Position numbers and translations under genes: made by a program. The notes below the pieces were generated by a model. The model had not been told where the DNA came from. It saw only the letters and a program-made list of their open reading frames with translations, and ran no database searches. 64,000 bases of DNA from a virus: the IMG/VR virus record IMGVR_UViG_3300032241_002679, positions 1 to 64,000 of that record. The stretch is one strand, 5' to 3'. Each line of letters opens with the position of its first letter. Position 1 is the first letter of the stretch. Below, one piece after another: positions 1 to 64,000 of this stretch.

Positions 1-1884
1 ACTTAATGTACCATTTACTGTTAGACCTGTTACTGTATTAATACTAGCATTTAATGTACCACCAGTATTATTAGTAATTGTAAATGTATTATTATTATAA
101 GTAAATCCAGTATCATATGGTGTGATTAAAGGTAAGCCAGTTATATTGCTTAACGTACCCGTACCAGCTAATGTAATTGTACCGTTTGAATATGTACCAC
201 CAGTAGCTGCATTTATTGTACTATTTCCAACACTACCGCCATTAGATGTAATACTTAATACGTTATTATTTAATGTAGCTGCTGATATATAATTCCATGT
301 ACCTACTGTATATGTATTACCATCATTTCTTGTAAATGTAATAACCCCAGAATTAGCGTTGTATGTACTTCCTGTTGTAAAAGTATTTGCACTAATTAAA
401 CCAGTTATATTACTCAATGTACCAGTACCAGCTAATGTAATTGTTCCATTTGAATAAGTACCACCAGTAGCAGCATTAATTGTAAATGTTTGAGTTGTAC
501 TGTTTGCGGTTGTTACACTTAAAACATTTGATGATAAAGTACTTGAAGTTACAGCTGTAAATAATGGTAATGTATGTAGTACACCCGTAGCATCAGAAGT
601 AACTAATAATGTATCAGTTGCGGATTGTAAACCGATTAATTGTATTGGATTACTAGTAGCAGATACTGTTAATGAAGCCGCACTTATTGTATTGGCTGAT
701 AAAAAAGTTGTAATAGTAGCACTACTCGCCCTAAATGTTCCTATGACATCTAATCTATAATTATTATCAGAACTACCATTAATTACAACATTACCAGAAC
801 CAAATGCTACAAAATTTGAAAACCCACCAACACCAATAGTTAATTTTGCGGCTGAATTAACAAAAGTATTTAAAATTGATGATGAAGTATTTCCAGATTC
901 ACTATGAGAGATAATTAAATTTTGAGTTTTTACATTTATACTACCAATTTTAATCGCTCCATTTGTACCATTAAAAACATTTAAAGTTGCATCATTAGAA
1001 CCATTAAATCCACCTGGTATAGAAGAAAATCCAACTTCTGTTTGACCCGCTAAATTGTTAAAAGCTGTTGTGGCAGACTGATAAATACCAAAATTACCAG
1101 ATTCAATTGACAAACCAATAAAATTTTGATTATTAGTAGCACTAGGCCTAATTCTAATACCATAAAGATAGTTAGCATTGCTAACAGTTGGATTAATATC
1201 CAAAGCAGTATAATAATTATTAGTACTAAAAGCACTAGGACTGTATGTACCCAAAACCCTTAATCCAATACCCGTATTTCCTGTATTAGGATTAACACTA
1301 TATGTTGGGTTTAAATCTAAGCCAACTAATACATCATTTACAACAACAGCATTAAATGTGTTATTTACATATAAACCTCTTGCTATGTTTGAAGATGCTG
1401 AAATATTACCAGAACTTGTTAAACCCGTTACTATGTTAATCGATGCTGATAATGTACCACCAGTATTATTTGTTAATGTAAAAGTATTAGCTGAACTTGT
1501 ATAGGTAAATGCTGTGGTATAAACACTTGGAAATGATGTAGGTAAACCAGTAATACTAGTTAGCGTACCTGAACCACTTAATATAATTGTACCATTAGAA
1601 TATGTACCACCTGTAGCAGCATTAATTGTTGTGGCTGTTGTGCTACTTCCATTTAAAGCAACGGATAAAATGTTATTAGATAATGTTGTTGAACTTATAG
1701 ATGCGACACCAGTTAACACATCATTACGATAAGTTACAGTACCAGAAGGATTTGCGACTAAAAAGTTTGTATTAGCTGAAGAAGCTAAATTTGTAATTTG
1801 TAATGTTGATGCCGATAAATTGCCTTGTACGGCTGAATTATTCAGCGCTATAATCCCGTTACGGGCGATAAATTCATATGCCAT
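1..1884 (-). CDS. Fibre/adhesin-like virion protein, partial (C-terminus off window)
   Basis: The frame is open from ATG at 1884 to base 1, so at least 628 residues are encoded and the C-terminus lies outside the window. The start reads MAYEFIARNGIIALNNSAVQ. The rest is low-complexity, rich in T, S, N and G, with alternating beta-strand patterns such as NAATGGTYSNGTITL and TGLTVNGTLS. The same modules occur in the 2124- and 735-residue fibre genes downstream on this strand. No enzyme motif is visible. I infer a long trimeric beta-rich tail fibre or adhesin acting outside the virion. A candidate promoter octamer lies 41 bases upstream of the start. The fibre role is inferred from composition, module sharing and neighbours. 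Confidence 0.75.
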   Translation of the reverse strand, partial: MAYEFIARNGIIALNNSAVQGNLSASTLQITNLASSANTNFLVANPSGTVTYRNDVLTGVASISSTTLSNNILSVALNGSSTTATTINAATGGTYSNGTIILSGSGTLTSITGLPTSFPSVYTTAFTYTSSANTFTLTNNTGGTLSASINIVTGLTSSGNISASSNIARGLYVNNTFNAVVVNDVLVGLDLNPTYSVNPNTGNTGIGLRVLGTYSPSAFSTNNYYTALDINPTVSNANYLYGIRIRPSATNNQNFIGLSIESGNFGIYQSATTAFNNLAGQTEVGFSSIPGGFNGSNDATLNVFNGTNGAIKIGSINVKTQNLIISHSESGNTSSSILNTFVNSAAKLTIGVGGFSNFVAFGSGNVVINGSSDNNYRLDVIGTFRASSATITTFLSANTISAASLTVSATSNPIQLIGLQSATDTLLVTSDATGVLHTLPLFTAVTSSTLSSNVLSVTTANSTTQTFTINAATGGTYSNGTITLAGTGTLSNITGLISANTFTTGSTYNANSGVITFTRNDGNTYTVGTWNYISAATLNNNVLSITSNGGSVGNSTINAATGGTYSNGTITLAGTGTLSNITGLPLITPYDTGFTYNNNTFTITNNTGGTLNASINTVTGLTVNGTLS

Positions 1885-1891
1885 GTTTACA

Positions 1892-1915
1892 TCTCAGTTT
1901 CCCTATCCACTGAGA
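1892..1915. other. 7-bp inverted repeat in the leader of the partial fibre gene
   Basis: TCTCAGT at 1892-1898 and ACTGAGA at 1909-1915 are perfect inverted repeats around a 10-base loop. They sit between the candidate promoter octamer and the ATG at 1884. The transcript could fold here and affect translation or stability. There is no T run that would make it a good terminator. Confidence 0.4.
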
Positions 1916-1924
1916 AGGTTTTTA

Positions 1925-1932
1925 ATAAATAT
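1925..1932 (-). promoter_or_regulatory. Candidate late promoter octamer ATATTTAT
   Basis: Read on the minus strand this is ATATTTAT, 41 bases upstream of the ATG at 1884. The same octamer, in sense orientation, precedes most transcription units in the window. By position and base content it resembles the T4 late-promoter box TATAAATA, but the assignment is inferred. Confidence 0.35.
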
Positions 1933-1945
1933 CTTATATTTTGAT

Positions 1946-3352
1946 TTATGATATATTAAATCTTTTTTTTGTAGCATTATAATTTTGTAAAATTTCGGAT
2001 GCTGATAAACCTCTATTGTAAACTTTAGCATTTGCTATATATCCATTAAAAAATTCACCTGAACTTTGAGGATCTTTTGCTAAAGCTATATTACCACTTG
2101 GAGTTATTATTGATCCATTATTATTATTAATACTTATTCCATTTATATATAAAGTACCTGTAGATGTGTAACTTAATGCTAAATGTGTCCATTTATTAAG
2201 ACTAACGTTATTTCCATTAAATGATGCTATACCCCCATATAATGCGCCATAAACATTATTAAAAATAAATAATCCATATCCATTTGCACTTGTATTTCCA
2301 TTATAAAATATACATTGATTTCCAGCTGTAGTAGCTGTACAGTATATCCAAACATCTAATGTGAAATTTGTCGTATTTGTTAAAAATACTGGCTGTATAA
2401 CACTATTAGTTGCACCATCAAATGTTAATGCGCCATTATTTATGTTACTATAATATGGTAAATTAGATCCTGTTGATGTTAATGTTGCATTATAAAAATT
2501 ACCAGTTAAATCATACCATATTGTTGAACCAGCTTGATACGAACTAGGATTTGCTGCATCAAGATACAACATTAGATTATTTGTAACAACCGTACCGCCA
2601 AAACCATCATTAACATTACTTGTTGTAGTTGTTGTTGTAAATCTATTTTTTAAAACATTATAATTTTGTTGTATTTCTGATAATGATAAAGCTCTATTAT
2701 ATGCTGAACACGTAGCAATTAAACCATTAAAAGGAGCAATATTTCCAGAACCCCCTAATGGGTTTACCCTACCTAACCCAAGTGATAGTGTTTGAGCTGA
2801 TGAAGTTTGTTCGACAATACCATTATTCGATATTGTCGAATTTAATACACCATTTATATAAAAACTAGCAGCTAATGATGCGGCAGTATAAGTAATAGCA
2901 ATATTTGTCCATGTATTTAATGCAACAACAGTTGAACCACTATCTAATAAATCTTTATTTGGTGTATTCCAAAACCAAAGTTTACCATTACCCTGCATCC
3001 AAAATCCCCAGCCCCCAGTATTATTTGGTGAATTATCCCATTCTTTATCCAATATAATCATATTTGCATAACTTGGAATATTAATCCATGCTTGAAATGT
3101 TTTATCTACCAAATCCAATGCTTTTAAATTACTTCCAAAATTTACATAATTTGTAGCTCCCGTACCAAAGTATATTGCACCAAAGTTTGAACCGCTATAA
3201 CTAACAGAACCATTAAATGTTCCAGTATACCCAGTTGGACCTAAATCAGTAATTGTGGTTGAACCACTTCCATTTAATGAATTAATATTTGCCGCATCTA
3301 TATAAAATACGAGACTATTTGTAACAATTTGACTATTATTTTGAAAACTCAT
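1946..3352 (-). CDS. Two-domain LamG/concanavalin-like lectin virion protein
   Basis: A 468-residue protein made of two similar halves (about residues 1-235 and 250-468). Each opens with NSLVFYIDAAN or NNLMLYLDAAN, followed by a Gly/Thr-rich strand. Each contains the pattern of a LamG/concanavalin-like jelly roll: W-x-N/H-x-A-x-(S/T)-Y-T, then a 'YINGV' turn, then a closing strand with YNRxLSxSEIxQNYN. That closing motif is typical of the LamG-like fold in Bacteroidota and phage proteins. It probably binds a cell-surface glycan. The gene lies one base downstream of the 2124-residue fibre gene on the same strand, so the two are probably co-transcribed. The fold is well supported; the ligand is unknown. 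Confidence 0.8.
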   Translation of the reverse strand: MSFQNNSQIVTNSLVFYIDAANINSLNGSGSTTITDLGPTGYTGTFNGSVSYSGSNFGAIYFGTGATNYVNFGSNLKALDLVDKTFQAWINIPSYANMIILDKEWDNSPNNTGGWGFWMQGNGKLWFWNTPNKDLLDSGSTVVALNTWTNIAITYTAASLAASFYINGVLNSTISNNGIVEQTSSAQTLSLGLGRVNPLGGSGNIAPFNGLIATCSAYNRALSLSEIQQNYNVLKNRFTTTTTTSNVNDGFGGTVVTNNLMLYLDAANPSSYQAGSTIWYDLTGNFYNATLTSTGSNLPYYSNINNGALTFDGATNSVIQPVFLTNTTNFTLDVWIYCTATTAGNQCIFYNGNTSANGYGLFIFNNVYGALYGGIASFNGNNVSLNKWTHLALSYTSTGTLYINGISINNNNGSIITPSGNIALAKDPQSSGEFFNGYIANAKVYNRGLSASEILQNYNATKKRFNIS

Positions 3353-3353
3353 A

Positions 3354-6300
3354 TTATATAGCTCTTACTATTGTTTTGACTGTCCATGTACCAGTTGCAG
3401 CTGATGCTGATAATACGGCATTACCACTGACAACAGATACACCAAATGTTATAGCACTTGTACTTCCAATATCATTTGTAGAATTATCAGTATATTGAGC
3501 AGTTGTTCCACTAAATATACTCATAATAGTCCCACTTCTTGCTCCACTCGTACTTAATACAGTATAGTCAAAAAATACCCCTGTATACGCACTAATTGGT
3601 ATACTGTATATTGTTGTACCAGAACTTGCTGTTACATTTACTTTAGCTGTTGAATTTAAGGATAATGATTGATAATTACCCATAAACACTTGGCTAGATG
3701 CATTAACTTGGAATATTGGTAACCCAGAAATATTATTAACGTTGAATATAGTACCACTACCAAGATTATCACTAACTGAGAATAATGTACCCGTTGAACC
3801 AATTACACTGAATATTGGATTTGTTGTCCCACTACCAATAACAGTTAATACATTCTGCGCTGCTCCAGAGAATAAACCTGTATTTGCAGTAATTGATGCC
3901 GTATTTATTGTACTAGCTGATGTAGCTTGTAATACCGTATTACCAGTTACTGTCAAATTACCATTAACCGTTAATCCCGTAACCGTATTAATACTAGCAT
4001 TTAATGTACCACCTGTATTATTTGTTAGTGTAAATGTATTGTTATTATAGGTAAACCCTGTAGTATATACCGTAGCAAATGATGTTGGAAAACCAGTAAT
4101 ACTAGTTAGCGTACCTGAACCAGCTAATGTAATTGTACCAGCACTATATGTACCACCAGTAGCTGCATTAATAGTAATAGTTGTTGTGTTACCACCATTA
4201 GGCGTAATACTTAATATATTACTATTTAATGTAGCGGCTGATATATAATTCCATGTACCCGCTGTATATGTCTGTCCGTCATTTCTAATACTAGTTAATA
4301 TACCAGTACCAGCGTTATACGTACTTCCTGTAGTAAATGTATTTGCAGATATTAAACCAGTAATATTACTTAATGCACCACTACCACTAAGTGTAATCGT
4401 ACCATTAGAATATGTACCACCAGTAGCCGCATTAATTGTACTATTAATAATACTACCTCCATTAGACGTAATACTTAATATATTATTGTTTAATGTAGTC
4501 GCTGATACATAATTCCATGTACCTGCTGTATATGTAATACCATCATTACGTGCAAATGATAATGTACCTGTATTAGCATTATATGTAGAAGCTGTTGTGA
4601 ATGTATTTGCGGATATTAATCCTGTAATACTACTCAATACACCGCTACCAGATAATGTAATTGTACCAGCACTATATGTACCACCAGTAGCTGCATTAAT
4701 AGTAGTAGCAGTTGTACTACTTCCATTTAAAGCAACACTCAATACATTATTTACCAATGTAACAGCACTAGTAGACTGTGTACCAGTTAATACATCACTA
4801 CGATAATACAATACACCAGTAGAATCCTGAGTAATAAATTGCATTGTCTGAGCAGCTTGTATACCCTGAAATCTAACTGGATTTGTTATTGCCACTACAT
4901 GTAATGTATTTGTAATAGCACTAGATACTACATTTATACCTACCTGACCACTGGTCTGTGCTACGATACTTGGAATACCAGTTGTAACAGAATATGTATT
5001 ATTTCCAAACAATACACCACCAATATTAAAACTATTTGTAGTACCAGATGGTAATGATATATTTGTACCAATAATTGTATTATTAGAACCAATATTCGTT
5101 GAGTTATTAGCTACATTATAACCTATAAAATTTGAATAAGACGCATTAATAGCATTATTACCAGCTTGATAACCTATAAAATTTGTATTGCTCGCACCAG
5201 TTGCACTATAACCAGCATAATATCCAAAGAAATTTGAGTATGAAGCATTAGTTGCATTATATCCAGCATACTGGCCTAATAAATTTGTATTACTCGCACC
5301 AGTTGCAGTATATCCAGCATTAGCCCCAATAAATATTGAATTATTTGCTCCATTTGCTCCATAACCACTATTTGTTCCTAAAAAGTTTGAGTTATTAGCG
5401 TTTGTTGCTAATCTACCAGCTTGAGAACCTAAAAAGTTTGAATATGAAGCATTAGTTGCACTGTTTCCAACATTGTACCCAAAAAAGTTTGATTGCAAGG
5501 CATTATAGGCGTTTAAACCAGCATTTTGTCCTAAAAAGTTTGAGTTATTTGCACCACTAGCAGTCTGACCAGCACTAGAACCAATGAAATTTGAAAAAGA
5601 TGCACCAGTAGCATTATAACCAGCATAATATCCAAAGAAATTTGATTGATAAGCGACATTTGCTTGATATCCAGCATTTTGTCCTAAAAAGTTTGAATAT
5701 GAAGCATTAGTGGCTTGATTACCAGCATAATATCCAAAGAAATTTGAATATGGTGCATTTGGTGCTGCTTGACCAGCATAATATCCCAAGAAATTTGAGT
5801 TATTTGCCGCATTTGCACCATTACCAGCATAATATCCCAAGAAATTTGAATTATTTGCAGAATATGCGTTTATACCAGCAAGATATCCCAAAAAGTTTGA
5901 GTTATTTGCATAAGCAGCAGATTGACCAGCACTCTGTCCCAAGAAATTTGAGTTACTGGCTAAACTTGCACCATTACCAGCATTAGTTCCTAAAAAGTTT
6001 GAATTATTTGCGGAATACGCATTTATACCAGCACTCTGTCCTAAGAAATTTGAGTTATTTGCAGCATATGCTGTATTACCAGCATTCTGTCCAAAGAAAT
6101 TTGCACTAGTCGCAGCAGTCGCATTATACCCAGCACTAATTCCAATAAATGTGGAAGCACTAGCTATTGTAGCTCCACTACCAGCATTAGTTCCAATAAA
6201 ATTTGAGTTATTTGCAGAATATGCAAAACCACCAGCATTAGTTCCAATAAAATTTGAATTACTTGCAGAATATGCAACATAACCAGCATTAGTTCCAATA

Positions 6301-9300
6301 AAATTTGAGTTATTTGCAGAATATGCAAAACCACCAGCATTAGTTCCCAAGAAGTTTGAATAAAATGCATTTATAGCACTAGTACCAGCCCCATAACCCA
6401 AGAAATTTGAATATGAAGCATTAGTTGCTTGGTAACCAGCATAATAATTTAAAAAATTAGAATATGTGGCTCCAGTTGCCCCATAACCAGTATTATTACC
6501 AAAAAAGTTTGAATATGATGCACTAGTTGCTTGAAAACCAGCGTTATTACCAAAGAAATTTGAATATGAAGCACTAGTTGCTTGAAAACCAGCGTTATTA
6601 CCAAAGAAATTTGAATTATTTGCGTTTGTAGAATTATAACCAGCTTGGTAACCAATAAAATTTGAATACGAAGAATTACTTGAAGACCATCCAGCATAAT
6701 AACCTAAAAAGTTTGAATATGAAGCAGAATAACCAGCATTTCCAGCAAATTGACCAAAGAAATTTGAGTTATTTGCAGAATATGCTTGATAACCAGCATG
6801 GTTACCAAAAAAGTTTGAATTATTTGCACTTGCAGCACTACCACCAGCAACAGTTCCCAAGAAGTTTGAATAAAATGCATTTATAGCACCACTACCAGCA
6901 TATTGACCTAAGAAGTTTGAAAATGTGGCTCCAGTTGCCGAAGTTCCACCATATTGCCCATATACAAACATATCACTAGCTGAAGCCACAGCATTATCAC
7001 CCAAAGCAATTGATCTAGCTCCCGTAGCAGAAGGTGATACCGCTGGATTTCCGCTATATTCCGCATAATATTTTAATGATGCTGGGAAACCACCTATAGT
7101 TGTAGTAAATGTACCCGTACCAGATAAAGTTAATACAGTACCGCCATAGGAACCACCTGTAATTGCATTAATCGTACTATTAACAACACTACCACCATTA
7201 GACGTAATACTCAATACGTTACCACTCAATGTAGTGGCTGATATATAATTCCATGTACCTGCTGTATATGTCTGTCCATCATTTCTAATATGAGTTAATA
7301 TACCAGTACCAGCATTATACGTAGAAGCTGTAGTAAATGTATTTGCAGATATTAAACCAGTAATATTACTTAATGTACCAGTACCACTAAGTGTAATTGT
7401 ACCATTAGAATAAGTACCACCAGTAGCTGCATTAATTGTTGTAGTTACAACACTACCACCATTAGACGTAATACTTAATATATTACTATTTAATGTAGTG
7501 GCTGATATATAATTCCATGTACCTGCTGTATAACTTGTACCATCACTTTTACTATTAGTTAAAACACCAGTAGATGGATTATATGTTGATGCTGTTGTTG
7601 TTGAAAATCCAGTAATTGTACCTAATACACCACTACCAGATAAAGTAATTGTACCATTAGAATATGTACCGCCAGTAGCTGCATTTAAAGTCGTATAACT
7701 AAAATTACCATTTGTATCGCTTACAATATATCTTGTATTAGCTGAACTTGTTAATCCAGTTACTTGTAAATTGGTGAATAATCCAGTTCCATTCCCTAAT
7801 ATAGCAGCTGTTCTTACACCTGCACCATTTAATAAAGTAAATACGTCATCAGTATCTGAAGCACTACCTCTTTTTATTTCAACACTACCAAAGGTTGAGT
7901 TAGTGGTAATTTGCGGAGGTGCTGAGTTATTATAAGCTTGTTGTAAAGTAGTGGTACTAGCACCAGCACCAGCCGAAACGCTTTCCCCAAATTTTGATGC
8001 AATTGAAAATTGAGCTTGAGATGAATTTGTTAAGTCACTAGCTCCTGCTTGAACACTTAATATTGCAATCAACAAACCATTATCTCTAGCATTTGGATAT
8101 ACAATAAAAGTCTCTGTTGATGCAGCAGCTATTGCTGCTGATAAAGTAGAATATACTGTTTGACCATATTGAATTCTAACCAATCCTGTTGGAAATATAT
8201 ATATTCTTTGATTTGTAGCTTGTTTAGTTGGGCTACCAACAGGTGTAATAATACCATTTAAATCATAATTTGTTGGGTCAATCAATGTAGTATTTGAGCC
8301 AACTGTGCCACCTGTTTGATTACGATATTGAAACGTTAATGGTGATGAACCAGCTAAACTTACTTGTGAGGGATTTAATGCATTTTTATAAAAGTTTATA
8401 CCCAATCCCCATAAATTACCAGCGCCCAAAGCTGTTGTTAAACCAGTATATGAATTAATAGTTATACCATCATTAATTAATTTTATTGGCGTAAACATAT
8501 CACGCAACTGGGATATTGGTGAAATATCATTATCTGTTTGGTTTAGTACAGCTATAATTGAATTATTAAAATTAGCCGTTTTACCCAAATATATATTTTG
8601 TCTTCTTTGTATTGGTGTCGGAAATGTAGATGTTTGAAATAAAGTACTGGCACTTGTTATAAAAAAATAATTACTTTCTGAACCTGATAAATATTGGGGA
8701 ATTAATCCTGTAACTCCACTATAATTAACATAAGTTAGTGTCGGTAAAACTGGATTAGAGGTATTATCAACAATCCATCCCTGAACTGGATTAATATTTA
8801 CAGTAGTTGTAGATGCTGATGTAATTCCAGAAAAAACAAAAACACCTGTAGATGTGTTATTACCATTTATAATATTTCCCTCTTTTATTGTAATACTACT
8901 TGTAGGTAATTCATTTTGAATAAGAACAATTATTGAGCCATTTGATGTGTCAGAAGAGATACACCATCCTATAAACGAAACTCTAGATTTATAAGCTAAA
9001 TTATTGTAGTTATTACTAATACCACCATCTACAGTATCAGATATAAATAACTCATCACCAGCTGTAAATCCGCTTGTATTAATCCCAGTTAATAGACCAA
9101 AATTTGTTATAAACCCAAAAGAATTATTTGGTATGTCATGTGTGGCAATACCACTAGCTTGACCATATTCAGTACTTAAACCACTTAATGCATATGAAGC
9201 ATTTGCCAATCTAAGAGTAGGTGTATTAACAGTAGCACCAGTTATATGAACTACTTGTCCTTTATTTATTTGATTACCACTTTGATTAAAAACTCTTATA

Positions 9301-9728
9301 AGACTAACTTGACCTAAATTAACACTAACATCCGTATTTGTTGTTTGAGGATAATAAGTTAAAGAATCAGATGAATTATTAAAAAATAATCTACCTGCTA
9401 ATGCGGATACCGTAGAAGCAGTATTAAAATCAATATTATTTACACTTGAAATTGTATTAGCTGTTAAAGCTGGAGTCTGAATAGTTGTGGCTGAAAATAA
9501 ATTAGCGTAAACATTTCCACTGACTGTACCACCAGTTAATGATAATCTATCCCATCCTATTTGTTGAACACTTGTTGCTGCAGAAGCACCACCAGTAAAA
9601 AGACTGTACATTTTAGCATCAGCCACATTTACAGCTACCTCACCTAGCATTAAATTTGAAATCTGGGGAACTTTACCAGCGACATTAGAAACCTTTAAAA
9701 TAAAGGTATTATTCCTTGTATTTGCCAT
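3354..9728 (-). CDS. Giant tail fibre/adhesin with 36 tandem 17-residue beta-roll repeats
   Basis: A 2124-residue protein. The N-terminus (MANTRNNTFILKVSN) is followed by LMLGEVAVNVADAKMYSL, a pattern seen at the start of many phage fibres. Residues about 740-900 hold two copies of an 88-residue module (TASTYN..TGTWNYISATTL). Next comes SIALGDNAVASASD, a YadA-head-like (Hep/Hag) motif. Residues 937-1548 are 36 repeats in exact register of SNFLGxxAGxxATNASY. A cap (IIGTN.SLPSG..NSFNIGGVLFG) shared with two other fibres follows, then more 88-residue modules and a C-terminal beta domain. By analogy with Hep/Hag repeats the array is inferred to be a trimeric left-handed beta-roll shaft. It is probably a receptor-binding or decoration fibre. 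Confidence 0.82.
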   Translation of the reverse strand: MANTRNNTFILKVSNVAGKVPQISNLMLGEVAVNVADAKMYSLFTGGASAATSVQQIGWDRLSLTGGTVSGNVYANLFSATTIQTPALTANTISSVNNIDFNTASTVSALAGRLFFNNSSDSLTYYPQTTNTDVSVNLGQVSLIRVFNQSGNQINKGQVVHITGATVNTPTLRLANASYALSGLSTEYGQASGIATHDIPNNSFGFITNFGLLTGINTSGFTAGDELFISDTVDGGISNNYNNLAYKSRVSFIGWCISSDTSNGSIIVLIQNELPTSSITIKEGNIINGNNTSTGVFVFSGITSASTTTVNINPVQGWIVDNTSNPVLPTLTYVNYSGVTGLIPQYLSGSESNYFFITSASTLFQTSTFPTPIQRRQNIYLGKTANFNNSIIAVLNQTDNDISPISQLRDMFTPIKLINDGITINSYTGLTTALGAGNLWGLGINFYKNALNPSQVSLAGSSPLTFQYRNQTGGTVGSNTTLIDPTNYDLNGIITPVGSPTKQATNQRIYIFPTGLVRIQYGQTVYSTLSAAIAAASTETFIVYPNARDNGLLIAILSVQAGASDLTNSSQAQFSIASKFGESVSAGAGASTTTLQQAYNNSAPPQITTNSTFGSVEIKRGSASDTDDVFTLLNGAGVRTAAILGNGTGLFTNLQVTGLTSSANTRYIVSDTNGNFSYTTLNAATGGTYSNGTITLSGSGVLGTITGFSTTTASTYNPSTGVLTNSKSDGTSYTAGTWNYISATTLNSNILSITSNGGSVVTTTINAATGGTYSNGTITLSGTGTLSNITGLISANTFTTASTYNAGTGILTHIRNDGQTYTAGTWNYISATTLSGNVLSITSNGGSVVNSTINAITGGSYGGTVLTLSGTGTFTTTIGGFPASLKYYAEYSGNPAVSPSATGARSIALGDNAVASASDMFVYGQYGGTSATGATFSNFLGQYAGSGAINAFYSNFLGTVAGGSAASANNSNFFGNHAGYQAYSANNSNFFGQFAGNAGYSASYSNFLGYYAGWSSSNSSYSNFIGYQAGYNSTNANNSNFFGNNAGFQATSASYSNFFGNNAGFQATSASYSNFFGNNTGYGATGATYSNFLNYYAGYQATNASYSNFLGYGAGTSAINAFYSNFLGTNAGGFAYSANNSNFIGTNAGYVAYSASNSNFIGTNAGGFAYSANNSNFIGTNAGSGATIASASTFIGISAGYNATAATSANFFGQNAGNTAYAANNSNFLGQSAGINAYSANNSNFLGTNAGNGASLASNSNFLGQSAGQSAAYANNSNFLGYLAGINAYSANNSNFLGYYAGNGANAANNSNFLGYYAGQAAPNAPYSNFFGYYAGNQATNASYSNFLGQNAGYQANVAYQSNFFGYYAGYNATGASFSNFIGSSAGQTASGANNSNFLGQNAGLNAYNALQSNFFGYNVGNSATNASYSNFLGSQAGRLATNANNSNFLGTNSGYGANGANNSIFIGANAGYTATGASNTNLLGQYAGYNATNASYSNFFGYYAGYSATGASNTNFIGYQAGNNAINASYSNFIGYNVANNSTNIGSNNTIIGTNISLPSGTTNSFNIGGVLFGNNTYSVTTGIPSIVAQTSGQVGINVVSSAITNTLHVVAITNPVRFQGIQAAQTMQFITQDSTGVLYYRSDVLTGTQSTSAVTLVNNVLSVALNGSSTTATTINAATGGTYSAGTITLSGSGVLSSITGLISANTFTTASTYNANTGTLSFARNDGITYTAGTWNYVSATTLNNNILSITSNGGSIINSTINAATGGTYSNGTITLSGSGALSNITGLISANTFTTGSTYNAGTGILTSIRNDGQTYTAGTWNYISAATLNSNILSITPNGGNTTTITINAATGGTYSAGTITLAGSGTLTSITGFPTSFATVYTTGFTYNNNTFTLTNNTGGTLNASINTVTGLTVNGNLTVTGNTVLQATSASTINTASITANTGLFSGAAQNVLTVIGSGTTNPIFSVIGSTGTLFSVSDNLGSGTIFNVNNISGLPIFQVNASSQVFMGNYQSLSLNSTAKVNVTASSGTTIYSIPISAYTGVFFDYTVLSTSGARSGTIMSIFSGTTAQYTDNSTNDIGSTSAITFGVSVVSGNAVLSASAATGTWTVKTIVRAI
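4090..4720 (-). repeat. Copies of the 88-residue fibre module (C-terminal set)
   Basis: Two consecutive modules of about 264 bases encode NAATGGTYS.GTITL, LISANTFTT.STYN, RNDG.TYTAGTWNY and NILSIT.NGG. Near-identical DNA recurs at about 7120-7640, 11210-11480 and 120-480. Copies between paralogous genes offer targets for recombination. Confidence 0.7.
5085..6920 (-). repeat. Array of 36 x 51-bp coding repeats
   Basis: From the Ser codon at 6920 to 5085 the coding sequence is exactly 36 units of 51 bases, each encoding a 17-residue SNF(L/F/I)GxxAG-type repeat with no insertion. Two neighbouring units near 6525-6625 encode the identical SNFFGNNAGFQATSASY and are almost identical in DNA, which suggests recent tandem duplication. 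The units are contiguous and coding. Confidence 0.9.
7120..7640 (-). repeat. Copies of the 88-residue fibre module (N-terminal set)
   Basis: Two modules in the N-terminal third of the giant fibre have the same TGTWNYISATTL and SITSNGGSV landmarks as the C-terminal set. They lie just before the YadA-like motif that opens the 17-residue array. Confidence 0.7.
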
Positions 9729-9750
9729 GTATATACATTATTAAAAAAAT

Positions 9751-9783
9751 CTCTATATAGAGTAATTATGAGGTTATATAACC
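9751..9783. other. Two 12-bp palindromes in the giant-fibre leader
   Basis: CTCTATATAGAG (9751-9762) and GGTTATATAACC (9772-9783) are perfect palindromes 9 bases apart. They lie between the candidate promoter octamer at 9790-9797 and the ATG at 9728. They could be operator half-sites or RNA structure in the leader. No regulator is identified. Confidence 0.35.
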
Positions 9784-9789
9784 CTAAAA

Positions 9790-9797
9790 ATAAATAT
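9790..9797 (-). promoter_or_regulatory. Candidate late promoter octamer ATATTTAT
   Basis: Sense-strand ATATTTAT 62 bases upstream of the giant fibre ATG. It overlaps the end of the terminator hairpin of the preceding gene, so the two signals are nested. Confidence 0.35.
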
Positions 9798-9827
9798 CCC
9801 TGAATATTTGTTTATTCAGGGATATTT
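9792..9827 (-). terminator. Rho-independent terminator after the 735-residue fibre gene
   Basis: AAATATCCCTGAATA (9792-9806) pairs perfectly over 15 bp with TATTCAGGGATATTT (9813-9827) around a 6-base loop. On the minus strand the stem is followed by TATTTTTA. It sits 53 bases past the stop of the 735-residue fibre gene and before the giant fibre gene. Confidence 0.75.
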
Positions 9828-9880
9828 AACTATTTATTTTTTAAAGTAAATATTATTATAACTAATTGATAATCAATTTA

Positions 9881-12088
9881 CTAATAATTACCCCCTGAAA
9901 GTATATCAGTTGCTTGTAGGACATAGTTACCAGTACCCGTACCTCCTGTAGAGCCAATCATTATATTTGCTAATTGTGTTTCCCAGAATCTTTTTGATAT
10001 AGCATCAGCATAACTTGTTGGCACACCAGTCTGTGCGATTTGGAAGAATATACTATCACCAGTTAATCCACTGACACCCCAACCATTTTGTATTGTAAAA
10101 CCACCAGTTAGTGATGTTAAATATGTATTACCAGTTGGGTTATAGTTTAATGTAATATTTTGATCTTCGGAATATATATTACTGGTAAAAGCACTTACGG
10201 AATTACCAAATACCGTAAGACTACCATTAATTACAACATCCCCCGTACCAGGGTTACCCTCAGAACCGCCACTACCAACAATTAAACCACCAGTACCAAT
10301 TATAGCTGAACCCGTAGGTGTAGTATATAAATTTGCAGCTGTAATACTACCAATATTTACAGTATTTCCAGATACATTTGTATTACCAGTTACAGTTACA
10401 TTACCATTAACTGTTAATCCAGTCATTATATTAATACTAGCATTTAATGTACCACCAGTATTGTTAGTAATTGTAAATGTATTTGCATTATTATAAGTAA
10501 ATCCAGTATCATATGGTGTGATTAAAGGTAAACCAGTTATATTGCTTAACGTACCCGTACCAGCTAATGTAATTGTACCATTAGAATATGTACCACCAGT
10601 AGCTGCATTTATTGTTGTAGCAGTTGTACCACCACCATTTAAAGCAACACTCAATACATTACTACTTAATGTAACAGCACTAGTAGACTGTGTACCAGTT
10701 AATACATCACTACGATAGTGTAATACACCAGTAGCATCCTGAGTAATAAATTGACTATCAGTAGCACTCTGTATTCCGATAAATTTAACTGGATTAGAAG
10801 AAGCACTTACTGTTAATTGGTTAGTTGGTGTAATTGTTCCAATTCCCACACTACCGCCAGATGATATAATCATATTTGCAGTAGTATTTGGTCCATTATT
10901 ATAGAATGTAATACTATCACCACTACCTACACTAATTCTACCATTACCAGTTATATAATCTGCTACAAGACCATCAGTATATGAACCAGTAAATGCTGAT
11001 GTACTATAAAAACCATTAACAGCTCTTACACCACCATTTACATCCAATTTAAATGTAGGTGTAGCTGTTCCAATACCGACACTACCACCGCTTAAAAACA
11101 ATGTATTTGGAGCTGTAGCACTAGAAAAGTTTAATGTATAAGAAGATAAACCAACTGTTCTATTCGCTTGTAATGTGCCATCACTTGTATATATTGTAGC
11201 AGCAGATTGAGTTAATCCAGTAATTGTACCCAATGTACCACTACCAGCTAATGTAATTGTACCATTAGAATATGTACCACCTGTCGCTGCATTAATTGTT
11301 GTAGTTACAACACTACCTCCATTAGACGTAATACTCAAAACGTTACCACTACTCAATGTAGCGGCTGATATATAACTCCATGTACCTGCTGTATATGTAT
11401 TACCATCATTTCTTGTGAATGATAATGTACCAGTAGATGCATTATATGTAGAAGCTGTTGTAAATGTATTAGCAGTAGCGACACCAGTTAAATTAGCGCC
11501 ATTACCATAAAATGTAGTAGCGGATATTGTAGTAGCTGAAATGGTACCATTAACAGTTAAACCAGTAAAATTGTTTATTAATGTAGAGAAGGTACCACCA
11601 GTATTATTAGTAATAGTTAATAAATTATTATTAAAAGATGAACCAGTCACATAGATATCAGTAAAACCAGTTACATTTACACTAGGAGCACCATTATTTA
11701 AATTTAATGTTAAAGTATGTGTTCCATAGTTAAAGGTACCACCTGTTAAATATGTATCTGTTGTAACAATACTAGAAATTGGGGCTAAGACAAAACCATT
11801 GGAAGTACCAGATAAGAATAAACCGCTTAAATTACTTACACCTGAATAAGTTATGATTTTATCATCAAGTTTTAATTGTGATAAATGTGAACCTACTTCA
11901 AAAAAAGCAGCATTTGATAATGAAGGAACATAAGTTGTTGAACCTGTTCCGCTTATATATCCTTTATAATAGACTTTACCATCTGCCGTATTCACTAAAG
12001 CTTCACCAGTAGCCGCTGATGATGGTAATGCTGATGAGGGTTGATTCGATTGTTTTGTTAATAATGTAACATATCTAGTATTTGCCAT
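9881..12088 (-). CDS. Tail fibre protein with shared beta modules
   Basis: A 735-residue protein. Its N-terminus (MANTRYVTLLTKQSNQPSS, then TGEALVNTADGKVYYKGYI) resembles the giant fibre's start. The body contains NAATGGTYSNGTITLAG modules and one 88-residue TGTWSYISAATL module. It also contains Bacteroidota-type 'GGSVGIGTxTPTxxLxV' motifs that usually mark fibre or endosialidase-type shafts. The C-terminus (FWETQLANIMIGSTGGTGTGNYVLQ) is not a known chaperone domain. It is flanked by a strong terminator downstream and two candidate late promoter boxes upstream, so it is probably its own transcription unit. Confidence 0.78.
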   Translation of the reverse strand: MANTRYVTLLTKQSNQPSSALPSSAATGEALVNTADGKVYYKGYISGTGSTTYVPSLSNAAFFEVGSHLSQLKLDDKIITYSGVSNLSGLFLSGTSNGFVLAPISSIVTTDTYLTGGTFNYGTHTLTLNLNNGAPSVNVTGFTDIYVTGSSFNNNLLTITNNTGGTFSTLINNFTGLTVNGTISATTISATTFYGNGANLTGVATANTFTTASTYNASTGTLSFTRNDGNTYTAGTWSYISAATLSSGNVLSITSNGGSVVTTTINAATGGTYSNGTITLAGSGTLGTITGLTQSAATIYTSDGTLQANRTVGLSSYTLNFSSATAPNTLFLSGGSVGIGTATPTFKLDVNGGVRAVNGFYSTSAFTGSYTDGLVADYITGNGRISVGSGDSITFYNNGPNTTANMIISSGGSVGIGTITPTNQLTVSASSNPVKFIGIQSATDSQFITQDATGVLHYRSDVLTGTQSTSAVTLSSNVLSVALNGGGTTATTINAATGGTYSNGTITLAGTGTLSNITGLPLITPYDTGFTYNNANTFTITNNTGGTLNASINIMTGLTVNGNVTVTGNTNVSGNTVNIGSITAANLYTTPTGSAIIGTGGLIVGSGGSEGNPGTGDVVINGSLTVFGNSVSAFTSNIYSEDQNITLNYNPTGNTYLTSLTGGFTIQNGWGVSGLTGDSIFFQIAQTGVPTSYADAISKRFWETQLANIMIGSTGGTGTGNYVLQATDILSGGNY
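11210..11480 (-). repeat. One copy of the 88-residue fibre module
   Basis: Encodes FTTASTYNASTGTLSF, RNDGNTYTAGTWSYI and NAATGGTYSNGTITL. It is closely related in DNA to the modules in the giant fibre and in the partial gene at 1-1884. Confidence 0.65.
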
Positions 12089-12105
12089 TTAATTCTTTTT
12101 TTTAT

Positions 12106-12132
12106 ATAAATATCTTATTTTTATATAAATAT
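12106..12132 (-). promoter_or_regulatory. Two candidate late promoter octamers
   Basis: ATATTTAT occurs on the minus strand at 12106-12113 and at 12125-12132, 18 and 37 bases upstream of the ATG at 12088. The pair may be tandem start sites for the 735-residue fibre gene. Confidence 0.35.
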
Positions 12133-12149
12133 TTTATTTTGTTTTAAAG

Positions 12150-12560
12150 TTAATATTTCCCAGCCTCTAGCGTATCTAAATTCAATATACTAGTATCAGC
12201 ATTTAATATTCTATGATCCCCGCCACTATCATAACCCAAATCAATAGTACTAACACTTAAATTATCAATTGTAGCACTAATTGAATTCCAATAAGTACTA
12301 GTTCCAGATACTGTATTAATTTGTCTAAATCTTCTAATTGGAGTTCCTAAATTAATAGTTGCATCTATGTTTGGATTTAAATCAGCATTTATGTTTATTT
12401 CATTAGTACTTAAATTAATTTCAATATTACTATCACAATTAATTAAAAGATTTGTATAAACTGCAGTACAAGCTGAAATTGTTTCAGTTTGACCAGTATT
12501 TTCAACTGGTTCAATAATAAAAGTTTCATTTATATTTGGTAAATTGTTAATATATTGCAT
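12150..12560 (-). CDS. Small virion/fibre protein, N-terminal type shared with the broken fibre gene
   Basis: 136 residues, beginning MQYINNLPNINETFIIEP. The N-terminus aligns with that of the broken fibre gene at 14172: NLPNINETFIIEP against NLPNILETIILQP, and SACTAVYTNLL against SATT-stop-IYTPLI. The middle has the INLGTPIRRFRQINTVSG pattern often seen in fibre shafts. It may be a short paralogue or adaptor that uses the same attachment domain. No enzymatic motif is seen. A candidate promoter box lies 32 bases upstream. Confidence 0.65.
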   Translation of the reverse strand: MQYINNLPNINETFIIEPVENTGQTETISACTAVYTNLLINCDSNIEINLSTNEININADLNPNIDATINLGTPIRRFRQINTVSGTSTYWNSISATIDNLSVSTIDLGYDSGGDHRILNADTSILNLDTLEAGKY

Positions 12561-12591
12561 AGTATTTACACATTTGGTAAATTGGTTATAT

Positions 12592-12599
12592 ATAAATAT
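12592..12599 (-). promoter_or_regulatory. Candidate late promoter octamer ATATTTAT
   Basis: Minus-strand ATATTTAT 32 bases upstream of the ATG at 12560, in the gap between the 136- and 90-residue genes. Confidence 0.3.
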
Positions 12600-12637
12600 T
12601 AATAATTACCAAGTTAAACAGTTGATATTAAAAAAAA

Positions 12638-12910
12638 TTAAATGCTATTACCTATTAATTCTAAACGGCTTAATTGTGTATAATCTCTGGATACTTCTAA
12701 TTTAATATTATCATTAGCATTTACAAATATTGGGTTTTCTATGGTCAAACCACTAGATACTAAAGAATTGTTTATATAAATGGCTAAATCCGATACATTT
12801 GATGAATTTATTATTCCTGTAAATTTTAGGCTATATTTAGCTTTGAAATCTATTTCTGTATCAGCAAGCGGATTTAAAAGAATTGTGTATAATAAAAAGT
12901 AATTATTCAT
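12638..12910 (-). CDS. Small beta-sandwich-like protein, paralogue of the gp15-like protein's C-terminal domain
   Basis: 90 residues. Almost the whole length aligns with residues about 265-349 of the gp15-like protein at 14169-15218. Shared landmarks are F-x-AKY-x-LKFT-x-I, an 'INNSLV/VNNTIV' turn, PI-x-V-x-(A/T)ND, and a common ending (LELIGNSI against FQLLGNTI). It therefore looks like a free-standing copy of that domain. The function is unknown, possibly a decoration or accessory tail protein. It lies three bases downstream of the fibre fragment at 12914-13546. Confidence 0.6.
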   Translation of the reverse strand: MNNYFLLYTILLNPLADTEIDFKAKYSLKFTGIINSSNVSDLAIYINNSLVSSGLTIENPIFVNANDNIKLEVSRDYTQLSRLELIGNSI

Positions 12911-12913
12911 TTA

Positions 12914-13546
12914 TTAAAGTTTAAAAGCGATAATTTGTTCTCCAGTACTTTGTACCGTAGCTACATTAGATAAATATTGGCCAATACTATTATTCACAGT
13001 TAAACCTGATGTAAATGCACTCCATAGCCCCTGAGCGATATTACTTGGCAATAAAGCACTACCAACTGTATTATCCGTTGGAACACCATAACCAACTACT
13101 AATGGACTTGGCATATTTAGAGTTCCAGTTAATCCGCTAGATACACCATAAACGACTCCGCTTCTTACATCAGAAACTGAAGGAACATTTCCTACCATGT
13201 CAACGGTATATAATGTTCTACTTGTTGTTAGATTTGATGTCGTAAATGTCCAAAATTGTGTGCTACCACTCTGTAGGTATAATTTTGGTCCATAAAAAGC
13301 CATAATTCCATTATTATTATATAATGCTCCATTTATAATATTTGTCGCTGATGTCGATGTTGATTGTACAGCTGGGGCTGTAGTTGAGGCTGATAGAGTG
13401 CCATTTATTGTTAATAGGCCACTTGATGTTGTATTTATAGCAACATTTATACCAGTAGCAATAACATTTCCATTCACAGTTATATTTCCAGTTGTTGTTG
13501 AAATACAATTACTACCACCAGCGCTAATATTTCCAATTATTGTCAC
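12914..13546 (-). pseudogene. C-terminal fragment of a broken fibre gene
   Basis: A 210-codon frame with only a GTG at 13546 as possible start. The product (TIIGNISAGG, TGNITVNGNVIATG) ends in GQYLSNVATVQSTGEQIIAFKL, a C-terminal motif I associate with phage virion proteins (SIGE-x-L-x-NVATV-type). The reading frame matches the 5' fragment at 13543-14172 if two bases (AT) are removed from the ATAT at about 13558-13561, which gives SGPDVQGNVTIIGN. I read it as the second half of one fibre gene, separated by a 2-base insertion. The tract might instead be a sequencing error or a recoded site. Confidence 0.6.
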
Positions 13547-14172
13547 ATTACCCTGTACATATCTGGACCACTTGCGGCAGCTGTAATTATTGAAGATACA
13601 CTTCCCGTTACATTTACATTTAAAGACCCGATTACGCCATTACCATTCTGTTTAAGTGTTAAAACATTATTATAAAATGTAAAACCAGTTACATATGAAT
13701 CAATTGTGGTTAATGAACTAAGATCTAAATAATACGTATTACCATCATTTCTAGTAAATGTTCCTATTTTTGTTGTTGGATTAAAAGTAACACCAGTAGT
13801 ATAATAGTCAGTAAAACCACTAATTACTACAATACTATCATTATTATTAAATAGACTTAATATTTTAGTATTATTATTAAATGTTCCACCAGTTAATTCA
13901 ACAGATTTATTATTAATAATATCTAATAAATTTGTTCCACCACTATAAAAAATAGCAGCATTAATTGTATTTCCACTAATATTAGAATCAGAAGTTAAAT
14001 TACCAGTAATATCGATTGAATTAGCGTTTAAAGATATTTGACTAGTACCAGTAAATGGTTTAATTAATGGTGTATAAATTCAAGTAGTCGCTGAAAACAT
14101 TACACCAGCTTTATTAACAAATAATGGCTGTAAAATTATCGTTTCTAATATATTGGGTAAATTGCTGCTCAT
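13543..14172 (-). pseudogene. N-terminal part of the same broken fibre gene (in-frame TGA)
   Basis: ATG at 14172 opens MSSNLPNILETIILQPLF and runs 30 codons to TGA at 14080-14082. The frame then stays open with typical fibre content (ISLNANSIDITGNL, VELTGGTFNNNTKIL, TFTRNDGNTYYLDL) to TGA at 13543-13545. The N-terminus is homologous to the 136-residue protein, whose SACTAVYT spans the place where this gene has SATT-TGA-IYT. The TGA therefore replaces one sense codon without changing length. With the frameshift near 13560, the gene carries two lesions, which favours decay over programmed recoding. This fills the otherwise gene-free 13547-14168. Confidence 0.6.
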
Positions 14173-15218
14173 ATTGTATTTCCTAGTAATTGAAATTTGC
14201 TTGTCTGTAAAAAGTTTTTATTTACATTTATAGTTACTAAATCATTTGTATATACATAAATTGGTTCCGTTAAAACAATACCACTAAACACAATTGTATT
14301 ATTTACACTAATAATTATATTTCCAGTATTTTCAATATTAACAATTTGAGTAAACTTTAAACCATATTTAGCATTAAATGAAAATGTAGTATTAGCCCTT
14401 GGCTTAAAAACAATCGTATAATCTAAACTATTATTTTTAACATACGCATCAAAAACAACACTTTTTGATTTTTTAGCATCTGATAATTCAAGAATAGTAT
14501 AGACTCTATTGATAGTAGGCACTACCTCAAAATCATTTTCATCAAGAATATATCCCATCATTTTAATTTCAAACTCTTGAACATAAAACCTACGATTTTC
14601 AAAATCCTCAATATTACTCTCATCACTTATTGATTCAACAAGAATCGGCATTGGATGCCCCTTTACAAAAACATAACTTTGACGAGATTGAAATGTTTTA
14701 TGAATTAATGAATTGAATTTATTTAAATCCTTCATTTTATTTGTAAAAATTCGTACTTCATAAGTTATATCCACACTCGTTGGCTGTGGAATTTTATATA
14801 GATCAACCCCTTTTCTACTACCATCAAATGTAGGTACTTTCATATAGGTGTAGGTTCTACCGCCAGGTATATTCCACAAACCAGCTTGATTTGTGCCTAC
14901 TTGGATATCTGGTCTTCTGACTACAGTTATAAATGGTAATTTGATATTTTCATATTCATTACTAAATGACCATGTTTTTGTAAATTCTGTCCATCTCTGA
15001 ATAGTTAAAAATACTACTGGAACTTTAATACCATTAAGTGTTATACTTAAATCATTATTCATGTATTCAATAAAAGCAGCATCCATATCTTCTTCACTCA
15101 CACCACGTGGCAAAAAAGTTGCTTTATCAGTAATATTGTCTAAAATTTCCTGCCTTCTTTCGGGGCCAATTTTAGTCGGATTTATGTTTAAATTTGTTTT
15201 AAAGCCTTTAGGTACCAT
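14169..15218 (-). CDS. T4 gp15-like tail sheath stabiliser/completion protein with extra C-terminal domain
   Basis: 349 residues. Residues about 60-245 follow the plan of T4 gp15: a Trp-containing strand (TIQRWTEFTKTW), an 'IPQPTSVDITYEVRIFT' segment matching gp15's 'YNPSPIKMIYELSIFT', a helical stretch, then ESISDESNIEDFENRR and a closing FEIKMMGYI strand comparable to gp15 'RRRIEWSLTFEVNGWMY'. In T4, gp15 caps the tail tube and sheath and joins the tail to the neck. Residues about 265-349 are an added beta domain that also occurs alone in the 90-residue gene at 12638. The stop of this gene overlaps the ATG of the broken fibre gene. The assignment is from remembered motifs, not a search. Confidence 0.6.
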   Translation of the reverse strand: MVPKGFKTNLNINPTKIGPERRQEILDNITDKATFLPRGVSEEDMDAAFIEYMNNDLSITLNGIKVPVVFLTIQRWTEFTKTWSFSNEYENIKLPFITVVRRPDIQVGTNQAGLWNIPGGRTYTYMKVPTFDGSRKGVDLYKIPQPTSVDITYEVRIFTNKMKDLNKFNSLIHKTFQSRQSYVFVKGHPMPILVESISDESNIEDFENRRFYVQEFEIKMMGYILDENDFEVVPTINRVYTILELSDAKKSKSVVFDAYVKNNSLDYTIVFKPRANTTFSFNAKYGLKFTQIVNIENTGNIIISVNNTIVFSGIVLTEPIYVYTNDLVTINVNKNFLQTSKFQLLGNTI

Positions 15219-15230
15219 AATTTATTTATT

Positions 15231-15754
15231 TTATACACCAGCAAATTCACTACTATCTATAGGTCCACATATTATAGTTCTATATGCACCCTTATATCCC
15301 ATAATTGTATGTTTATTGTCAAAATTTTTCTTACCATCATTAGATACACTATAATATCTAATTTCATTCTCCGATACTGGGTAACCAACATAATCACCAT
15401 AATCTATATCAGTCTCCATTTCATTCAATTGTTGTTGATAAATGCCAAAAGTAACCGTACCATCCTGAAGATATCTAGCTGTTCCGTCTTTATTATAAGC
15501 TTTATTCTCTGGCTCAGCTAAAATAGGTATTACCTTAAGTTCTATTGGCGGATAAAATCGTATACCATCTACAACAGCCTCACCATATAATTTATCAAAT
15601 TGCGATGTGGTTCTGTCTACTTTATATAAAATAATTGTGAAATTACCGTCACCCTCAATTGCTTCTCGGCCCATGGATTGTTCCAAAAAAAAAAATCTTC
15701 TTCAGAAAAGAATTTATTTATACGTGTAATTGGAATAATTTTATTATTTTGCAT
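15231..15754 (-). CDS. Small virion structural protein with a frameshift in an 11-T tract
   Basis: The N-terminus starts at ATG 15754 (MQNNKIIPITRINKFFSEED) and enters a run of 11 T on the sense strand (15685-15695). In the zero frame it then reads WNNPWAEKQ and stops at 15617. A -1 step in the run gives FFFLEQSMGREAIEGDGNF and continues for 151 residues to 15231, with no other start except TTG. The body (FTIILYKVDRTTSQFDKLYGE, then IRFYPPIELKVIP) looks like a compact virion protein beside gp15. The U11 run could support -1 frameshifting or polymerase slippage; an indel or sequencing error is equally possible. The start codon lies inside the end of the upstream endonuclease gene. Confidence 0.65.
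15685..15695 (-). other. Eleven-base T homopolymer that joins two frames
   Basis: GAT is followed by T runs and then GG. Re-reading one U in this tract connects the start ITRINKFFSEED to the 151-residue body. A tract of this kind is a classic site for ribosomal or polymerase slippage, and also a classic site for sequencing error. Confidence 0.6.
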
Positions 15755-16772
15755 GATTTTTAATATATTTATGAATCGTCTTATTTGAACAGCCGTATAT
15801 ATTACCAATTTGTACCATATTTAACCCATCTGATAAATATTTGGTAATATCGGTTATATTTAAATTGTATTTATTTGATAGTGGTTTTTTTATGTTATAT
15901 TTTTTTAAGTTACCACTAATAACAGTTCTATGGCACCCATAGTAAAATGCTATCTCGTCTATTTTTTTATTTTCATCAATAAATAATTTATATAATTCTA
16001 TTTCACTAATTTTATATTTAAAATTTGGGTTATTTTCCCCCTTAAAAATTTTCTCGTTTTTAACTTTATTACTTCTTTTTAAAAGCGTATTTTTTGATAG
16101 CGATTTATTAAACATTGGGTTATTTTTACCCGTATTATTAATGCTCATCAATTTTTTTGTTTCATTTGTATGCTTATAACCCAAAGAATATTTATTTCCT
16201 CGATGTATATTACCCATTATTTCTTTAGTTTCTTTCGTATGCCTATAGCCCAACGCTCTTTTATTTCCTTTCATATTTTCGGACATTTTTAGCTTAACGG
16301 CTTTAGCCCATTCTTCATTCCCCCATAATTCCTTTAACATTTTTTTCTTATCGATTATTTGTTTTTCTGTTAATTTTTTACCTTTATGGGTCTTAGATAT
16401 TTTTTCTTTAGCTTGAGCGGTATGAGTTTTACCAAACATTGGGTTAATATCCCCCCCATCTGCTATATTAAATAATAATGTTCCACACTTCCTTTCTTTT
16501 TGTATCAATTCTATTTCTGAACATAACATTTCTTCGTATGAATCACACTCTTTTATTAATCTAATTATCGGGCTTAAATTATTTTTTTTCAATTCATTAA
16601 ACCATAAAGCTATTTTTCCGTTTGTTGGACTTCTTAAATGGCCACGAAGCCTAGCATTCAATGTTCCCATAGTAATTCCAATATACTTTAAATTATTATT
16701 TTTAGGACAATACAATCCATATAATAAAAATTTATTTATCCTAGTAATAGGCGTTAATTTTGGATTATTCAT
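15744..16772 (-). CDS. GIY-YIG homing endonuclease with NUMOD3 repeats, carrying a captured structural-gene start
   Basis: 342 residues. After a start MNNPKLTPITRINKF comes the GIY-YIG catalytic core (LLYGLYCPKN...YIGIT, then L-x-x-RLRGHL; residues about 16-95). Next are several NUMOD3-type DNA-binding repeats (NPMFGKTHT, ALGYRHTKETKEIM, SLGYKHTNETKKLM, NNPMFNKSLS). The C-terminal region has helix-turn-helix features (DEIAFYYGCHRTVISGNL and MVQIGNIYGCSNKTI). The first 15 residues repeat the start of the downstream structural gene (PITRINKF), and the end overlaps that gene's ATG. It seems to have inserted at that gene's 5' end, borrowing its start. It probably acts as a free-standing selfish endonuclease. 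Confidence 0.88.
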   Translation of the reverse strand: MNNPKLTPITRINKFLLYGLYCPKNNNLKYIGITMGTLNARLRGHLRSPTNGKIALWFNELKKNNLSPIIRLIKECDSYEEMLCSEIELIQKERKCGTLLFNIADGGDINPMFGKTHTAQAKEKISKTHKGKKLTEKQIIDKKKMLKELWGNEEWAKAVKLKMSENMKGNKRALGYRHTKETKEIMGNIHRGNKYSLGYKHTNETKKLMSINNTGKNNPMFNKSLSKNTLLKRSNKVKNEKIFKGENNPNFKYKISEIELYKLFIDENKKIDEIAFYYGCHRTVISGNLKKYNIKKPLSNKYNLNITDITKYLSDGLNMVQIGNIYGCSNKTIHKYIKNHAK

Positions 16773-16783
16773 GGTCTTTAAAG

Positions 16784-16791
16784 ATAAATAT
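16784..16791 (-). promoter_or_regulatory. Candidate late promoter octamer ATATTTAT
   Basis: Minus-strand ATATTTAT 12 bases upstream of the endonuclease ATG at 16772. Late transcription of homing endonuclease genes is common in T4-like phages. Confidence 0.35.
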
Positions 16792-16819
16792 TTACATAGT
16801 GCGAAATAATCATAAGAGC

Positions 16820-16847
16820 TTGATTTTATTTAAAATTTTCGTATAAT
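16820..16847 (+). promoter_or_regulatory. Sigma70-like promoter for the helicase gene
   Basis: TTGATT (16820-16825) and TATAAT (16842-16847) are separated by 16 bases, 35 bases upstream of the helicase start. It is the only clear -35/-10 pair in the 109-base divergent gap. A host-type early promoter is plausible, although Bacteroidota promoters usually differ from this consensus. Confidence 0.35.
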
Positions 16848-16881
16848 TATAAATTATAACATTATTAAAAATTAACTATAA

Positions 16882-19182
16882 TTGATTAATTTAGACGATA
16901 TTAAAGGAAATTATGCTTTAACTTTATTAGAAAATTACAATGGTCTTAATCCATACTTAATTAAAATGAAAAAAGACTATTTTAATAATAAAACTAAACT
17001 GACTGATACTCAAATAAAATATATAAGTGATAATCATGAAAAAGAACCAATTCTAATCAATAGAATTATTAGGATAACGCCATTTTTGGGTGAAGAATTA
17101 AAAAAACAGGATAACATATCATTCATACCTGAAAAAATACTAATAGAATATATTTTAGCTGAAAATGAAAAAACCTATCATATCTATGGTAAACTAAAAA
17201 AGAATCAAAAAGAATCTAAAATGTATTGGTTACCAAAAACACAAGTGATAGATGACCCATATTATGAAGAAGTCAATGTAGATGTCGATTTTAATAAGTA
17301 TAATTCAATTCTAGCCAAATACGGCAAAAAACTATATCAACACCAAGAAGAGTCAGTTAAATTTTTGTTGTCAAGGAATAGTAGTATATTGGCCTTAGAC
17401 ATGGGACTTGGAAAATCAATGATTTCGATAATAGCAGCTTTAGAATCTGAAGCTAAAAACATATTAGTAGTCTGTCCCTCATCAGTTAAGATAAATTGGA
17501 AGCGTGAAATAAATACATTTTCTAATAACGTAACAATAATAGAGGGTCGTAAATGGGATAAAGCTAAGTTTACAATAATAAATTATGATATTTTAAAAAA
17601 TTTTCATACAATTGGTAATCAAAAGAAGAAAAATAATACAGACTCTGTGGATTATAATAGACAAATAGTAGATTCCAATTTTGACTTAATAATCGTAGAT
17701 GAAGCGCATTATTTAAAAAACAATAAAAGCATTCGTGGAGAAATAATTGCTGATCTCGTTATAAATCATGGTATTAATAAGATATGGCTATTAACTGGCA
17801 CACCTATTTCTAATAGGCCAATGGATTTTTTTAATTTATTAAAAATAATTAAATCTCCGTTAGCTCAAAATTGGCAATATTACGCTATCAGATACTGTGA
17901 TGCTAGAAAAATGTTCAGAACACTTAAAAATGGTAACAAAAAACAAATTTGGATTACAGATGGTGCATCTAATTTAGATGAATTAGCTTCAAAAACTAAA
18001 AATTTAATACTCAGAAAACTTAAGACCGATGTATTAGATATGCCAGATAAAGTAACCATACCTGTATATCATGAACTATCTAAAAAAGGCTGGGGTGAAT
18101 ATAATAGACTATGGGATGAATATCTTGAAAAAAGAAGAGAAGAGAAAAAAAGAGGCCCTATACAAAGAGATCTAGTAGAATTAATACTCCTGCGTAAATT
18201 CATAGCTATGGAGGCTATACCACAGACTATAGAAATGACTGAAAACGCTATAGAAATGGATAAAAAAGTAGTTATTTTCACTAGTTTCACTGATGAGCTT
18301 CTTGAATTAAGCGATTATTTTGGAAAGAATGCCGTACTGCATTATGGACCAATGTCAGATAAAGAAAAACAAAGAAGTGTAGATGAATTTCAAAATAATG
18401 ATAAAATAAAAGTCTTTATTGGTAATATTAAATCAGCTGGTGTCGGTATTACACTTACAAAAGCTACTGTTGTAATCTTTAACTCATTCGAATGGGTTCC
18501 TAGTTGGAATGAACAAGGGGAGGATAGGTGTGTTTTTGAGGGGCAATTAATTATGACTGATTCTGGTTATAAAAAAATAGAGGACATCCAAATTGGTGAT
18601 AAAGTATACACACATCTTGGAAATTTTAAAAAAGTTATTAACATTCATACGCATTTAGAAATAAAAAAAACGAGAATAGATATTAATAGTTTTGGTTTTA
18701 ACGAAAAATTAAGTTTAACCGAAGATCATAAAGTTTTTGTCTATAATACAGAAAAAAAACATTTTGAATGGGTTGAAGCCATTAATTTAAATATTTTTAA
18801 ACACAAATTAACATTAAAATTAAATAAACAACGAATTAATGAAAAAGAATACTTAGAAGTTGATGATTATATTTTATATCCGATTAAAAATATTAACATT
18901 AGTCAAGCAAAAAAGGGTGAAGAACGAGTTTATGACTTATCAGTTGAGGATGATAATTCTTTTGTTGTCGGGGGCTATAATGTCCATAATTGTTATAGAA
19001 TAGGACAGAATGAAGATGTAAATGTATATTATCAATTATTTGAGGATACTATATCAGTCAGAATGTGGGAGACACTAAGAAATAAAAAAGAAGTTATCTC
19101 AACAATCATGGGTGATAAAAAATTGAGTGATGAAGAAATAACACAAATAATGACAAATAAATTAATTGAAAATTATGAATAA
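16882..19182 (+). CDS. SNF2-family DNA helicase/translocase interrupted by a mini-intein
   Basis: 766 residues as encoded, about 612 after splicing. The N-terminal 150 residues are followed by the ATPase core: Walker A in LALDMGLGKSMISI (about 170), DEAH in LIIVDEAHYLKN (about 272), motif III LLTGTPISNRP, a second RecA lobe with VVIFTSFTDELLEL, and motif VI split as EDR / CYRIGQ by the intein. It is expected to act on phage DNA in replication, repair or recombination. The frame is preceded directly by TAA, so the start is the TTG at 16882 unless an internal ATG (codon 28) is used. The N-terminal sequence looks genuinely coding. The glutaredoxin gene overlaps its end. Confidence 0.88.
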   Translation: MINLDDIKGNYALTLLENYNGLNPYLIKMKKDYFNNKTKLTDTQIKYISDNHEKEPILINRIIRITPFLGEELKKQDNISFIPEKILIEYILAENEKTYHIYGKLKKNQKESKMYWLPKTQVIDDPYYEEVNVDVDFNKYNSILAKYGKKLYQHQEESVKFLLSRNSSILALDMGLGKSMISIIAALESEAKNILVVCPSSVKINWKREINTFSNNVTIIEGRKWDKAKFTIINYDILKNFHTIGNQKKKNNTDSVDYNRQIVDSNFDLIIVDEAHYLKNNKSIRGEIIADLVINHGINKIWLLTGTPISNRPMDFFNLLKIIKSPLAQNWQYYAIRYCDARKMFRTLKNGNKKQIWITDGASNLDELASKTKNLILRKLKTDVLDMPDKVTIPVYHELSKKGWGEYNRLWDEYLEKRREEKKRGPIQRDLVELILLRKFIAMEAIPQTIEMTENAIEMDKKVVIFTSFTDELLELSDYFGKNAVLHYGPMSDKEKQRSVDEFQNNDKIKVFIGNIKSAGVGITLTKATVVIFNSFEWVPSWNEQGEDRCVFEGQLIMTDSGYKKIEDIQIGDKVYTHLGNFKKVINIHTHLEIKKTRIDINSFGFNEKLSLTEDHKVFVYNTEKKHFEWVEAINLNIFKHKLTLKLNKQRINEKEYLEVDDYILYPIKNINISQAKKGEERVYDLSVEDDNSFVVGGYNVHNCYRIGQNEDVNVYYQLFEDTISVRMWETLRNKKEVISTIMGDKKLSDEEITQIMTNKLIENYE
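18529..18990 (+). other. Mini-intein in helicase motif VI (154 residues)
   Basis: The intein starts at the Cys codon 18529 (block A: CVFEGQLIMTDSGYKKIED), has block B TEDHKVFVY with the TxxH histidine, and ends in block F/G YDLSVEDDNSFVVGGY then VHN, just before Cys at 18991. The length leaves no room for a homing endonuclease domain, so it is a mini-intein. Excision rejoins DR-CYRIGQ, the arginine-finger motif VI of SNF2 enzymes. Unspliced protein should therefore be inactive. Confidence 0.92.
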
Positions 19183-19435
19183 AGTAAGAATTTATACAGT
19201 TGAAGGATGCCCATATTGCATCGAACTAAAAGAAATGTTAAAAAAAGATAATGTAGAATTTACAGAAGTCGATGTGAATTTACCAGAGAATGAAGAAGAA
19301 TTTAAAAAATTACATGAATTTACCAAATGTGAAGATGTACCCATGGTTAAAGTTGGTAGACAAGTATTAATCCCAAATACAAGTTTTCAATCAATTCAAG
19401 AGGCCTATGAATTGACAAAAAAATTTTTAATTTAA
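19175..19435 (+). CDS. Glutaredoxin
   Basis: 86 residues from ATG 19175, which overlaps the helicase stop (ATGAATAA); a TTG 9 bases upstream is less likely. The beta-strand VRIYTVEGCPYCIELKEML holds the CPYC redox motif. The cis-Pro motif VPMVKVGRQVLIPNTSF follows, with the C-terminal helix after it. This is a standard one-domain glutaredoxin, probably supplying electrons to phage or host ribonucleotide reductase; no reductase gene is in the window. Confidence 0.9.
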   Translation: MNKVRIYTVEGCPYCIELKEMLKKDNVEFTEVDVNLPENEEEFKKLHEFTKCEDVPMVKVGRQVLIPNTSFQSIQEAYELTKKFLI

Positions 19436-19499
19436 ATATCTCATTTTTAAGAATTAATTTATATATATTGATTTCATTATATATTTTAAGAAATATAAT

Positions 19500-19528
19500 A
19501 TATTTATATCCTAATATAATATATTTAT
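19500..19528 (+). promoter_or_regulatory. Two candidate late promoter octamers before the neck gene
   Basis: ATATTTAT occurs at 19500-19507 and again at 19521-19528, with the second ending 14 bases before the ATG at 19543. The rest of the 107-base gap is plain A+T sequence. Confidence 0.4.
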
Positions 19529-19542
19529 TATTAAATTAAACA

Positions 19543-20700
19543 ATGAGCGTACCAACAGTAGATCGTGATAGGATATTTACCCAATTTAGACATTCTTTAG
19601 GTGCCCCAATTAGGCAAATTGAATTAACGGATGAACAGTTATGTACATTATTGCAAATAGCAATAGAGGATTATTCTGAATATGTACAAGAGTGGCTAAT
19701 TGAATTTCAATGGCAGAGTGTATTTGGTAAAAATATTAGTACTACGGATATGGCATTCGCCATGAGTGTTAGATCATTTGATTTCATGAGTCAATATACT
19801 TACGCATATTCCAAACAAGTTGGTTTACAGACTAATGGCCCATGGGAATTAAAAAAAGACTATATAACACTTGAGGCTGGTAGACAAGTATATTTAATAC
19901 CAGCTGGTAGAGAAGTTAATGAAGTATTATGGTTTACCCCTAGTACAGTTAGTGAGGCCTTATTAGCCAATTATGGTGGTATTGATTATGGCTTTGGTGG
20001 TGGATTTGCTCAAATGGGTGGTGGTTATGGTACGGCTGGTACTGGTACTGGTGGTGGTCGTAGTGGTTATTATATAGCACCAGCTTTCGATATGTTATTA
20101 ACGGCTGGGGATATGAATTTAAAAAATCGTATCGTAAGAAGTGATTTAGCATATAAAATTACAGCAGGACCAAATGGTACAAAATTATTACATCTCATGT
20201 CCACGCCAGGTTCCCTACTATCCTTTGGTATGGGTATTGATACGCCTGGCGGCCTTGGTAACAGTATGTCAATTGCTGGTTGCCAAGTATGGTATTTTTA
20301 TTATGATACGACACCAGAAAATGTTGATCAATGTCGTATCGATAATCCAGATATAATAATGTTACCAAACCAAGTACCGTTATCACAATTGGATTTTTCT
20401 ACATTTAATGAACCTACTAAAGTCCTTATAAGACAATTATTTGTCGCTGAAGCTAAAAGAGCTTTAGGTAGAACTAGAGGTAAATTTGGTGGTATTGTTG
20501 GACCTCCTGAAGCTGAAAGAACAATGGATTACGAAACTCTTATTACAGAAGGGAATGAAGAAAGAAAGGCTGTACTTGAGAGACTTGATGCGAGATTACT
20601 CAGACTTTCATCAACTGCGCAATTAGAGAGGGGTGCAAATGAAGCTGAATTCTTAAATAAACAACTTAAATATCGTCCTTTAGGATTTTGGGTTTATTAA
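19543..20700 (+). CDS. gp13-like neck / head-completion protein
   Basis: 385 residues. The N-terminus (FRHSLGAPIRQIELTDEQLCTL, then IAIEDYSEYVQEW) has the 'LGAP..xxELTxEQL....AxxxYxEY' pattern I associate with gp13-type neck proteins of T4-like phages. A Gly-rich loop at residues about 145-172 (GGIDYGFGGGFAQMGGGYG) is followed by beta-rich sequence and a C-terminal helical part (VLIRQLFVAEAKRALGRTRG). In T4, gp13 and gp14 close the filled head and dock the tail. It stands alone on the plus strand with its own candidate late promoters, and its last 21 bases overlap the end of the convergent endonuclease gene. The family name is moderately sure; a virion role is more so. Confidence 0.6.
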   Translation: MSVPTVDRDRIFTQFRHSLGAPIRQIELTDEQLCTLLQIAIEDYSEYVQEWLIEFQWQSVFGKNISTTDMAFAMSVRSFDFMSQYTYAYSKQVGLQTNGPWELKKDYITLEAGRQVYLIPAGREVNEVLWFTPSTVSEALLANYGGIDYGFGGGFAQMGGGYGTAGTGTGGGRSGYYIAPAFDMLLTAGDMNLKNRIVRSDLAYKITAGPNGTKLLHLMSTPGSLLSFGMGIDTPGGLGNSMSIAGCQVWYFYYDTTPENVDQCRIDNPDIIMLPNQVPLSQLDFSTFNEPTKVLIRQLFVAEAKRALGRTRGKFGGIVGPPEAERTMDYETLITEGNEERKAVLERLDARLLRLSSTAQLERGANEAEFLNKQLKYRPLGFWVY

Positions 20701-22161
20701 TAATTTATAGCATTTATTTCCAGAATCATAAATTCTATAAATTTTTCTGTTGATCATGATTTCATGTTCAGATTTATCTGAATTATAACCCTGTTCAATT
20801 AGAACATTTTTTCTAAAATTAAATCTATATTTTCTTTTGTCATTATCTATATAATAATAATTGGGTCTGCTATTATGACTAAATTCAAAGCCTAATTTTT
20901 CGTATAAATTACCATTGGACCATCTTCTGTCAGCATAGCTTATTATTTCATTTGGATTATAATTTCTAATAAAATATTGAAGTAGTTTATTAGCACCTCC
21001 AATTACGGTGGTATCCAATTTATTACAGAATCTTAATAATTCATATGAATTATTTGATTTATTTTTACCCATTGTTTTTCTTAAAGAGCCAAATGTCATT
21101 ATACCGATTAATTCATCATTATAATATAATCCTATTTTTATTTTAGCGTTTACATGTCCCTGAATATGGTTTAATTCTAAAAATTCTTTTGTTTTTTTAT
21201 TATCTATTTCTTTAATAATACATTTTCTTGCGTGTATTTTATTAGATGTGAGTCCTAATATATTTTTAAGTCTTGATCTAACAATATCCTGTTTATATAC
21301 CCATTCATCCTCAAATATATGAATTAATCTTATGCCTTGTTTTTCACAAGCAATTGTTTTATTAAGATGATAATTTTTTAATTTAAATTTTTCACTATGC
21401 CAATATAACCCATTGAACTCAATTGCGAGGTTATGACTAGGTATATAGATATCTAATTCTTGTTTATCTAATATGTTTCTATTTTTTAATTCTACATTAA
21501 TATTGAATGATTTAATGAAGTCTGAAATATCATTTTCTGCTTTAACATTTTTCAATGAACATTTTAAACAGCCCTGTTTTTGTGATAAATGATTTTTTGG
21601 TGTCTGTTCAAATTCACCATGTATTGGGCATATTAATTTAATATTTGTATATGAATTAATATATTCTGATAATGAATAGTCATATTTGTTTTTATTAATT
21701 TCTTTGGATTCATTAATAAATTCTTCTGTTAATTTTGTATTTTTTAAATAACCGCAAAGTTTACAGCCATATTTTATATGTGCGTTAGGAGTCTGTTCAA
21801 ACTCACCATGTATTGGGCATATGATTTTAACTCTGTCTTTATTTGTCTTATAATTTACCAAAGAATAATCATATTTATTTCCATGAATTTTTATTGATTT
21901 TTTAATAAAATCATCAATAGTATTTCTAAATAAATTTGAATTTTTATTATAACCGCAATTTTTACATCCTTGGCCTTTTATATGTTTATATGGAGTTTGT
22001 TCAAATTCACCATGTATTGGACATATTATTTTAATCTTAGTATCTGTATTAATATAATTTACTAAAGAATAATCATATTTATTATTATGAATTAATTTAG
22101 CTTCATTAATAAATTCTTGTGTCGTTTTTTTTATATTTTTATTAGAAGTTCCACTCATCAT
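20680..22161 (-). CDS. Vsr-like homing endonuclease with three zinc-binding repeats and a GNAT-like C-terminal part
   Basis: 493 residues. Residues about 10-195 contain three copies of a DUF723-like unit: FINEAKLIHNNKYDYSLVNY, then ICPIHGEFEQTP, H, and C-x-x-C, probably zinc-binding. The nuclease core follows (about 215-300): ELDIYIPSHNLAIEFNGLYWHSE, then IHIFEDEW, the Vsr-like PD-(D/E)xK arrangement seen in 'EDxHD' homing enzymes. Residues about 310-470 (IGLYYNDELIGIMTFGSLR, ISYADRRWSNGNLYEKLGF) resemble an acetyltransferase-like module often fused to phage endonucleases. It lies directly downstream of, and overlaps by 20 bases, the DNA polymerase gene. The domain order is clear; the target site is unknown. 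Confidence 0.85.
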   Translation of the reverse strand: MMSGTSNKNIKKTTQEFINEAKLIHNNKYDYSLVNYINTDTKIKIICPIHGEFEQTPYKHIKGQGCKNCGYNKNSNLFRNTIDDFIKKSIKIHGNKYDYSLVNYKTNKDRVKIICPIHGEFEQTPNAHIKYGCKLCGYLKNTKLTEEFINESKEINKNKYDYSLSEYINSYTNIKLICPIHGEFEQTPKNHLSQKQGCLKCSLKNVKAENDISDFIKSFNINVELKNRNILDKQELDIYIPSHNLAIEFNGLYWHSEKFKLKNYHLNKTIACEKQGIRLIHIFEDEWVYKQDIVRSRLKNILGLTSNKIHARKCIIKEIDNKKTKEFLELNHIQGHVNAKIKIGLYYNDELIGIMTFGSLRKTMGKNKSNNSYELLRFCNKLDTTVIGGANKLLQYFIRNYNPNEIISYADRRWSNGNLYEKLGFEFSHNSRPNYYYIDNDKRKYRFNFRKNVLIEQGYNSDKSEHEIMINRKIYRIYDSGNKCYKLLINPKS

Positions 22162-25100
22162 CTATTTCTCCTTTATTATCCGATATGATTATATCTTCTT
22201 TTAATTCAATATCATTTAAATTATTTTGATTTTCTTCTGTATTAGTATATATACTATAAATCTTTTCTTTAATAACAATATTATTCTGTTTTTTATATTC
22301 TAACCATAATTCATATTTATCATCAGAATCAATATTTGATAAATCATACCATTCATTTCTCTGTATTGCTTCATTCTCATACTTAAAAATATCGAGTAAA
22401 TGACCTAGGGTAAATTCCCATTTTTTAGAAATAAGATTACCATCGTCATCAATATTTGCAATTGCCATAATACTATCAGGAAGTATATTTGTATCGGATA
22501 TATCATTTAATTCTTCCAATTCCAAGCGTCTAATAATATCATCAAATTTTTCAATTTCGTATTTAATTCCTTCTTCACGCTTTGTTTCTATTTTATTATT
22601 ATAATCATTCTTAATTAATATCCATTCTTCTTCGGAAATATTATTAGGAATTTTATTTACATTATTCCAGAATTTTATTTCTTTATCCTCCATTGTCATT
22701 AATTCTTCATAAGAATCTTGTTCATCCGCTTTATTTGGTAAACCAGATACTAATTTACATTGATCATCAGTAAAAATATTACGCCCATCAAGCTTTTCTA
22801 CTTTTGTTTTTTTATCTTTCTTAATTTTCAATAAAATTTTATTTCTAATATCAGGATGAAAACAGACCAATAATGGTTTAACTTTATTATTAAATGCCTC
22901 TAAATATTTTTCTACATTATATTCATCTGTCAATAAATCCTTTTCTAATTCATTTATTTTATTTTTTATAATATCAATATTTTCAGTATCATTTGGATCG
23001 GTATTCTTTATGGTTTTTTTCAATGATTCTATTTCTTTGATTATTTCCATATTGTTTTCAACTACATTTGAATCAATTAATTTGCAATTCAATTTTATAC
23101 CCTTATTAATAATTGACGTGTTTGTATCATTATTAATTTCGTATTGTAGTTCTTTTTTATTTAATTTAATTTTCTTCTCAACAATTTTTTGAGCATCACC
23201 ATCAGTTTTTTTTGTCCCTATATTGACATAATATATTGTATCACCTAAATTTATTTTTAGATTATGTTTAATGGCTAATTCCATATGAGCTTGTGGTGGT
23301 AAATTATTGCCAATTTTATTTTTTTTAGTTGATCTTAATTTATAATCACTTAATGAACTTTTTACTTTTGATTTAGATGCAATTTTAACAATAGGAATGT
23401 TATAATTATAAATCATATCAACATATTCATAATAATAATTTATAAATTCTTTTCCCTTCCCATCCAATAAGAGTCTAATAGCATTATCTAAAAAATCCTC
23501 AATATACACAGGCATTTTTTTATTTTTAATGCTATTACCGACAAATTTAATTTTGCCTTCTATATCAGTGGCATAATTTTTTCTTGAAAAATTAATTGTT
23601 GAATTACATATTTCATCAATATCCAATCCCATTCGACCACTCATGTATGTCTCATTAAATTCAGCCAGTACAGCATTCAAACCGACTAATTCCTGATTAG
23701 CATAATTAGTCGTTTTCCAATGGCTTCCTTTGGTTAGATATTTTACATTATCTATATTTTCAGGAAATTTAAAGTTAACACCATCAGTATCGAGTACTAA
23801 TGGTTTAAATCCATATTTTTCGGTAAAATACCTAACCATTAATCTTAAATACTGCCTTCCACGACAAGTAGTTTCTTCGGCACAATTTGTATCACCCCAA
23901 TTAAAAATATAAGGAGCACCATAAGCACCGAACCAAGAATTAGCAAGAATTTTTAATGGTAATTGTTTTTTATCATATAGATTAACAAGTGCTTTATTTT
24001 TTTTATATTCTTCCTCTAATTCATTTCTTTTTTCAGAAGAATGGGTGTTATTATCGATTTCTTTTTTTAGTTTTTTTACTATTCCCTTATAATTCTCTGT
24101 TAAGAATTTAAATTTATCACGAGTATCCACAATATAGGTCAACATTCCCTTCATTACACCACTAATATCCAAATCAGGAAAAATATCATGTGTCAATTGA
24201 TTTTTTGGGTAAAGAGCGGCATAGTCCATTTTAACTACATTCTTAGAATATCCGACTTCAAGTAATCTTGATAAACCACCAGTAAACTCTCTTTTAGATT
24301 GTGTCTCTGGTATTGCAAGATTATTTTCATATGACCAAGCGGCCATAATTAATTTCCATTGGCTAGCAGTACCCATTGTAGTACTTCTGCTATATGTCGT
24401 TGGTAATAATTTAGATATTAGAAATGCCGCTTGGTTGAAAATGATATCAATTTGTTCTGTTTCCCATAAGTCATCAAGAAGATATCTTTCAATAATATAT
24501 GATCCATTAACAACTTTATAATTGTCTTTTAATGGCGTTTTATCGGATATTTTATACCAATTACCATTTTCATCATTGAATGCATATTGATTTTTTTTAT
24601 CAGACCAGACACTATATATTTTATCTCCCTTAACATATACACGATTCTTTTTTGCAATATCAGAATATTTTGTAATATATTTAAGGCCCCAACTTTTAAT
24701 ATTAGAATTTATTGCTTGGGCTCTACGTACACTATGTGCAATATCAATTATATTATGGCCATACATGTATGTTTGGTTAAACGATTCCATTTCATTCCCT
24801 AATTTAAGAATACTTTGTTTTCTTTTCAAGGGAGAAATGCCATCAAGCCCAACAGCTATATCATCTAATTTAAGATTTAATCTTTCTGCTCTATCAAGTA
24901 TGAATTTCCAGTCAAAAGATTCTGAGTTATAGCCAGAAATAATATCTGGTTTTAATTCATTAATTTTATTAAAAAATTTTATAATATTTTTTCTTTCACA
25001 GTCTCTTTTTTCTTGCGGTGTTTCACCAATGGTATCCAAAACTTCTTCATAATTTCTATTATCCCTCATTCCTATTTGGAAAATAGCATCTTTTTCACCA

Positions 25101-25627
25101 TTTAATCCCTCCGTCTCTAAGTCAAACTGAAATCTATGTAAATCATTATAATCATCCATGCCTTTAAATAAACGAATCCCTGATTGAATCATGAATTGTT
25201 CAACTGGCGTAAACATAAAAAATAATTTACTATATTCTTTATTAAATAAATCTACGCCACCATTTTTGAAAAATAATATTAAATCATTATAAGAACCCGA
25301 AGTTGTTGCTAAAAATTTATAACCATTTTCAAGTCTATCTGGTGAAAAACCATTTGAGTCTGAAGTAATTAGCTTTTTTGTGCGTATTTTAAATTTATCT
25401 TTAGCCTTTGCTATGACATCTCTTTTACCTCCATATAAATAATTTTTTACGTCATCCTTAAACCATAAAAATGGTTTATATTTGTATTTTTGAATAAATT
25501 TGCCCTTAAGTGGATCATTTATAATAAGATTTACATATGGATCTGAATAATTTGCCTCAATTCCAATGACATATTTTAACGGATTATTACCATTTAAGAA
25601 ATTTTCAATAATTTCGGGGCTAACCAT
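22142..25627 (-). CDS. Family B DNA polymerase
   Basis: About 1161 residues from ATG 25627; an upstream in-frame ATG at 25654 would add nine residues. 3'-5' exonuclease: Exo I FQFDLETEG with D/E, Exo II SGYNSESFDWKFI. Polymerase: motif A KMDYAALYPKNQLT, motif B LPLKILANSWFGAYGAPY, motif C VLDTDGVNF, where Gly replaces the usual Ser of DTDS. It is longer than T4 gp43 (898) because of charged, coiled-coil-like sequence near residues 830-960 and an acidic C-terminal tail. It is the replicative polymerase of the phage. An endonuclease gene follows directly, and a terminator precedes it on the same strand. Confidence 0.95.
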   Translation of the reverse strand: MVSPEIIENFLNGNNPLKYVIGIEANYSDPYVNLIINDPLKGKFIQKYKYKPFLWFKDDVKNYLYGGKRDVIAKAKDKFKIRTKKLITSDSNGFSPDRLENGYKFLATTSGSYNDLILFFKNGGVDLFNKEYSKLFFMFTPVEQFMIQSGIRLFKGMDDYNDLHRFQFDLETEGLNGEKDAIFQIGMRDNRNYEEVLDTIGETPQEKRDCERKNIIKFFNKINELKPDIISGYNSESFDWKFILDRAERLNLKLDDIAVGLDGISPLKRKQSILKLGNEMESFNQTYMYGHNIIDIAHSVRRAQAINSNIKSWGLKYITKYSDIAKKNRVYVKGDKIYSVWSDKKNQYAFNDENGNWYKISDKTPLKDNYKVVNGSYIIERYLLDDLWETEQIDIIFNQAAFLISKLLPTTYSRSTTMGTASQWKLIMAAWSYENNLAIPETQSKREFTGGLSRLLEVGYSKNVVKMDYAALYPKNQLTHDIFPDLDISGVMKGMLTYIVDTRDKFKFLTENYKGIVKKLKKEIDNNTHSSEKRNELEEEYKKNKALVNLYDKKQLPLKILANSWFGAYGAPYIFNWGDTNCAEETTCRGRQYLRLMVRYFTEKYGFKPLVLDTDGVNFKFPENIDNVKYLTKGSHWKTTNYANQELVGLNAVLAEFNETYMSGRMGLDIDEICNSTINFSRKNYATDIEGKIKFVGNSIKNKKMPVYIEDFLDNAIRLLLDGKGKEFINYYYEYVDMIYNYNIPIVKIASKSKVKSSLSDYKLRSTKKNKIGNNLPPQAHMELAIKHNLKINLGDTIYYVNIGTKKTDGDAQKIVEKKIKLNKKELQYEINNDTNTSIINKGIKLNCKLIDSNVVENNMEIIKEIESLKKTIKNTDPNDTENIDIIKNKINELEKDLLTDEYNVEKYLEAFNNKVKPLLVCFHPDIRNKILLKIKKDKKTKVEKLDGRNIFTDDQCKLVSGLPNKADEQDSYEELMTMEDKEIKFWNNVNKIPNNISEEEWILIKNDYNNKIETKREEGIKYEIEKFDDIIRRLELEELNDISDTNILPDSIMAIANIDDDGNLISKKWEFTLGHLLDIFKYENEAIQRNEWYDLSNIDSDDKYELWLEYKKQNNIVIKEKIYSIYTNTEENQNNLNDIELKEDIIISDNKGEIDDEWNF

Positions 25628-25669
25628 AATAACTATTTTTTTACAAATATACAAAATAAAGTTTAAAAA

Positions 25670-25694
25670 AAAACCCTTTATTTAAAAGGGTTTT
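25670..25694 (-). terminator. Rho-independent terminator after the metallopeptidase gene
   Basis: AAAACCCTTT (25670-25679) and AAAGGGTTTT (25685-25694) form a perfect 10-bp stem with a 5-base loop. On the minus strand the stem runs into a T tract (25664-25673). It ends the fibre/metallopeptidase unit just before the polymerase start. Confidence 0.8.
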
Positions 25695-25714
25695 AACAAA
25701 AATATGGCTTAATT

Positions 25715-26953
25715 TTATAAATATTCTTCTGCAATCACATCTCCCTCAGCCAATTCATCAATCTGGTCAATTATATACTTTGCAACCTTTCTAATGGTTT
25801 CCATGTTTTTTGTGATTGCCTCTTTATTACCCTTCCATAAATAAATATATGTTGAATGATGTTGAACTGGAATATTAAAATGTTTCATTACTACATATGA
25901 TACACTTTCAGCCTGTAACTCTTTCAATTTTTTATCAGATTTTATTTCATCACCCTGATAAAATTTTGATGAAGGCCAATGCATTAACTCGTGCGCCAAT
26001 TCATGTACAAGTGTTGAAACTTCACCAGCACCCTCTACGCCTGAAGACATATTTATATGTCCACCAGCAGAATAACCATTTTCACCGCCTCTAGCATCTG
26101 ATTTAGTTAATTTAATATTTTCTTTTTCTATTACTTGAGATACATATTTGTATAATTTTTGTGTCAATTCAGTTGGTGAAGTTTCACTAAACCATTCAGG
26201 TTCACTAGGAATATCTTCAGTACCTGCAAAAGGTTTTGTATCAGCAATATCATAAACTTGTACCGCTTTAAAACCAACTAATCTATTGTCTCTAACCGCT
26301 GAATCTAAACCTTCATCACCTAAATCACTACCCTTTTTTTTCTTATTTTTATCTGTAAATATTGGTCTAAAAATCCATATACCACGTGCGTCAGCTACAA
26401 CATATCGATTTAATTTTTTTCTCCAATCTTCCCTACCAGCTACCTTAGTTGCATCTGGCCTTTGAATTAAAATTAAAATATTATTTGAAAAACTGTAAGA
26501 ATGAAATTTTGATTGAAAAGTTAAATATCTTCTTATTGCAGCATCTGTTGCTTTTTCATCAGTTGCTTTTCCTAAATCATCAATGTAAGAAGTTAATTTT
26601 GATGTTAAGCTTTTAGAATCTGTAATTGTACCATCCTTTATTACATAATCTTTTATATCTTCCAATGAATTTATAAATTCATCTGTTTTATTAATAAAAT
26701 TTAATCTATCTTGCGCTTGTTTAAAATTAGTAGAATCCGTTACCCATACTTTTTTAAAGGTATCCCATTTGAATAAATTATCCTGTTTAATTTTTTCTTT
26801 ATTTTTATAAGTCTCGTCACCCGCTTCTTTGGGATTTTCTTTATCAGAAACTACAACTAATTGATCCTTTTCAGGTTCATTACCACTTGATGGTGTTTTT
26901 AATCTTTTAAGTTTTAAAAGTTCGTCTAATTTTTTCTTAATTACACTTTTCAT
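25715..26953 (-). CDS. ArdC-like protein with zincin metallopeptidase domain
   Basis: 412 residues. After a charged N-terminus, residues about 130-210 match the ArdC N-terminal (DUF1738-type ssDNA-binding) pattern: FHSYSFSNNILILIQRPDAT, then AGREDWRKK and RGIWIFRPI. The C-terminal part is a zincin: VSTLVHELAHELMHW contains HExxH, followed by ELQAESVSYVVM with the third-ligand Glu. ArdC proteins protect incoming DNA from host restriction; the metallopeptidase half may act on a host protein. It lies among late virion genes, so it could be packaged and injected. That last point is inference. Confidence 0.82.
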   Translation of the reverse strand: MKSVIKKKLDELLKLKRLKTPSSGNEPEKDQLVVVSDKENPKEAGDETYKNKEKIKQDNLFKWDTFKKVWVTDSTNFKQAQDRLNFINKTDEFINSLEDIKDYVIKDGTITDSKSLTSKLTSYIDDLGKATDEKATDAAIRRYLTFQSKFHSYSFSNNILILIQRPDATKVAGREDWRKKLNRYVVADARGIWIFRPIFTDKNKKKKGSDLGDEGLDSAVRDNRLVGFKAVQVYDIADTKPFAGTEDIPSEPEWFSETSPTELTQKLYKYVSQVIEKENIKLTKSDARGGENGYSAGGHINMSSGVEGAGEVSTLVHELAHELMHWPSSKFYQGDEIKSDKKLKELQAESVSYVVMKHFNIPVQHHSTYIYLWKGNKEAITKNMETIRKVAKYIIDQIDELAEGDVIAEEYL

Positions 26954-26956
26954 AAA

Positions 26957-27328
26957 TTATTTTTTAATGTCTGCGTCAAGTACGTTTATATAGAGTTGTT
27001 CTCTAATAGGGACAATTAATGTTCCAGTACCATCCAAAAATGTTATTTCAAATTGAGCAATATATCTACCAGCTTTTTGTGTATCATGTTCACTGAATTG
27101 ATATACTAAATAATATTGGTCACCCATACAATTTGACGGTGTTAATAATGATGTACTAGCTGGTTTTTTACCAATTCTTTTGATACCAGTTATAACATCA
27201 GTCATACTGAATGTTATATTTGCATTCTGTATTTGATCATAAAATTTACGAAAGTCATTTCTTCCATCTTGTATAAGCTCCAGCTTCAATGGATTTAATG
27301 TTGCCCCCTTATTTATAAAAAATTCCAT
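26957..27328 (-). CDS. Baseplate/fibre accessory beta protein (BppU-like fold suspected)
   Basis: 123 residues: MEFFINKGATLNPLKLELI, DGRNDFRKFYDQIQNANITF, ITGIKRIGKKPAS, DQYYLVYQFSEHDT, GRYIAQFEITFLDGTGTLIVPI. The pattern of a leading strand, 'ITFSMTDVITG', a 'YYLVYQF' strand and a terminal 'GRYIAQFEI' strand resembles the N-terminal Ig-like domain of upper baseplate/fibre-attachment proteins. It lies 40 bases downstream of the 1032-residue fibre gene on the same strand. No close family is recognised with certainty. Confidence 0.5.
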   Translation of the reverse strand: MEFFINKGATLNPLKLELIQDGRNDFRKFYDQIQNANITFSMTDVITGIKRIGKKPASTSLLTPSNCMGDQYYLVYQFSEHDTQKAGRYIAQFEITFLDGTGTLIVPIREQLYINVLDADIKK

Positions 27329-27368
27329 AATTCTGATATTTTAATTTTATTATTATTTTCTCTTATAT

Positions 27369-30300
27369 TTATTTACCTCTGACTAATGTACCGTTAAATA
27401 AAACACCATATGCTTGGTTTGTTTCTGTCTGTTGATTTACACTACTTCCTTGTAATGCCCAAAACTCAACATAATCTGTACCACCACTTAAATAAATAAG
27501 ATGATTAACCCCTATGGCTACACCAGCACTACTAACTGGTGTTCTATTTCCACGTTTAAATTCATTTCCATTTTTATATATTGAGCATATAAAAGCTGAT
27601 GTTGAAATTGAACCAGTAAATGACGCAATTGATACATATCCATTTATTTGATAATAACCAGCTATTTGTGGGTTAAATCTAAAGGTTGAATTATTATAAG
27701 CATTACCTATATTATATTCAATAGTATCAGCCGACAATTTTATCGGTGTGCCATTGCCAGGTATTATATTAGGAATACTAGCCCAAGCACTAAATGCGGG
27801 ACTACTCGAACCAATATTGTTACTATGAATAATACCATTTCCATCTATAGTTAAATAACTAGTATCTCCAGTATTTGCGCTTAACCCTACTAATTTTAAC
27901 GGATTTGTAGTAGCTGTTACTGTTAAACCACTTGTGAAAATACCATTACCCAATACTTGTAATCTATAGCCTAGATCTGGTTGATTATTTGGTTGAAATG
28001 GATAGCCAATAATAGTGTTTTGAGTGGAAGTACCCAATATTTGTACATTATTTAATTTAGTATAAAACGGCTGTACATTAAATGGGCTTCCCAAACTATA
28101 AACAGCGGTACCAATAATAGTTGTATTAGTAATACTTGATATAGCTGAACCAGCCGCTTGTGCACCTGCACCTATTGCAATAACTTGATTCATAAAACCA
28201 ATATCATTATTATAATAACCAGATTGATCTCCAATAAATGTATTAGTAAAACCAGTAGATAATCCGCCACCAGCATCATTACCAATTGCTGTATTATTAC
28301 CACCAACTGTGAGATATTCCATCGCCCATATTCCATACCCAGTATTATATTGGCCAGTAGTAACGGCATTCATAGCCCTATAACCAATACCAGTATTTCC
28401 TCTAAATCCATAAAGTCCATTAGTTGTTAGCGATTGAAGAACATTGCGACCAATTGCTATTGTACCATAATCAGTATTCGTTCCATTTGTATATCCCGTC
28501 CAATTAAGATTTGTTGTTCCTATATAGATATGTGGTCTAATTCCTCCATATCCATTATACAGTGTAATTAATGGGGTATTATTACTGTAATTTATAATAT
28601 TAAATATATCACCACCACTATTATATGATTGCTGATTTATATTTATTGCGCCATAAAAATTACTATTTCCACTTACATCTAATTGATATTGAGGTGTCGG
28701 ATTATTAATACCTATATTACCTCCACTAAATACTAAGTTATTAGGTGTTGTTGATGAAGTAAATGTAAGTTTATATGAGGATAATCCTATCGTTCTATTT
28801 GAATTCAATACACCATCACTATTATATATGTTTATAGTATTACCAGTTAGACCACTTATTGTTGTTGTATGAACAATACCATTTGTATCTATTGTTAATA
28901 AACTTGTATCAGTATTATTTTGTAATCCTTCTATTTTAATTGGATCTGTTGCTGCGGATATATGCAATGCATTACTTGGATTAATCACATTAATCCCTAT
29001 ATTTGCATTGGATACGCCTGTATATGGTTCACCTCCTATATTTGAATATAATCCAGTACCAAATAATACACCGCCTATATTAAGACTATTTGCGGTATCA
29101 TCCGCTAAAGTAATATTTGTACCAATAATAATATTATTAGAACCTATTCCATTTGTATTATTTATATTATAAGCCGTTTGATACCCAATTAGTGTAGAAT
29201 AAGACGCATTACTAGCATTATAACCAGCATTATGGCCAAAGAAGTTTGAATTAGATGCATTTATGGCAAAACAACCAGCTTGATACCCCAAGAAATTACT
29301 ATCATTAGCATTAGTAGCCTGTAAACCAGTTTGGAAACCAAAGAAATTACCGTTATACGCATTTGTAGCACCAAATTCAAGATATCCACCAGCCGAATCA
29401 CCAAAAAAATTACTATTATATGCATTATGGGCATATAAACCAGCACTTGGGCCAATGAAATTTGACCCAAAAAATCCATTAACTCCAGTACCAGTTATAC
29501 CATAACCACTACTTGTTCCTAAAAAGTTTGAACCAGATGCATAAATAGCTTGAAACCCAGCATCATTACCAAAAAAGTTTGAATAAAATGCATTAATAGC
29601 ACTATTACCAGCATTTTGGCCGAAAAAGTTTGAATCATGTGCACTAACAGCCCCATTACCAGCACTATTCCCAAAAAAGTTTGAATAATATCCAGAAGTA
29701 GCCGAAGAACCAGCTTGATACCCCAAGAAATTACTATCATTAGCATTAGCAGCATAAATACCAGCCTCAACTCCAATGAAATTTGAATTGAATGCATTAG
29801 TGGCTTGATTACCAGCTACGTAACCTAAAAAGTTTGAATATGATGCACTTGTTGCATCATAACCAGCACCCTGCCCCAAAAAATTTGAATAAAATGCATT
29901 AGTAGCATTAAAACCAGCTTCATTTCCTAAGAAATTTGAATATGATGCATATGTAGCATTAACACCAGCATAATCACCAATAAAAATTGATTGATTTGCA
30001 TATGTAGCATTCTGGCCAGCATTATTGCCATATACGAACATATCATTTCCAAGTGCCTGTGCACCATCACCTATTGCTATGGAACCAGCATTTCCAACAA
30101 TTGGAGAAACACTTGGTGAACCACTATATTCGCTATACCATTTTAATGATGTTGTAGAAAATCCAGTAATACTTATTGTATCGCCACTTAAATCTATAAG
30201 AGTTAATGTACCAGTTTGATTATCATATGTACCACCAGTAATAGGTGCATAACTAGTACCACCGCTTAGACTTGTAACATCCAATGTCAATGTTGAATTA

Positions 30301-30467
30301 TCATATCTCGTTAAAACAACTTTAGCTCCTAAGACATTGGCACTTTTTATTGCCAATCCCTTTAGAAATATCATATTATTATCTAAATCAGCAAAGCTCA
30401 ATACACTACCTTTGGTAATATCATTGTATGGACTTGTTAACGATCTTAATGTTAAATTATTTGGCAT
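27369..30467 (-). CDS. Tail fibre with 17-residue repeat shaft and C1q-like C-terminal domain
   Basis: 1032 residues. The N-terminal domain (NLTLRSLTSPYNDITKGSVL, then DLDNNMIFLKGLAIKSAN) is shared with the next gene upstream and is probably the virion attachment part. About 17 repeats of SNFLGxxAGxxATNASY follow (residues about 143-440; two units are longer), then the cap IIIGTNITLADDTANSLNIG. The middle carries GNIGINNPTPQYQLDVSG-type motifs. The last about 135 residues (FRFNPQIAGYYQINGYVSI, ICSIYKNGNEFKRGN, VEFWALQGS) look like a trimeric C1q/TNF-like head, a common receptor-binding end. Host-range determinant is a likely role. Confidence 0.82.
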   Translation of the reverse strand: MPNNLTLRSLTSPYNDITKGSVLSFADLDNNMIFLKGLAIKSANVLGAKVVLTRYDNSTLTLDVTSLSGGTSYAPITGGTYDNQTGTLTLIDLSGDTISITGFSTTSLKWYSEYSGSPSVSPIVGNAGSIAIGDGAQALGNDMFVYGNNAGQNATYANQSIFIGDYAGVNATYASYSNFLGNEAGFNATNAFYSNFLGQGAGYDATSASYSNFLGYVAGNQATNAFNSNFIGVEAGIYAANANDSNFLGYQAGSSATSGYYSNFFGNSAGNGAVSAHDSNFFGQNAGNSAINAFYSNFFGNDAGFQAIYASGSNFLGTSSGYGITGTGVNGFFGSNFIGPSAGLYAHNAYNSNFFGDSAGGYLEFGATNAYNGNFFGFQTGLQATNANDSNFLGYQAGCFAINASNSNFFGHNAGYNASNASYSTLIGYQTAYNINNTNGIGSNNIIIGTNITLADDTANSLNIGGVLFGTGLYSNIGGEPYTGVSNANIGINVINPSNALHISAATDPIKIEGLQNNTDTSLLTIDTNGIVHTTTISGLTGNTINIYNSDGVLNSNRTIGLSSYKLTFTSSTTPNNLVFSGGNIGINNPTPQYQLDVSGNSNFYGAININQQSYNSGGDIFNIINYSNNTPLITLYNGYGGIRPHIYIGTTNLNWTGYTNGTNTDYGTIAIGRNVLQSLTTNGLYGFRGNTGIGYRAMNAVTTGQYNTGYGIWAMEYLTVGGNNTAIGNDAGGGLSTGFTNTFIGDQSGYYNNDIGFMNQVIAIGAGAQAAGSAISSITNTTIIGTAVYSLGSPFNVQPFYTKLNNVQILGTSTQNTIIGYPFQPNNQPDLGYRLQVLGNGIFTSGLTVTATTNPLKLVGLSANTGDTSYLTIDGNGIIHSNNIGSSSPAFSAWASIPNIIPGNGTPIKLSADTIEYNIGNAYNNSTFRFNPQIAGYYQINGYVSIASFTGSISTSAFICSIYKNGNEFKRGNRTPVSSAGVAIGVNHLIYLSGGTDYVEFWALQGSSVNQQTETNQAYGVLFNGTLVRGK
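29148..30041 (-). repeat. Array of about 17 x 51-bp coding repeats
   Basis: The same 17-residue SNF(L/F/I)GxxAG unit as in the giant fibre. Fifteen units keep the 51-base period; two carry extra residues (GYGITGTGVNGFF and GGYLEFGATNAYN). The array ends with a shared cap region. Confidence 0.85.
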
Positions 30468-30471
30468 ATTT

Positions 30472-31515
30472 TTAAATTAATCTAATTTTTATTGTTCCAC
30501 TTGTATGATATAACCCGCCTATTGGTATACCATTTGCTGCGGCTATTGCATCATTTTCATAATTCAAATTAATTACCTGTGGTAAAATAATTGTAGCTGT
30601 TGTACCACTAATCAAATCTACTCTAAATGCATCAGCTCTATTATTATCATCAGAACCACAGCCTATTATTGCAATATTATTATTTGTATTTCCTATTGTA
30701 TTATATCTACCTGAAACATGTTGAAAATCTATTTCTGAAATTGTATTATTTCCTTCGGCATGAGAAGCAAATCCAAGTGTTATAGTGTTATTTCCCTCAG
30801 AATGTGAAGAATTGCCAATACTAAAATTAGTATGTCCTTCAGAATGGGATGCATTGCCATAAGCAAAATTATTATACCCCTCTGAATGTTGATAATTAGA
30901 TGGAAATATATCATCAGTAATTACTGAAGCACCAATTAACGCATCTTCTGAATTTATATTTTCATTTAATACTATAATTGTATTTGTATCATTAAAACTA
31001 ACTGAATTAGTTTTAATTATTTTAATTTCATTTACAGAATCATAATATAATATTTGAAGACCATTTGATAAGATATAAGTAATCTTTGATGAAACATCGC
31101 CATAATTCTCATCCAATGTTATAATACCATTAACTACACTAGAAGAATGATAAGCATATAATCCAGCGACACTTAAATATCCTTCAGAATGTGAAAAATT
31201 ATTAACTGATATGGCATTAAATCCATTTTCTAAAGTAGAGGCTGAAATAGATGGTGCACATAAAGAACCAGTCATTGTATCACCAGTTAAACGAACATAA
31301 GCACCACCAATACCATCATTATTTATTGGAACTGTTATAATGGAACCGTCTATTTTTTTTAATGTAAGTATATCACCATTCCAATCGGCACTTTTAATAG
31401 CCAATCCCTTTAAATGAATCAGATTATTATCTAAATCAGTATGGCTTAATATACTACCTTTAGTAATATCACCATGTGGACTTGTAATTGTCCTAAGAAT
31501 CAAATTATTAGACAT
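30472..31515 (-). CDS. Fibre protein with SHSEG beta-roll repeats
   Basis: 347 residues from ATG 31515; a longer frame to 31566 exists, but MSNNLILRTITSP aligns with MPNNLTLRSLTSP of the neighbouring fibre. The N-terminal attachment domain (DITKGSILSHTDLDNNLIHL) is shared with that fibre. YVRLTGDTMTGSLCAPSIS is a common fibre-stalk motif. The SHSEG-x5-x-G-x-x repeats (YQHSEGYNNFAYGNASHSEG) are the YadA-head-like type often placed before an intramolecular chaperone or cleavage domain. The end (ADAFRVDLISGTTATI, then IPIGGLYHTSGTIKIRLI) is short. It is probably a fibre shaft and tip component. Confidence 0.75.
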   Translation of the reverse strand: MSNNLILRTITSPHGDITKGSILSHTDLDNNLIHLKGLAIKSADWNGDILTLKKIDGSIITVPINNDGIGGAYVRLTGDTMTGSLCAPSISASTLENGFNAISVNNFSHSEGYLSVAGLYAYHSSSVVNGIITLDENYGDVSSKITYILSNGLQILYYDSVNEIKIIKTNSVSFNDTNTIIVLNENINSEDALIGASVITDDIFPSNYQHSEGYNNFAYGNASHSEGHTNFSIGNSSHSEGNNTITLGFASHAEGNNTISEIDFQHVSGRYNTIGNTNNNIAIIGCGSDDNNRADAFRVDLISGTTATIILPQVINLNYENDAIAAANGIPIGGLYHTSGTIKIRLI

Positions 31516-31564
31516 TTTTATGTATTTTTTATAATCTAATTTTTTAATAAAACTAGACTTATAC

Positions 31565-31572
31565 ATAAATAT
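31565..31572 (-). promoter_or_regulatory. Candidate late promoter octamer ATATTTAT
   Basis: Minus-strand ATATTTAT 50 bases upstream of the ATG at 31515. Its position also supports the shorter start, because the octamer would overlap the start region of the longer frame. Confidence 0.35.
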
Positions 31573-31599
31573 GTAATAAAACCCTAAGTGTCAGATTAT

Positions 31600-32838
31600 T
31601 TAATCAATTGTTTCTGTAAATCTAACCCAATTATTTCCATTATAGACCCTAAGACCAGGTACGTTATCAATTTGAAATATAACTAGACCAGCCACAGGAT
31701 TACTTATATTGTCTCTTTGATTTTTAGACATACGTGGTAGTAAAAGACCACTGTTTGTAGAAGTTAAATCTAAAATAGCACTTAAATCAGGTGTCGAAGT
31801 ACCAATACCTATATTACCACCAGTTGCTCCTGTATATGGATTACCACTAGTTGTTGAATATAATCCAGTACCAAACAATACACCGCCTATATTAAGACTA
31901 TTATTTGTAAAATCTGGTAATGTAATATTGCTACCAATAATAATATTATTAGAACCAATATTTGTTGAACCATTAGCTACATTATAACCTATAAAATTTG
32001 AATAAGACGCACCCGTAGCATTATAACCAGCATATTGACCAAGGAAATTTGAATGAGATGCGTTAATAGCATTATAACCAGCATATTCTGCACCAAAAAA
32101 ACTATAGGTAGCATTTATCGCCCCATAACCAGCATAATCATTTAAAAATATTGAGTTATATGCATTTGTTGCCCCATAACCAGCTTGATTTCCCATGAAT
32201 ATGGAATCACTGGCATAAGTTGCCTCAAAACCAGCATAAGCACCAATAAATGTGGCACCACCAGCATTAGTTGCATTAACACCAGCATATTCACCAATAA
32301 AATTTGAATTACTTGCATTAATAACATTTTGACCAGCACTCTGTCCTAAAAAGTTTGAATTAGCCGCATTTGTTGCACCATAACCAGCATCCTTTCCAAA
32401 GAAATTTGAATATGAAGAATTAGTAGCATTAAAACCAGCACCCTGCCCCAAAAAATTTGAATAAAATGCATTAGTAGCATTAAAACCAGCACCCTGCCCC
32501 AAAAAATTTGAATATGAAGCATTAGTAGCATAATAACCAGCGCTATCCCCAACAAAAAAAGAATAGTTAGTTGAAAAATTAGTTGTTGATGGATTATTTG
32601 AATAAATTGTAGAACCATCTATAGATAAGGGGCTACTATTTCCAATTGGTAAGTAAAGTGTAAATGTACCACCTGTATTATTAAAAAATGTGACTGTGGT
32701 AGTTCCCGTATTATATGTAGCACCAGTTACAAATACATCAAATCCGCTATTAGGTAAATGTATATTTGGTATTAATTTGTTACCATCCAATGGTGCATAA
32801 CCATTAGGTATTGCTCTGTTTAATTTACTTTCAAACAC
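31600..32838 (-). CDS. Fibre protein with 12 beta-roll repeats and a Bacteroidota-type C-terminal domain
   Basis: 412 residues. The N-terminus (AIPNGYAPLDGNKLIPNIHL) is the common fibre motif 'YAPLDxxxKIPxxxLP'. Residues 93-296 are 12 exact 17-residue repeats of the SNFLGQGAGFNATNAFY type. The cap IIIGSNITLPDFTNNSLNIG follows. The C-terminus has ILDLTSTNSGLLLPRMSKNQ then GLVIFQIDNVPGLRVYNG, a segment seen widely in Bacteroidota surface proteins, which supports a Bacteroidota host. It is probably a fibre or decoration protein. Confidence 0.8.
   Translation of the reverse strand: MFESKLNRAIPNGYAPLDGNKLIPNIHLPNSGFDVFVTGATYNTGTTTVTFFNNTGGTFTLYLPIGNSSPLSIDGSTIYSNNPSTTNFSTNYSFFVGDSAGYYATNASYSNFLGQGAGFNATNAFYSNFLGQGAGFNATNSSYSNFFGKDAGYGATNAANSNFLGQSAGQNVINASNSNFIGEYAGVNATNAGGATFIGAYAGFEATYASDSIFMGNQAGYGATNAYNSIFLNDYAGYGAINATYSFFGAEYAGYNAINASHSNFLGQYAGYNATGASYSNFIGYNVANGSTNIGSNNIIIGSNITLPDFTNNSLNIGGVLFGTGLYSTTSGNPYTGATGGNIGIGTSTPDLSAILDLTSTNSGLLLPRMSKNQRDNISNPVAGLVIFQIDNVPGLRVYNGNNWVRFTETID
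31951..32562 (-). repeat. Array of 12 x 51-bp coding repeats
   Basis: Exactly 612 bases, 12 units in register. They are related to the arrays at 5085-6920 and 29148-30041. Two neighbouring units (near 32430-32515) are almost identical in DNA. Confidence 0.88.
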
Positions 32839-32853
32839 TAGTTATAATTTTTT

Positions 32854-33126
32854 TTAATGTCCTGTTGTTAATATTTGTCTCAATCTTTCTATTACTTCAA
32901 CGTCAGTCCATTGACCAATAGAATCATATGTCTGACCAGACCATAAAGTATAAACAATACCCTTATCTGTATATACTTTAACAGTTTTTTCAACTGGATT
33001 ATCTACTTCTTTAACAATAGTAATTTGATTGGTTGTAATATTTATACCGCCAATTGATTTAACTACAACAGGAGGGTTAAATGTTATTACTATACCAGCA
33101 TTTTTTGTTTCGGGATTTGTTGCCAT
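32854..33126 (-). CDS. Small virion-associated hypothetical protein
   Basis: 90 residues starting MATNPETKNAGIVITFNPPV, with two beta segments (QITIVKEVDNPVEKTVKVY and IVYTLWSGQTYDSIGQW) and a short C-terminal helix (DVEVIERLRQIL). It is located between two fibre genes on the same strand with 15-17 base gaps, so it is part of the tail cassette. No family is recognised. Confidence 0.55.
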   Translation of the reverse strand: MATNPETKNAGIVITFNPPVVVKSIGGINITTNQITIVKEVDNPVEKTVKVYTDKGIVYTLWSGQTYDSIGQWTDVEVIERLRQILTTGH

Positions 33127-33143
33127 TTTATTTTTTATTTTTT

Positions 33144-35330
33144 TTATATATTATTTGTACCATTTATTTTTCTTTCAAGCGTATATGTACCATTAAATAC
33201 GGTATCAAATGTTATAAAATCAAAATTTGAACCATTTACAACGAATGAAGAAGTTGGCATTATTATTTGGCCACCACTAGTAATACTACCCACGGGCGTT
33301 CCACTAAAGGTAACCGTTAAACCATTTGCGGCTTGAAATTTTTGCGGAATATTTGATCCGTTAATGATATTTGTTAATGTCTCTGTAGAATTTGATGATG
33401 TCAATGTTATTATTCCAGCATAACTATAACTACCCATATTAATGCTATTTGCGTTTGTTATGTCAATTGTTATTGGGAATGTACTTGATTCGATAGAGAC
33501 ATACGCACCATCCAAATTTTCATTAATTGTTATTTCGGAAAAATATGCCTTTGCTCCAATTTTAATATTATAAACATGAATATTATTATTTAAAGTTATA
33601 TTATTAAAAATACAATTATTTTCTAATGTTATATATTGAAATATAGCACCATCATTTAATAATATAGTATATAATTCAGTATTTGATGCGACACTAACAT
33701 TTTCCAAATATGCGTTTCTACCAAATGTAATATTGTTTAATCCAGAAGATAAACCAATCATAATATTGTTTATTCCTGAATTAGTATTATTAAAAAAAAT
33801 GTACTCAAAATAAGAACCATTTAACATATTGACGTAAGAAATATTAGAATTTGCTGCGTAAAAATATATGTTTGAAAAATATGAATTATTAGTAACCTCT
33901 ATTGCATAAATAGAAGAAGAATCATTTCCTTGGATATTAGAAAAAGAAGAATCCATTCCTATAGTAACATCATACATATTTGAATTTGTACCAAAGTTTA
34001 TTTCACCAAAGTAACCATATGTTTCAATTTTTACATCCGAAATATCAGTATTATAATATAAATAAACCACTTCAAAAGTACAATCTTTGTCCATAGTTAT
34101 ATATTGAATATATGAATATGGATAAAGATATACCGAACTAAAATTTGAACCCCCCCCGACTTCTATATAATTAAATTGTATCCTACCAGCATCATTATTA
34201 CATGTAAATATACTATTAAAGTAAGCGCTTTCTTTTAATTTAATATTATAAATTTCTGTATAATCACCCAAATTCATTGATATCATATGACCACCCTTAT
34301 CTGATGTTATATTATAAATTTGTGTTCCAACGCCCCAATTATGCGCATTAAATCCACCGCCATTATCAAAACTTACATTAACAATATACCCATTTCCTTG
34401 ATTTGGAAAATTGACTAAAGAATCAAGATAAGAATTTTTAATGGTGACATTTAAAACATTAGGATGTCCCCATGGAAAACGATTTATATTATTATAACCC
34501 CAATTATTTGAAAACCATATATAATCTGAATATACTTCATTAGTATCATCCCTTCTATATGATATATTGTCATATTCATATTGATATTCAATAATATCAC
34601 ATACAAGTTTATAATCTGTTGTATTATAAAATACAGGAGTCCAATTGGTATTATCTAAATATACTTGTGTATATGGCCAACCAAGTGGTGTATTACCAAC
34701 ACCACCAGTCAAATTTTCCCAAACAATTCCACCCCAAATTACTTTTTGTCCAACACTATACGAAGCTTGTGAAATATAGCTAGAATATGCCGCATATGAA
34801 CCACTACTATCACCATATATATTTGTTGTTGTTGACCAATTTCCACCAGTATTAATAAATGTTAGGGTACTTTGACCAGGTATTTCTACAAGATAACCAG
34901 TTTGTCCTTGATCTCCATGTATATTCTCATTGAATTCAAAAAATCCAGTAGTTGAACCTATATTAATTCTATCTTTATTATCCCATACACTATATAGAGA
35001 ATAATTAGGATTATAAAATAAACCCCATCCTGATCTACTGAGAGTATTTTTAGATGTTGCTTGTAGAATAATATTTGTTCCACCATATAATGTAGGATGT
35101 ACACCTGTAATTTGATAAAAATTACCATTTGTTAGACCTGATATAGATAATAATTCATCCATTTCAGATTTTGTAAGAGTTATAAGTTGATTACCACTAC
35201 TAATGGTATTACCGCTTAAATCTTTTACTTTAATATTATTATCAGAAGCATCCACAAAAAAATTAACAGCACCAGATGGGGCTGCTGGAACTTGTGTTGC
35301 ATTTTGAGGTTGAAATTGTATATATTGCAT
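33144..35330 (-). CDS. Beta-helix tail-spike-like protein
   Basis: 728 residues. The N-terminus (MQYIQFQPQNATQVPAAPSG, then AVNFFVDASDNNIKVKDLSG) resembles fibre attachment segments. Residues about 80-240 contain aromatic-rich beta sequence (GLFYNPNYSLYSVWDNKDRI). Residues about 290-620 have a repeating rung of about 11-12 residues with alternating hydrophobics (SYFSNIYFYAANSNISYV, SYFEYIFFNNTNSGINNI), as in parallel beta-helix or beta-solenoid spikes. No catalytic residues can be assigned. It could bind or process surface glycan. Confidence 0.65.
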   Translation of the reverse strand: MQYIQFQPQNATQVPAAPSGAVNFFVDASDNNIKVKDLSGNTISSGNQLITLTKSEMDELLSISGLTNGNFYQITGVHPTLYGGTNIILQATSKNTLSRSGWGLFYNPNYSLYSVWDNKDRINIGSTTGFFEFNENIHGDQGQTGYLVEIPGQSTLTFINTGGNWSTTTNIYGDSSGSYAAYSSYISQASYSVGQKVIWGGIVWENLTGGVGNTPLGWPYTQVYLDNTNWTPVFYNTTDYKLVCDIIEYQYEYDNISYRRDDTNEVYSDYIWFSNNWGYNNINRFPWGHPNVLNVTIKNSYLDSLVNFPNQGNGYIVNVSFDNGGGFNAHNWGVGTQIYNITSDKGGHMISMNLGDYTEIYNIKLKESAYFNSIFTCNNDAGRIQFNYIEVGGGSNFSSVYLYPYSYIQYITMDKDCTFEVVYLYYNTDISDVKIETYGYFGEINFGTNSNMYDVTIGMDSSFSNIQGNDSSSIYAIEVTNNSYFSNIYFYAANSNISYVNMLNGSYFEYIFFNNTNSGINNIMIGLSSGLNNITFGRNAYLENVSVASNTELYTILLNDGAIFQYITLENNCIFNNITLNNNIHVYNIKIGAKAYFSEITINENLDGAYVSIESSTFPITIDITNANSINMGSYSYAGIITLTSSNSTETLTNIINGSNIPQKFQAANGLTVTFSGTPVGSITSGGQIIMPTSSFVVNGSNFDFITFDTVFNGTYTLERKINGTNNI

Positions 35331-35335
35331 ATTTT

Positions 35336-35968
35336 TTAAATTATAATACCTGTTCCCGTTATTGTTGAATTTCCTGATAATATTATAGCACCAGCTACAT
35401 TTATTTCGCCATTATTAACTATATTACTATTAAGAATTAATAAATTACCACCAATAAATATCTGACCCCTATCATTAAATTCAATATCTCCAATATAAAA
35501 TTGATTATTTCCAGATGATACAAATAAATCTGAATTATTTAAAACATAATTACCAGAAATTACCAAAGTTTCTTCCGTATCAACTAATTTTGTCTCATTA
35601 TATAACCAATGTTTTACATTTTTAGGATATCCTGAAACATTAATTGTACCACCAGTTTTATTAACTAATGAAGTTATACCAGTATTATTGTTATAAGTAC
35701 CGCCAGTTATAACATCTTTTCCAGTTGTAAAACCAATAACATCAAAAGTTCCACCTGTTGAATTAGTAAATGTAGCTGTACCATTATTATTATTATAAGT
35801 ACCACCTGTTACATATGGGAAAACATCATCATTGTTTAAAAATGCTGTTAAGCCACTTATTGTTATTTTTTTTGTCTGACCATTATTCACAATAGGAATA
35901 ACATCACCCAAATTTGGATTTATATTAATTGGTAATTGGCTAATTGGTATATTACTATATGGTGGCAT
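35336..35968 (-). CDS. Small fibre/baseplate-associated protein
   Basis: 210 residues. The start MPPYSNIPISQLPININPN, then GDVIPIVNNGQTKKITISGL, is a widespread N-terminal motif of phage fibre and baseplate proteins. Two TGGTYNNN-type repeats follow. The end (GGNLLILNSNIVNNGEINVA) is a short beta-solenoid-like stretch. It is packed within six bases of its neighbours, so it is translated with the tail cassette. Confidence 0.65.
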   Translation of the reverse strand: MPPYSNIPISQLPININPNLGDVIPIVNNGQTKKITISGLTAFLNNDDVFPYVTGGTYNNNNGTATFTNSTGGTFDVIGFTTGKDVITGGTYNNNTGITSLVNKTGGTINVSGYPKNVKHWLYNETKLVDTEETLVISGNYVLNNSDLFVSSGNNQFYIGDIEFNDRGQIFIGGNLLILNSNIVNNGEINVAGAIILSGNSTITGTGIII

Positions 35969-35974
35969 TTATTT

Positions 35975-37774
35975 TTAAATTAAAATTGAATATAAATTTT
36001 CTTGAAGTAACAAATAACCATTTTCTTGGCTCAATAAACCAATTGTTGGTGTATATCTAACTACTTCACTATTATAAATATTTGTTATATCATCAAAATA
36101 TAAATCACATAAATTAAATTTAAATTGAGATATATCACCGATAAATGAACCAGCAAAATTCTGTTCAATATTTAAACCTAAGTCAGCCGTATCTCTCCCG
36201 TCAAATGTCTGTGTTTCAATAAGACCCTGTGAACCGCCACCAAGACTAATATTAAATGGTACACCTACTTGTTTTATAGAATAATCATTTAATCTTCTGG
36301 CTATAAATTCTTTAAAATTATCGATGAAATATTTAAGTTTACCATTTACATAAAAACTAAGTCGCCCTAATCTAGCTGGTTTATTTTGTTCTATATCACA
36401 ATATTCATATGTATCATACATAGAATATCTTATAATAATATTTGTCCAGACATTACTCTGAACCATTCCACTTGGCGAATATCCCTCCTCAACGGTATAT
36501 CCACTAATTGTTGTTGTACCAGAACAATATCCTGTAATTGTCAATAATCTATAGCCTATGCTACCATCATCTCTAATTCTAAATCCAATTGCGTTGTCAT
36601 ATGTATCTGCTGTATATGGTAAATTGTCAAATTGTATTGATGTATCAAAACCACTAAATCCGCAAGCTACCTGTGTACCAAATCCACTTGGTCCACCACA
36701 ATTTGAACAATAACTTGTTGTTTTTGAATTGTTTACTTGTCCGTATATTAAAAATGGATTTGTAAAATTAGTCTGAACTGTTTTTGGTGTTGTTATTGTA
36801 ACTGGAATACCATCGTTAAAGCAAGCTATTTCTGTAGCAAATCCACTTGGTCCACCACAATTTGAACAATAACTTGTTGTTTTTGAATTGTTTACTTGTC
36901 CGTATAAAAGAAATTGATTTGTATATGTTACTGTATCAACTTGGTTTGGATACAGTGTAATCGTATCACCAGAATTATTAAATCCATCAGTTCCAATTAA
37001 TAAATTACTTTCTTTTAAAACTGTACACCATGGACTTAATGTATCGGTACAGCCACTATTTACAGTACAGCCACTTGTACAACCAGTATCAGCCCCTTCA
37101 AAAGCATTCCAGAATTTATTTTCTGCTCTAGTACCCATATAAAAGAAAAATCCTTTATTATTTGGGTATATATCATTTAATCTAGTACCAGTATAAGCAC
37201 TAGTAATTGTATCATCTTTTTTTAACCAAAATTCAGCTACCCAAGCCTGTGGTACACGTGTTGGTAAAACTTTATATGTCGAACCATCTATTTGATAATA
37301 ACCTTGATAAAATCCACCATTAAATTGTGCATATTGTCCTGAAAAATCAGAATTTAAATTAATTGGATAGATAAATTGATTAGTTGTACCCGTAACACTA
37401 TTTAAATGTAGTCTTGAATCACCTGATGGAATGAGTAAAGAAGTTCCAGTTAATGCTGATAATAATGCTAAATTAGCCGTATCACCACTATGTTTATCAA
37501 ATGTAACAAGACCATTATCAATACCAGTTAGGCCAATTGTATTAAAAGTATAACCAGTATTTGTCGCACCCGTCCAAGTTGCTAAACTTGAAATTAAATT
37601 TAATGATGTGCCACTATTAAAAATGGCTGGATTATTAAAGTCAAAATATGATACCAAACAGTCTTCAGCCTTATGTAAAGAAGACTCGTCATTTGCTAAA
37701 TAAAAATCCCAATAATCACTATTGGATAATAATACGTCTAATTTATTGAAATTAAAATTTTTAATATTTCCCAT
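35975..37774 (-). CDS. Large virion protein with lectin-like parts and a Cys-rich insert
   Basis: 599 residues. The N-terminus (NFNKLDVLLSNSDYWDFYLA) is followed by LamG/concanavalin-like strands (AWVAEFWLKKDD, then FFFYMGTRAENKFW). Residues about 228-250 have five or six Cys in a short loop (GCTSGCTVNSGCTDTLSPWC). Two copies of YGQVNNSKTTSYCSNCGGPS (53 residues apart) each carry a C-x-x-C. A second lectin-like stretch follows (LGRLSFYVNGKLKYFIDNFK). It is the first gene of this minus-strand unit, with a candidate promoter box 52 bases upstream. Structural role; family not recognised. The Cys pairs may be disulphide or metal sites. Confidence 0.65.
   Translation of the reverse strand: MGNIKNFNFNKLDVLLSNSDYWDFYLANDESSLHKAEDCLVSYFDFNNPAIFNSGTSLNLISSLATWTGATNTGYTFNTIGLTGIDNGLVTFDKHSGDTANLALLSALTGTSLLIPSGDSRLHLNSVTGTTNQFIYPINLNSDFSGQYAQFNGGFYQGYYQIDGSTYKVLPTRVPQAWVAEFWLKKDDTITSAYTGTRLNDIYPNNKGFFFYMGTRAENKFWNAFEGADTGCTSGCTVNSGCTDTLSPWCTVLKESNLLIGTDGFNNSGDTITLYPNQVDTVTYTNQFLLYGQVNNSKTTSYCSNCGGPSGFATEIACFNDGIPVTITTPKTVQTNFTNPFLIYGQVNNSKTTSYCSNCGGPSGFGTQVACGFSGFDTSIQFDNLPYTADTYDNAIGFRIRDDGSIGYRLLTITGYCSGTTTISGYTVEEGYSPSGMVQSNVWTNIIIRYSMYDTYEYCDIEQNKPARLGRLSFYVNGKLKYFIDNFKEFIARRLNDYSIKQVGVPFNISLGGGSQGLIETQTFDGRDTADLGLNIEQNFAGSFIGDISQFKFNLCDLYFDDITNIYNSEVVRYTPTIGLLSQENGYLLLQENLYSILI
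36680..36906 (-). repeat. Exact 68-bp direct repeat pair inside the 599-residue gene
   Basis: Bases 36680-36747 and 36839-36906 are identical over 68 bases, with starts 159 bases (53 codons) apart. The repeat encodes YGQVNNSKTTSYCSNCGGPS and flanks. The lack of silent change implies recent duplication or active gene conversion. Confidence 0.88.
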
Positions 37775-37825
37775 TACTAGTTAATACCCAATTTAATTAT
37801 AAAATGAATTTTTAAGGGTTTATTA

Positions 37826-37833
37826 ATAAATAT
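37826..37833 (-). promoter_or_regulatory. Candidate late promoter octamer (minus unit)
   Basis: Minus-strand ATATTTAT 52 bases upstream of the ATG at 37774. With the plus-strand copy at 37848 it forms a back-to-back pair in the divergent gap. Confidence 0.4.
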
Positions 37834-37847
37834 TCACCGTTTCTAAT

Positions 37848-37855
37848 ATATTTAT
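37848..37855 (+). promoter_or_regulatory. Candidate late promoter octamer (plus unit)
   Basis: ATATTTAT 16 bases upstream of the ATG at 37872, driving the five-gene plus-strand unit. It is 14 bases from the minus-strand copy. Confidence 0.4.
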
Positions 37856-37871
37856 AATAAAAGAATTATTT

Positions 37872-38330
37872 ATGCCCATAAAGAAAAAAAGTGAAATTGA
37901 AGAATTTGTTGATTCTGATGGTTCTATTATTAGCGGTGATAGAAATGCTGTTAATAATAGCGAAATTGAAACAGGACCAACTGCCAAACCTTGGAATGAT
38001 GATTCTGATTATGAAAAAGGAGTATCCACAACAACTGACAGAGTTACAAGATATACACAAAATATTCCTTGGTTTGCCGTTTATAGTTATCGTAGTGCAG
38101 CTGGTAGGGGTCAAACAATGAGTGAAAATAAAAAAGTGATAAAGAAGAAAGAATTGGAAAAAATGACTGAAGAAGATTTGGTTAAAAAATCAAAATATGA
38201 TGAAATTTTACCAAAAATATATGATGCTGTTGATAAAATAATAGATAAGATTGAAGATGCTGATTTGTCAAAAGATCAATTAGAAAAAATTAAAAAAATA
38301 GTATTAACTAAAATAAAAAAGAATGCCTAA
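37872..38330 (+). CDS. Hypothetical virion-unit protein
   Basis: 152 residues. An acidic start (MPIKKKSEIEEFVDSDGSII) is followed by a segment with SYRSAAGRGQTMSENKKV, then a Lys/Glu-rich helical C-terminus (EEDLVKKSKYDEILPKIYDA, DKIEDADLSKDQLEKIKKIV). It is the first of five tightly spaced genes that precede a terminator; the next gene overlaps its last eight bases. Expression with late genes suggests a virion or head-assembly role. No family is recognised. Confidence 0.55.
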   Translation: MPIKKKSEIEEFVDSDGSIISGDRNAVNNSEIETGPTAKPWNDDSDYEKGVSTTTDRVTRYTQNIPWFAVYSYRSAAGRGQTMSENKKVIKKKELEKMTEEDLVKKSKYDEILPKIYDAVDKIIDKIEDADLSKDQLEKIKKIVLTKIKKNA

Positions 38331-38775
38331 TTCACAACTTATAGATAAAGTATATCCAGTACCCGAACACCTCCAAAATTTTTTGGGTCCTAGTATTTCT
38401 TATCATAATCTTAAAATGAGTAAGACAAGAATGAATAAGGCTAAGAAAGAAGATTTAAATGAATTTAATGCTAAAGGGGGTGATAACGTATTAAAATGGA
38501 TTGAAGAGACTTTAAAAAAAGATCGTGACGCTATTCATAATGTTAAACAGACTGGTATGAATGCTGGGAGAAAAAATCAATTTATAAAGCCTCATGAAAA
38601 AGACAAAGATAATGCTAATCCTACAGCAGTAGGTGGTTTACCAAAAATGAATAAAGGTAATATTAGCAGAAAAATAATGAATAATAAAGAAGTTTATAAT
38701 GAATCTATTAAAAAAGAAATTTCTGAAATAAGATATTTAATAGAGTACATGAATAAAAATAAAAAAACAATTTAA
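38323..38775 (+). CDS. Hypothetical virion-unit protein
   Basis: 150 residues, basic. MPNSQLIDKVYPVPEHLQNF opens a segment rich in Lys and Asn (KAKKEDLNEFNAKGGDNVL), and the end is helical (SIKKEISEIRYLIEYMN). The pattern 'P..L...L..A' and high Lys resemble small head-associated proteins, but no family is recognised. It overlaps the previous gene by eight bases. Confidence 0.5.
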   Translation: MPNSQLIDKVYPVPEHLQNFLGPSISYHNLKMSKTRMNKAKKEDLNEFNAKGGDNVLKWIEETLKKDRDAIHNVKQTGMNAGRKNQFIKPHEKDKDNANPTAVGGLPKMNKGNISRKIMNNKEVYNESIKKEISEIRYLIEYMNKNKKTI

Positions 38776-38777
38776 TT

Positions 38778-39155
38778 ATGCCAACACCACATTTACCAGA
38801 TGGAGGACAATCAGCACTTGAAGTAGCTGCAATTGCTCAAAGAAATACCTTAATCCCTATTAATCTTTATAATGGGAATCAACCAGCGAATGAATATACC
38901 GCTACGCATACTAGAGCTATATCCGATTCATTAACACCGCATAATGGAAAAGGAAGTGGACAATTTCTAGATATATTCAATTATGATGGAGTAGGTTCAG
39001 ACTGGGACCAAAATGGTAATCCATCAAATAGAAATGGACAGGGATCTGGACGTAATCCAGCTTTTGCAAATAATTTATCAACTTGGGGATATGGTCCAAA
39101 TAGCTATTATTTAGCACCAGATACCTCAAAAAATTCTGGACAAGTTATTATTTAA
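38778..39155 (+). CDS. Hypothetical Gly/Asn-rich virion-unit protein
   Basis: 125 residues: MPTPHLPDGGQSALEVAAIA, IPINLYNGNQPANEYTATHT, GKGSGQFLDIFNYDGVGSDW, NRNGQGSGRNPAFANN. Neutral, loop-rich composition. The stop shares a base with the next ATG. No family is recognised. Its place in the unit suggests a structural or assembly role. Confidence 0.5.
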   Translation: MPTPHLPDGGQSALEVAAIAQRNTLIPINLYNGNQPANEYTATHTRAISDSLTPHNGKGSGQFLDIFNYDGVGSDWDQNGNPSNRNGQGSGRNPAFANNLSTWGYGPNSYYLAPDTSKNSGQVII

Positions 39156-39778
39156 TGAAACTTTACAATTTATTTGAAGAACTTATATTAGAAGCAAAAC
39201 TTTTAAATGAAAGTGTGTCTGATGATGATGTTATTAAGGCACTTGAGGGAAAATATTTTGTAAAAATTACTTATGATGAATCAGAAAGTGGTAATAACGT
39301 TAGTAATAGAACTATAGGTGTATATAATCTGGGTCATACTAAGGCTGGGAATAGAGCCATAAGAGTTTTTCAAATTGGCGGTGATTCTAAAACAACTGTA
39401 GAAGGTGCGTGGAAAACACTGAGACTAGATAGAATAATGTCTTGGCGACCAACTAAGATGAAATTTTATAAACCAGCATCCGATTATAGTAATACCATAC
39501 CAATGTATAACGAAAATCCAAGTGGACAAGAAAAAGAAACTAGTCCAATGGGTCCTCCAAATGGTCATGTTGATAGATTTGTTAAATTTGATAGAGTTAA
39601 ATATCCTAAGACTCAACAGTCATATACTAGTAAAACAGGTGCTTCTAGAGAATTAACAGATAAAGAAAGAGAAGAATTATATAATACTAAAAGACCAACT
39701 TTGGTACCAACCAATAAGCCTAAATATGAAAAAAGAAAGCCTATTGATACAAGTGCCACAACTGGTCCTAAAAAATAA
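39155..39778 (+). CDS. WYL-like domain protein with a capsid-targeting-like N-terminus
   Basis: 207 residues. The N-terminus MKLYNLFEELILEAKLLNES resembles the T4 capsid-targeting segment (MKTYQEFIxEA...) that is cut by prohead protease after an L/I-x-E. Residues about 28-105 look like a WYL-type domain: VKITYDESE, RTIGVYNLGHTKAGNRAIRV, FQIGGDSK, and LRLDRIMSWRPT. The C-terminus is Lys/Pro-rich and probably flexible. It could be an internal head protein carried into the host. That is inferred from the N-terminus and neighbours. Confidence 0.55.
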   Translation: MKLYNLFEELILEAKLLNESVSDDDVIKALEGKYFVKITYDESESGNNVSNRTIGVYNLGHTKAGNRAIRVFQIGGDSKTTVEGAWKTLRLDRIMSWRPTKMKFYKPASDYSNTIPMYNENPSGQEKETSPMGPPNGHVDRFVKFDRVKYPKTQQSYTSKTGASRELTDKEREELYNTKRPTLVPTNKPKYEKRKPIDTSATTGPKK

Positions 39779-39790
39779 AAAAAAATAAAT

Positions 39791-40360
39791 ATGGAAATAC
39801 CACAACCAGTAGATGTAAATAGACTAAAAGCAATTTTGGGCGCATCTAAAAAAATAATGAATAAAGTTGAGACTGGCGATTTTGAAACTGGACACATTGA
39901 TGCAAGAGCTTTAACAGAAGAAGGTGTTGCTGAATTAAAAGCAGAGGGTGTTACAAGACCAAAATCACAAATGAATCATGTAGGTTATACCGCTGAGAGT
40001 GTAAAAAATTCTAAACTACCAGAAGCTATAAAAAAAGTTATGCTTGAAAACCCAATACCACAAATGGTTAATCCAAATCATACATTTACAATAGATGATG
40101 TTTCTGAATTAGCAGATAAACCAATGGGATTACCAAGAATTCCAAAAACATCTAAAAAACAAATAGTCGAATCGTATAATTCTAATTCAAATTATATTAC
40201 GGTTAGTAAAGAAGAATTAAATGAAATGGTTAGCGATATGGTTAATGAAAAATTATTAGAATTTTTTGTGCAAAATCATAACAAAAGAATTACTGAAGAC
40301 GCAGTTAAAAAAACAATTAACATGCTAATTAAAGAAGGTAAACTTAAAAAAACTGTTTAA
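39791..40360 (+). CDS. Hypothetical virion-unit protein, last gene before the terminator
   Basis: 189 residues. MEIPQPVDVNRLKAILGASK leads to a region with GFETGxID-like sequence (VETGDFETGHIDARALTEEG), a Pro-rich linker, and a helical C-terminus (SKEELNEMVSDMVNEKLLEF, VKKTINMLIKEGKLKK) that could form a coiled coil. Possibly a head or scaffold protein. Family not recognised. Confidence 0.5.
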   Translation: MEIPQPVDVNRLKAILGASKKIMNKVETGDFETGHIDARALTEEGVAELKAEGVTRPKSQMNHVGYTAESVKNSKLPEAIKKVMLENPIPQMVNPNHTFTIDDVSELADKPMGLPRIPKTSKKQIVESYNSNSNYITVSKEELNEMVSDMVNEKLLEFFVQNHNKRITEDAVKKTINMLIKEGKLKKTV

Positions 40361-40386
40361 TTTTTTTTAAAAATATTTTAAAAATT

Positions 40387-40409
40387 GGGGCTTATAAAAG
40401 CCCCCTTTT
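40387..40409 (+). terminator. Rho-independent terminator
   Basis: GGGGCTT (40387-40393) and AAGCCCC (40398-40404) form a 7-bp stem with loop ATAA, followed by CTTTTATTTA. It ends the 37872-40360 unit, 27 bases after its last stop. Confidence 0.8.
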
Positions 40410-40458
40410 ATTTACATTAATATTTTAATTATTATATTAATTTTATAATTTTTATTTA

Positions 40459-41376
40459 ATGGGGAATAAAATTATTTTAGATGATAAATTGATTCAACTA
40501 ATTAAAGACCAATATATTTCTGGAATTGGCTCAACAATAATTAGTAAAAACTTAAATATCCCAAAACATACAATTTTAAAAATATTAAATAAATTAAAAA
40601 TAATAAGGAATAGACGTATATCTAAAGAATTTTATTCTAATTTTTGGGAAGAAGAAAACATGTGGTGTGGTAATTATGTATGTAAATCCTGCAACGAAAA
40701 AATAAAATTTTGTGTTAATGAAAAATCGTTATTAAATAGAAATTTAAAAAGAAAAAACATTTGTAAAAAATGTTCATTAAAAAAACAAATCGGTAGCAGT
40801 AATTCATTTTATGGAAAAAAACATATGGAAAAAACCAAAAAACAAATATCAAATAAAAAAATTGGTATTTGTACAAGTAACCATAGTAAAAAGCCTGAAT
40901 ATAGGAAACTATATAGCAAGTTGGCAAAAGAAAGGTGGGCTAGCGGTAAAATGGAATCAACCAGAATCAAATTAAGTAACTTGATGAAATCAAGGATAAT
41001 GAATGGTAAATTAAAGGGTTATATTAGATCTAAAGCCGAACTTAAAATAGTTGATGAAATTCAAAATCTAGGAATAATCGTTATAGAAAATTTTAAAATA
41101 AAAACAAAAGTATTTGATATCTATATACCAAAATTTAATTTACTGATAGAATACAATGGAGATTATTGGCATTGTAACCCTAAAAAATATAGTCCTAATT
41201 ATTTTAATAGTAAAAAAAATAAAACAGCGGAAGAAATTTGGAACTATGATAAGAATAAACTTGACTTAGCAAAAAAGTATAATTATACTTGCGAAACAAT
41301 TTGGGAATCGGATTATAAAAAAGATCCCGAAATAATAAAAAATATAATAAAAAAATATGACACAAAACATGATTAA
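40459..41376 (+). CDS. Vsr-like homing endonuclease
   Basis: 305 residues. N-terminal helix-turn-helix (LIKDQYISGIGSTIISKNLN, HTILKILNKLKI), a zinc-binding segment (CKSCNEKIKFC ... CKKCSLKK), NUMOD-like basic repeats (NSFYGKKHMEKTKKQISNKK), and a C-terminal Vsr-like core: KAELKIVDEIQNLG, FDIYIPKFNLLIEYNGDYWH, and CETIWESDYK. The order E..D..IEYNG-x-YWH matches the 'EDxHD' homing family. It sits between a terminator and the glycosyltransferase gene; its stop overlaps that gene's start region. The downstream gene carries an in-frame stop just past a hairpin, so this enzyme may be the mobility partner of that insertion. Confidence 0.83.
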   Translation: MGNKIILDDKLIQLIKDQYISGIGSTIISKNLNIPKHTILKILNKLKIIRNRRISKEFYSNFWEEENMWCGNYVCKSCNEKIKFCVNEKSLLNRNLKRKNICKKCSLKKQIGSSNSFYGKKHMEKTKKQISNKKIGICTSNHSKKPEYRKLYSKLAKERWASGKMESTRIKLSNLMKSRIMNGKLKGYIRSKAELKIVDEIQNLGIIVIENFKIKTKVFDIYIPKFNLLIEYNGDYWHCNPKKYSPNYFNSKKNKTAEEIWNYDKNKLDLAKKYNYTCETIWESDYKKDPEIIKNIIKKYDTKHD

Positions 41377-43759
41377 TCTCACCCCAGTTCGTCAAAAAAT
41401 TAAGCTATTAGTGGTAGCTAGTGACAGAACTGGGGTGAGCTGACTAAGCTTTTTTAGATCAACAAAACCACATATTCATTTAGAAAAAAATTATCCTGAT
41501 GAATTTCAAATTGATATAGATTATGAACCACATTTGGATAATGATGAATGGTTAAAACAATATGATATTATTCACTATCACAGAACACTGGGTCCGTATG
41601 AACAAATGGAAAGTTTAATTAAAAGATTAGATAATTTAGGTATTGTTAGTATTATGGATTTGGATGATTATTGGTCACCTGGCCCTCATCACCCAGCTTA
41701 TCTCTTAATAAAGAACACTGGTTTAGACAAAATGATATTAAACAATATTAAACTTGCAAAAAATGTAACTACTACTACAAAAATTTTTGCTGAAGAAATT
41801 GCTAAACATAATAAAAATGTATTTGTATTGCCAAATGCAATTGATCCAACCGAAAAACAATTTACATATAATCCAGAAAAAAATGACCGAATTAGAATTG
41901 GTTGGTTAGGTGGTAGTTGTATGACACCAGATACAGAAATATTGACAAATGAAGGGTGGAAACGATTTGATAAGCTAAATCAAACCGAAGAAGTAGCGAC
42001 ACTAAACCCAGAAACAAATGAAATTGAATACAATAAACCAACTGGCTATATTTGTGAACCATTTGATGGACAATTAAATTGTGCTAAAAACGAGTTAGTT
42101 GAGTACGAAGTAACACCAAACCATAACATGTATGTATCAGAAGCTAAAAATCTAACACATAAAAAATTAGATTTACGGTTGATACAATCCGAAAAAATAC
42201 ATGGCAAAAATTTTCATGTTAAGATAGATGGTATTTGGAAAGGCGAAGAAATGAAATACTTTGTTTTACCAAAATTAAATTTTGAGACTGAGCAAGAAGA
42301 ATCATATATTGATTCTTTAATAGCTAAGAAATATAAACCAACTAATTATTTAGTTGATAAATATGGTTCGGATCTACATTTAGATATGGATAAATGGTTA
42401 AAGTTTTTTGGTTTTTGGATGGCTGAAGGGTGGACTAGTAAATCAAGAGGTTTATATCAAGTTGGTGTTGCACAAACTAAGGATAATAATTATTTATCTG
42501 AAATGTTTGATACTTTAACAGAATTAGGGTTTAACCCAAAATACACCAAAGATAAAAAACAACTTAGAGTTTTTGATAAACAACTATGGGATTATTTATC
42601 TTATTTTGGCCAAGCGTTTGAAAAATTTATACCCAACGATATTTTATCATTATCTAGTCGTCAATTGGAAATATTTTTAGAGTGGTTCATAAAAGGTGAC
42701 GGAACGGTAGAATCTAATAAATACCAAAGAAAAAGAGCCTTTACTAGTTCTAAAAAATTAGCGGATAATTTACAAGAATTAGCGTTAAAAATTGGTATAA
42801 CAGCCACTATAACAAATAGGGGAAAAAGAACATCCAGTATTAAAGGAAGACCGATTATAAATCAATACGATAGTCTTCAAATTAATTTTGGAAAAAAACC
42901 AAGTATTAGTAAACACAATAAATCAACACCATTAGTAAAATCTTCAGAACAATATAATAGATATTATAAAGGTAATGTATATTGTGTTGAGGTTCAGAAT
43001 CATATTATTTATGTTAGAAGAAACGGTAAAGCAATGTGGGTTGGTAATAGTCACCTTAAAGATCTAGAAGTTTTAAAAGGCGTAGCTGGTAGAGTAGCTA
43101 GTGAAGGATTATTGGATAAAATACAATTTGTTGTATGTGGTTTTGACCTAAGAGGAACCATGACAATAATTGATGAAAAGACAGGAGAACAAAAACAAAG
43201 ACCAATTCTACCACGTGAAAGTGTATGGTTTGAGTATGAGAAAATATTCACTGATGATTATAATATAGTTAGTCCTGAATATAAAGAATTTTTATTGAAA
43301 TTTAAAAATGAGGAGTATCCAAATTTAATGAATGAACCGTATAGAAGAGTATGGACAAAACCAATAAGTACATATGCCACTAATTACAATTTGTTTGATA
43401 TATCATTAGCACCAATTGAAGAAAACATATTTAATAGAGTTAAAAGTCAGCTTAAAGTTATTGAATCTGGATTTCATAAAAAAGCATTAATAGCACAGGA
43501 ATATGGTCCTTATCAAATAGATATTAAGAATGCGTATCAATTTGGTGGTGGTTGGGATGAAAATGGAAATGGAATTTTAATAAATAGCAATAAAAACCAT
43601 AAAGATTGGTCTAAATTTATTATTAAACTAATTAAACAGCCAGAATTAATTAAACAATTGGGCGAAAATTTATATAATACGGTAAAAAATACATATTCAT
43701 TAGATAAGGTTACTGAAGACCGAAGAAATTTATATCATAAACTAATAGGCAATAAATAA
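41357..43759 (+). CDS. Glycosyltransferase with in-frame TGA (possible bypass) and an intein
   Basis: The frame from ATG 41357 reads MTQNMINLTPVRQKIKLLVV, ASDRTGVS, then TGA (41441-41443), CTA, AGC, and continues FFRSTKPHIHLEKNYPDEF and HYHRTLGPYEQM, then LDDYWSPGPHHP. The two parts clearly form one N-terminus: 'SDRTGV-x-FFRS' is continuous if one AGC and the TGA-CTA between the AGC pair are skipped. The exteins after splicing are about 423 residues of a GT4/GT-B-like enzyme (IRIGWLGGS-SHLKDLEVLKG, ISLAPIEENIFNRVKSQLKV). An intein sits in the GGS-S loop. If the TGA stops translation, only a TTG at 41534 could start the rest. Whether it is recoded or broken cannot be told from sequence alone. 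Confidence 0.75.
41378..41439 (+). other. 13-bp perfect inverted repeat ending at the interrupted codon
   Basis: CTCACCCCAGTTC (41378-41390) and GAACTGGGGTGAG (41427-41439) are exact inverted repeats around a 36-base loop, and both arms are coding. Three more pairs (TCA/TGA) are possible inside after a small internal loop. The 3' arm ends within the AGC codon that precedes the TGA. It is unusually G+C-rich for this genome, so a stable RNA hairpin is expected just upstream of the stop. Confidence 0.85.
41438..41449 (+). other. Duplicated AGC codons flanking a stop (candidate take-off/landing pair)
   Basis: AGC TGA CTA AGC. Moving peptidyl-tRNA-Ser from the first AGC to the second (9 bases) removes the stop and restores GVS-FFRS, the length expected for this family. 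Readthrough would instead insert three residues (X-L-S). Confidence 0.5.
41918..43048 (+). other. Intein with LAGLIDADG endonuclease domain (377 residues)
   Basis: Starts with Cys at 41918 (block A CMTPDTEILTNEGWKRFDKL) and has block B YEVTPNHNMYV. A central two-motif LAGLIDADG/DOD endonuclease follows (KFFGFWMAEGW and LEWFIKGDGT). It ends with block F/G VYCVEVQNHIIYV then MWVGN, followed by Ser at 43049. It interrupts the donor-binding loop GWLGGS-SHLKD of the glycosyltransferase. Full-length and probably mobile. Confidence 0.93.
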
Positions 43760-43816
43760 TTTATTTTTTAGTTGCAGATTCAGGATTTTTTATGTAAGTT
43801 TGTTAAAAAATATATT

Positions 43817-44398
43817 ATGTCCTTAAAATCTGAACAAATAGTTAAAAATACTAAGAAGTATTTTCAAACAGCTACTGATAATGGGTTTATGAATGAAGAT
43901 CTCATCAAATTTTTGGGTGAGGACTTTATTAAAGCACCCGCATCTACAATGAAAAATCTTCATAATGCTTTTGAAGGTGGTTTAGTTGATTACTTGTTAA
44001 ACGTAACAAAATTTGCTATTAATTTTAACAATTCATTACCCGAAGAAATGAGGGTTGATCAAAAATCTCTTATTAAAGTATGTTTTTTACATCAAATAGG
44101 AAAGGCTAAAATGTATAAGCCTTGTACATCAGAATGGCATATTGAAAAACAGGGTAAGATGTATGAATTTAATGAAAATTCTGTGTCAATGCGTGTCAGC
44201 GAACGTTCAATTTATTATGCGACTCAGCATGGTATACAATTTACTGATGAAGAATATTCAGCGATTTTAAACTTTGATAAAGTTGATGATAAAATGGCCG
44301 AATACCACAATACAATGCTTGGGGATTTATTAAAAACAGCTTCATTATTCACAATTAAACATTTAAAACAAAAATATAATGAAAACCAATCTAGATAA
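43817..44398 (+). CDS. HD-like phosphohydrolase-type protein
   Basis: 193 residues from ATG 43817; a TTG start at 43772 is open but less likely. It has the helical pattern LHNAFEGGLVDYLLNVTKFA ... KVCFLHQIGKAKMY ... SIYYATQHGI ... AEYHNTMLGDLLKTASLF. This resembles an HD-domain fold with partly changed metal residues (HQIGK in place of HD-x-GK). Catalysis is therefore uncertain. It lies next to dUTPase and the purine enzyme locus, so nucleotide metabolism is a reasonable guess. Confidence 0.55.
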   Translation: MSLKSEQIVKNTKKYFQTATDNGFMNEDLIKFLGEDFIKAPASTMKNLHNAFEGGLVDYLLNVTKFAINFNNSLPEEMRVDQKSLIKVCFLHQIGKAKMYKPCTSEWHIEKQGKMYEFNENSVSMRVSERSIYYATQHGIQFTDEEYSAILNFDKVDDKMAEYHNTMLGDLLKTASLFTIKHLKQKYNENQSR

Positions 44399-44948
44399 AA
44401 TGAGGGAAAAGATTTTTAAATTAATTGATTCTAATAGTAATTATAGTATTGAAGATTTTAATGCTGAATTTGCCCAAGTTAATCATGTTGAAAATTATAA
44501 AATTGCTTTAAATTTTGAGAATAAATCAAATAATCCAAATCCAGAGTATGCAACTGCTGGTTCTTCTGGATTTGATTTAAGAGCAAATCTTGAAAAAGAT
44601 GTCTGGATAGGTAAGGGTAAAAGAGAAATTATACCAACAGGATTATATTTTGAAATACCTGAAAATTTTGAAATACAAATACGTCCTAGAAGTGGTTTAG
44701 CTGCAAAAAATGGTATAACAGTACTAAACACGCCTGGGACAATTGATGCTGATTACAGGGGTGAAATAAAAATAATCCTTATTAATCATGGTGAAATACC
44801 ATTTTGTGTTAAACATGGTGATAGAATTGCACAAGCTGTGTTTGCATCTGTCATTGGCGAGAATGTTGTTAATTTGTCACAAGTAGATAAAATTTCAGAT
44901 AATACACAGCGTTCGTCTGGCGGCTTTGGTAGTACAGGTTTACATTAA
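44379..44948 (+). CDS. dut: dUTP pyrophosphatase (dUTPase)
   Basis: 189 residues. Motif 1 AGSSGFDLRA, motif 2 IRPRSGLAAKNG, motif 3 NTPGTIDADYRGEIKIILIN, motif 4 GDRIAQAVF, and motif 5 RSSGGFGSTG are all present and in order. An extra N-terminal helix of about 35 residues precedes the domain. It converts dUTP to dUMP and pyrophosphate, as a trimer. The start overlaps the HD-like gene by 20 bases. Confidence 0.95.
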   Translation: MKTNLDKMREKIFKLIDSNSNYSIEDFNAEFAQVNHVENYKIALNFENKSNNPNPEYATAGSSGFDLRANLEKDVWIGKGKREIIPTGLYFEIPENFEIQIRPRSGLAAKNGITVLNTPGTIDADYRGEIKIILINHGEIPFCVKHGDRIAQAVFASVIGENVVNLSQVDKISDNTQRSSGGFGSTGLH

Positions 44949-44961
44949 TTTAAATTAATTT

Positions 44962-45729
44962 ATGAAATTAGATTTTAACGATTTATTAATTGTTCCACAA
45001 AAAATCACTTCAATAACCTCTAGATCAATGGTTAATCCATTTGCTAAAGATTATCTTCCATTAATGACTGCTCCAATGGATACTGTTATTGATAATAATA
45101 ATAGTGATGTATTTTTTAAAAACAAAATTAGAGTTTGTTTTCCCAGAGGAATTTATGCTGAAAGAGGGTTTAAGTCTTTTTCTATCTCAGAAATGGCTGA
45201 ATTAGTTCAACAAAATAATATAAAGCCTGATAACAGTTACTTAATTGATATAGCAAATGGTCATATGAAAAATGTTTTAGAATTGGTTAAAACAATAAAA
45301 GAAAAATATCCTAATTTAAAGTTAATGGTCGGCAACATTGCTAATCCTGAAACATTTGCTTTATTATCTGATGCTGGTGCTAATTATATTAGAGTTGGTA
45401 TAGGCAATGGCGGAGGATGCATTTTAGAAAATTCTATTGTTTCAACTAAGTCGGGGGATAAACCAATTCAAAATGTCGAAATAGGCGATTATGTTTTAAC
45501 CCACACTGGTGAATATAAAGAAGTAATTAGCACAATTGCATATCCCAGTCGTGAAGAACTTATAAAAATTAACAACACGATATCAACTAAAACACACGAA
45601 TTTTATGTATTAAATAAGATTTATAAAGATTTAGTTGACGATGATAATATTCATAATTATGCTGAATGGATTAAAGCCGAAAATCTAACTAACGAATTTT
45701 TTTTATTGGAATATGATGAGAATGATTAA
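44962..45729 (+). CDS. IMPDH/GMP reductase-family N-half fused to a split intein N-part
   Basis: 255 residues. Residues 1-152 are the N-terminal half of a TIM-barrel IMPDH/GMP reductase (LDFNDLLIVPQKITSITSRS, PLMTAPMDTV, LMVGNIANPETFALLSDAGA, YIRVGIGNGGG). Cys at 45418 starts the intein N-part of 103 residues: CILENSIVSTKSGDKPIQNV, then EIGDYVLTHTGEY, STKTHEFYVLN (block B TxxH) and the acidic ending LLEYDEND before the stop. It pairs with the intein C-part encoded at 46778. An endonuclease gene lies between. The product is expected to join by protein trans-splicing. Confidence 0.92.
   Translation: MKLDFNDLLIVPQKITSITSRSMVNPFAKDYLPLMTAPMDTVIDNNNSDVFFKNKIRVCFPRGIYAERGFKSFSISEMAELVQQNNIKPDNSYLIDIANGHMKNVLELVKTIKEKYPNLKLMVGNIANPETFALLSDAGANYIRVGIGNGGGCILENSIVSTKSGDKPIQNVEIGDYVLTHTGEYKEVISTIAYPSREELIKINNTISTKTHEFYVLNKIYKDLVDDDNIHNYAEWIKAENLTNEFFLLEYDEND
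45418..45726 (+). other. Split intein, N-part
   Basis: 103 residues from Cys1 to the stop. The sequence closely follows the IMPDH-1 split intein N-part as I remember it (TLI/STIA, EEIISING/EELIKINN, TKNHEFYVI/TKTHEFYVL, RWVHAEEL/EWIKAENL). No endonuclease domain. Confidence 0.9.
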
Positions 45730-45747
45730 CCTTTTAATAGGTTCGAC

Positions 45748-45755
45748 ATATTTAT
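45748..45755 (+). promoter_or_regulatory. Candidate late promoter octamer overlapping the endonuclease start
   Basis: ATATTTAT whose last two bases are the first two of the ATG at 45754. If it is a promoter, the transcript would start inside the gene, so it may instead be chance or serve the downstream intein C-part. Confidence 0.2.
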
Positions 45756-46800
45756 GATAAAACCCATTATGTTGAAGAAACTTTTTAATAAAAAAAATAT
45801 TTGTCTAGAATGCCAGGAATTTTTTAATAAAGATACCGACAATAAAAATTTTTTATCTTTTACTAGTCATTTAAAAACACACCATGGTATGTCTAATGAG
45901 GAATATTATCGTAAATATTATCTAAAAAATAGTGAGGGTCTTTGCGCTTGCGGATGCGGTAATAAAACCACATTTCATAAAGGTAAATATTTAAAGTATT
46001 TTTCTGACCATAAAAATTATATTACTCAGACAGATTTAACACTCTTAAAAATTAAAAAATCTAAAGAAAAATATAATAAAATTTCTAGTTTATTAAAAAA
46101 AACAGGTATAACATTTGATGAATTAAAAAAAACATATGATGAATTTATTAATTTAGAAAAACCAATTAGTGTTTTATCGAAAGATTTATCAATTGATTTT
46201 AGAACATTAAAGGATTATTGGTTAAAAGTTGGTTTAATTGAAAATAAAGAAATTTTTAAACGGACATGCTTAAAATCTCAAACTAAATGGCTAAATAAAC
46301 CATTGGTTCCAAATGATAATATTGTTGAAAATTTACGGTCTAAATTATTTTTAATTAAAGAACTTTTAAATAGGTCGGATAAAGTAACTTTTAACCAAAT
46401 AATTACTGTTATAGATTTAAAACTTAATAAAAATTATCTTGGTTGGTTTCTAAAGGAAAATCTGACATCTACAGAGTTAAAAAAGGTTAAATTCATTAAA
46501 CACAGTCAAATTGAAATTGATTTTCTTAATTTATTAAAATTTTATTTCGATAAATCGGTTTTAGGTTCTTTTGAGCTTGATGGTAAAATTTTTGATTACA
46601 AATTGGGTAAAAATATTTTAATTGAATTAGATGGCGAATATTGGCATTCATCCGATGAAACTAAAATCAATGATAAATTAAAAAATGAAATAGCTAAGTC
46701 TAATGGATTTACTCTAATTAGAGTTAATGATAAACATGTTAAATCATTAGATTTTTTAAATAATTTAAAAAATATATATGAAAAAATTAAAAAAATATAA
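45754..46800 (+). CDS. Vsr-like homing endonuclease between the split intein halves
   Basis: 348 residues. The N-terminus has zinc-binding features (CLECQEFF ... HLKTHHG and CACGCGNKTTFHKGKY..H). The middle is helical with a DNA-binding-like segment (KPISVLSKDLSIDFRTLKDY). The C-terminus is the nuclease core: KHSQIEIDFLNLLKFYF, SFELDGKIFDYKLG, ILIELDGEYWHSSDE, and FTLIRVNDKHV, the Vsr-like EDxHD arrangement. It overlaps the intein C-part gene by 23 bases. The place and family match the endonucleases reported in 'fractured gene' loci. It probably targets intein-less copies of the IMPDH gene. Confidence 0.85.
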   Translation: MIKPIMLKKLFNKKNICLECQEFFNKDTDNKNFLSFTSHLKTHHGMSNEEYYRKYYLKNSEGLCACGCGNKTTFHKGKYLKYFSDHKNYITQTDLTLLKIKKSKEKYNKISSLLKKTGITFDELKKTYDEFINLEKPISVLSKDLSIDFRTLKDYWLKVGLIENKEIFKRTCLKSQTKWLNKPLVPNDNIVENLRSKLFLIKELLNRSDKVTFNQIITVIDLKLNKNYLGWFLKENLTSTELKKVKFIKHSQIEIDFLNLLKFYFDKSVLGSFELDGKIFDYKLGKNILIELDGEYWHSSDETKINDKLKNEIAKSNGFTLIRVNDKHVKSLDFLNNLKNIYEKIKKI

Positions 46801-46915
46801 ATTAAAAGAAATTGAAACTATTGAGTTTATAAATACTGAGTCATATAATATGTTACATGATATAACAGTTGATAAAAATCATTCCTATCAAGTTAACAAT
46901 AATATTGTTCATAAT
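46778..46915 (+). other. Split intein, C-part
   Basis: 46 residues, MKKLKKYKLKEIETIEFINT through LHDITVDKNHSYQVNNN, then IVHN before Cys at 46916. Blocks F and G are intact (HN then a nucleophile). It is an acceptable partner for the N-part 45418-45726 in length and sequence. Confidence 0.9.
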
Positions 46916-47449
46916 TGCCTCACAACTCAAAATACGGGTGTTGGATATCCAATGGCATCCCTAATTAAAGAATGTTATGAGGTATCACTGTCATTAAAGA
47001 ATCCAGCTTATATTGTTGCTGATGGTGGAATGCAGACATATAGTGATGTTATAAAAGCTTTAGCATTAGGCGCTGATTATGTAATGCTTGGTAGCATTTT
47101 TAATAAAGCACTTGAATCTGCTGGTTCTAATTATTTATGGAAAAAAATAAGAGTTCCACAAATAATTGCTAATAAAGCTTATAAATTCGGTGTTCCTGTT
47201 TATAAGAAGTTTCGTGGAATGAGTACTAAAGAAGTTCAAAAGAAATGGGGTTCTAAGAATATTAAAACTAGCGAAGGTGTAATACGATATAGAAAAGTGG
47301 AGTACACTCTTGGTCAATGGTGTGAAAATTTTGAACATTATTTACGCTCAGCTATGAGCTATACAAATGCTAAAAATTTAAAAGAATTTATTGGCCAAGT
47401 AGAATTGATTGAGATAACAAATAATGCGTATAAAAGATTTAATAAATGA
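46778..47449 (+). CDS. Split intein C-part fused to the IMPDH/GMP reductase C-half
   Basis: 223 residues. After the 46-residue intein C-part, 177 residues give the second half of the barrel: CLTTQNTGVGYPMASLIKEC, IVADGGMQTYSDVIKALALG, ADYVMLGSIFNKALES, FRGMSTKEVQKKWGS and a C-terminal KVEYTLGQW...AMSYTNAKNLKEF. The first Cys after the splice point lines up with the family's catalytic Cys. The spliced enzyme would be about 329 residues, without CBS domains, so the fold is IMPDH/GMP reductase and the exact reaction is open. The end overlaps the next gene as ATGA. Confidence 0.9.
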   Translation: MKKLKKYKLKEIETIEFINTESYNMLHDITVDKNHSYQVNNNIVHNCLTTQNTGVGYPMASLIKECYEVSLSLKNPAYIVADGGMQTYSDVIKALALGADYVMLGSIFNKALESAGSNYLWKKIRVPQIIANKAYKFGVPVYKKFRGMSTKEVQKKWGSKNIKTSEGVIRYRKVEYTLGQWCENFEHYLRSAMSYTNAKNLKEFIGQVELIEITNNAYKRFNK

Positions 47450-49092
47450 TAACAGTAGTATATTGTACTAGAGAGACAAAACCAAAACATAAAGAGCATA
47501 TAATTAAGACATCTGGTCTTGGTAAAGATATTGAAATTATTGAAATAATAAATCATGGAGAGGGATTAACGAAACCATATAATCGTGGTTTATCTCAGGC
47601 CAAGAATGATATTATTGTTTTTATGCATGATGATGTTGAGATTGAAACAACTAGTTGGGGTAAAAAATTATTAAAAACTTTTGAAAAAAATTCGGATTAT
47701 GGTATTATAGGTGTTGCTGGTACGAAAAATATGCCTAGTAGCGGTCGTTGGTGGGATGATAGGAATAAAATGTATGGTAGGGTAAAACATACGAGCCAAG
47801 GTAAAACTTGGCTTTCGGCTTATTCAGAAGACATAGCAAATGATGTTGAAGATGTAATAATTGTGGACGGTTTATTTTTTTGTGTTAATAGAAAAAAAAT
47901 TAAAAATAATTTTGATGAAGAATTTACTGGGTTTCATTTTTATGATATTAGCTTTTGTTTTCAAAATTTTTTAAATGGTTGTAAGTTAGGTATAATAACT
48001 AATATAAGGGTCAATCATATGTCTATTGGTATGACAAATGATGAATGGGAAGATAACAGACAATTATTTATAAAAAAATATTCCGATAAGTTACCAATAA
48101 CAATTAAAAGAACAAACTTTAAACATAAAAAATTAAAAATATTAATTGGTTGTTTAAGTTTTTCAAATTTTACTGGTTCTGAATTACATGTTTTTGAATT
48201 AGCAAAGGCTCTTACTAAAAATAATTGTGATGTAACCATCTGTTCTACGTTAGGTAATCCTCTTGTGAGTCTTGCTAAACAGTACAGCATTAAAGTCTGT
48301 GATATGAAAGAACCGCCTAATTTTAAATTAGGTGATGGTAAATGGCAATTAAACACTCCTGAAGGACTTGTAACATCAAAAGAAAATACCTTATATAAAA
48401 TATCCGATGAAAGATTTGATATAATACATTCTAACCACAAACCAATCACCGAATTTTTATTAAAAATATATCCAGATATTCCATTTATTTCAACAATACA
48501 TTCTGAAGTAATTGCATTAGAACAACCAGTTATTTCTGATAATATAAAAAAATATATTGCAATTAGACCTGAAATTAAAGAATATTTAATTACAAATTTT
48601 AATATATCACCAGATAAAATTGATGTTATTTACAATCCAATAGATATAAATAAATTTAAAATAATCAATAATACAATTAAAAGGTCTAAAAAAATTTGTT
48701 TATTTGTTGGTACAATAGATTATTTACGTAAAAATACAATACAGGATTTAATTAATACTACACGAGATAATAATGAAGAACTTTGGATTGTTGGTAAAAA
48801 AAATGATACATATTTAGAGAATATGATACAGAATGAATCACATGTTAAATATTTTGAACCAACATATAATATTGAAAAGTATGTACAACAATGTGATTAT
48901 ACGGCAGGTATTTTATTAGGCCGCACAACAATTGAGGGATGGTTATGTGGAAAAAAGGGTTGGATCTATAATGTCGATGAGTTTGGTAATATTAAATCAA
49001 AAACATTACATGATGTACCTGAGGATGTCAAAAAGTTTGGTTCTGATTCTGTTGCTAGTGATATAATTGAAATTTATAAAAGTTTATTATAA
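47446..49092 (+). CDS. Two-domain glycosyltransferase (GT2-like plus GT4-like)
   Basis: 548 residues. Residues 1-220 are GT-A/GT2-like: MITVVYCTRETKPKHKEHII, IEIINHGEGLTKPYNRGL, and the metal site IVFMHDDVEIETTSWG, then WWDDRNKMYGR, GLFFCVNRKKI. Residues about 230-548 are GT-B/GT4-like: KILIGCLSFSNFTGSELHVF, VTICSTLGNPL, HSNHKPITEFLL, VIYNPIDINKFK, ICLFVGTIDYLRKN, and GRTTIEGWLCGKKGW. The C-terminal GT4 half often transfers the second sugar. The ATG overlaps the IMPDH stop. It starts the glycan cluster. Confidence 0.82.
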   Translation: MITVVYCTRETKPKHKEHIIKTSGLGKDIEIIEIINHGEGLTKPYNRGLSQAKNDIIVFMHDDVEIETTSWGKKLLKTFEKNSDYGIIGVAGTKNMPSSGRWWDDRNKMYGRVKHTSQGKTWLSAYSEDIANDVEDVIIVDGLFFCVNRKKIKNNFDEEFTGFHFYDISFCFQNFLNGCKLGIITNIRVNHMSIGMTNDEWEDNRQLFIKKYSDKLPITIKRTNFKHKKLKILIGCLSFSNFTGSELHVFELAKALTKNNCDVTICSTLGNPLVSLAKQYSIKVCDMKEPPNFKLGDGKWQLNTPEGLVTSKENTLYKISDERFDIIHSNHKPITEFLLKIYPDIPFISTIHSEVIALEQPVISDNIKKYIAIRPEIKEYLITNFNISPDKIDVIYNPIDINKFKIINNTIKRSKKICLFVGTIDYLRKNTIQDLINTTRDNNEELWIVGKKNDTYLENMIQNESHVKYFEPTYNIEKYVQQCDYTAGILLGRTTIEGWLCGKKGWIYNVDEFGNIKSKTLHDVPEDVKKFGSDSVASDIIEIYKSLL

Positions 49093-49093
49093 T

Positions 49094-49993
49094 ATGGGGA
49101 TATTAAAAGATTGGTTTAAAAATAAAGTAGCGTCATTAGGTATATCATTATCAAATGTCGAAAAAAATTTATTGAGTCAGGATAAAAAGAGTCTTGAGGA
49201 TGATACTAAACAAGTACAGAGACATTTACAAGGAACTTTACTCGATTCTTTATTACATGGTGAATTGACACAAGAAGTAAAAAATTTGAGATGGAGGACG
49301 TATAAGATATATAAAGAAATGTCCAAATACAAACCTACATTTAGTTATTTAAATGATGACGATGATAATCCACCTGAAATGATTAATATAGAAACTGTAG
49401 ATAAAAAAAAATATATTAAAAATATAAAGGTTGATGATTATGATAATTATGATTTAGAATTATCATTTAATAATATTCGCAGTACTCTTAATCTTACTGA
49501 TGCCATTGAAACTGAAATAACCTTAAAAGATTATGACGCAAAAATAAAGGGAGATGTTTCGTTAAAAATAAATAGGAATTTTATTCCAAAATTTTATATT
49601 GAAAATTTTACAAAAAAATTAAATATAAGAACTATTGATGACAAAAATAAACTTTTAGAATTCTACGTATCAAAATATTCTGATATGTATAATCCTCAAA
49701 CAAATGTTTTTATTAATCAAATTAAAAAGATTATAAATAATGGCCCCTCTAATCATAATTTTTTGGAGTTTGATGAGGTTGGTTTTATGACAAATAATAC
49801 AATTGGAGCTGATGATTTTTTATTATATACATATGATAACATTTTTTTTGATAAAATAGTTGAATTTGATGGTTATTATGTTATCAAATTTAAAGCTAAA
49901 GTTTTAATTAATGGTGAGGATTTATTAAAAGATTTTGTACAAGAAGAATTGGAAAAAAAATATGATAACAAAGAAACAAAAAAAGTGAAATGA
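49094..49993 (+). CDS. Hypothetical phage protein in the glycan cluster
   Basis: 299 residues from ATG 49094; an upstream start at 49067 is in frame but overlaps the glycosyltransferase. It begins MGILKDWFKNKVASLGISLS, then NLLSQDKKSLEDDTKQ and LLHGELTQEVKNLRWRTYKI, with charged helices and then beta-rich sequence (VSLKINRNFIPKFYIENFTK, NNTIGADDFLLYTYDNIFF, YYVIKFKAKVL). It does not look like a glycosyltransferase. I recognise no family; it may be a structural protein in the middle of the cluster. Confidence 0.5.
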   Translation: MGILKDWFKNKVASLGISLSNVEKNLLSQDKKSLEDDTKQVQRHLQGTLLDSLLHGELTQEVKNLRWRTYKIYKEMSKYKPTFSYLNDDDDNPPEMINIETVDKKKYIKNIKVDDYDNYDLELSFNNIRSTLNLTDAIETEITLKDYDAKIKGDVSLKINRNFIPKFYIENFTKKLNIRTIDDKNKLLEFYVSKYSDMYNPQTNVFINQIKKIINNGPSNHNFLEFDEVGFMTNNTIGADDFLLYTYDNIFFDKIVEFDGYYVIKFKAKVLINGEDLLKDFVQEELEKKYDNKETKKVK

Positions 49994-50610
49994 GTTTTAA
50001 CAAATATTTTGATAAATTATATTGTATAAATTTGGATAAAAGACCTGATAGATGGTTAGAGGCGAAGAATGAATTTAATAAATTTAAAATTGAGAATGTT
50101 GAGCGTTTTAGTGGTGTTGATGGCAATGAGTTAAAACAGAATTTAAAAATTCTTAATGGTGAAGCTGGTATCTTATTAACACATATTAATTTAATTAAAA
50201 AATGTTTGGATGATAAAGTTTCAAATGTTTTAATATTTGAAGATGATGTCATTTTTACAAATGAAATTAATTATTTAGATGACTATATGAATAAATTACC
50301 TAAAGATTGGGATATGATTTATTTTGGTGGTAATCATATATATGGGCCTAAGCCTATAAAAATAAATGATAAAATATTAAAAATTGATAGTACAGTTGCT
50401 TTACATTGTGTCGGAATAAAAAATACTGTTTTTGAACAAATATTACAACTTTTACCAAAGATGGCAAAACAAGTTGACGCATATTATACTATTATACAAA
50501 AGAGTTTTAATGCTTATTGCGTAACACCAAATATTGCAATACAAAGAAGGGGTTTTAGTGATATCCAAAATAAGATTGTTGATTATAGAAATTTTTTTAT
50601 TAATGAATGA
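49990..50610 (+). CDS. GT25-family (LPS-type) glycosyltransferase
   Basis: 206 residues. The start FDKLYCINLDKRPDRWLEAK, then ERFSGVDGNEL, then GEAGILLTHINLIKKCL and the metal site NVLIFEDDVIFT are the GT25 signature. The end has DAYYTIIQKSFNAYCVTPNI. It transfers a sugar from a nucleotide donor, probably in an LPS-like or virion glycan. Overlaps both neighbours as ATGA. Confidence 0.82.
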   Translation: MSFNKYFDKLYCINLDKRPDRWLEAKNEFNKFKIENVERFSGVDGNELKQNLKILNGEAGILLTHINLIKKCLDDKVSNVLIFEDDVIFTNEINYLDDYMNKLPKDWDMIYFGGNHIYGPKPIKINDKILKIDSTVALHCVGIKNTVFEQILQLLPKMAKQVDAYYTIIQKSFNAYCVTPNIAIQRRGFSDIQNKIVDYRNFFINE

Positions 50611-51422
50611 AAAATCAATTAATTATATTTTCAAAAAATAGGGCTTGTCAGTTAAACTTATTGTTAGATTCGTTAAAGATAAATTCAGGAGATTTATTTG
50701 ATAATATAGCTGTTCTTTACACTTTTAATGAGGAATACAGAAGTGGATATGAAAAATTAAAATTAATACAACCAGCAATAAATTTTAAATTAGAACGTAA
50801 TTTTAGAAATAATTTATTATCATTAATAAATGATAATTATGAGGCCACTACATTCATGGTCGATGACGCAATTCTATTCAGACCAATTATAGAAAAAAAA
50901 ATAGATATTATAAAATCAGTAATTGAAGATTCTGTTATATTTTCTTTAAGATTAGGTCAAAATTGTGTTTATTCTCACCCCGCAAATTTACATTATACTT
51001 TAAATGATCATGAAATCGATAATAAGTATATAATTTTTGATTATACCAAACAACAAATTGGGGATTTTAAATATCCGTTATCAACCGATGGTCATATTTT
51101 TAATACTCAATTAATTAAAAATTTGCTAGTTGAAATTGATTTTATTAATCCAAATACACTAGAACATAGTTTACAAAAATTTGTTAATTCAAATTTTATA
51201 CCCAAGATAATTAAATGTTTTATTGACTCAAAATTAGTCAGCGTTCCTGTCAATTTGGTTAATAATGTATTTAAAAATAGACATGGGCTAGAATTCGGTA
51301 TTTCTGAAAATGAATTAAATAATAAATTTTTATCAAATGAAATTATCGATATAAATTTATTGGATTTTTCAAACATAAATGGTCCGCATAAAGAAATAAA
51401 ATATGTCTTTAAGAAAAGTTAA
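50607..51422 (+). CDS. Glycosyltransferase-like protein (GT-A type)
   Basis: 271 residues. The start QLIIFSKNRACQLNLLLDSL, then VLYTFNEEYRSGYEKLKLIQ, and a DxD-like site TTFMVDDAILFRPI indicate a GT2-like GT-A fold. Later motifs are LRLGQNCVYSHPANLHYTLN and PLSTDGHIFNTQL. The pattern of 'SLRLGxN...' is shared by glycosyltransferases of capsule clusters. Sugar specificity is unknown. Confidence 0.68.
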   Translation: MKNQLIIFSKNRACQLNLLLDSLKINSGDLFDNIAVLYTFNEEYRSGYEKLKLIQPAINFKLERNFRNNLLSLINDNYEATTFMVDDAILFRPIIEKKIDIIKSVIEDSVIFSLRLGQNCVYSHPANLHYTLNDHEIDNKYIIFDYTKQQIGDFKYPLSTDGHIFNTQLIKNLLVEIDFINPNTLEHSLQKFVNSNFIPKIIKCFIDSKLVSVPVNLVNNVFKNRHGLEFGISENELNNKFLSNEIIDINLLDFSNINGPHKEIKYVFKKS

Positions 51423-52230
51423 AATTATCGATACTAATTTTGCTCACGCAAAATATAGTACTGATTATCAAGAATCAAAATATATTGAATGGGTGCGAAA
51501 CATACCACCCAATAATGATGAAATAATATTCTTTACTGATAATTCAATGTATAATGTTGATAAAATAAAAAATTGCAAGAAAATAGGTATGTTAATGGAA
51601 CCTAAGGCGATAAATTTTAATATATATGACTGGATCAGTAAAAATCACAATAAATTCGATTTAATTTTAACATATGATAAAGCATTGATTAATAATTTTG
51701 ATAATATTGAATTTTATCCGCACTGTGGTTGTTGGATTAAAGAAAAAGATCATAAAATTTACGATAAATCAAAGTTATTATCTATTGTTGCTTCAAATAA
51801 ATCTCAGACAAATGGTCATAAATTAAGGCATATAGCTATTTCAGAATTGAAAGAAAAAAAATTTGATTTAGATGTCTTTGGTAGAGGGTATAATTCTATT
51901 GATTATAAATTAACTTCATTAAAAGATTATGCCTTTTCATTAATAATTGAAAATAGTCGCTCTGATTATTATTTTACTGAAAAATTAATAGATTCATTTG
52001 TCACTGGAACTGTACCAATTTACTGGGGGTGTCCTTCTATTGGTAATTTTTTTAACTTAGACGGTATGATAATTTTTGAAGATATTAAAGATTTACTTTG
52101 TAAAATAAATTTATTATCTTTTGATAAATATAATAAAATGTTACCAGCTATTAAAGAAAATTTTATTAAGACAAAAGAATTTTTAATAGCTGAAGATTGG
52201 ATTTACAAAAACACTAATATATTCAAATAA
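51403..52230 (+). CDS. GT10-like (fucosyltransferase-fold) glycosyltransferase
   Basis: 275 residues. The C-terminal donor-binding part is characteristic: KLLSIVASNKSQTNGHKLRH, DVFGRG, then YAFSLIIENSRSDYYFTEKL, IDSFVTGTVPIYWGCPSIGN. This is the GT10 alpha-1,3-fucosyltransferase consensus ('FxLxxENS...YxTEKL..A...G.VPIYWG'). The donor may be GDP-fucose or a similar sugar. Overlaps the previous gene by 20 bases. Confidence 0.82.
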   Translation: MSLRKVKIIDTNFAHAKYSTDYQESKYIEWVRNIPPNNDEIIFFTDNSMYNVDKIKNCKKIGMLMEPKAINFNIYDWISKNHNKFDLILTYDKALINNFDNIEFYPHCGCWIKEKDHKIYDKSKLLSIVASNKSQTNGHKLRHIAISELKEKKFDLDVFGRGYNSIDYKLTSLKDYAFSLIIENSRSDYYFTEKLIDSFVTGTVPIYWGCPSIGNFFNLDGMIIFEDIKDLLCKINLLSFDKYNKMLPAIKENFIKTKEFLIAEDWIYKNTNIFK

Positions 52231-52231
52231 T

Positions 52232-52918
52232 ATGAATTTTACATTTGGAATAATTACTGGTGGTAATAATGAAATAAATATTAATCAAATTATTGATTCA
52301 ATTGAAAATCAAAATATACCAAATTATGAGATTATAATAGTCGGTGATTGTAATTTAAATAGAAAAAAAACACACATTGTAAAATTTAATGAAAGATCAA
52401 AACCAATGTGGATTACCAAGAAAAAAAATATAATTACAAATACTGCGAATTATGATAATATAGTCTATTTACATGATTATGTAAAATTCAATGATAAATG
52501 GTATGAGGGTCAAATCAAAAGCGGTTCAGACTTTAAAGTAAGAATGGATAAAATAATTGATTTTTATGGTAACCGCTTTAGGGATTGGTGTATTTGGCCG
52601 CATAATAATAATTTCATGGATTCAATAATAGAAAGAGATTGTTTAATACCATATAACATGATTCATTTATCTAAATATATGTACATATCTGGCACATATT
52701 GGATTGCCAAAAAAGAAGTTATGTTAGAATTTCCATTGGATGAAAATTTATCTTGGGGTCAGGGAGAAGATGTTTTATGGTCAAAACAAGTAAGAAATAA
52801 ATATGAATTTAATATGAATTCATACTCAACCGTACAACTTATTAAATTAAACAAAGATAAAGTTTTTAACGAGCCTAATGAAGAAAAAATAAAAATATTA
52901 AATAATATAAAAAATTAA
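52232..52918 (+). CDS. GT2-family glycosyltransferase
   Basis: 228 residues. FTFGIITGGNNEININQIID, then NIPNYEIIIVGDCNLNRKK (GT2 'S-x-x-x-Q..x-EIIVVDD' plan), KNIITNTANYDNIVYLHDYV (metal-site strand, HDY), and SGTYWIAKKEVMLEFPLDEN, GQGEDVLWSKQVRN. This is a small GT-A enzyme. Acceptor unknown. Confidence 0.72.
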   Translation: MNFTFGIITGGNNEININQIIDSIENQNIPNYEIIIVGDCNLNRKKTHIVKFNERSKPMWITKKKNIITNTANYDNIVYLHDYVKFNDKWYEGQIKSGSDFKVRMDKIIDFYGNRFRDWCIWPHNNNFMDSIIERDCLIPYNMIHLSKYMYISGTYWIAKKEVMLEFPLDENLSWGQGEDVLWSKQVRNKYEFNMNSYSTVQLIKLNKDKVFNEPNEEKIKILNNIKN

Positions 52919-52921
52919 AGA

Positions 52922-53557
52922 ATGCATATATTAAACAAATGTTTTGATAAAATTTATGTTATAACAATAGAGGGTTCTTTCAGAATAGAAAGAATGAAAG
53001 AACGTTTAAATGGTATTGATTATGAATTTTTTTATGGTGTAAATGGTGCTACGTTGGATAAAACCCCATATATTCAAATGGGCTCCAAACAGACAAGGGG
53101 TCAATTAGGTTGTACACTTAGTCATTACAATTTATATAAAAAAATAGTTAATGAAAATCTATATGATAAAGTGTTGATATTAGAAGACGATTCAATTTTT
53201 ACTGATAATTTAAATGAATTAGAAAAATATATGAAACAATTACCCCAAGACTGGGGAATGTTTTACTTAGGTTGGGATGGCGGAGGTAATATTAAGCCTA
53301 ACTTTTCTCCTAATTTGTGTGAAATATCCAATAATAATTTATTTGTTCTTCATTGTACTCATGCCATATCAATAAGACCATGGTTTGCCCAGAAAATGCT
53401 TGAATTAAATAAAAATGCTTTATATACTGCTGATGGTTCATTTACGGAAATAGTTAAACAATTTGGGGTTAAAACATATGCTGCTATTCCTAAAATAATA
53501 AATCCAGATAACATGGAATCTATAACATGTAACATAGACAGAGATTATGGGTTCTGA
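52922..53557 (+). CDS. GT25-family glycosyltransferase
   Basis: 211 residues. CFDKIYVITIEGSFRIERMK, then FFYGVNGATLDK, TRGQLGCTLSHYNLYKKIV, and the site KVLILEDDSIFTDNL are GT25. The Ser/His-rich HCTHAISIRPWFAQKML and DGSFTEIVKQFGVKTYAAIP follow. A second, divergent copy beside the enzyme at 49990; the pair may act in succession. The end overlaps the transketolase gene by 11 bases. Confidence 0.82.
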   Translation: MHILNKCFDKIYVITIEGSFRIERMKERLNGIDYEFFYGVNGATLDKTPYIQMGSKQTRGQLGCTLSHYNLYKKIVNENLYDKVLILEDDSIFTDNLNELEKYMKQLPQDWGMFYLGWDGGGNIKPNFSPNLCEISNNNLFVLHCTHAISIRPWFAQKMLELNKNALYTADGSFTEIVKQFGVKTYAAIPKIINPDNMESITCNIDRDYGF

Positions 53558-54866
53558 TAAATTGATTAAACGAATAATAGATCTTTCTTATACATCAAAA
53601 GAAGGTCATATACCAAGTTCTCTTTCAGTCTTGGACATATTGTATGTTCTATATGGTAAAATATTAAAAAATGAAGACAGATTCATTTTGAGCAAAGGAC
53701 ATGCATCTCTTGGATTGTATGTTATATTAGAGCATTTCAATTTATTAGAATATAATCTTGATGATTTTTGCAAATATAATAGTAGTATAGGCGGTCACCC
53801 AAGTAATAAATTAAAACATATTGAAGCCTCAACTGGTTCTCTAGGTCATGGATTACCAATCGCTGTTGGTATTGCTATGGGTGAAAAAATACAAAAAACT
53901 AATAATAAAGTTTTTGTAGTTATAGGAGATGGTGAATCAAATGAAGGAACAATTTGGGAATCAGCTTTATTAGCCTCTAATCATAATCTAAATAATCTTT
54001 ATTGTATTATGGATTATAACCATTCAAATGATAGAGCGTTAAAATTGGATAGTGTAATAAATAAATTTAATGCGTTTAATTGGCATACGATAGAAATTGA
54101 TGGGCATAATGAAAATGAAATAATAAAAGCTTTAGAAACAAATTCAGATAAACCAATTTTTATTTTGGCTAACACCGTAAAGGGTAAGGGAATATCAATA
54201 ATTGAAAATAATCCAGAATGGCATCATAAAATCCCAAATGATGAAGAATATAAAAAACTTATTAATACAATTTATTTAGATAAAATAAATTTACTAATAC
54301 AATCATCTAATAATCTTGGTCAGACATTTCAAGAAGTTTTTAATTTGGTAAATTATGTAATTGAAACAAGAAATATAATTGGTGATATTGCTGAAGTAGG
54401 TGTTTATTCTGGGGACAGTGCTAAAATATTAGAATATTTTAAAGATGAAAATAAGAAATTATACCTATTTGATACATTTGAAGGATTAAAAGATTGCGGG
54501 GAAAAGGATGGTGATTATTTAAAAAACGGTTTTTTATTTTATGATTATAATAGTACAATAGAAAGATTTAAAAATAATGATAGTGTTATAATATCTAAGG
54601 GTTATTTTCCAGAAGAAACTGGAAATATATTAAATGATAAAAAATTTTCTTTTGTTCATTTAGATGTTGATACGTATCAATCAACTTTTAATTGTCTTAA
54701 TTATTTTTATGATAAAATGAGTAGTCATGGTATTTTTATTATACATGATTATACAGGAAATAATCAAACTGAAGGTGTTTCATTGGCTGTTGATGAATTT
54801 TTTAAAAATAAATTAGAAAAACCTAATATTATTGGAACGTCACAATGTATAATAATAAAACAATGA
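53547..54866 (+). CDS. Transketolase N-terminal (TPP) domain fused to a TylF-like methyltransferase
   Basis: 439 residues. Residues 1-235 are the transketolase TPP half: SYTSKEGHIPSSLSVLDILY, RFILSKGHASLGLYVIL, GHPSNKLKHIEASTGSLGHG, and the GDGESNEGTIWESALLASNH/N motif that binds ThDP. Residues about 245-439 are a TylF/macrocin-type O-methyltransferase: GDIAEVGVYSGDSAKILEYF, LYLFDTFEGLKDCG, FSFVHLDVDTYQSTFNCLNY, and GIFIIHDYTG. I know no standard enzyme with this pair; the fusion suggests two steps on one sugar intermediate. The transketolase C-half is the next gene. Confidence 0.82.
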   Translation: MGSDKLIKRIIDLSYTSKEGHIPSSLSVLDILYVLYGKILKNEDRFILSKGHASLGLYVILEHFNLLEYNLDDFCKYNSSIGGHPSNKLKHIEASTGSLGHGLPIAVGIAMGEKIQKTNNKVFVVIGDGESNEGTIWESALLASNHNLNNLYCIMDYNHSNDRALKLDSVINKFNAFNWHTIEIDGHNENEIIKALETNSDKPIFILANTVKGKGISIIENNPEWHHKIPNDEEYKKLINTIYLDKINLLIQSSNNLGQTFQEVFNLVNYVIETRNIIGDIAEVGVYSGDSAKILEYFKDENKKLYLFDTFEGLKDCGEKDGDYLKNGFLFYDYNSTIERFKNNDSVIISKGYFPEETGNILNDKKFSFVHLDVDTYQSTFNCLNYFYDKMSSHGIFIIHDYTGNNQTEGVSLAVDEFFKNKLEKPNIIGTSQCIIIKQ

Positions 54867-55744
54867 GAAAACAATTAATAAATTCTGTTGAAAAAGTATT
54901 GTTTAATAATGATAAAACAATTTTATTATTAGGGGACATTGGTGTATTTGGTTTTAGAAATGCGTTTCAAAATTATTCAGACAGAGTTTATAATATAGGT
55001 ATACTAGAGCAAAGTACAATTAGTTTAGCCTCTGGCATGGCCATTACGGGTCTTATACCAATAGTTCATACTATTGCACCATTTATAGTAGAAAGAGCTT
55101 TAGAACAACTTAAAATAGATTTTGGATATCAAGAATTAGGTGGAAATTTTATTACTGTTGGCGCATCATATGATTATGCTGCTTTAGGGCCAACACATCA
55201 TTGCCCAGCAGATGTTTCATTATTACTAACAATTCCAAATATGGAAATTATTGTGCCTGGGACTAGTAATGAATTTGATCAATTATTTAATATTGGTTAT
55301 AATAATAATACACCGACATATTATAGGCTTAGTGAATTCGAAAATAATGTTTCAAATAACGTAACTTATGGGAAAGGAAATATTATTAAAATTGGTTTTA
55401 ATGGGGTTATTGTATGTATTGGTAATATGTTATCCAATGTCATTGAAGCGACAAGAAATTTAGACATTACGATCTTATATTATACCAGTATTAATCCCTT
55501 TGATAGTGATTTATTATTAAATAATTATTTATACGATAAACCCATAATAGTAATAGAACCATTTTATGAGGGAAGTATAAATTATAAAATAACTAAAACA
55601 TTAGAAGGCAAAAATTACAAATTATTTAATATTGGTGTTCCACATAAATTCTTAAAAAACTATGGCACTAAATTAGAACACGATGAGCATTTAGGGTTAG
55701 ATATAAAAGGACTTAAAAATAAAATAGAACAATGTCTTATATAA
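54863..55744 (+). CDS. Transketolase C-terminal half
   Basis: 293 residues from ATG 54863, which overlaps the preceding stop as ATGA; an upstream ATG at 54845 is also open. It has the pyrimidine-binding and C-terminal domains: ILLLGDIGVFGFRNAFQNYS, RVYNIGILEQSTISLASGMA, FIVERALEQLKIDFGYQ, and THHCPADVSLLLTIPNMEII. Together with the previous gene it makes a split transketolase of the type found in sugar and antibiotic clusters. Confidence 0.85.
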   Translation: MRKQLINSVEKVLFNNDKTILLLGDIGVFGFRNAFQNYSDRVYNIGILEQSTISLASGMAITGLIPIVHTIAPFIVERALEQLKIDFGYQELGGNFITVGASYDYAALGPTHHCPADVSLLLTIPNMEIIVPGTSNEFDQLFNIGYNNNTPTYYRLSEFENNVSNNVTYGKGNIIKIGFNGVIVCIGNMLSNVIEATRNLDITILYYTSINPFDSDLLLNNYLYDKPIIVIEPFYEGSINYKITKTLEGKNYKLFNIGVPHKFLKNYGTKLEHDEHLGLDIKGLKNKIEQCLI

Positions 55745-56751
55745 TTGAGGAGGAAGCAAAAAATATAGTCTCTAATATAAATTTTGAATTACTTAGAGAT
55801 AAAAAAATACTTATAACTGGTGCTTCTGGTTTAATAGGTATTTTTCTTATAGCTTCTTTAAAGGAAATTAAAGAAAAATATAATATTAGCATTTATGCTT
55901 GGATAAATAACTCATTAGATGATAATATTTCAAGAATATTTAGTGGATGTAATATATTACAAGGGGATATTACTAATATAAATACATTTCAAGATATGAA
56001 TATGTTTGATTGTATTATACATGCCGCTGGTTATGGGCAACCAACTAAATTTATGGATGATAAAATTAAAACAATACATTTAAATACTACAACTATCATC
56101 AACTTATTTAAGTATCTTAATCCTAATGGTAAATTTTTATTTGTTAGTACTAGTGAATTATATAGTGGTTTAGATTATGAAAATATTACTGAAGAACAAA
56201 TAGGTATAACAAATACAAATCATCCACGCTCATGCTATATTGAAGGTAAACGATGTGGAGAAGCTATATGTTATTCATATATCGATAAAGGATTTGATAT
56301 TAAAATTATTAGACTTAGCTTAGCTTATGGGCCTGGTACAAAAAAAAATGATGGTAGGGTATTAAATTCATTAATCCAAAAAGGATTGACTGAAAATTCT
56401 ATTAGACTAATGGATTCTGGTGATGCTATTAGAACTTATGGTTATATAACTGATATTATCGAAATGTTTTGGAATATTTTATTATTTGGAAAAGAAATAT
56501 TGTATAATGTTGGTGGTAAGTCGATAACAACAATATTAGAATTAGCCAGATTAATTGGTTTTGAACTTAATAAAAAAGTTATTATACCAAATGTATCACA
56601 AGAAATTTTAGGTAACCCTAAGTTTGTTAATATTAGTTTAAATAGATATTTAAGTGAATTTAAAAAAGAAAATTTTATTTCATTAAAAGATGGGATAGAA
56701 AAAACAATAAAATGGCAAAAAAAAATATACAATGGAACAAACAATACATAA
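55732..56751 (+). CDS. NAD-dependent SDR epimerase/decarboxylase
   Basis: 339 residues. Rossmann motif KILITGASGLIGIFLIASL (GxxGxxG), then DCIIHAAGYGQP, FLFVSTSELYSG and the catalytic CYIEGKRCGEAICYSY (Y-x-x-x-K). The 'Y-x-EGKR' form is typical of UDP-glucuronate decarboxylase-like enzymes. Then IIRLSLAYGPGT and NDGRVLNSLIQKGL. It makes or changes a nucleotide sugar; the exact reaction is uncertain. Confidence 0.82.
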   Translation: MSYIIEEEAKNIVSNINFELLRDKKILITGASGLIGIFLIASLKEIKEKYNISIYAWINNSLDDNISRIFSGCNILQGDITNINTFQDMNMFDCIIHAAGYGQPTKFMDDKIKTIHLNTTTIINLFKYLNPNGKFLFVSTSELYSGLDYENITEEQIGITNTNHPRSCYIEGKRCGEAICYSYIDKGFDIKIIRLSLAYGPGTKKNDGRVLNSLIQKGLTENSIRLMDSGDAIRTYGYITDIIEMFWNILLFGKEILYNVGGKSITTILELARLIGFELNKKVIIPNVSQEILGNPKFVNISLNRYLSEFKKENFISLKDGIEKTIKWQKKIYNGTNNT

Positions 56752-56962
56752 AATTACACCAAAAGATTTGGAAAAAATTTTAGGGTTTAATATTAATGAA
56801 ACATTAAAAAATAAAATTGAAAAATTTGATTTAAAATATAGGCCATTAACTTATGAGGAAAGAAATGATTATATATTAAATGTAATAAACGTATTAACGA
56901 ATGACATTATTAAATCTGGTGAACATAGAATATCTGAATGGGAAAATGCTTTATGCCATTAG
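56732..56962 (+). CDS. N-terminal fragment of a methyltransferase (frameshifted)
   Basis: 76 codons: MEQTIHKITPKDLEKILGFN, LTYEERNDYILNVINVLTND, IIKSGEHRISEWENALCH and stop. Such a segment usually precedes a class I methyltransferase domain. The frame of the next gene continues it if one base is added around 56952-56956 (TTATG to TTAATG, giving ENALMPLVDNF). It is therefore probably the first part of one gene with the 204-residue frame. Confidence 0.55.
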   Translation: MEQTIHKITPKDLEKILGFNINETLKNKIEKFDLKYRPLTYEERNDYILNVINVLTNDIIKSGEHRISEWENALCH

Positions 56963-57552
56963 TTGATAATTTTGATTATAAAATACATATTTGTTTAGTA
57001 GATGCCGTACTCCAACATTATTTACAAAATGTGGAGAATATATTTGAATTTGGGTGTGGGCCAGCTTATCATTTAATAAGATTAAATGAATTCAATAAAA
57101 ATGTCAAATTAAATGGTTGTGATTGGACAATTAGTTCGCAAAATATAATCAACGAAATCAATTCTTTATTAGATTTAAATATTAATGGGATTAATTTTAA
57201 TTTTTTTAAACCAGATTATAATATTGACATACCAAAAAATAGTGGTATATATACAATTGCAGCGTTAGAACAAATTGGGGAAAACTTTAAAGAATTTGTT
57301 GATTTTTTATTATTTAAAAATCCAGAGATCTGTATTCATATGGAACCAATCGATGAATTATTAGATAATAATTTAATAGATACTTTATCAAAAAAATATT
57401 TTAGAAAAAGGAATTATTTAAAGGGATTTTTACCATATTTAGAAAAATTAGAAACAGAAAATAAAATAGAAATAATAACAAAACAAAGAACTTATTCTGG
57501 AAGTTATTTTATAGAAGGCCATTCTTTGATTGTTTGGAAAATTAAAAAATAA
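56938..57552 (+). CDS. SAM-dependent methyltransferase domain (main part)
   Basis: 204 codons. Rossmann motif I NIFEFGCGPAYHLIRLNEF, then KLNGCDWTISSQNIINEINS, and SGIYTIAALEQIGENFKEFV. It ends with RTYSGSYFIEGHSLIVWKIK. The real N-terminus is probably encoded by the frame at 56732. If the break is genuine, a short product from ATG 56938 or 56953 lacks the leading helices. Methylates a sugar or related acceptor in the cluster. Confidence 0.7.
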   Translation: MGKCFMPLVDNFDYKIHICLVDAVLQHYLQNVENIFEFGCGPAYHLIRLNEFNKNVKLNGCDWTISSQNIINEINSLLDLNINGINFNFFKPDYNIDIPKNSGIYTIAALEQIGENFKEFVDFLLFKNPEICIHMEPIDELLDNNLIDTLSKKYFRKRNYLKGFLPYLEKLETENKIEIITKQRTYSGSYFIEGHSLIVWKIKK

Positions 57553-57555
57553 ACT

Positions 57556-58473
57556 ATGAATATATTAGTTACAGGAGGTGCTGGTTATAAAGGGGTTTTA
57601 TTGACAGAAGAATTATTAAAATTAGGGCATAAAGTTACTGTATTAGATAATTTTATGTATGGATATGATACTTTATTACATTTAATTTCGGATAAAAATT
57701 TAAGTATTAATAAAGTAGATATTAGAAATTTAAATAAGAAGGATGTTAAAAATTTTGAAATAATTTATCATTTAGCGGGGATTAGTGGAATGCCAGCTTG
57801 TGCTACAAATCCACATTCAGCTGAAAGTATAAATGTTGACTCAGTCAGAAATTTAGTGAGCTTTATGTCCAAAGAACAATTATTAATTAATGCTTCTACT
57901 ACATCTATGTATGGTTATTCGGAAACTATATGTACCGAAAATTCCGTAATATCACCTGTAAGCATTTATGGTAAAACAAAGTATATTTCTGAAAATATTA
58001 TTCAAGAAAGGGAAAATAGCATTTCACTAAGATTTGCAACTGTTTTTGGGATATCACCAAAAATGAGAAATGATTTAATGGTTAATGATTTTACATATAA
58101 AGCAATAACAGATAGAAGTTTAATTTTATTTGCTGGAGATACTAAACGTACTTTTATTCATATAAAAGATGCTATTAGAGCATATATTTTTGCTATGAAT
58201 AATTCATCTATAATGAGAGGTAATGTCTATAATGTTGGTGATGAAATAATGAATTTATCTAAAAAAGATATTGCGGATAACATTGCAAAATATATCAAAT
58301 TTGAATTAGTTACTTCTAATTTACCTGATTTAGATAAACGAAATTTTGAAATATCGTTTAAAAAAATAAAAAAAATGGGATTTAAATTAGAATACGGATT
58401 AAATGATGGAATAATGGATTTAGTAAAACTATATTCATATTATGTTCAATATGCACCTTATAAAATAATATAA
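57556..58473 (+). CDS. NAD-dependent epimerase/dehydratase
   Basis: 305 residues. MNILVTGGAGYKGVLLTEEL (GxxGxxG with GY), then NFEIIYHLAGISGMPACATN, LINASTTSMYGYSETICTEN, and the catalytic SPVSIYGKTKYISENII (Y-x-x-x-K). Then SISLRFATVFGISPKMRNDL and FAGDTKRTFIHIKDAIRAYI. This is the extended SDR fold used in nucleotide-sugar epimerases and dehydratases. Confidence 0.85.
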   Translation: MNILVTGGAGYKGVLLTEELLKLGHKVTVLDNFMYGYDTLLHLISDKNLSINKVDIRNLNKKDVKNFEIIYHLAGISGMPACATNPHSAESINVDSVRNLVSFMSKEQLLINASTTSMYGYSETICTENSVISPVSIYGKTKYISENIIQERENSISLRFATVFGISPKMRNDLMVNDFTYKAITDRSLILFAGDTKRTFIHIKDAIRAYIFAMNNSSIMRGNVYNVGDEIMNLSKKDIADNIAKYIKFELVTSNLPDLDKRNFEISFKKIKKMGFKLEYGLNDGIMDLVKLYSYYVQYAPYKII

Positions 58474-59402
58474 TGGATATTAGATTATACTTTCATGAAT
58501 TTTGGGGTGATTTTAATAAAAACGATAACATATGGTTATGGCTTTTAAGACAAAATCATAATGTCATTTTAGATGATATTAATCCTAATTTAGTAATTAC
58601 TATGGGAACAGGACACAAACCATTTCCTAATGCTTATACAATTTATTATTGTAATGAACCATATTTTCCTAATTTAGATGATCTTGATACCATAGCTAAT
58701 CATTTCTTGTCTAATTTTTATATTGATATACCAAATCATACAAGATTTCCGTCATACTATATGTATATTCATGAATTTATAAGAACTGGACTAATATCAG
58801 ACTTATCATTTTTTAAACAAAATAATAGAAAAATACCAATAAAAACACATTTTTGTTGTTTTGTCAGTAAAAGTTTAAATGGTAAACGTGGAGATTTTTT
58901 TCATAAATTAAGTAAATATAAACAAGTAGATACTAATGTTTTACCATATGGTCATTTTAACGTCCCATATGATAATTCATCTTTTAATTCTTCTAAGCCT
59001 AAAATTGAATTTATAAAAAAATATAAATTTAATATAGCATTTGAAAATAATTACAGAGGCGGTTACCAATGCTGGCCTAATGCTATTTTAAATAACGGAT
59101 ATTTGGTTGACATGGGTGGATTAATATCGGAAAAATTAATTGAACCATTTATTAGTGGCACTATTCCAATATATTGGGGGAGTAAGATGGTATCGAATGA
59201 ATTCAATCCTAATACATTTTTAAATTATTATGATTTTGATAGTGAAGATAAATTAATTGAAAAAATAATAGAACTTGATAATGATGATAATAAGTATAAT
59301 GATTATTTTAAAGAACCCATATCTACAACCAATCAGGCTAATGTGTTAGATTTTGATTATATTATTAGTCTATTGGATAACATAATTAAAAATATAAAAT
59401 AG
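58473..59402 (+). CDS. GT10-like (fucosyltransferase-fold) glycosyltransferase
   Basis: 309 residues. MDIRLYFHEFWGDFNKNDNI, THFCCFVSKSLNGKRGDFFH, then KKYKFNIAFENNYRGGY, ISEKLIEPFISGTIPIYWGS, VSNEFNPNTFLNYYDF. This is the GT10 consensus, closer to canonical alpha-1,3-fucosyltransferases than the copy at 51403. Adds fucose or a similar 6-deoxy sugar to a glycan. Confidence 0.85.
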   Translation: MDIRLYFHEFWGDFNKNDNIWLWLLRQNHNVILDDINPNLVITMGTGHKPFPNAYTIYYCNEPYFPNLDDLDTIANHFLSNFYIDIPNHTRFPSYYMYIHEFIRTGLISDLSFFKQNNRKIPIKTHFCCFVSKSLNGKRGDFFHKLSKYKQVDTNVLPYGHFNVPYDNSSFNSSKPKIEFIKKYKFNIAFENNYRGGYQCWPNAILNNGYLVDMGGLISEKLIEPFISGTIPIYWGSKMVSNEFNPNTFLNYYDFDSEDKLIEKIIELDNDDNKYNDYFKEPISTTNQANVLDFDYIISLLDNIIKNIK

Positions 59403-59403
59403 T

Positions 59404-60786
59404 ATGGAAAAAAATATAAAATTAATAATTTTTGATTTGGATGGTGTTTTAGTTGATGCTAAAGAAATACATTATGAGGCTTTAAATAAATCATTAAGTT
59501 CTATTAATAAAAATTACATTATAACAAGAGAAGAACATTTATCTATTTATGATGGACTACCTACAAAAATTAAATTAGAAAAATTAACCAGTAATAAAGG
59601 ATTACCTAAAGAATTTCATGAAATAGTTTGGCAAAGAAAACAAGAATTTACTAAAGATGTTATAAAAGAAAAATTATCGGAAAACACTAGATTAATAAAT
59701 GTTTTAAAATCTTTAAAAGAAAATGGTTATAAAATATATGTAGCATCTAATTCTATTAGAGAATCTTTAAAATTAATGCTATATAAAACTGGATTAATTG
59801 AATATGTTGATTATTATTTATCCAATGATGACGTTACTCATCCAAAACCACATCCAGAAATTTATTTAAAATGTATGATACATGCTGGTGCTAAACCAAG
59901 CGAAACATTAATTGTTGAGGATAGTTTACATGGCAGAGAAGCGGCAATAAGTTCTGGTGGGATATTATGTCCCGTGGATTCACCCGAAGATGTGACATAC
60001 GAAAAATTGAAAAAACAATTAGATGAAATAAGTGATAAAAAAAATGAAAATAAAAAATGGATATCCGATGATTTTAATGTTTTGATCCCAATGGCTGGTG
60101 CTGGTTCAAGATTTGCATTAGCTGGATATACATTTCCTAAACCATTAATAGAAGTGCGTCAAAAACCGATGATTCAAGTTGTTATTGAAAATTTGAATAT
60201 AAAGGCTAATTACATTTATATTGTTCAAAAAGAACATTATGAAAAATATAATCTTAAATTTGTTTTGAACCTCATAACCCCAAATTGTCAAATTGTACAA
60301 GTTGACGGTTTAACACAAGGTGCTGCATGTACAACACTTTTAGCAAAAGATTATATAAATAATGATAAACATTTATTAATAGCAAATTCGGATCAATATA
60401 TTGAATGGAATAGTAATAATTTTTATTATTCAATCATTAATAATAAATCAGATGGAACGGTTGTTACATTTGAATCCACACATCCTAAATGGTCATTTGT
60501 TAAATTAGATCATCAAGATTATATAAGTGAAATAGCCGAAAAAAAACCAATAAGCAATATAGCTACAGTTGGTTTATATTATTGGAATAAAGGCTCAGAG
60601 TATGTAAAATATGCTGAGAAAATGATAAAAAATGAAATAAGAGTAAATAATGAATTTTATGTTGCCCCAGTATATAATGAAGCAATCAAAGACGGATTAA
60701 AATTTAGAACCTATAATATAGAAAAAATGTGGGGACTTGGGACACCAGAAGATTTAAAAATTTATCTAGAAAATAAACATGATTAA
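59404..60786 (+). CDS. HAD phosphatase fused to a sugar nucleotidyltransferase
   Basis: 460 residues. Residues 1-215: HAD with motif I IIFDLDGVLVDAKEIHYEAL (DxDG), the VASNSIRESLK strand, PKPHPEIYLKCM and ETLIVEDSLHGREAAISSGG, as in beta-phosphoglucomutase-like enzymes. Residues about 220-460: nucleotidyltransferase with FNVLIPMAGAGSRFALAGY, FPKPLIEVRQKPMIQVVIEN, DHLLIANSDQYIEW (NSDQ), and FESTHPKWSFV. This combination can remove a phosphate and load a sugar on a nucleotide. The order in the pathway is inferred. Confidence 0.85.
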   Translation: MEKNIKLIIFDLDGVLVDAKEIHYEALNKSLSSINKNYIITREEHLSIYDGLPTKIKLEKLTSNKGLPKEFHEIVWQRKQEFTKDVIKEKLSENTRLINVLKSLKENGYKIYVASNSIRESLKLMLYKTGLIEYVDYYLSNDDVTHPKPHPEIYLKCMIHAGAKPSETLIVEDSLHGREAAISSGGILCPVDSPEDVTYEKLKKQLDEISDKKNENKKWISDDFNVLIPMAGAGSRFALAGYTFPKPLIEVRQKPMIQVVIENLNIKANYIYIVQKEHYEKYNLKFVLNLITPNCQIVQVDGLTQGAACTTLLAKDYINNDKHLLIANSDQYIEWNSNNFYYSIINNKSDGTVVTFESTHPKWSFVKLDHQDYISEIAEKKPISNIATVGLYYWNKGSEYVKYAEKMIKNEIRVNNEFYVAPVYNEAIKDGLKFRTYNIEKMWGLGTPEDLKIYLENKHD

Positions 60787-61671
60787 ATGAATTTAGTAAT
60801 ACCAACATATAATAGACATTACGAATATAATATTAATTTTTTAAAATCATTTGATAAATTTTGTTTGGATAAAAATGATGTAAAAATCAATTTTATTGTT
60901 AGTTCTAATGACTACAATAATTTTATTGGGCTAAAAAATCAATTTACAAATTTAAATATTAATTTTTTTAAATTAAATGATTTATTAATGAGTGTTGATC
61001 AAAAAAGGTTTTCGGATAATTTAAGTTTTTTTGCCCAAAAATATCCATTACAATCAATTAAAAAATTATTTGCTTATAAATGTGTTGATACTGATTATAT
61101 TGTTATTGATAGCGAAAATTTATGTCTTAAAGAATTCAAATTTTCAGATATATTTTATACATTAAAAAATAAACCAATACTCTATTGCAATAATATATAT
61201 CAAAATATTCAAAAAGATGTTAATCAATCATGTAATGATTTATTAAACTATACCAATAATAAATGGTTTTTTGTCAAAAGTTATTGGTTTTATGAACTAG
61301 AATATGTTGAAAAATTATTACAAGAATTAAAGGACTTACATAAAAACGATGTTACTTTAATATTAAAAGATAAATTATTTTTTGATTATCAATTATATTC
61401 TACTTATTTATTTAAACACAATAACAAAAAATTTCTATGTATTGATGAAATTTTAAAAAAAGATTATAATTTTCAAAAACAATTAGATGAATTAGGCGGT
61501 AATTACGAATATATGATGACAATATTAAACGAAGAAAATTATTTAAACTACACAAAAATATTAAATGATTTAGATGAAAGAATTATTCGCCTTCATTGGA
61601 TTGATGAAAATATTAAAAATAAAATAATAAATAATACCAATGTATCTATTGGTACTTTTCATTGGGATTAA
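60787..61671 (+). CDS. Glycosyltransferase-like protein (DUF6492-like)
   Basis: 294 residues. MNLVIPTYNRHYEYNINFLK and YIVIDSENLCLKEFKF, in place of a DxD. Later KWFFVKSYWFYELEYVEKLL and FLCIDEILKKDYNFQK. The GT-A-like strand pattern and place in the cluster fit a DUF6492-type transferase. No further detail can be given. Confidence 0.6.
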   Translation: MNLVIPTYNRHYEYNINFLKSFDKFCLDKNDVKINFIVSSNDYNNFIGLKNQFTNLNINFFKLNDLLMSVDQKRFSDNLSFFAQKYPLQSIKKLFAYKCVDTDYIVIDSENLCLKEFKFSDIFYTLKNKPILYCNNIYQNIQKDVNQSCNDLLNYTNNKWFFVKSYWFYELEYVEKLLQELKDLHKNDVTLILKDKLFFDYQLYSTYLFKHNNKKFLCIDEILKKDYNFQKQLDELGGNYEYMMTILNEENYLNYTKILNDLDERIIRLHWIDENIKNKIINNTNVSIGTFHWD

Positions 61672-61684
61672 TAAAACTTTATTT

Positions 61685-62047
61685 ATGGATACTAGACCTA
61701 AAACAATTTTTCTTGATATTGATGGGACATTAGTTGAACATTCTGAAAATATTTCAAAACAATACGTACATACTCCAAAATTATTAAACGGGACACTTGA
61801 AAAATTAGCGGAATGGGATAAAAAAGGTTATAATATTATTCTAACCACTGGAAGAAAAGAAAGTGGTAGAGCCGCAACAGAAAAACAATTATTAGAGTTA
61901 GGAATATTTTATGATCAGTTAATTATGGGAATTGGTGGTGGTATTAGAGTCCTAATTAACGATAGAAAAAAAAATAAAACATATGATACAGCAGTATCAA
62001 TAAACCTTGACAGAAATGAGGGTATTAGTTCAATTAAAGATTTATGA
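61685..62047 (+). CDS. HAD-superfamily phosphatase
   Basis: 120 residues from ATG 61685; an in-frame upstream ATG at 61640 overlaps the previous gene. MDTRPKTIFLDIDGTLVEHS holds motif I (DIDG), IILTTGRKESGRAATEKQLL holds motif II, and the rest is short (DQLIMGIGGGIRVLINDRK). Similar small phosphatases occur in capsule clusters. It overlaps the cupin gene as ATGA. Confidence 0.75.
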   Translation: MDTRPKTIFLDIDGTLVEHSENISKQYVHTPKLLNGTLEKLAEWDKKGYNIILTTGRKESGRAATEKQLLELGIFYDQLIMGIGGGIRVLINDRKKNKTYDTAVSINLDRNEGISSIKDL

Positions 62048-62394
62048 AAGAAGTAATAAAAATAGATAAGCCATGGGGTTTTGAAAGATGGATTGAAGTT
62101 AATGATAATTATGTGGTTAAAGAATTATTCATGAAAGCTGGTAACAGCTGTAGCTTACAATATCATGAAAAAAAACATGAAACTTTTTATGTAATTAAGG
62201 GTCAGTTAAAATTTTATGTTGGCTTGACTAAAGATTTATTGACTGAAATGATCCTTAAAGAGGGTGAACACTATACAATAGAACCATTTGTCATTCATAG
62301 AATGGAAGCAATGATAGATAGTCTATATTTAGAAAGTTCGACCAATTTTTTATATGATGTAATTAGAATAGAAGATAAATATGGAAGAGTATAA
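62044..62394 (+). CDS. Cupin, mannose-6-phosphate isomerase-like
   Basis: 116 residues. KIDKPWGFERWIEVNDNYVV (typical of type II phosphomannose isomerase 'KPWG.E'), CSLQYHEKKHETFYVIKGQL with the metal His pattern H-x5-E, and GEHYTIEPFVIHRMEA. It is a single cupin domain that isomerises a hexose phosphate or a related sugar. Overlaps both neighbours. Confidence 0.8.
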   Translation: MKEVIKIDKPWGFERWIEVNDNYVVKELFMKAGNSCSLQYHEKKHETFYVIKGQLKFYVGLTKDLLTEMILKEGEHYTIEPFVIHRMEAMIDSLYLESSTNFLYDVIRIEDKYGRV

Positions 62395-63955
62395 AGTTTT
62401 AATAACAACCAGTGGTATTGGTACTAGATTAGGTGATTTGACAAAATATACCAACAAAGCATTAGTTAGAGTTGGAAAGAAGCCAGCTATTTCATATATA
62501 GTTGAGCATTATCCTTTGGATGTTGAATTGGTTATTACCTTAGGTTATTTTGGAAATCAAATAAGAGATTTTTTAAGTTTAGCTTATCCAAATAGAAAAT
62601 TTAAATTTATTGAAGTTGATAAATATGATGGTGAGGGATCAAGCTTAGGATATTCTTTGTTAAAAGCTAAAAATGAATTACAATGTCCATTTATTTTTCA
62701 CGCTTCGGATACCATTATAGATAAAAAAGATTTAATAAAAAAACCCTTAGTTAATTGGTTGGGCGTTTGTTATAAAGAAAATACATCACAATATAGAACA
62801 GTATCATTCAATCACAATAATATGATTTATGATAAAGGGGATATGAATTCTAATTTTGTATATATAGGATTAGCTGGGATAAATGACTATCAAAAATTTT
62901 GGTCTGCTTTAGAAAAAGAATATATCAGTAATCCAAATAATTCTAGTCTTAGTGATTGCCATGCTATAAATAAAATGTTTATCAATAAATGGGAAACTTA
63001 CGAATATAATAATTGGTTAGATATAGGTAATGCCTCAGATTTAAAACATTCAAGAGAATTAATAAGTGATAAATTTGAATTATTAGATAAAGTAGACGAG
63101 TCAATTTTTATATTTGAAAATTTTGTTATTAAATTTTTTTATGATAAAACCATATGCTTAAATAGGGTTAAAAGAGCTAAAGAATTAGAAGGACTAGTGC
63201 CTAAAATAATAGGATTTACTGATAATTTCTATAAATATAAATTAGCCAAGGGGGAATTATTATCATCAATAATATCTGAACCCGTATTTCATAATTTTTT
63301 AAAATTTAGTAAAGAAAAATTATGGATTAAATATGATAACTCTGATGAATTTAAAAAAAAATGTAATGATTTTTATTTTACAAAAACATTAAAACGATTA
63401 GATATGTTTTATAAAGAACATAAAATTGTTGATAATGAATGTTTAATAAACAATATTAGTATACCGTCATTATTATCAATGATAAATAGTATAGATAAAG
63501 ATTGGTTATGCTCTAATCAAGAGTATCAGTTTCATGGTGATTATATATTAGATAATATTATATTAAATGAAAATAATGATTTTACATTATTAGACTGGAG
63601 ACAAGATTTTGCTGGTGATCTTAAAAATGGTGATATTTATTATGATTTGGCTAAATTAAATCATAACTTATTATTTAATCATGATATTGTAAACAAAGGA
63701 TTATTTTCAATTACTAAAGAAAATAATAATAATAATATGTCAATAATTAAATGTGATATATTAAGAAGTGATAAATTAACTAATTGTCGTGAAATATTAC
63801 ATGAATGGATTAAGGAAAATGAGTTGGATTTAAAAAAAGTCAAAGTATTAACCGCTATTATTTGGTTAAATATGTCACCACTTCATGATTATAAAATGGG
63901 TGAATTCTTATATTATTTTGGGCTTTTTAATCTTTACAAAGCGTTGAATAATTAA
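62381..63955 (+). CDS. Nucleotidyltransferase fused to an APH-like kinase
   Basis: 524 residues. Residues 1-225: YKVLITTSGIGTRLGDLTKY, TNKALVRVGKKPAISYIVEH (GxGTRL.. KAL), FIFHASDTIID, as in sugar-1-phosphate nucleotidyltransferases. Residues about 230-524: kinase-like with YQFHGDYILDNIIL (HGDxxxxN), FTLLDWRQDFAGDLKNGDIY and YYDLAKLNHNLL, the aminoglycoside-phosphotransferase pattern. A nucleotidyltransferase plus sugar kinase in one chain suggests that one sugar is phosphorylated and activated in turn. Confidence 0.8.
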   Translation: MEEYKVLITTSGIGTRLGDLTKYTNKALVRVGKKPAISYIVEHYPLDVELVITLGYFGNQIRDFLSLAYPNRKFKFIEVDKYDGEGSSLGYSLLKAKNELQCPFIFHASDTIIDKKDLIKKPLVNWLGVCYKENTSQYRTVSFNHNNMIYDKGDMNSNFVYIGLAGINDYQKFWSALEKEYISNPNNSSLSDCHAINKMFINKWETYEYNNWLDIGNASDLKHSRELISDKFELLDKVDESIFIFENFVIKFFYDKTICLNRVKRAKELEGLVPKIIGFTDNFYKYKLAKGELLSSIISEPVFHNFLKFSKEKLWIKYDNSDEFKKKCNDFYFTKTLKRLDMFYKEHKIVDNECLINNISIPSLLSMINSIDKDWLCSNQEYQFHGDYILDNIILNENNDFTLLDWRQDFAGDLKNGDIYYDLAKLNHNLLFNHDIVNKGLFSITKENNNNNMSIIKCDILRSDKLTNCREILHEWIKENELDLKKVKVLTAIIWLNMSPLHDYKMGEFLYYFGLFNLYKALNN

Positions 63956-63967
63956 TATATTATTAAT

Positions 63968-64000
63968 ATGAAACAGACTAAAATATTTATAGGACCAATG
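63968..64000 (+). CDS. Start of a further gene, partial
   Basis: ATG at 63968, 12 bases after the preceding stop, opens MKQTKIFIGPM and runs off the window. The phrase KIFIGPM resembles the start of some sugar-cluster proteins (for example tagatose-bisphosphate aldolase-type), but 11 residues are too few to identify it. Confidence 0.45.
   Translation, partial: MKQTKIFIGPM

What the first reader, a model, noticed from the sequence alone, without database searches (positions are those of the whole stretch)
44962..47449. Fractured IMPDH/GMP reductase gene: split intein with an endonuclease gene between the halves
Seen: two genes each hold half of one TIM-barrel enzyme, with the intein N-part (103 residues) at the end of one and the intein C-part (46) at the start of the other. 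A Vsr-like endonuclease gene fills the 1.05 kb between. The split point is directly before the Cys that aligns with the catalytic Cys of IMPDH. Known: the 'fractured gene' arrangement with IMPDH-1 split inteins and Vsr-like homing endonucleases was described by Dassa and colleagues from ocean metagenomes. Here it is in a phage context and uses Cys, not Ser, at +1 (as I recall IMPDH-1). Inferred: the enzyme is active only after trans-splicing.
Basis: partly seen in the sequence, partly recalled or inferred. Interest (0 to 1): 0.9.

Follow-up and report, generated by a model that had tools for sequence, protein, structure and literature searches.

The report
Phage enzyme split at active site
A phage GMP-reductase-like gene is cut in two exactly at its catalytic cysteine by a split intein with a homing-endonuclease gene between the halves, and related phages show that this whole cassette moves between viruses as one unit: a known kind of genetic parasite at a new and very exposed site.

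Summary
Window 44962-47449 holds the N-half of a GMP-reductase-like TIM barrel (152 aa) fused to IntN (103 aa), a free-standing endonuclease gene, and IntC (46 aa) fused to the C-half (177 aa). The split lies directly before the catalytic Cys, which is also the splicing +1 residue. The joined product (329 aa) aligns without a gap at the junction to about 90 distinct intact phage genes; the 142-kb record has no second copy. The endonuclease is EDxHD/Vsr-like: best PDB match by sequence and fold is I-Bth0305I. Five records carry this cassette in five separate extein lineages (single clade rejected, p=5e-6). One pair of related phages differs by a clean 1,495-bp presence/absence. A split intein without endonuclease (L162) and a cassette with decaying endonuclease (L083) occupy the same site. 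The site is two residues downstream of IMPDH-1 (GGG|SIC); other inteins occupy two further sites in the loop. A conserved stem covers the endonuclease start codon (suggestive only). The arrangement is the known 'fractured gene' kind; the site, the dual-role cysteine and the occupied/empty pair are what this case adds. Splicing and cleavage were not tested.

The parts
44962..45417 (+). N-half of a GMP-reductase-like TIM barrel (152 aa), ends ...VGIGNGGG
   Evidence: Pfam PF00478 profile 121-181, E=2.8e-17 for the ORF; collinear with intact genes L007, L012 and others
45418..45729 (+). Intein N-part (103 aa, Cys1, TxxH B-block) and stop codon
   Evidence: Hint_2 match; profile match to gp41-1 intein E=3.8e-9; 81/79/59/60% identical to L003/L004/L005/L208
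45727..45783 (+). Conserved spacer: small hairpin at the IntN stop, then 15-nt GTTCGACATATTTAT (45741-45755), part of which pairs with the endonuclease start codon; candidate translational control element
   Evidence: Identical 15 nt in 4 cassettes and in no other locus fetched by then; paired cells 87.5% (4 seqs) / 83.5% (5 seqs) vs 18-38% / 19-35% for slid controls; helix over the start codon 9/9/8/9 bp vs mostly 5-6 bp for 50 window ORF starts; no covariation beyond chance
45769..46800 (+). EDxHD/Vsr-like homing endonuclease (343 aa from the conserved ATG; ORF open from 45754)
   Evidence: 3r3p I-Bth0305I best PDB match by sequence (E=0.0027) and by fold (Foldseek prob 1.00, TMt 0.59); 76/73/62/49% identical in L003/L004/L005/L208
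46501..46788 (+). Nuclease core of the endonuclease (motif IELDGEYWH at 46621-46647)
   Evidence: Aligned to 3r3p; DUF559/MTES_1575 weak Pfam matches
46778..46915 (+). Intein C-part (46 aa, ends NNNIVHN); start codon lies 23 bp inside the endonuclease gene, out of frame
   Evidence: F/G blocks read directly; overlap also in L003, L004, L005; alignments
46916..47449 (+). C-half of the GMP-reductase-like enzyme (177 aa), starts with the catalytic Cys (= splicing +1 residue), CLTTQNTGVGYP
   Evidence: Pfam PF00478 profile 180-340, E=1.7e-21; Cys aligns with the Cys of the human GMPR2 motif GPGSVCTTR through the 71%-identical intact relative L007

Best explanation
A selfish DNA cassette (IntN - endonuclease gene - IntC, 1,498 bp here) has inserted directly before the codon of the catalytic Cys of a phage GMP-reductase-like gene. 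Two separate polypeptides are made; their intein parts associate and splice in trans. Cys1 and the +1 Cys (which becomes the enzyme's catalytic Cys) do the chemistry and leave an unscarred 329-residue TIM barrel. The endonuclease, made from its own gene, cuts cassette-free alleles at the same conserved active-site codons in co-infecting phages, and repair copies the whole cassette. Shown: anatomy, conserved intein residues, purifying selection, precise presence/absence, patchy spread. Inferred: splicing, GMP reductase activity, cleavage of the empty site, translational control by the start-codon stem.
For: Gap-free collinearity of the joined halves with intact genes in many phages. dN/dS for window vs L003/L004: IntN 0.06-0.08, IntC 0.08-0.12, endonuclease 0.15-0.19, N-extein 0.22-0.25, C-extein about 0.10 (dS near saturation). 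No intact second copy. Endonuclease is I-Bth0305I-like. Five cassettes in five extein lineages; one-clade tree rejected, p-AU 5.4e-6. L005 vs L012: 1,495-bp insertion without any gap at the junction, in phages about 92-97% identical over most of 30 kb. Stages of a homing life cycle at the same site: intact endonuclease (window, L003-L005, L208), endonuclease with two in-frame TGA (L083), split intein without endonuclease (L162), empty (L007, L012 and others).
Against: No splicing or cleavage data. The dip in identity around the L005/L012 insertion (84-95% against about 99% next to it) looks like co-conversion, but similar dips occur elsewhere in these mosaic genomes (11 of 64 windows under 90%), so it is only consistent. 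The direction (gain in L005 or loss in L012) is not fixed. dN/dS for window vs L005 is higher (IntN 0.35, IntC 0.46), on near-saturated synonymous sites.
Confidence: 0.87

Rival explanations
1. The gene is simply broken: a decaying intein insertion whose halves are no longer joined, with the endonuclease as an ordinary free-standing passenger.
For: No experiment shows splicing; L083 shows that the endonuclease part can decay.
Against: Both exteins, both intein parts and the endonuclease are under purifying selection; splicing residues are invariant in 8 split inteins; the arrangement recurs intact in five diverged records.
Confidence: 0.06
2. The three ORFs make one polypeptide by stop read-through and frameshifting, and the intein splices in cis with the endonuclease as internal domain.
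For: IntN and the endonuclease ORF share a frame, separated by one stop and 24 nt in the window.
Against: L005 has TGA and then TAG in that frame; the endonuclease and IntC overlap out of frame in the window, L003, L004 and L005; the split intein without endonuclease, L162, has two separate ORFs with about 100 nt between; the endonuclease start codon is conserved.
Confidence: 0.03
3. The two halves assemble into an active enzyme without covalent splicing, as in some fragmented phage enzymes.
For: Such a case (an endonuclease gene splitting a phage ribonucleotide reductase gene) is mentioned in PMC10448857.
Against: The intein parts are under stronger constraint than the exteins among the closest cassettes; unspliced intein tails would sit in the active-site loop.
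Confidence: 0.04

Closest known systems
[quoted passage not shown] 2009, NAR 37:2560; paper not held, known here through citations and recall)
   Same: Gene halves with split intein parts and a free-standing endonuclease gene between; IMPDH is among the host genes.
   Different: Here a GMP-reductase-like host; insertion two residues downstream, directly before the catalytic Cys; Cys not Ser at +1; in long assembled phage contigs with empty alleles for comparison.
IMPDH-1 split intein
   Same: Same loop of the same enzyme superfamily, similar size (106+42 aa published, PMC11766414; 103+46 here).
   Different: Native junction GGG|SIC (PMC12350263) against NGGG|CLT here. Relatives at the upstream site found here: L197, L211, L212, L215; L197 is 36% identical to the window intein.
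I-Bth0305I (EDxHD homing endonuclease, PDB 3r3p)
   Same: Best PDB match of the nuclease core by sequence and fold.
   Different: I-Bth0305I is deposited as a mobile intron protein, not found between intein halves; only the ~90-residue core matches.
Phage MIJ3 PolB split intein with HNH endonuclease (PMC6892783)
   Same: Fractured gene in an isolated jumbo phage.
   Different: Different gene and different endonuclease family.
gp41-1 split intein (PDB 6qaz)
   Same: Profile match E=3.8e-9, class 1 split intein.
   Different: Shorter, Ser +1, different host gene.

Membership tests
Fractured gene (Dassa-type split intein + free-standing HEN) | Host gene in two ORFs whose joined product matches an intact homolog | tested here: met
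Fractured gene (Dassa-type split intein + free-standing HEN) | IntN at the end of ORF 1, IntC at the start of the partner ORF | tested here: met
Fractured gene (Dassa-type split intein + free-standing HEN) | Endonuclease gene between the halves | tested here: met
Fractured gene (Dassa-type split intein + free-standing HEN) | Protein trans-splicing occurs | not testable with these tools
   needs expression
IMPDH-1 intein allele | Same insertion point GGG|SIC with Ser +1 | tested here: not met
   window junction NGGG|CLT, two residues downstream (PMC12350263)
EDxHD / Vsr-like homing endonuclease | Nuclease core fold of I-Bth0305I | tested here: met
   Foldseek prob 1.00, TMt 0.59, rank 1, phmmer E=0.0027; model pLDDT only 65.6 overall
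EDxHD / Vsr-like homing endonuclease | Site-specific cleavage of the cassette-free allele | not testable with these tools
   needs a cleavage assay
GMP reductase (GuaC) | Catalytic Cys, the Thr two residues on, and the Glu of the SEG motif | tested here: met
   alignment of intact relative L007 to human GMPR2 2a7r: GNGGGCLTT / GPGSVCTTR and TSEG / ASEG; the window has the same residues
GMP reductase (GuaC) | Passes the NCBIfam equivalog cut-off | tested here: not met
   131 bits against 397 for L007; the halves are lower: a divergent phage family

The most novel reading that the evidence does not exclude
The cassette is more than a neutral passenger: caging the catalytic Cys at the splice junction, separate translation of the two halves, and a conserved stem that hides the endonuclease start codon would together time enzyme assembly and endonuclease expression in the infection cycle, so that GMP reductase activity is switched on by splicing.
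Probability: 0.08. Interest if true: 0.8.

Novelty: new variant of a known kind. Interest (0 to 1): 0.6.

Why it matters
Split inteins from metagenomic fractured genes (gp41-1, NrdJ-1, IMPDH-1) are among the fastest trans-splicing tools in use, but how such three-gene cassettes spread is mostly inferred. Here a natural occupied/empty pair, a decaying form and an endonuclease-free form at one site make homing of a split-intein cassette directly testable. The site is also instructive: the enzyme's catalytic Cys is forced to be the splicing nucleophile, so the host cannot lose it, and several different inteins have settled at three positions within about 12 residues of the same loop.

Tried and rejected
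Recoding (TGA=Trp) to explain the L083 endonuclease: the other main ORFs of that locus have no in-frame TGA, so decay is more likely. Co-conversion as proof of homing: weakened when the flanks were widened, because the genomes are mosaic. The spacer motif as a phage promoter: no second full copy in the window and its core no more frequent than chance. Covariation support for the spacer stem: none beyond shuffles; a first structure string was out of register. Stop-codon read-through: contradicted by the L005 stops. 2-aminoadenine pathway link: no adenylosuccinate synthetase/PurZ in the record. The endonuclease was not found in the phages collection or in genome contigs. Most hits of the junction-pattern scans were unrelated proteins. 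Dassa 2009 and Carvajal-Vallejos 2012 were not held, so whether this exact site was already listed there could not be checked.

Full report
What is there. Window 44962-47449 holds three overlapping or near-contiguous genes on the + strand. ORF1 is the N-half of an IMPDH/GMPR barrel (152 aa) plus 103 aa of intein N-part. ORF2 is an endonuclease. ORF3 is 46 aa of intein C-part plus the C-half (177 aa). Pfam IMPDH hits the two halves at adjoining profile positions (121-181 and 180-340). The junction reads ...VGIGNGGG | C(IntN)...VHN | CLTTQNTGVGYP. The window lies in a 141,843-bp IMG/VR record, and the two halves are its only IMPDH-family matches.

The enzyme. The intact relative L007 (71% identical to the joined halves) has human GMP reductase 2 as best PDB match (E=3e-30). 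The Cys after GNGGG aligns with the Cys of GPGSVCTTR, and TSEG aligns with the ASEG of GMPR, so GMP reductase is the likelier activity (residue roles from general knowledge). Scores stay well under the NCBIfam equivalog cut-offs, so this is a divergent phage family. Intact homologs occur in huge phages and Lak phages.

The intein. Splicing residues are invariant across eight related split inteins, and a profile of them matches gp41-1 (E=3.8e-9). IMPDH-1 is published with Ser at +1 (PMC11766414) and native junction GGG-SIC (PMC12350263). The window intein is therefore a different allele, two residues downstream, whose +1 residue is the catalytic Cys itself.

The endonuclease. Its only convincing PDB relative is I-Bth0305I (3r3p), by sequence (E=0.0027) and by fold of an AlphaFold2 model built on four sequences (Foldseek rank 1, prob 1.00, TMt 0.59; overall pLDDT only 65.6). 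The conserved start is ATG 45769.

Selection. Window against L003 and L004: dN/dS is 0.06-0.12 for the intein parts, 0.15-0.19 for the endonuclease and 0.10-0.25 for the exteins. Values against L005 are higher, and synonymous sites are near saturation.

Mobility. About 90 distinct intact homologs surround the fractured ones. In a 48-row extein tree the five carriers of this cassette (window, L003, L004, L005, L208) lie in five separate places next to intact genes; forcing them into one clade is rejected (p-AU 5.4e-6). L005 (occupied) and L012 (empty) are near neighbours: the insertion is exactly 1,495 bp with no gap at the junction. Identity is 84-95% from about -1350 to +600 around the insertion and about 99% just outside, as a co-conversion tract would give. 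However, over 30 kb the two genomes are mosaic, with other dips as deep, so I count this as consistent, not as proof. At the same site L162 has a split intein with no endonuclease, and L083 has an endonuclease with two in-frame TGA codons while its other main ORFs have none.

A hot loop. Other phages carry inteins at neighbouring points of the same loop. Upstream site GIGxG|(S/C)xC: L009 (split, NUMOD3-type endonuclease between), L015 (contiguous full-length intein), L197, L211 (NUMOD3+Vsr), L212 (no endonuclease), L215 (Vsr remnant), L217. Downstream site ...KTG|CGYPQ: L216 and L218.

A possible control element. Between the IntN stop and the endonuclease start the four close cassettes share GTTCGACATATTTAT, found in no other locus fetched by then. 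Part of it pairs with the start codon: 9, 9, 8 and 9 bp helices, and the pairing persists in L208, whose endonuclease is 49% identical. Slid controls pair far less (83.5% vs 19-35%), but there is no covariation beyond shuffles and folding z-scores are modest. Four to six of 50 ORF starts in the window reach a comparable helix. I rate it as a suggestive translational switch; hairpins that hide start sites of T4 homing endonuclease genes are recalled, not tested.

Mechanism and status. The most likely reading is a fractured-gene cassette: separate precursors, trans-splicing to a scarless enzyme, and homing by the EDxHD endonuclease into the conserved active-site codons. Splicing, enzyme activity and cleavage are inferred. 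The kind is known (Dassa 2009 as cited in PMC7090010 and PMC6892783; a further fractured PolB gene is published in phage MIJ3). The insertion site, the dual-role Cys, the occupied/empty pair and the start-codon stem are what this case adds. The 2009 description could not be read here, so priority for the exact site is unverified.

Noticed in passing
window 16882-19179 (+): SNF2-type helicase with a contiguous mini-intein without endonuclease (EDR|CVFEG...YNVHN|CYRIGQ) near the end of its helicase C domain.
   Followed up: partly
window 41534-43756 (+): Glycosyltransferase-like ORF with an in-frame LAGLIDADG-bearing intein (WLGGS|CMTPD...MWVGN|SHLKD).
   Followed up: partly
window 20683-22161 (-), 15747-16772 (-), 40459-41373 (+): Three further homing/HNH endonuclease-like genes, one beside a gene with a PolB exonuclease domain.
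   Followed up: no
L015 2117-2434: The neighbouring dUTPase gene also carries an intein C-part (VHN|CDYRGEVK), directly upstream of a GMPR gene with a contiguous intein.
   Followed up: partly
L216 and L218, about 3001-4170: Third intein site in the same enzyme loop (KTG|CGYPQ), fractured with a different, unclassified gene between the halves.
   Followed up: partly
L220 1468-6196: Fractured type II topoisomerase-like gene: split intein in a TOPRIM-like motif (AGDSD|C...THN|CDGYHIKG) with a zinc-finger, Vsr-like endonuclease gene between.
   Followed up: no
L221 2737-5843: Split intein with extein ends LPIS|C...VHN|CYLNYI; looks like a ribonucleotide reductase.
   Followed up: no
L005/L012 flanks (L201-L204): Mosaic pattern of 80-100% identity along two related phage genomes, with several exchange boundaries besides the cassette.
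   Followed up: partly
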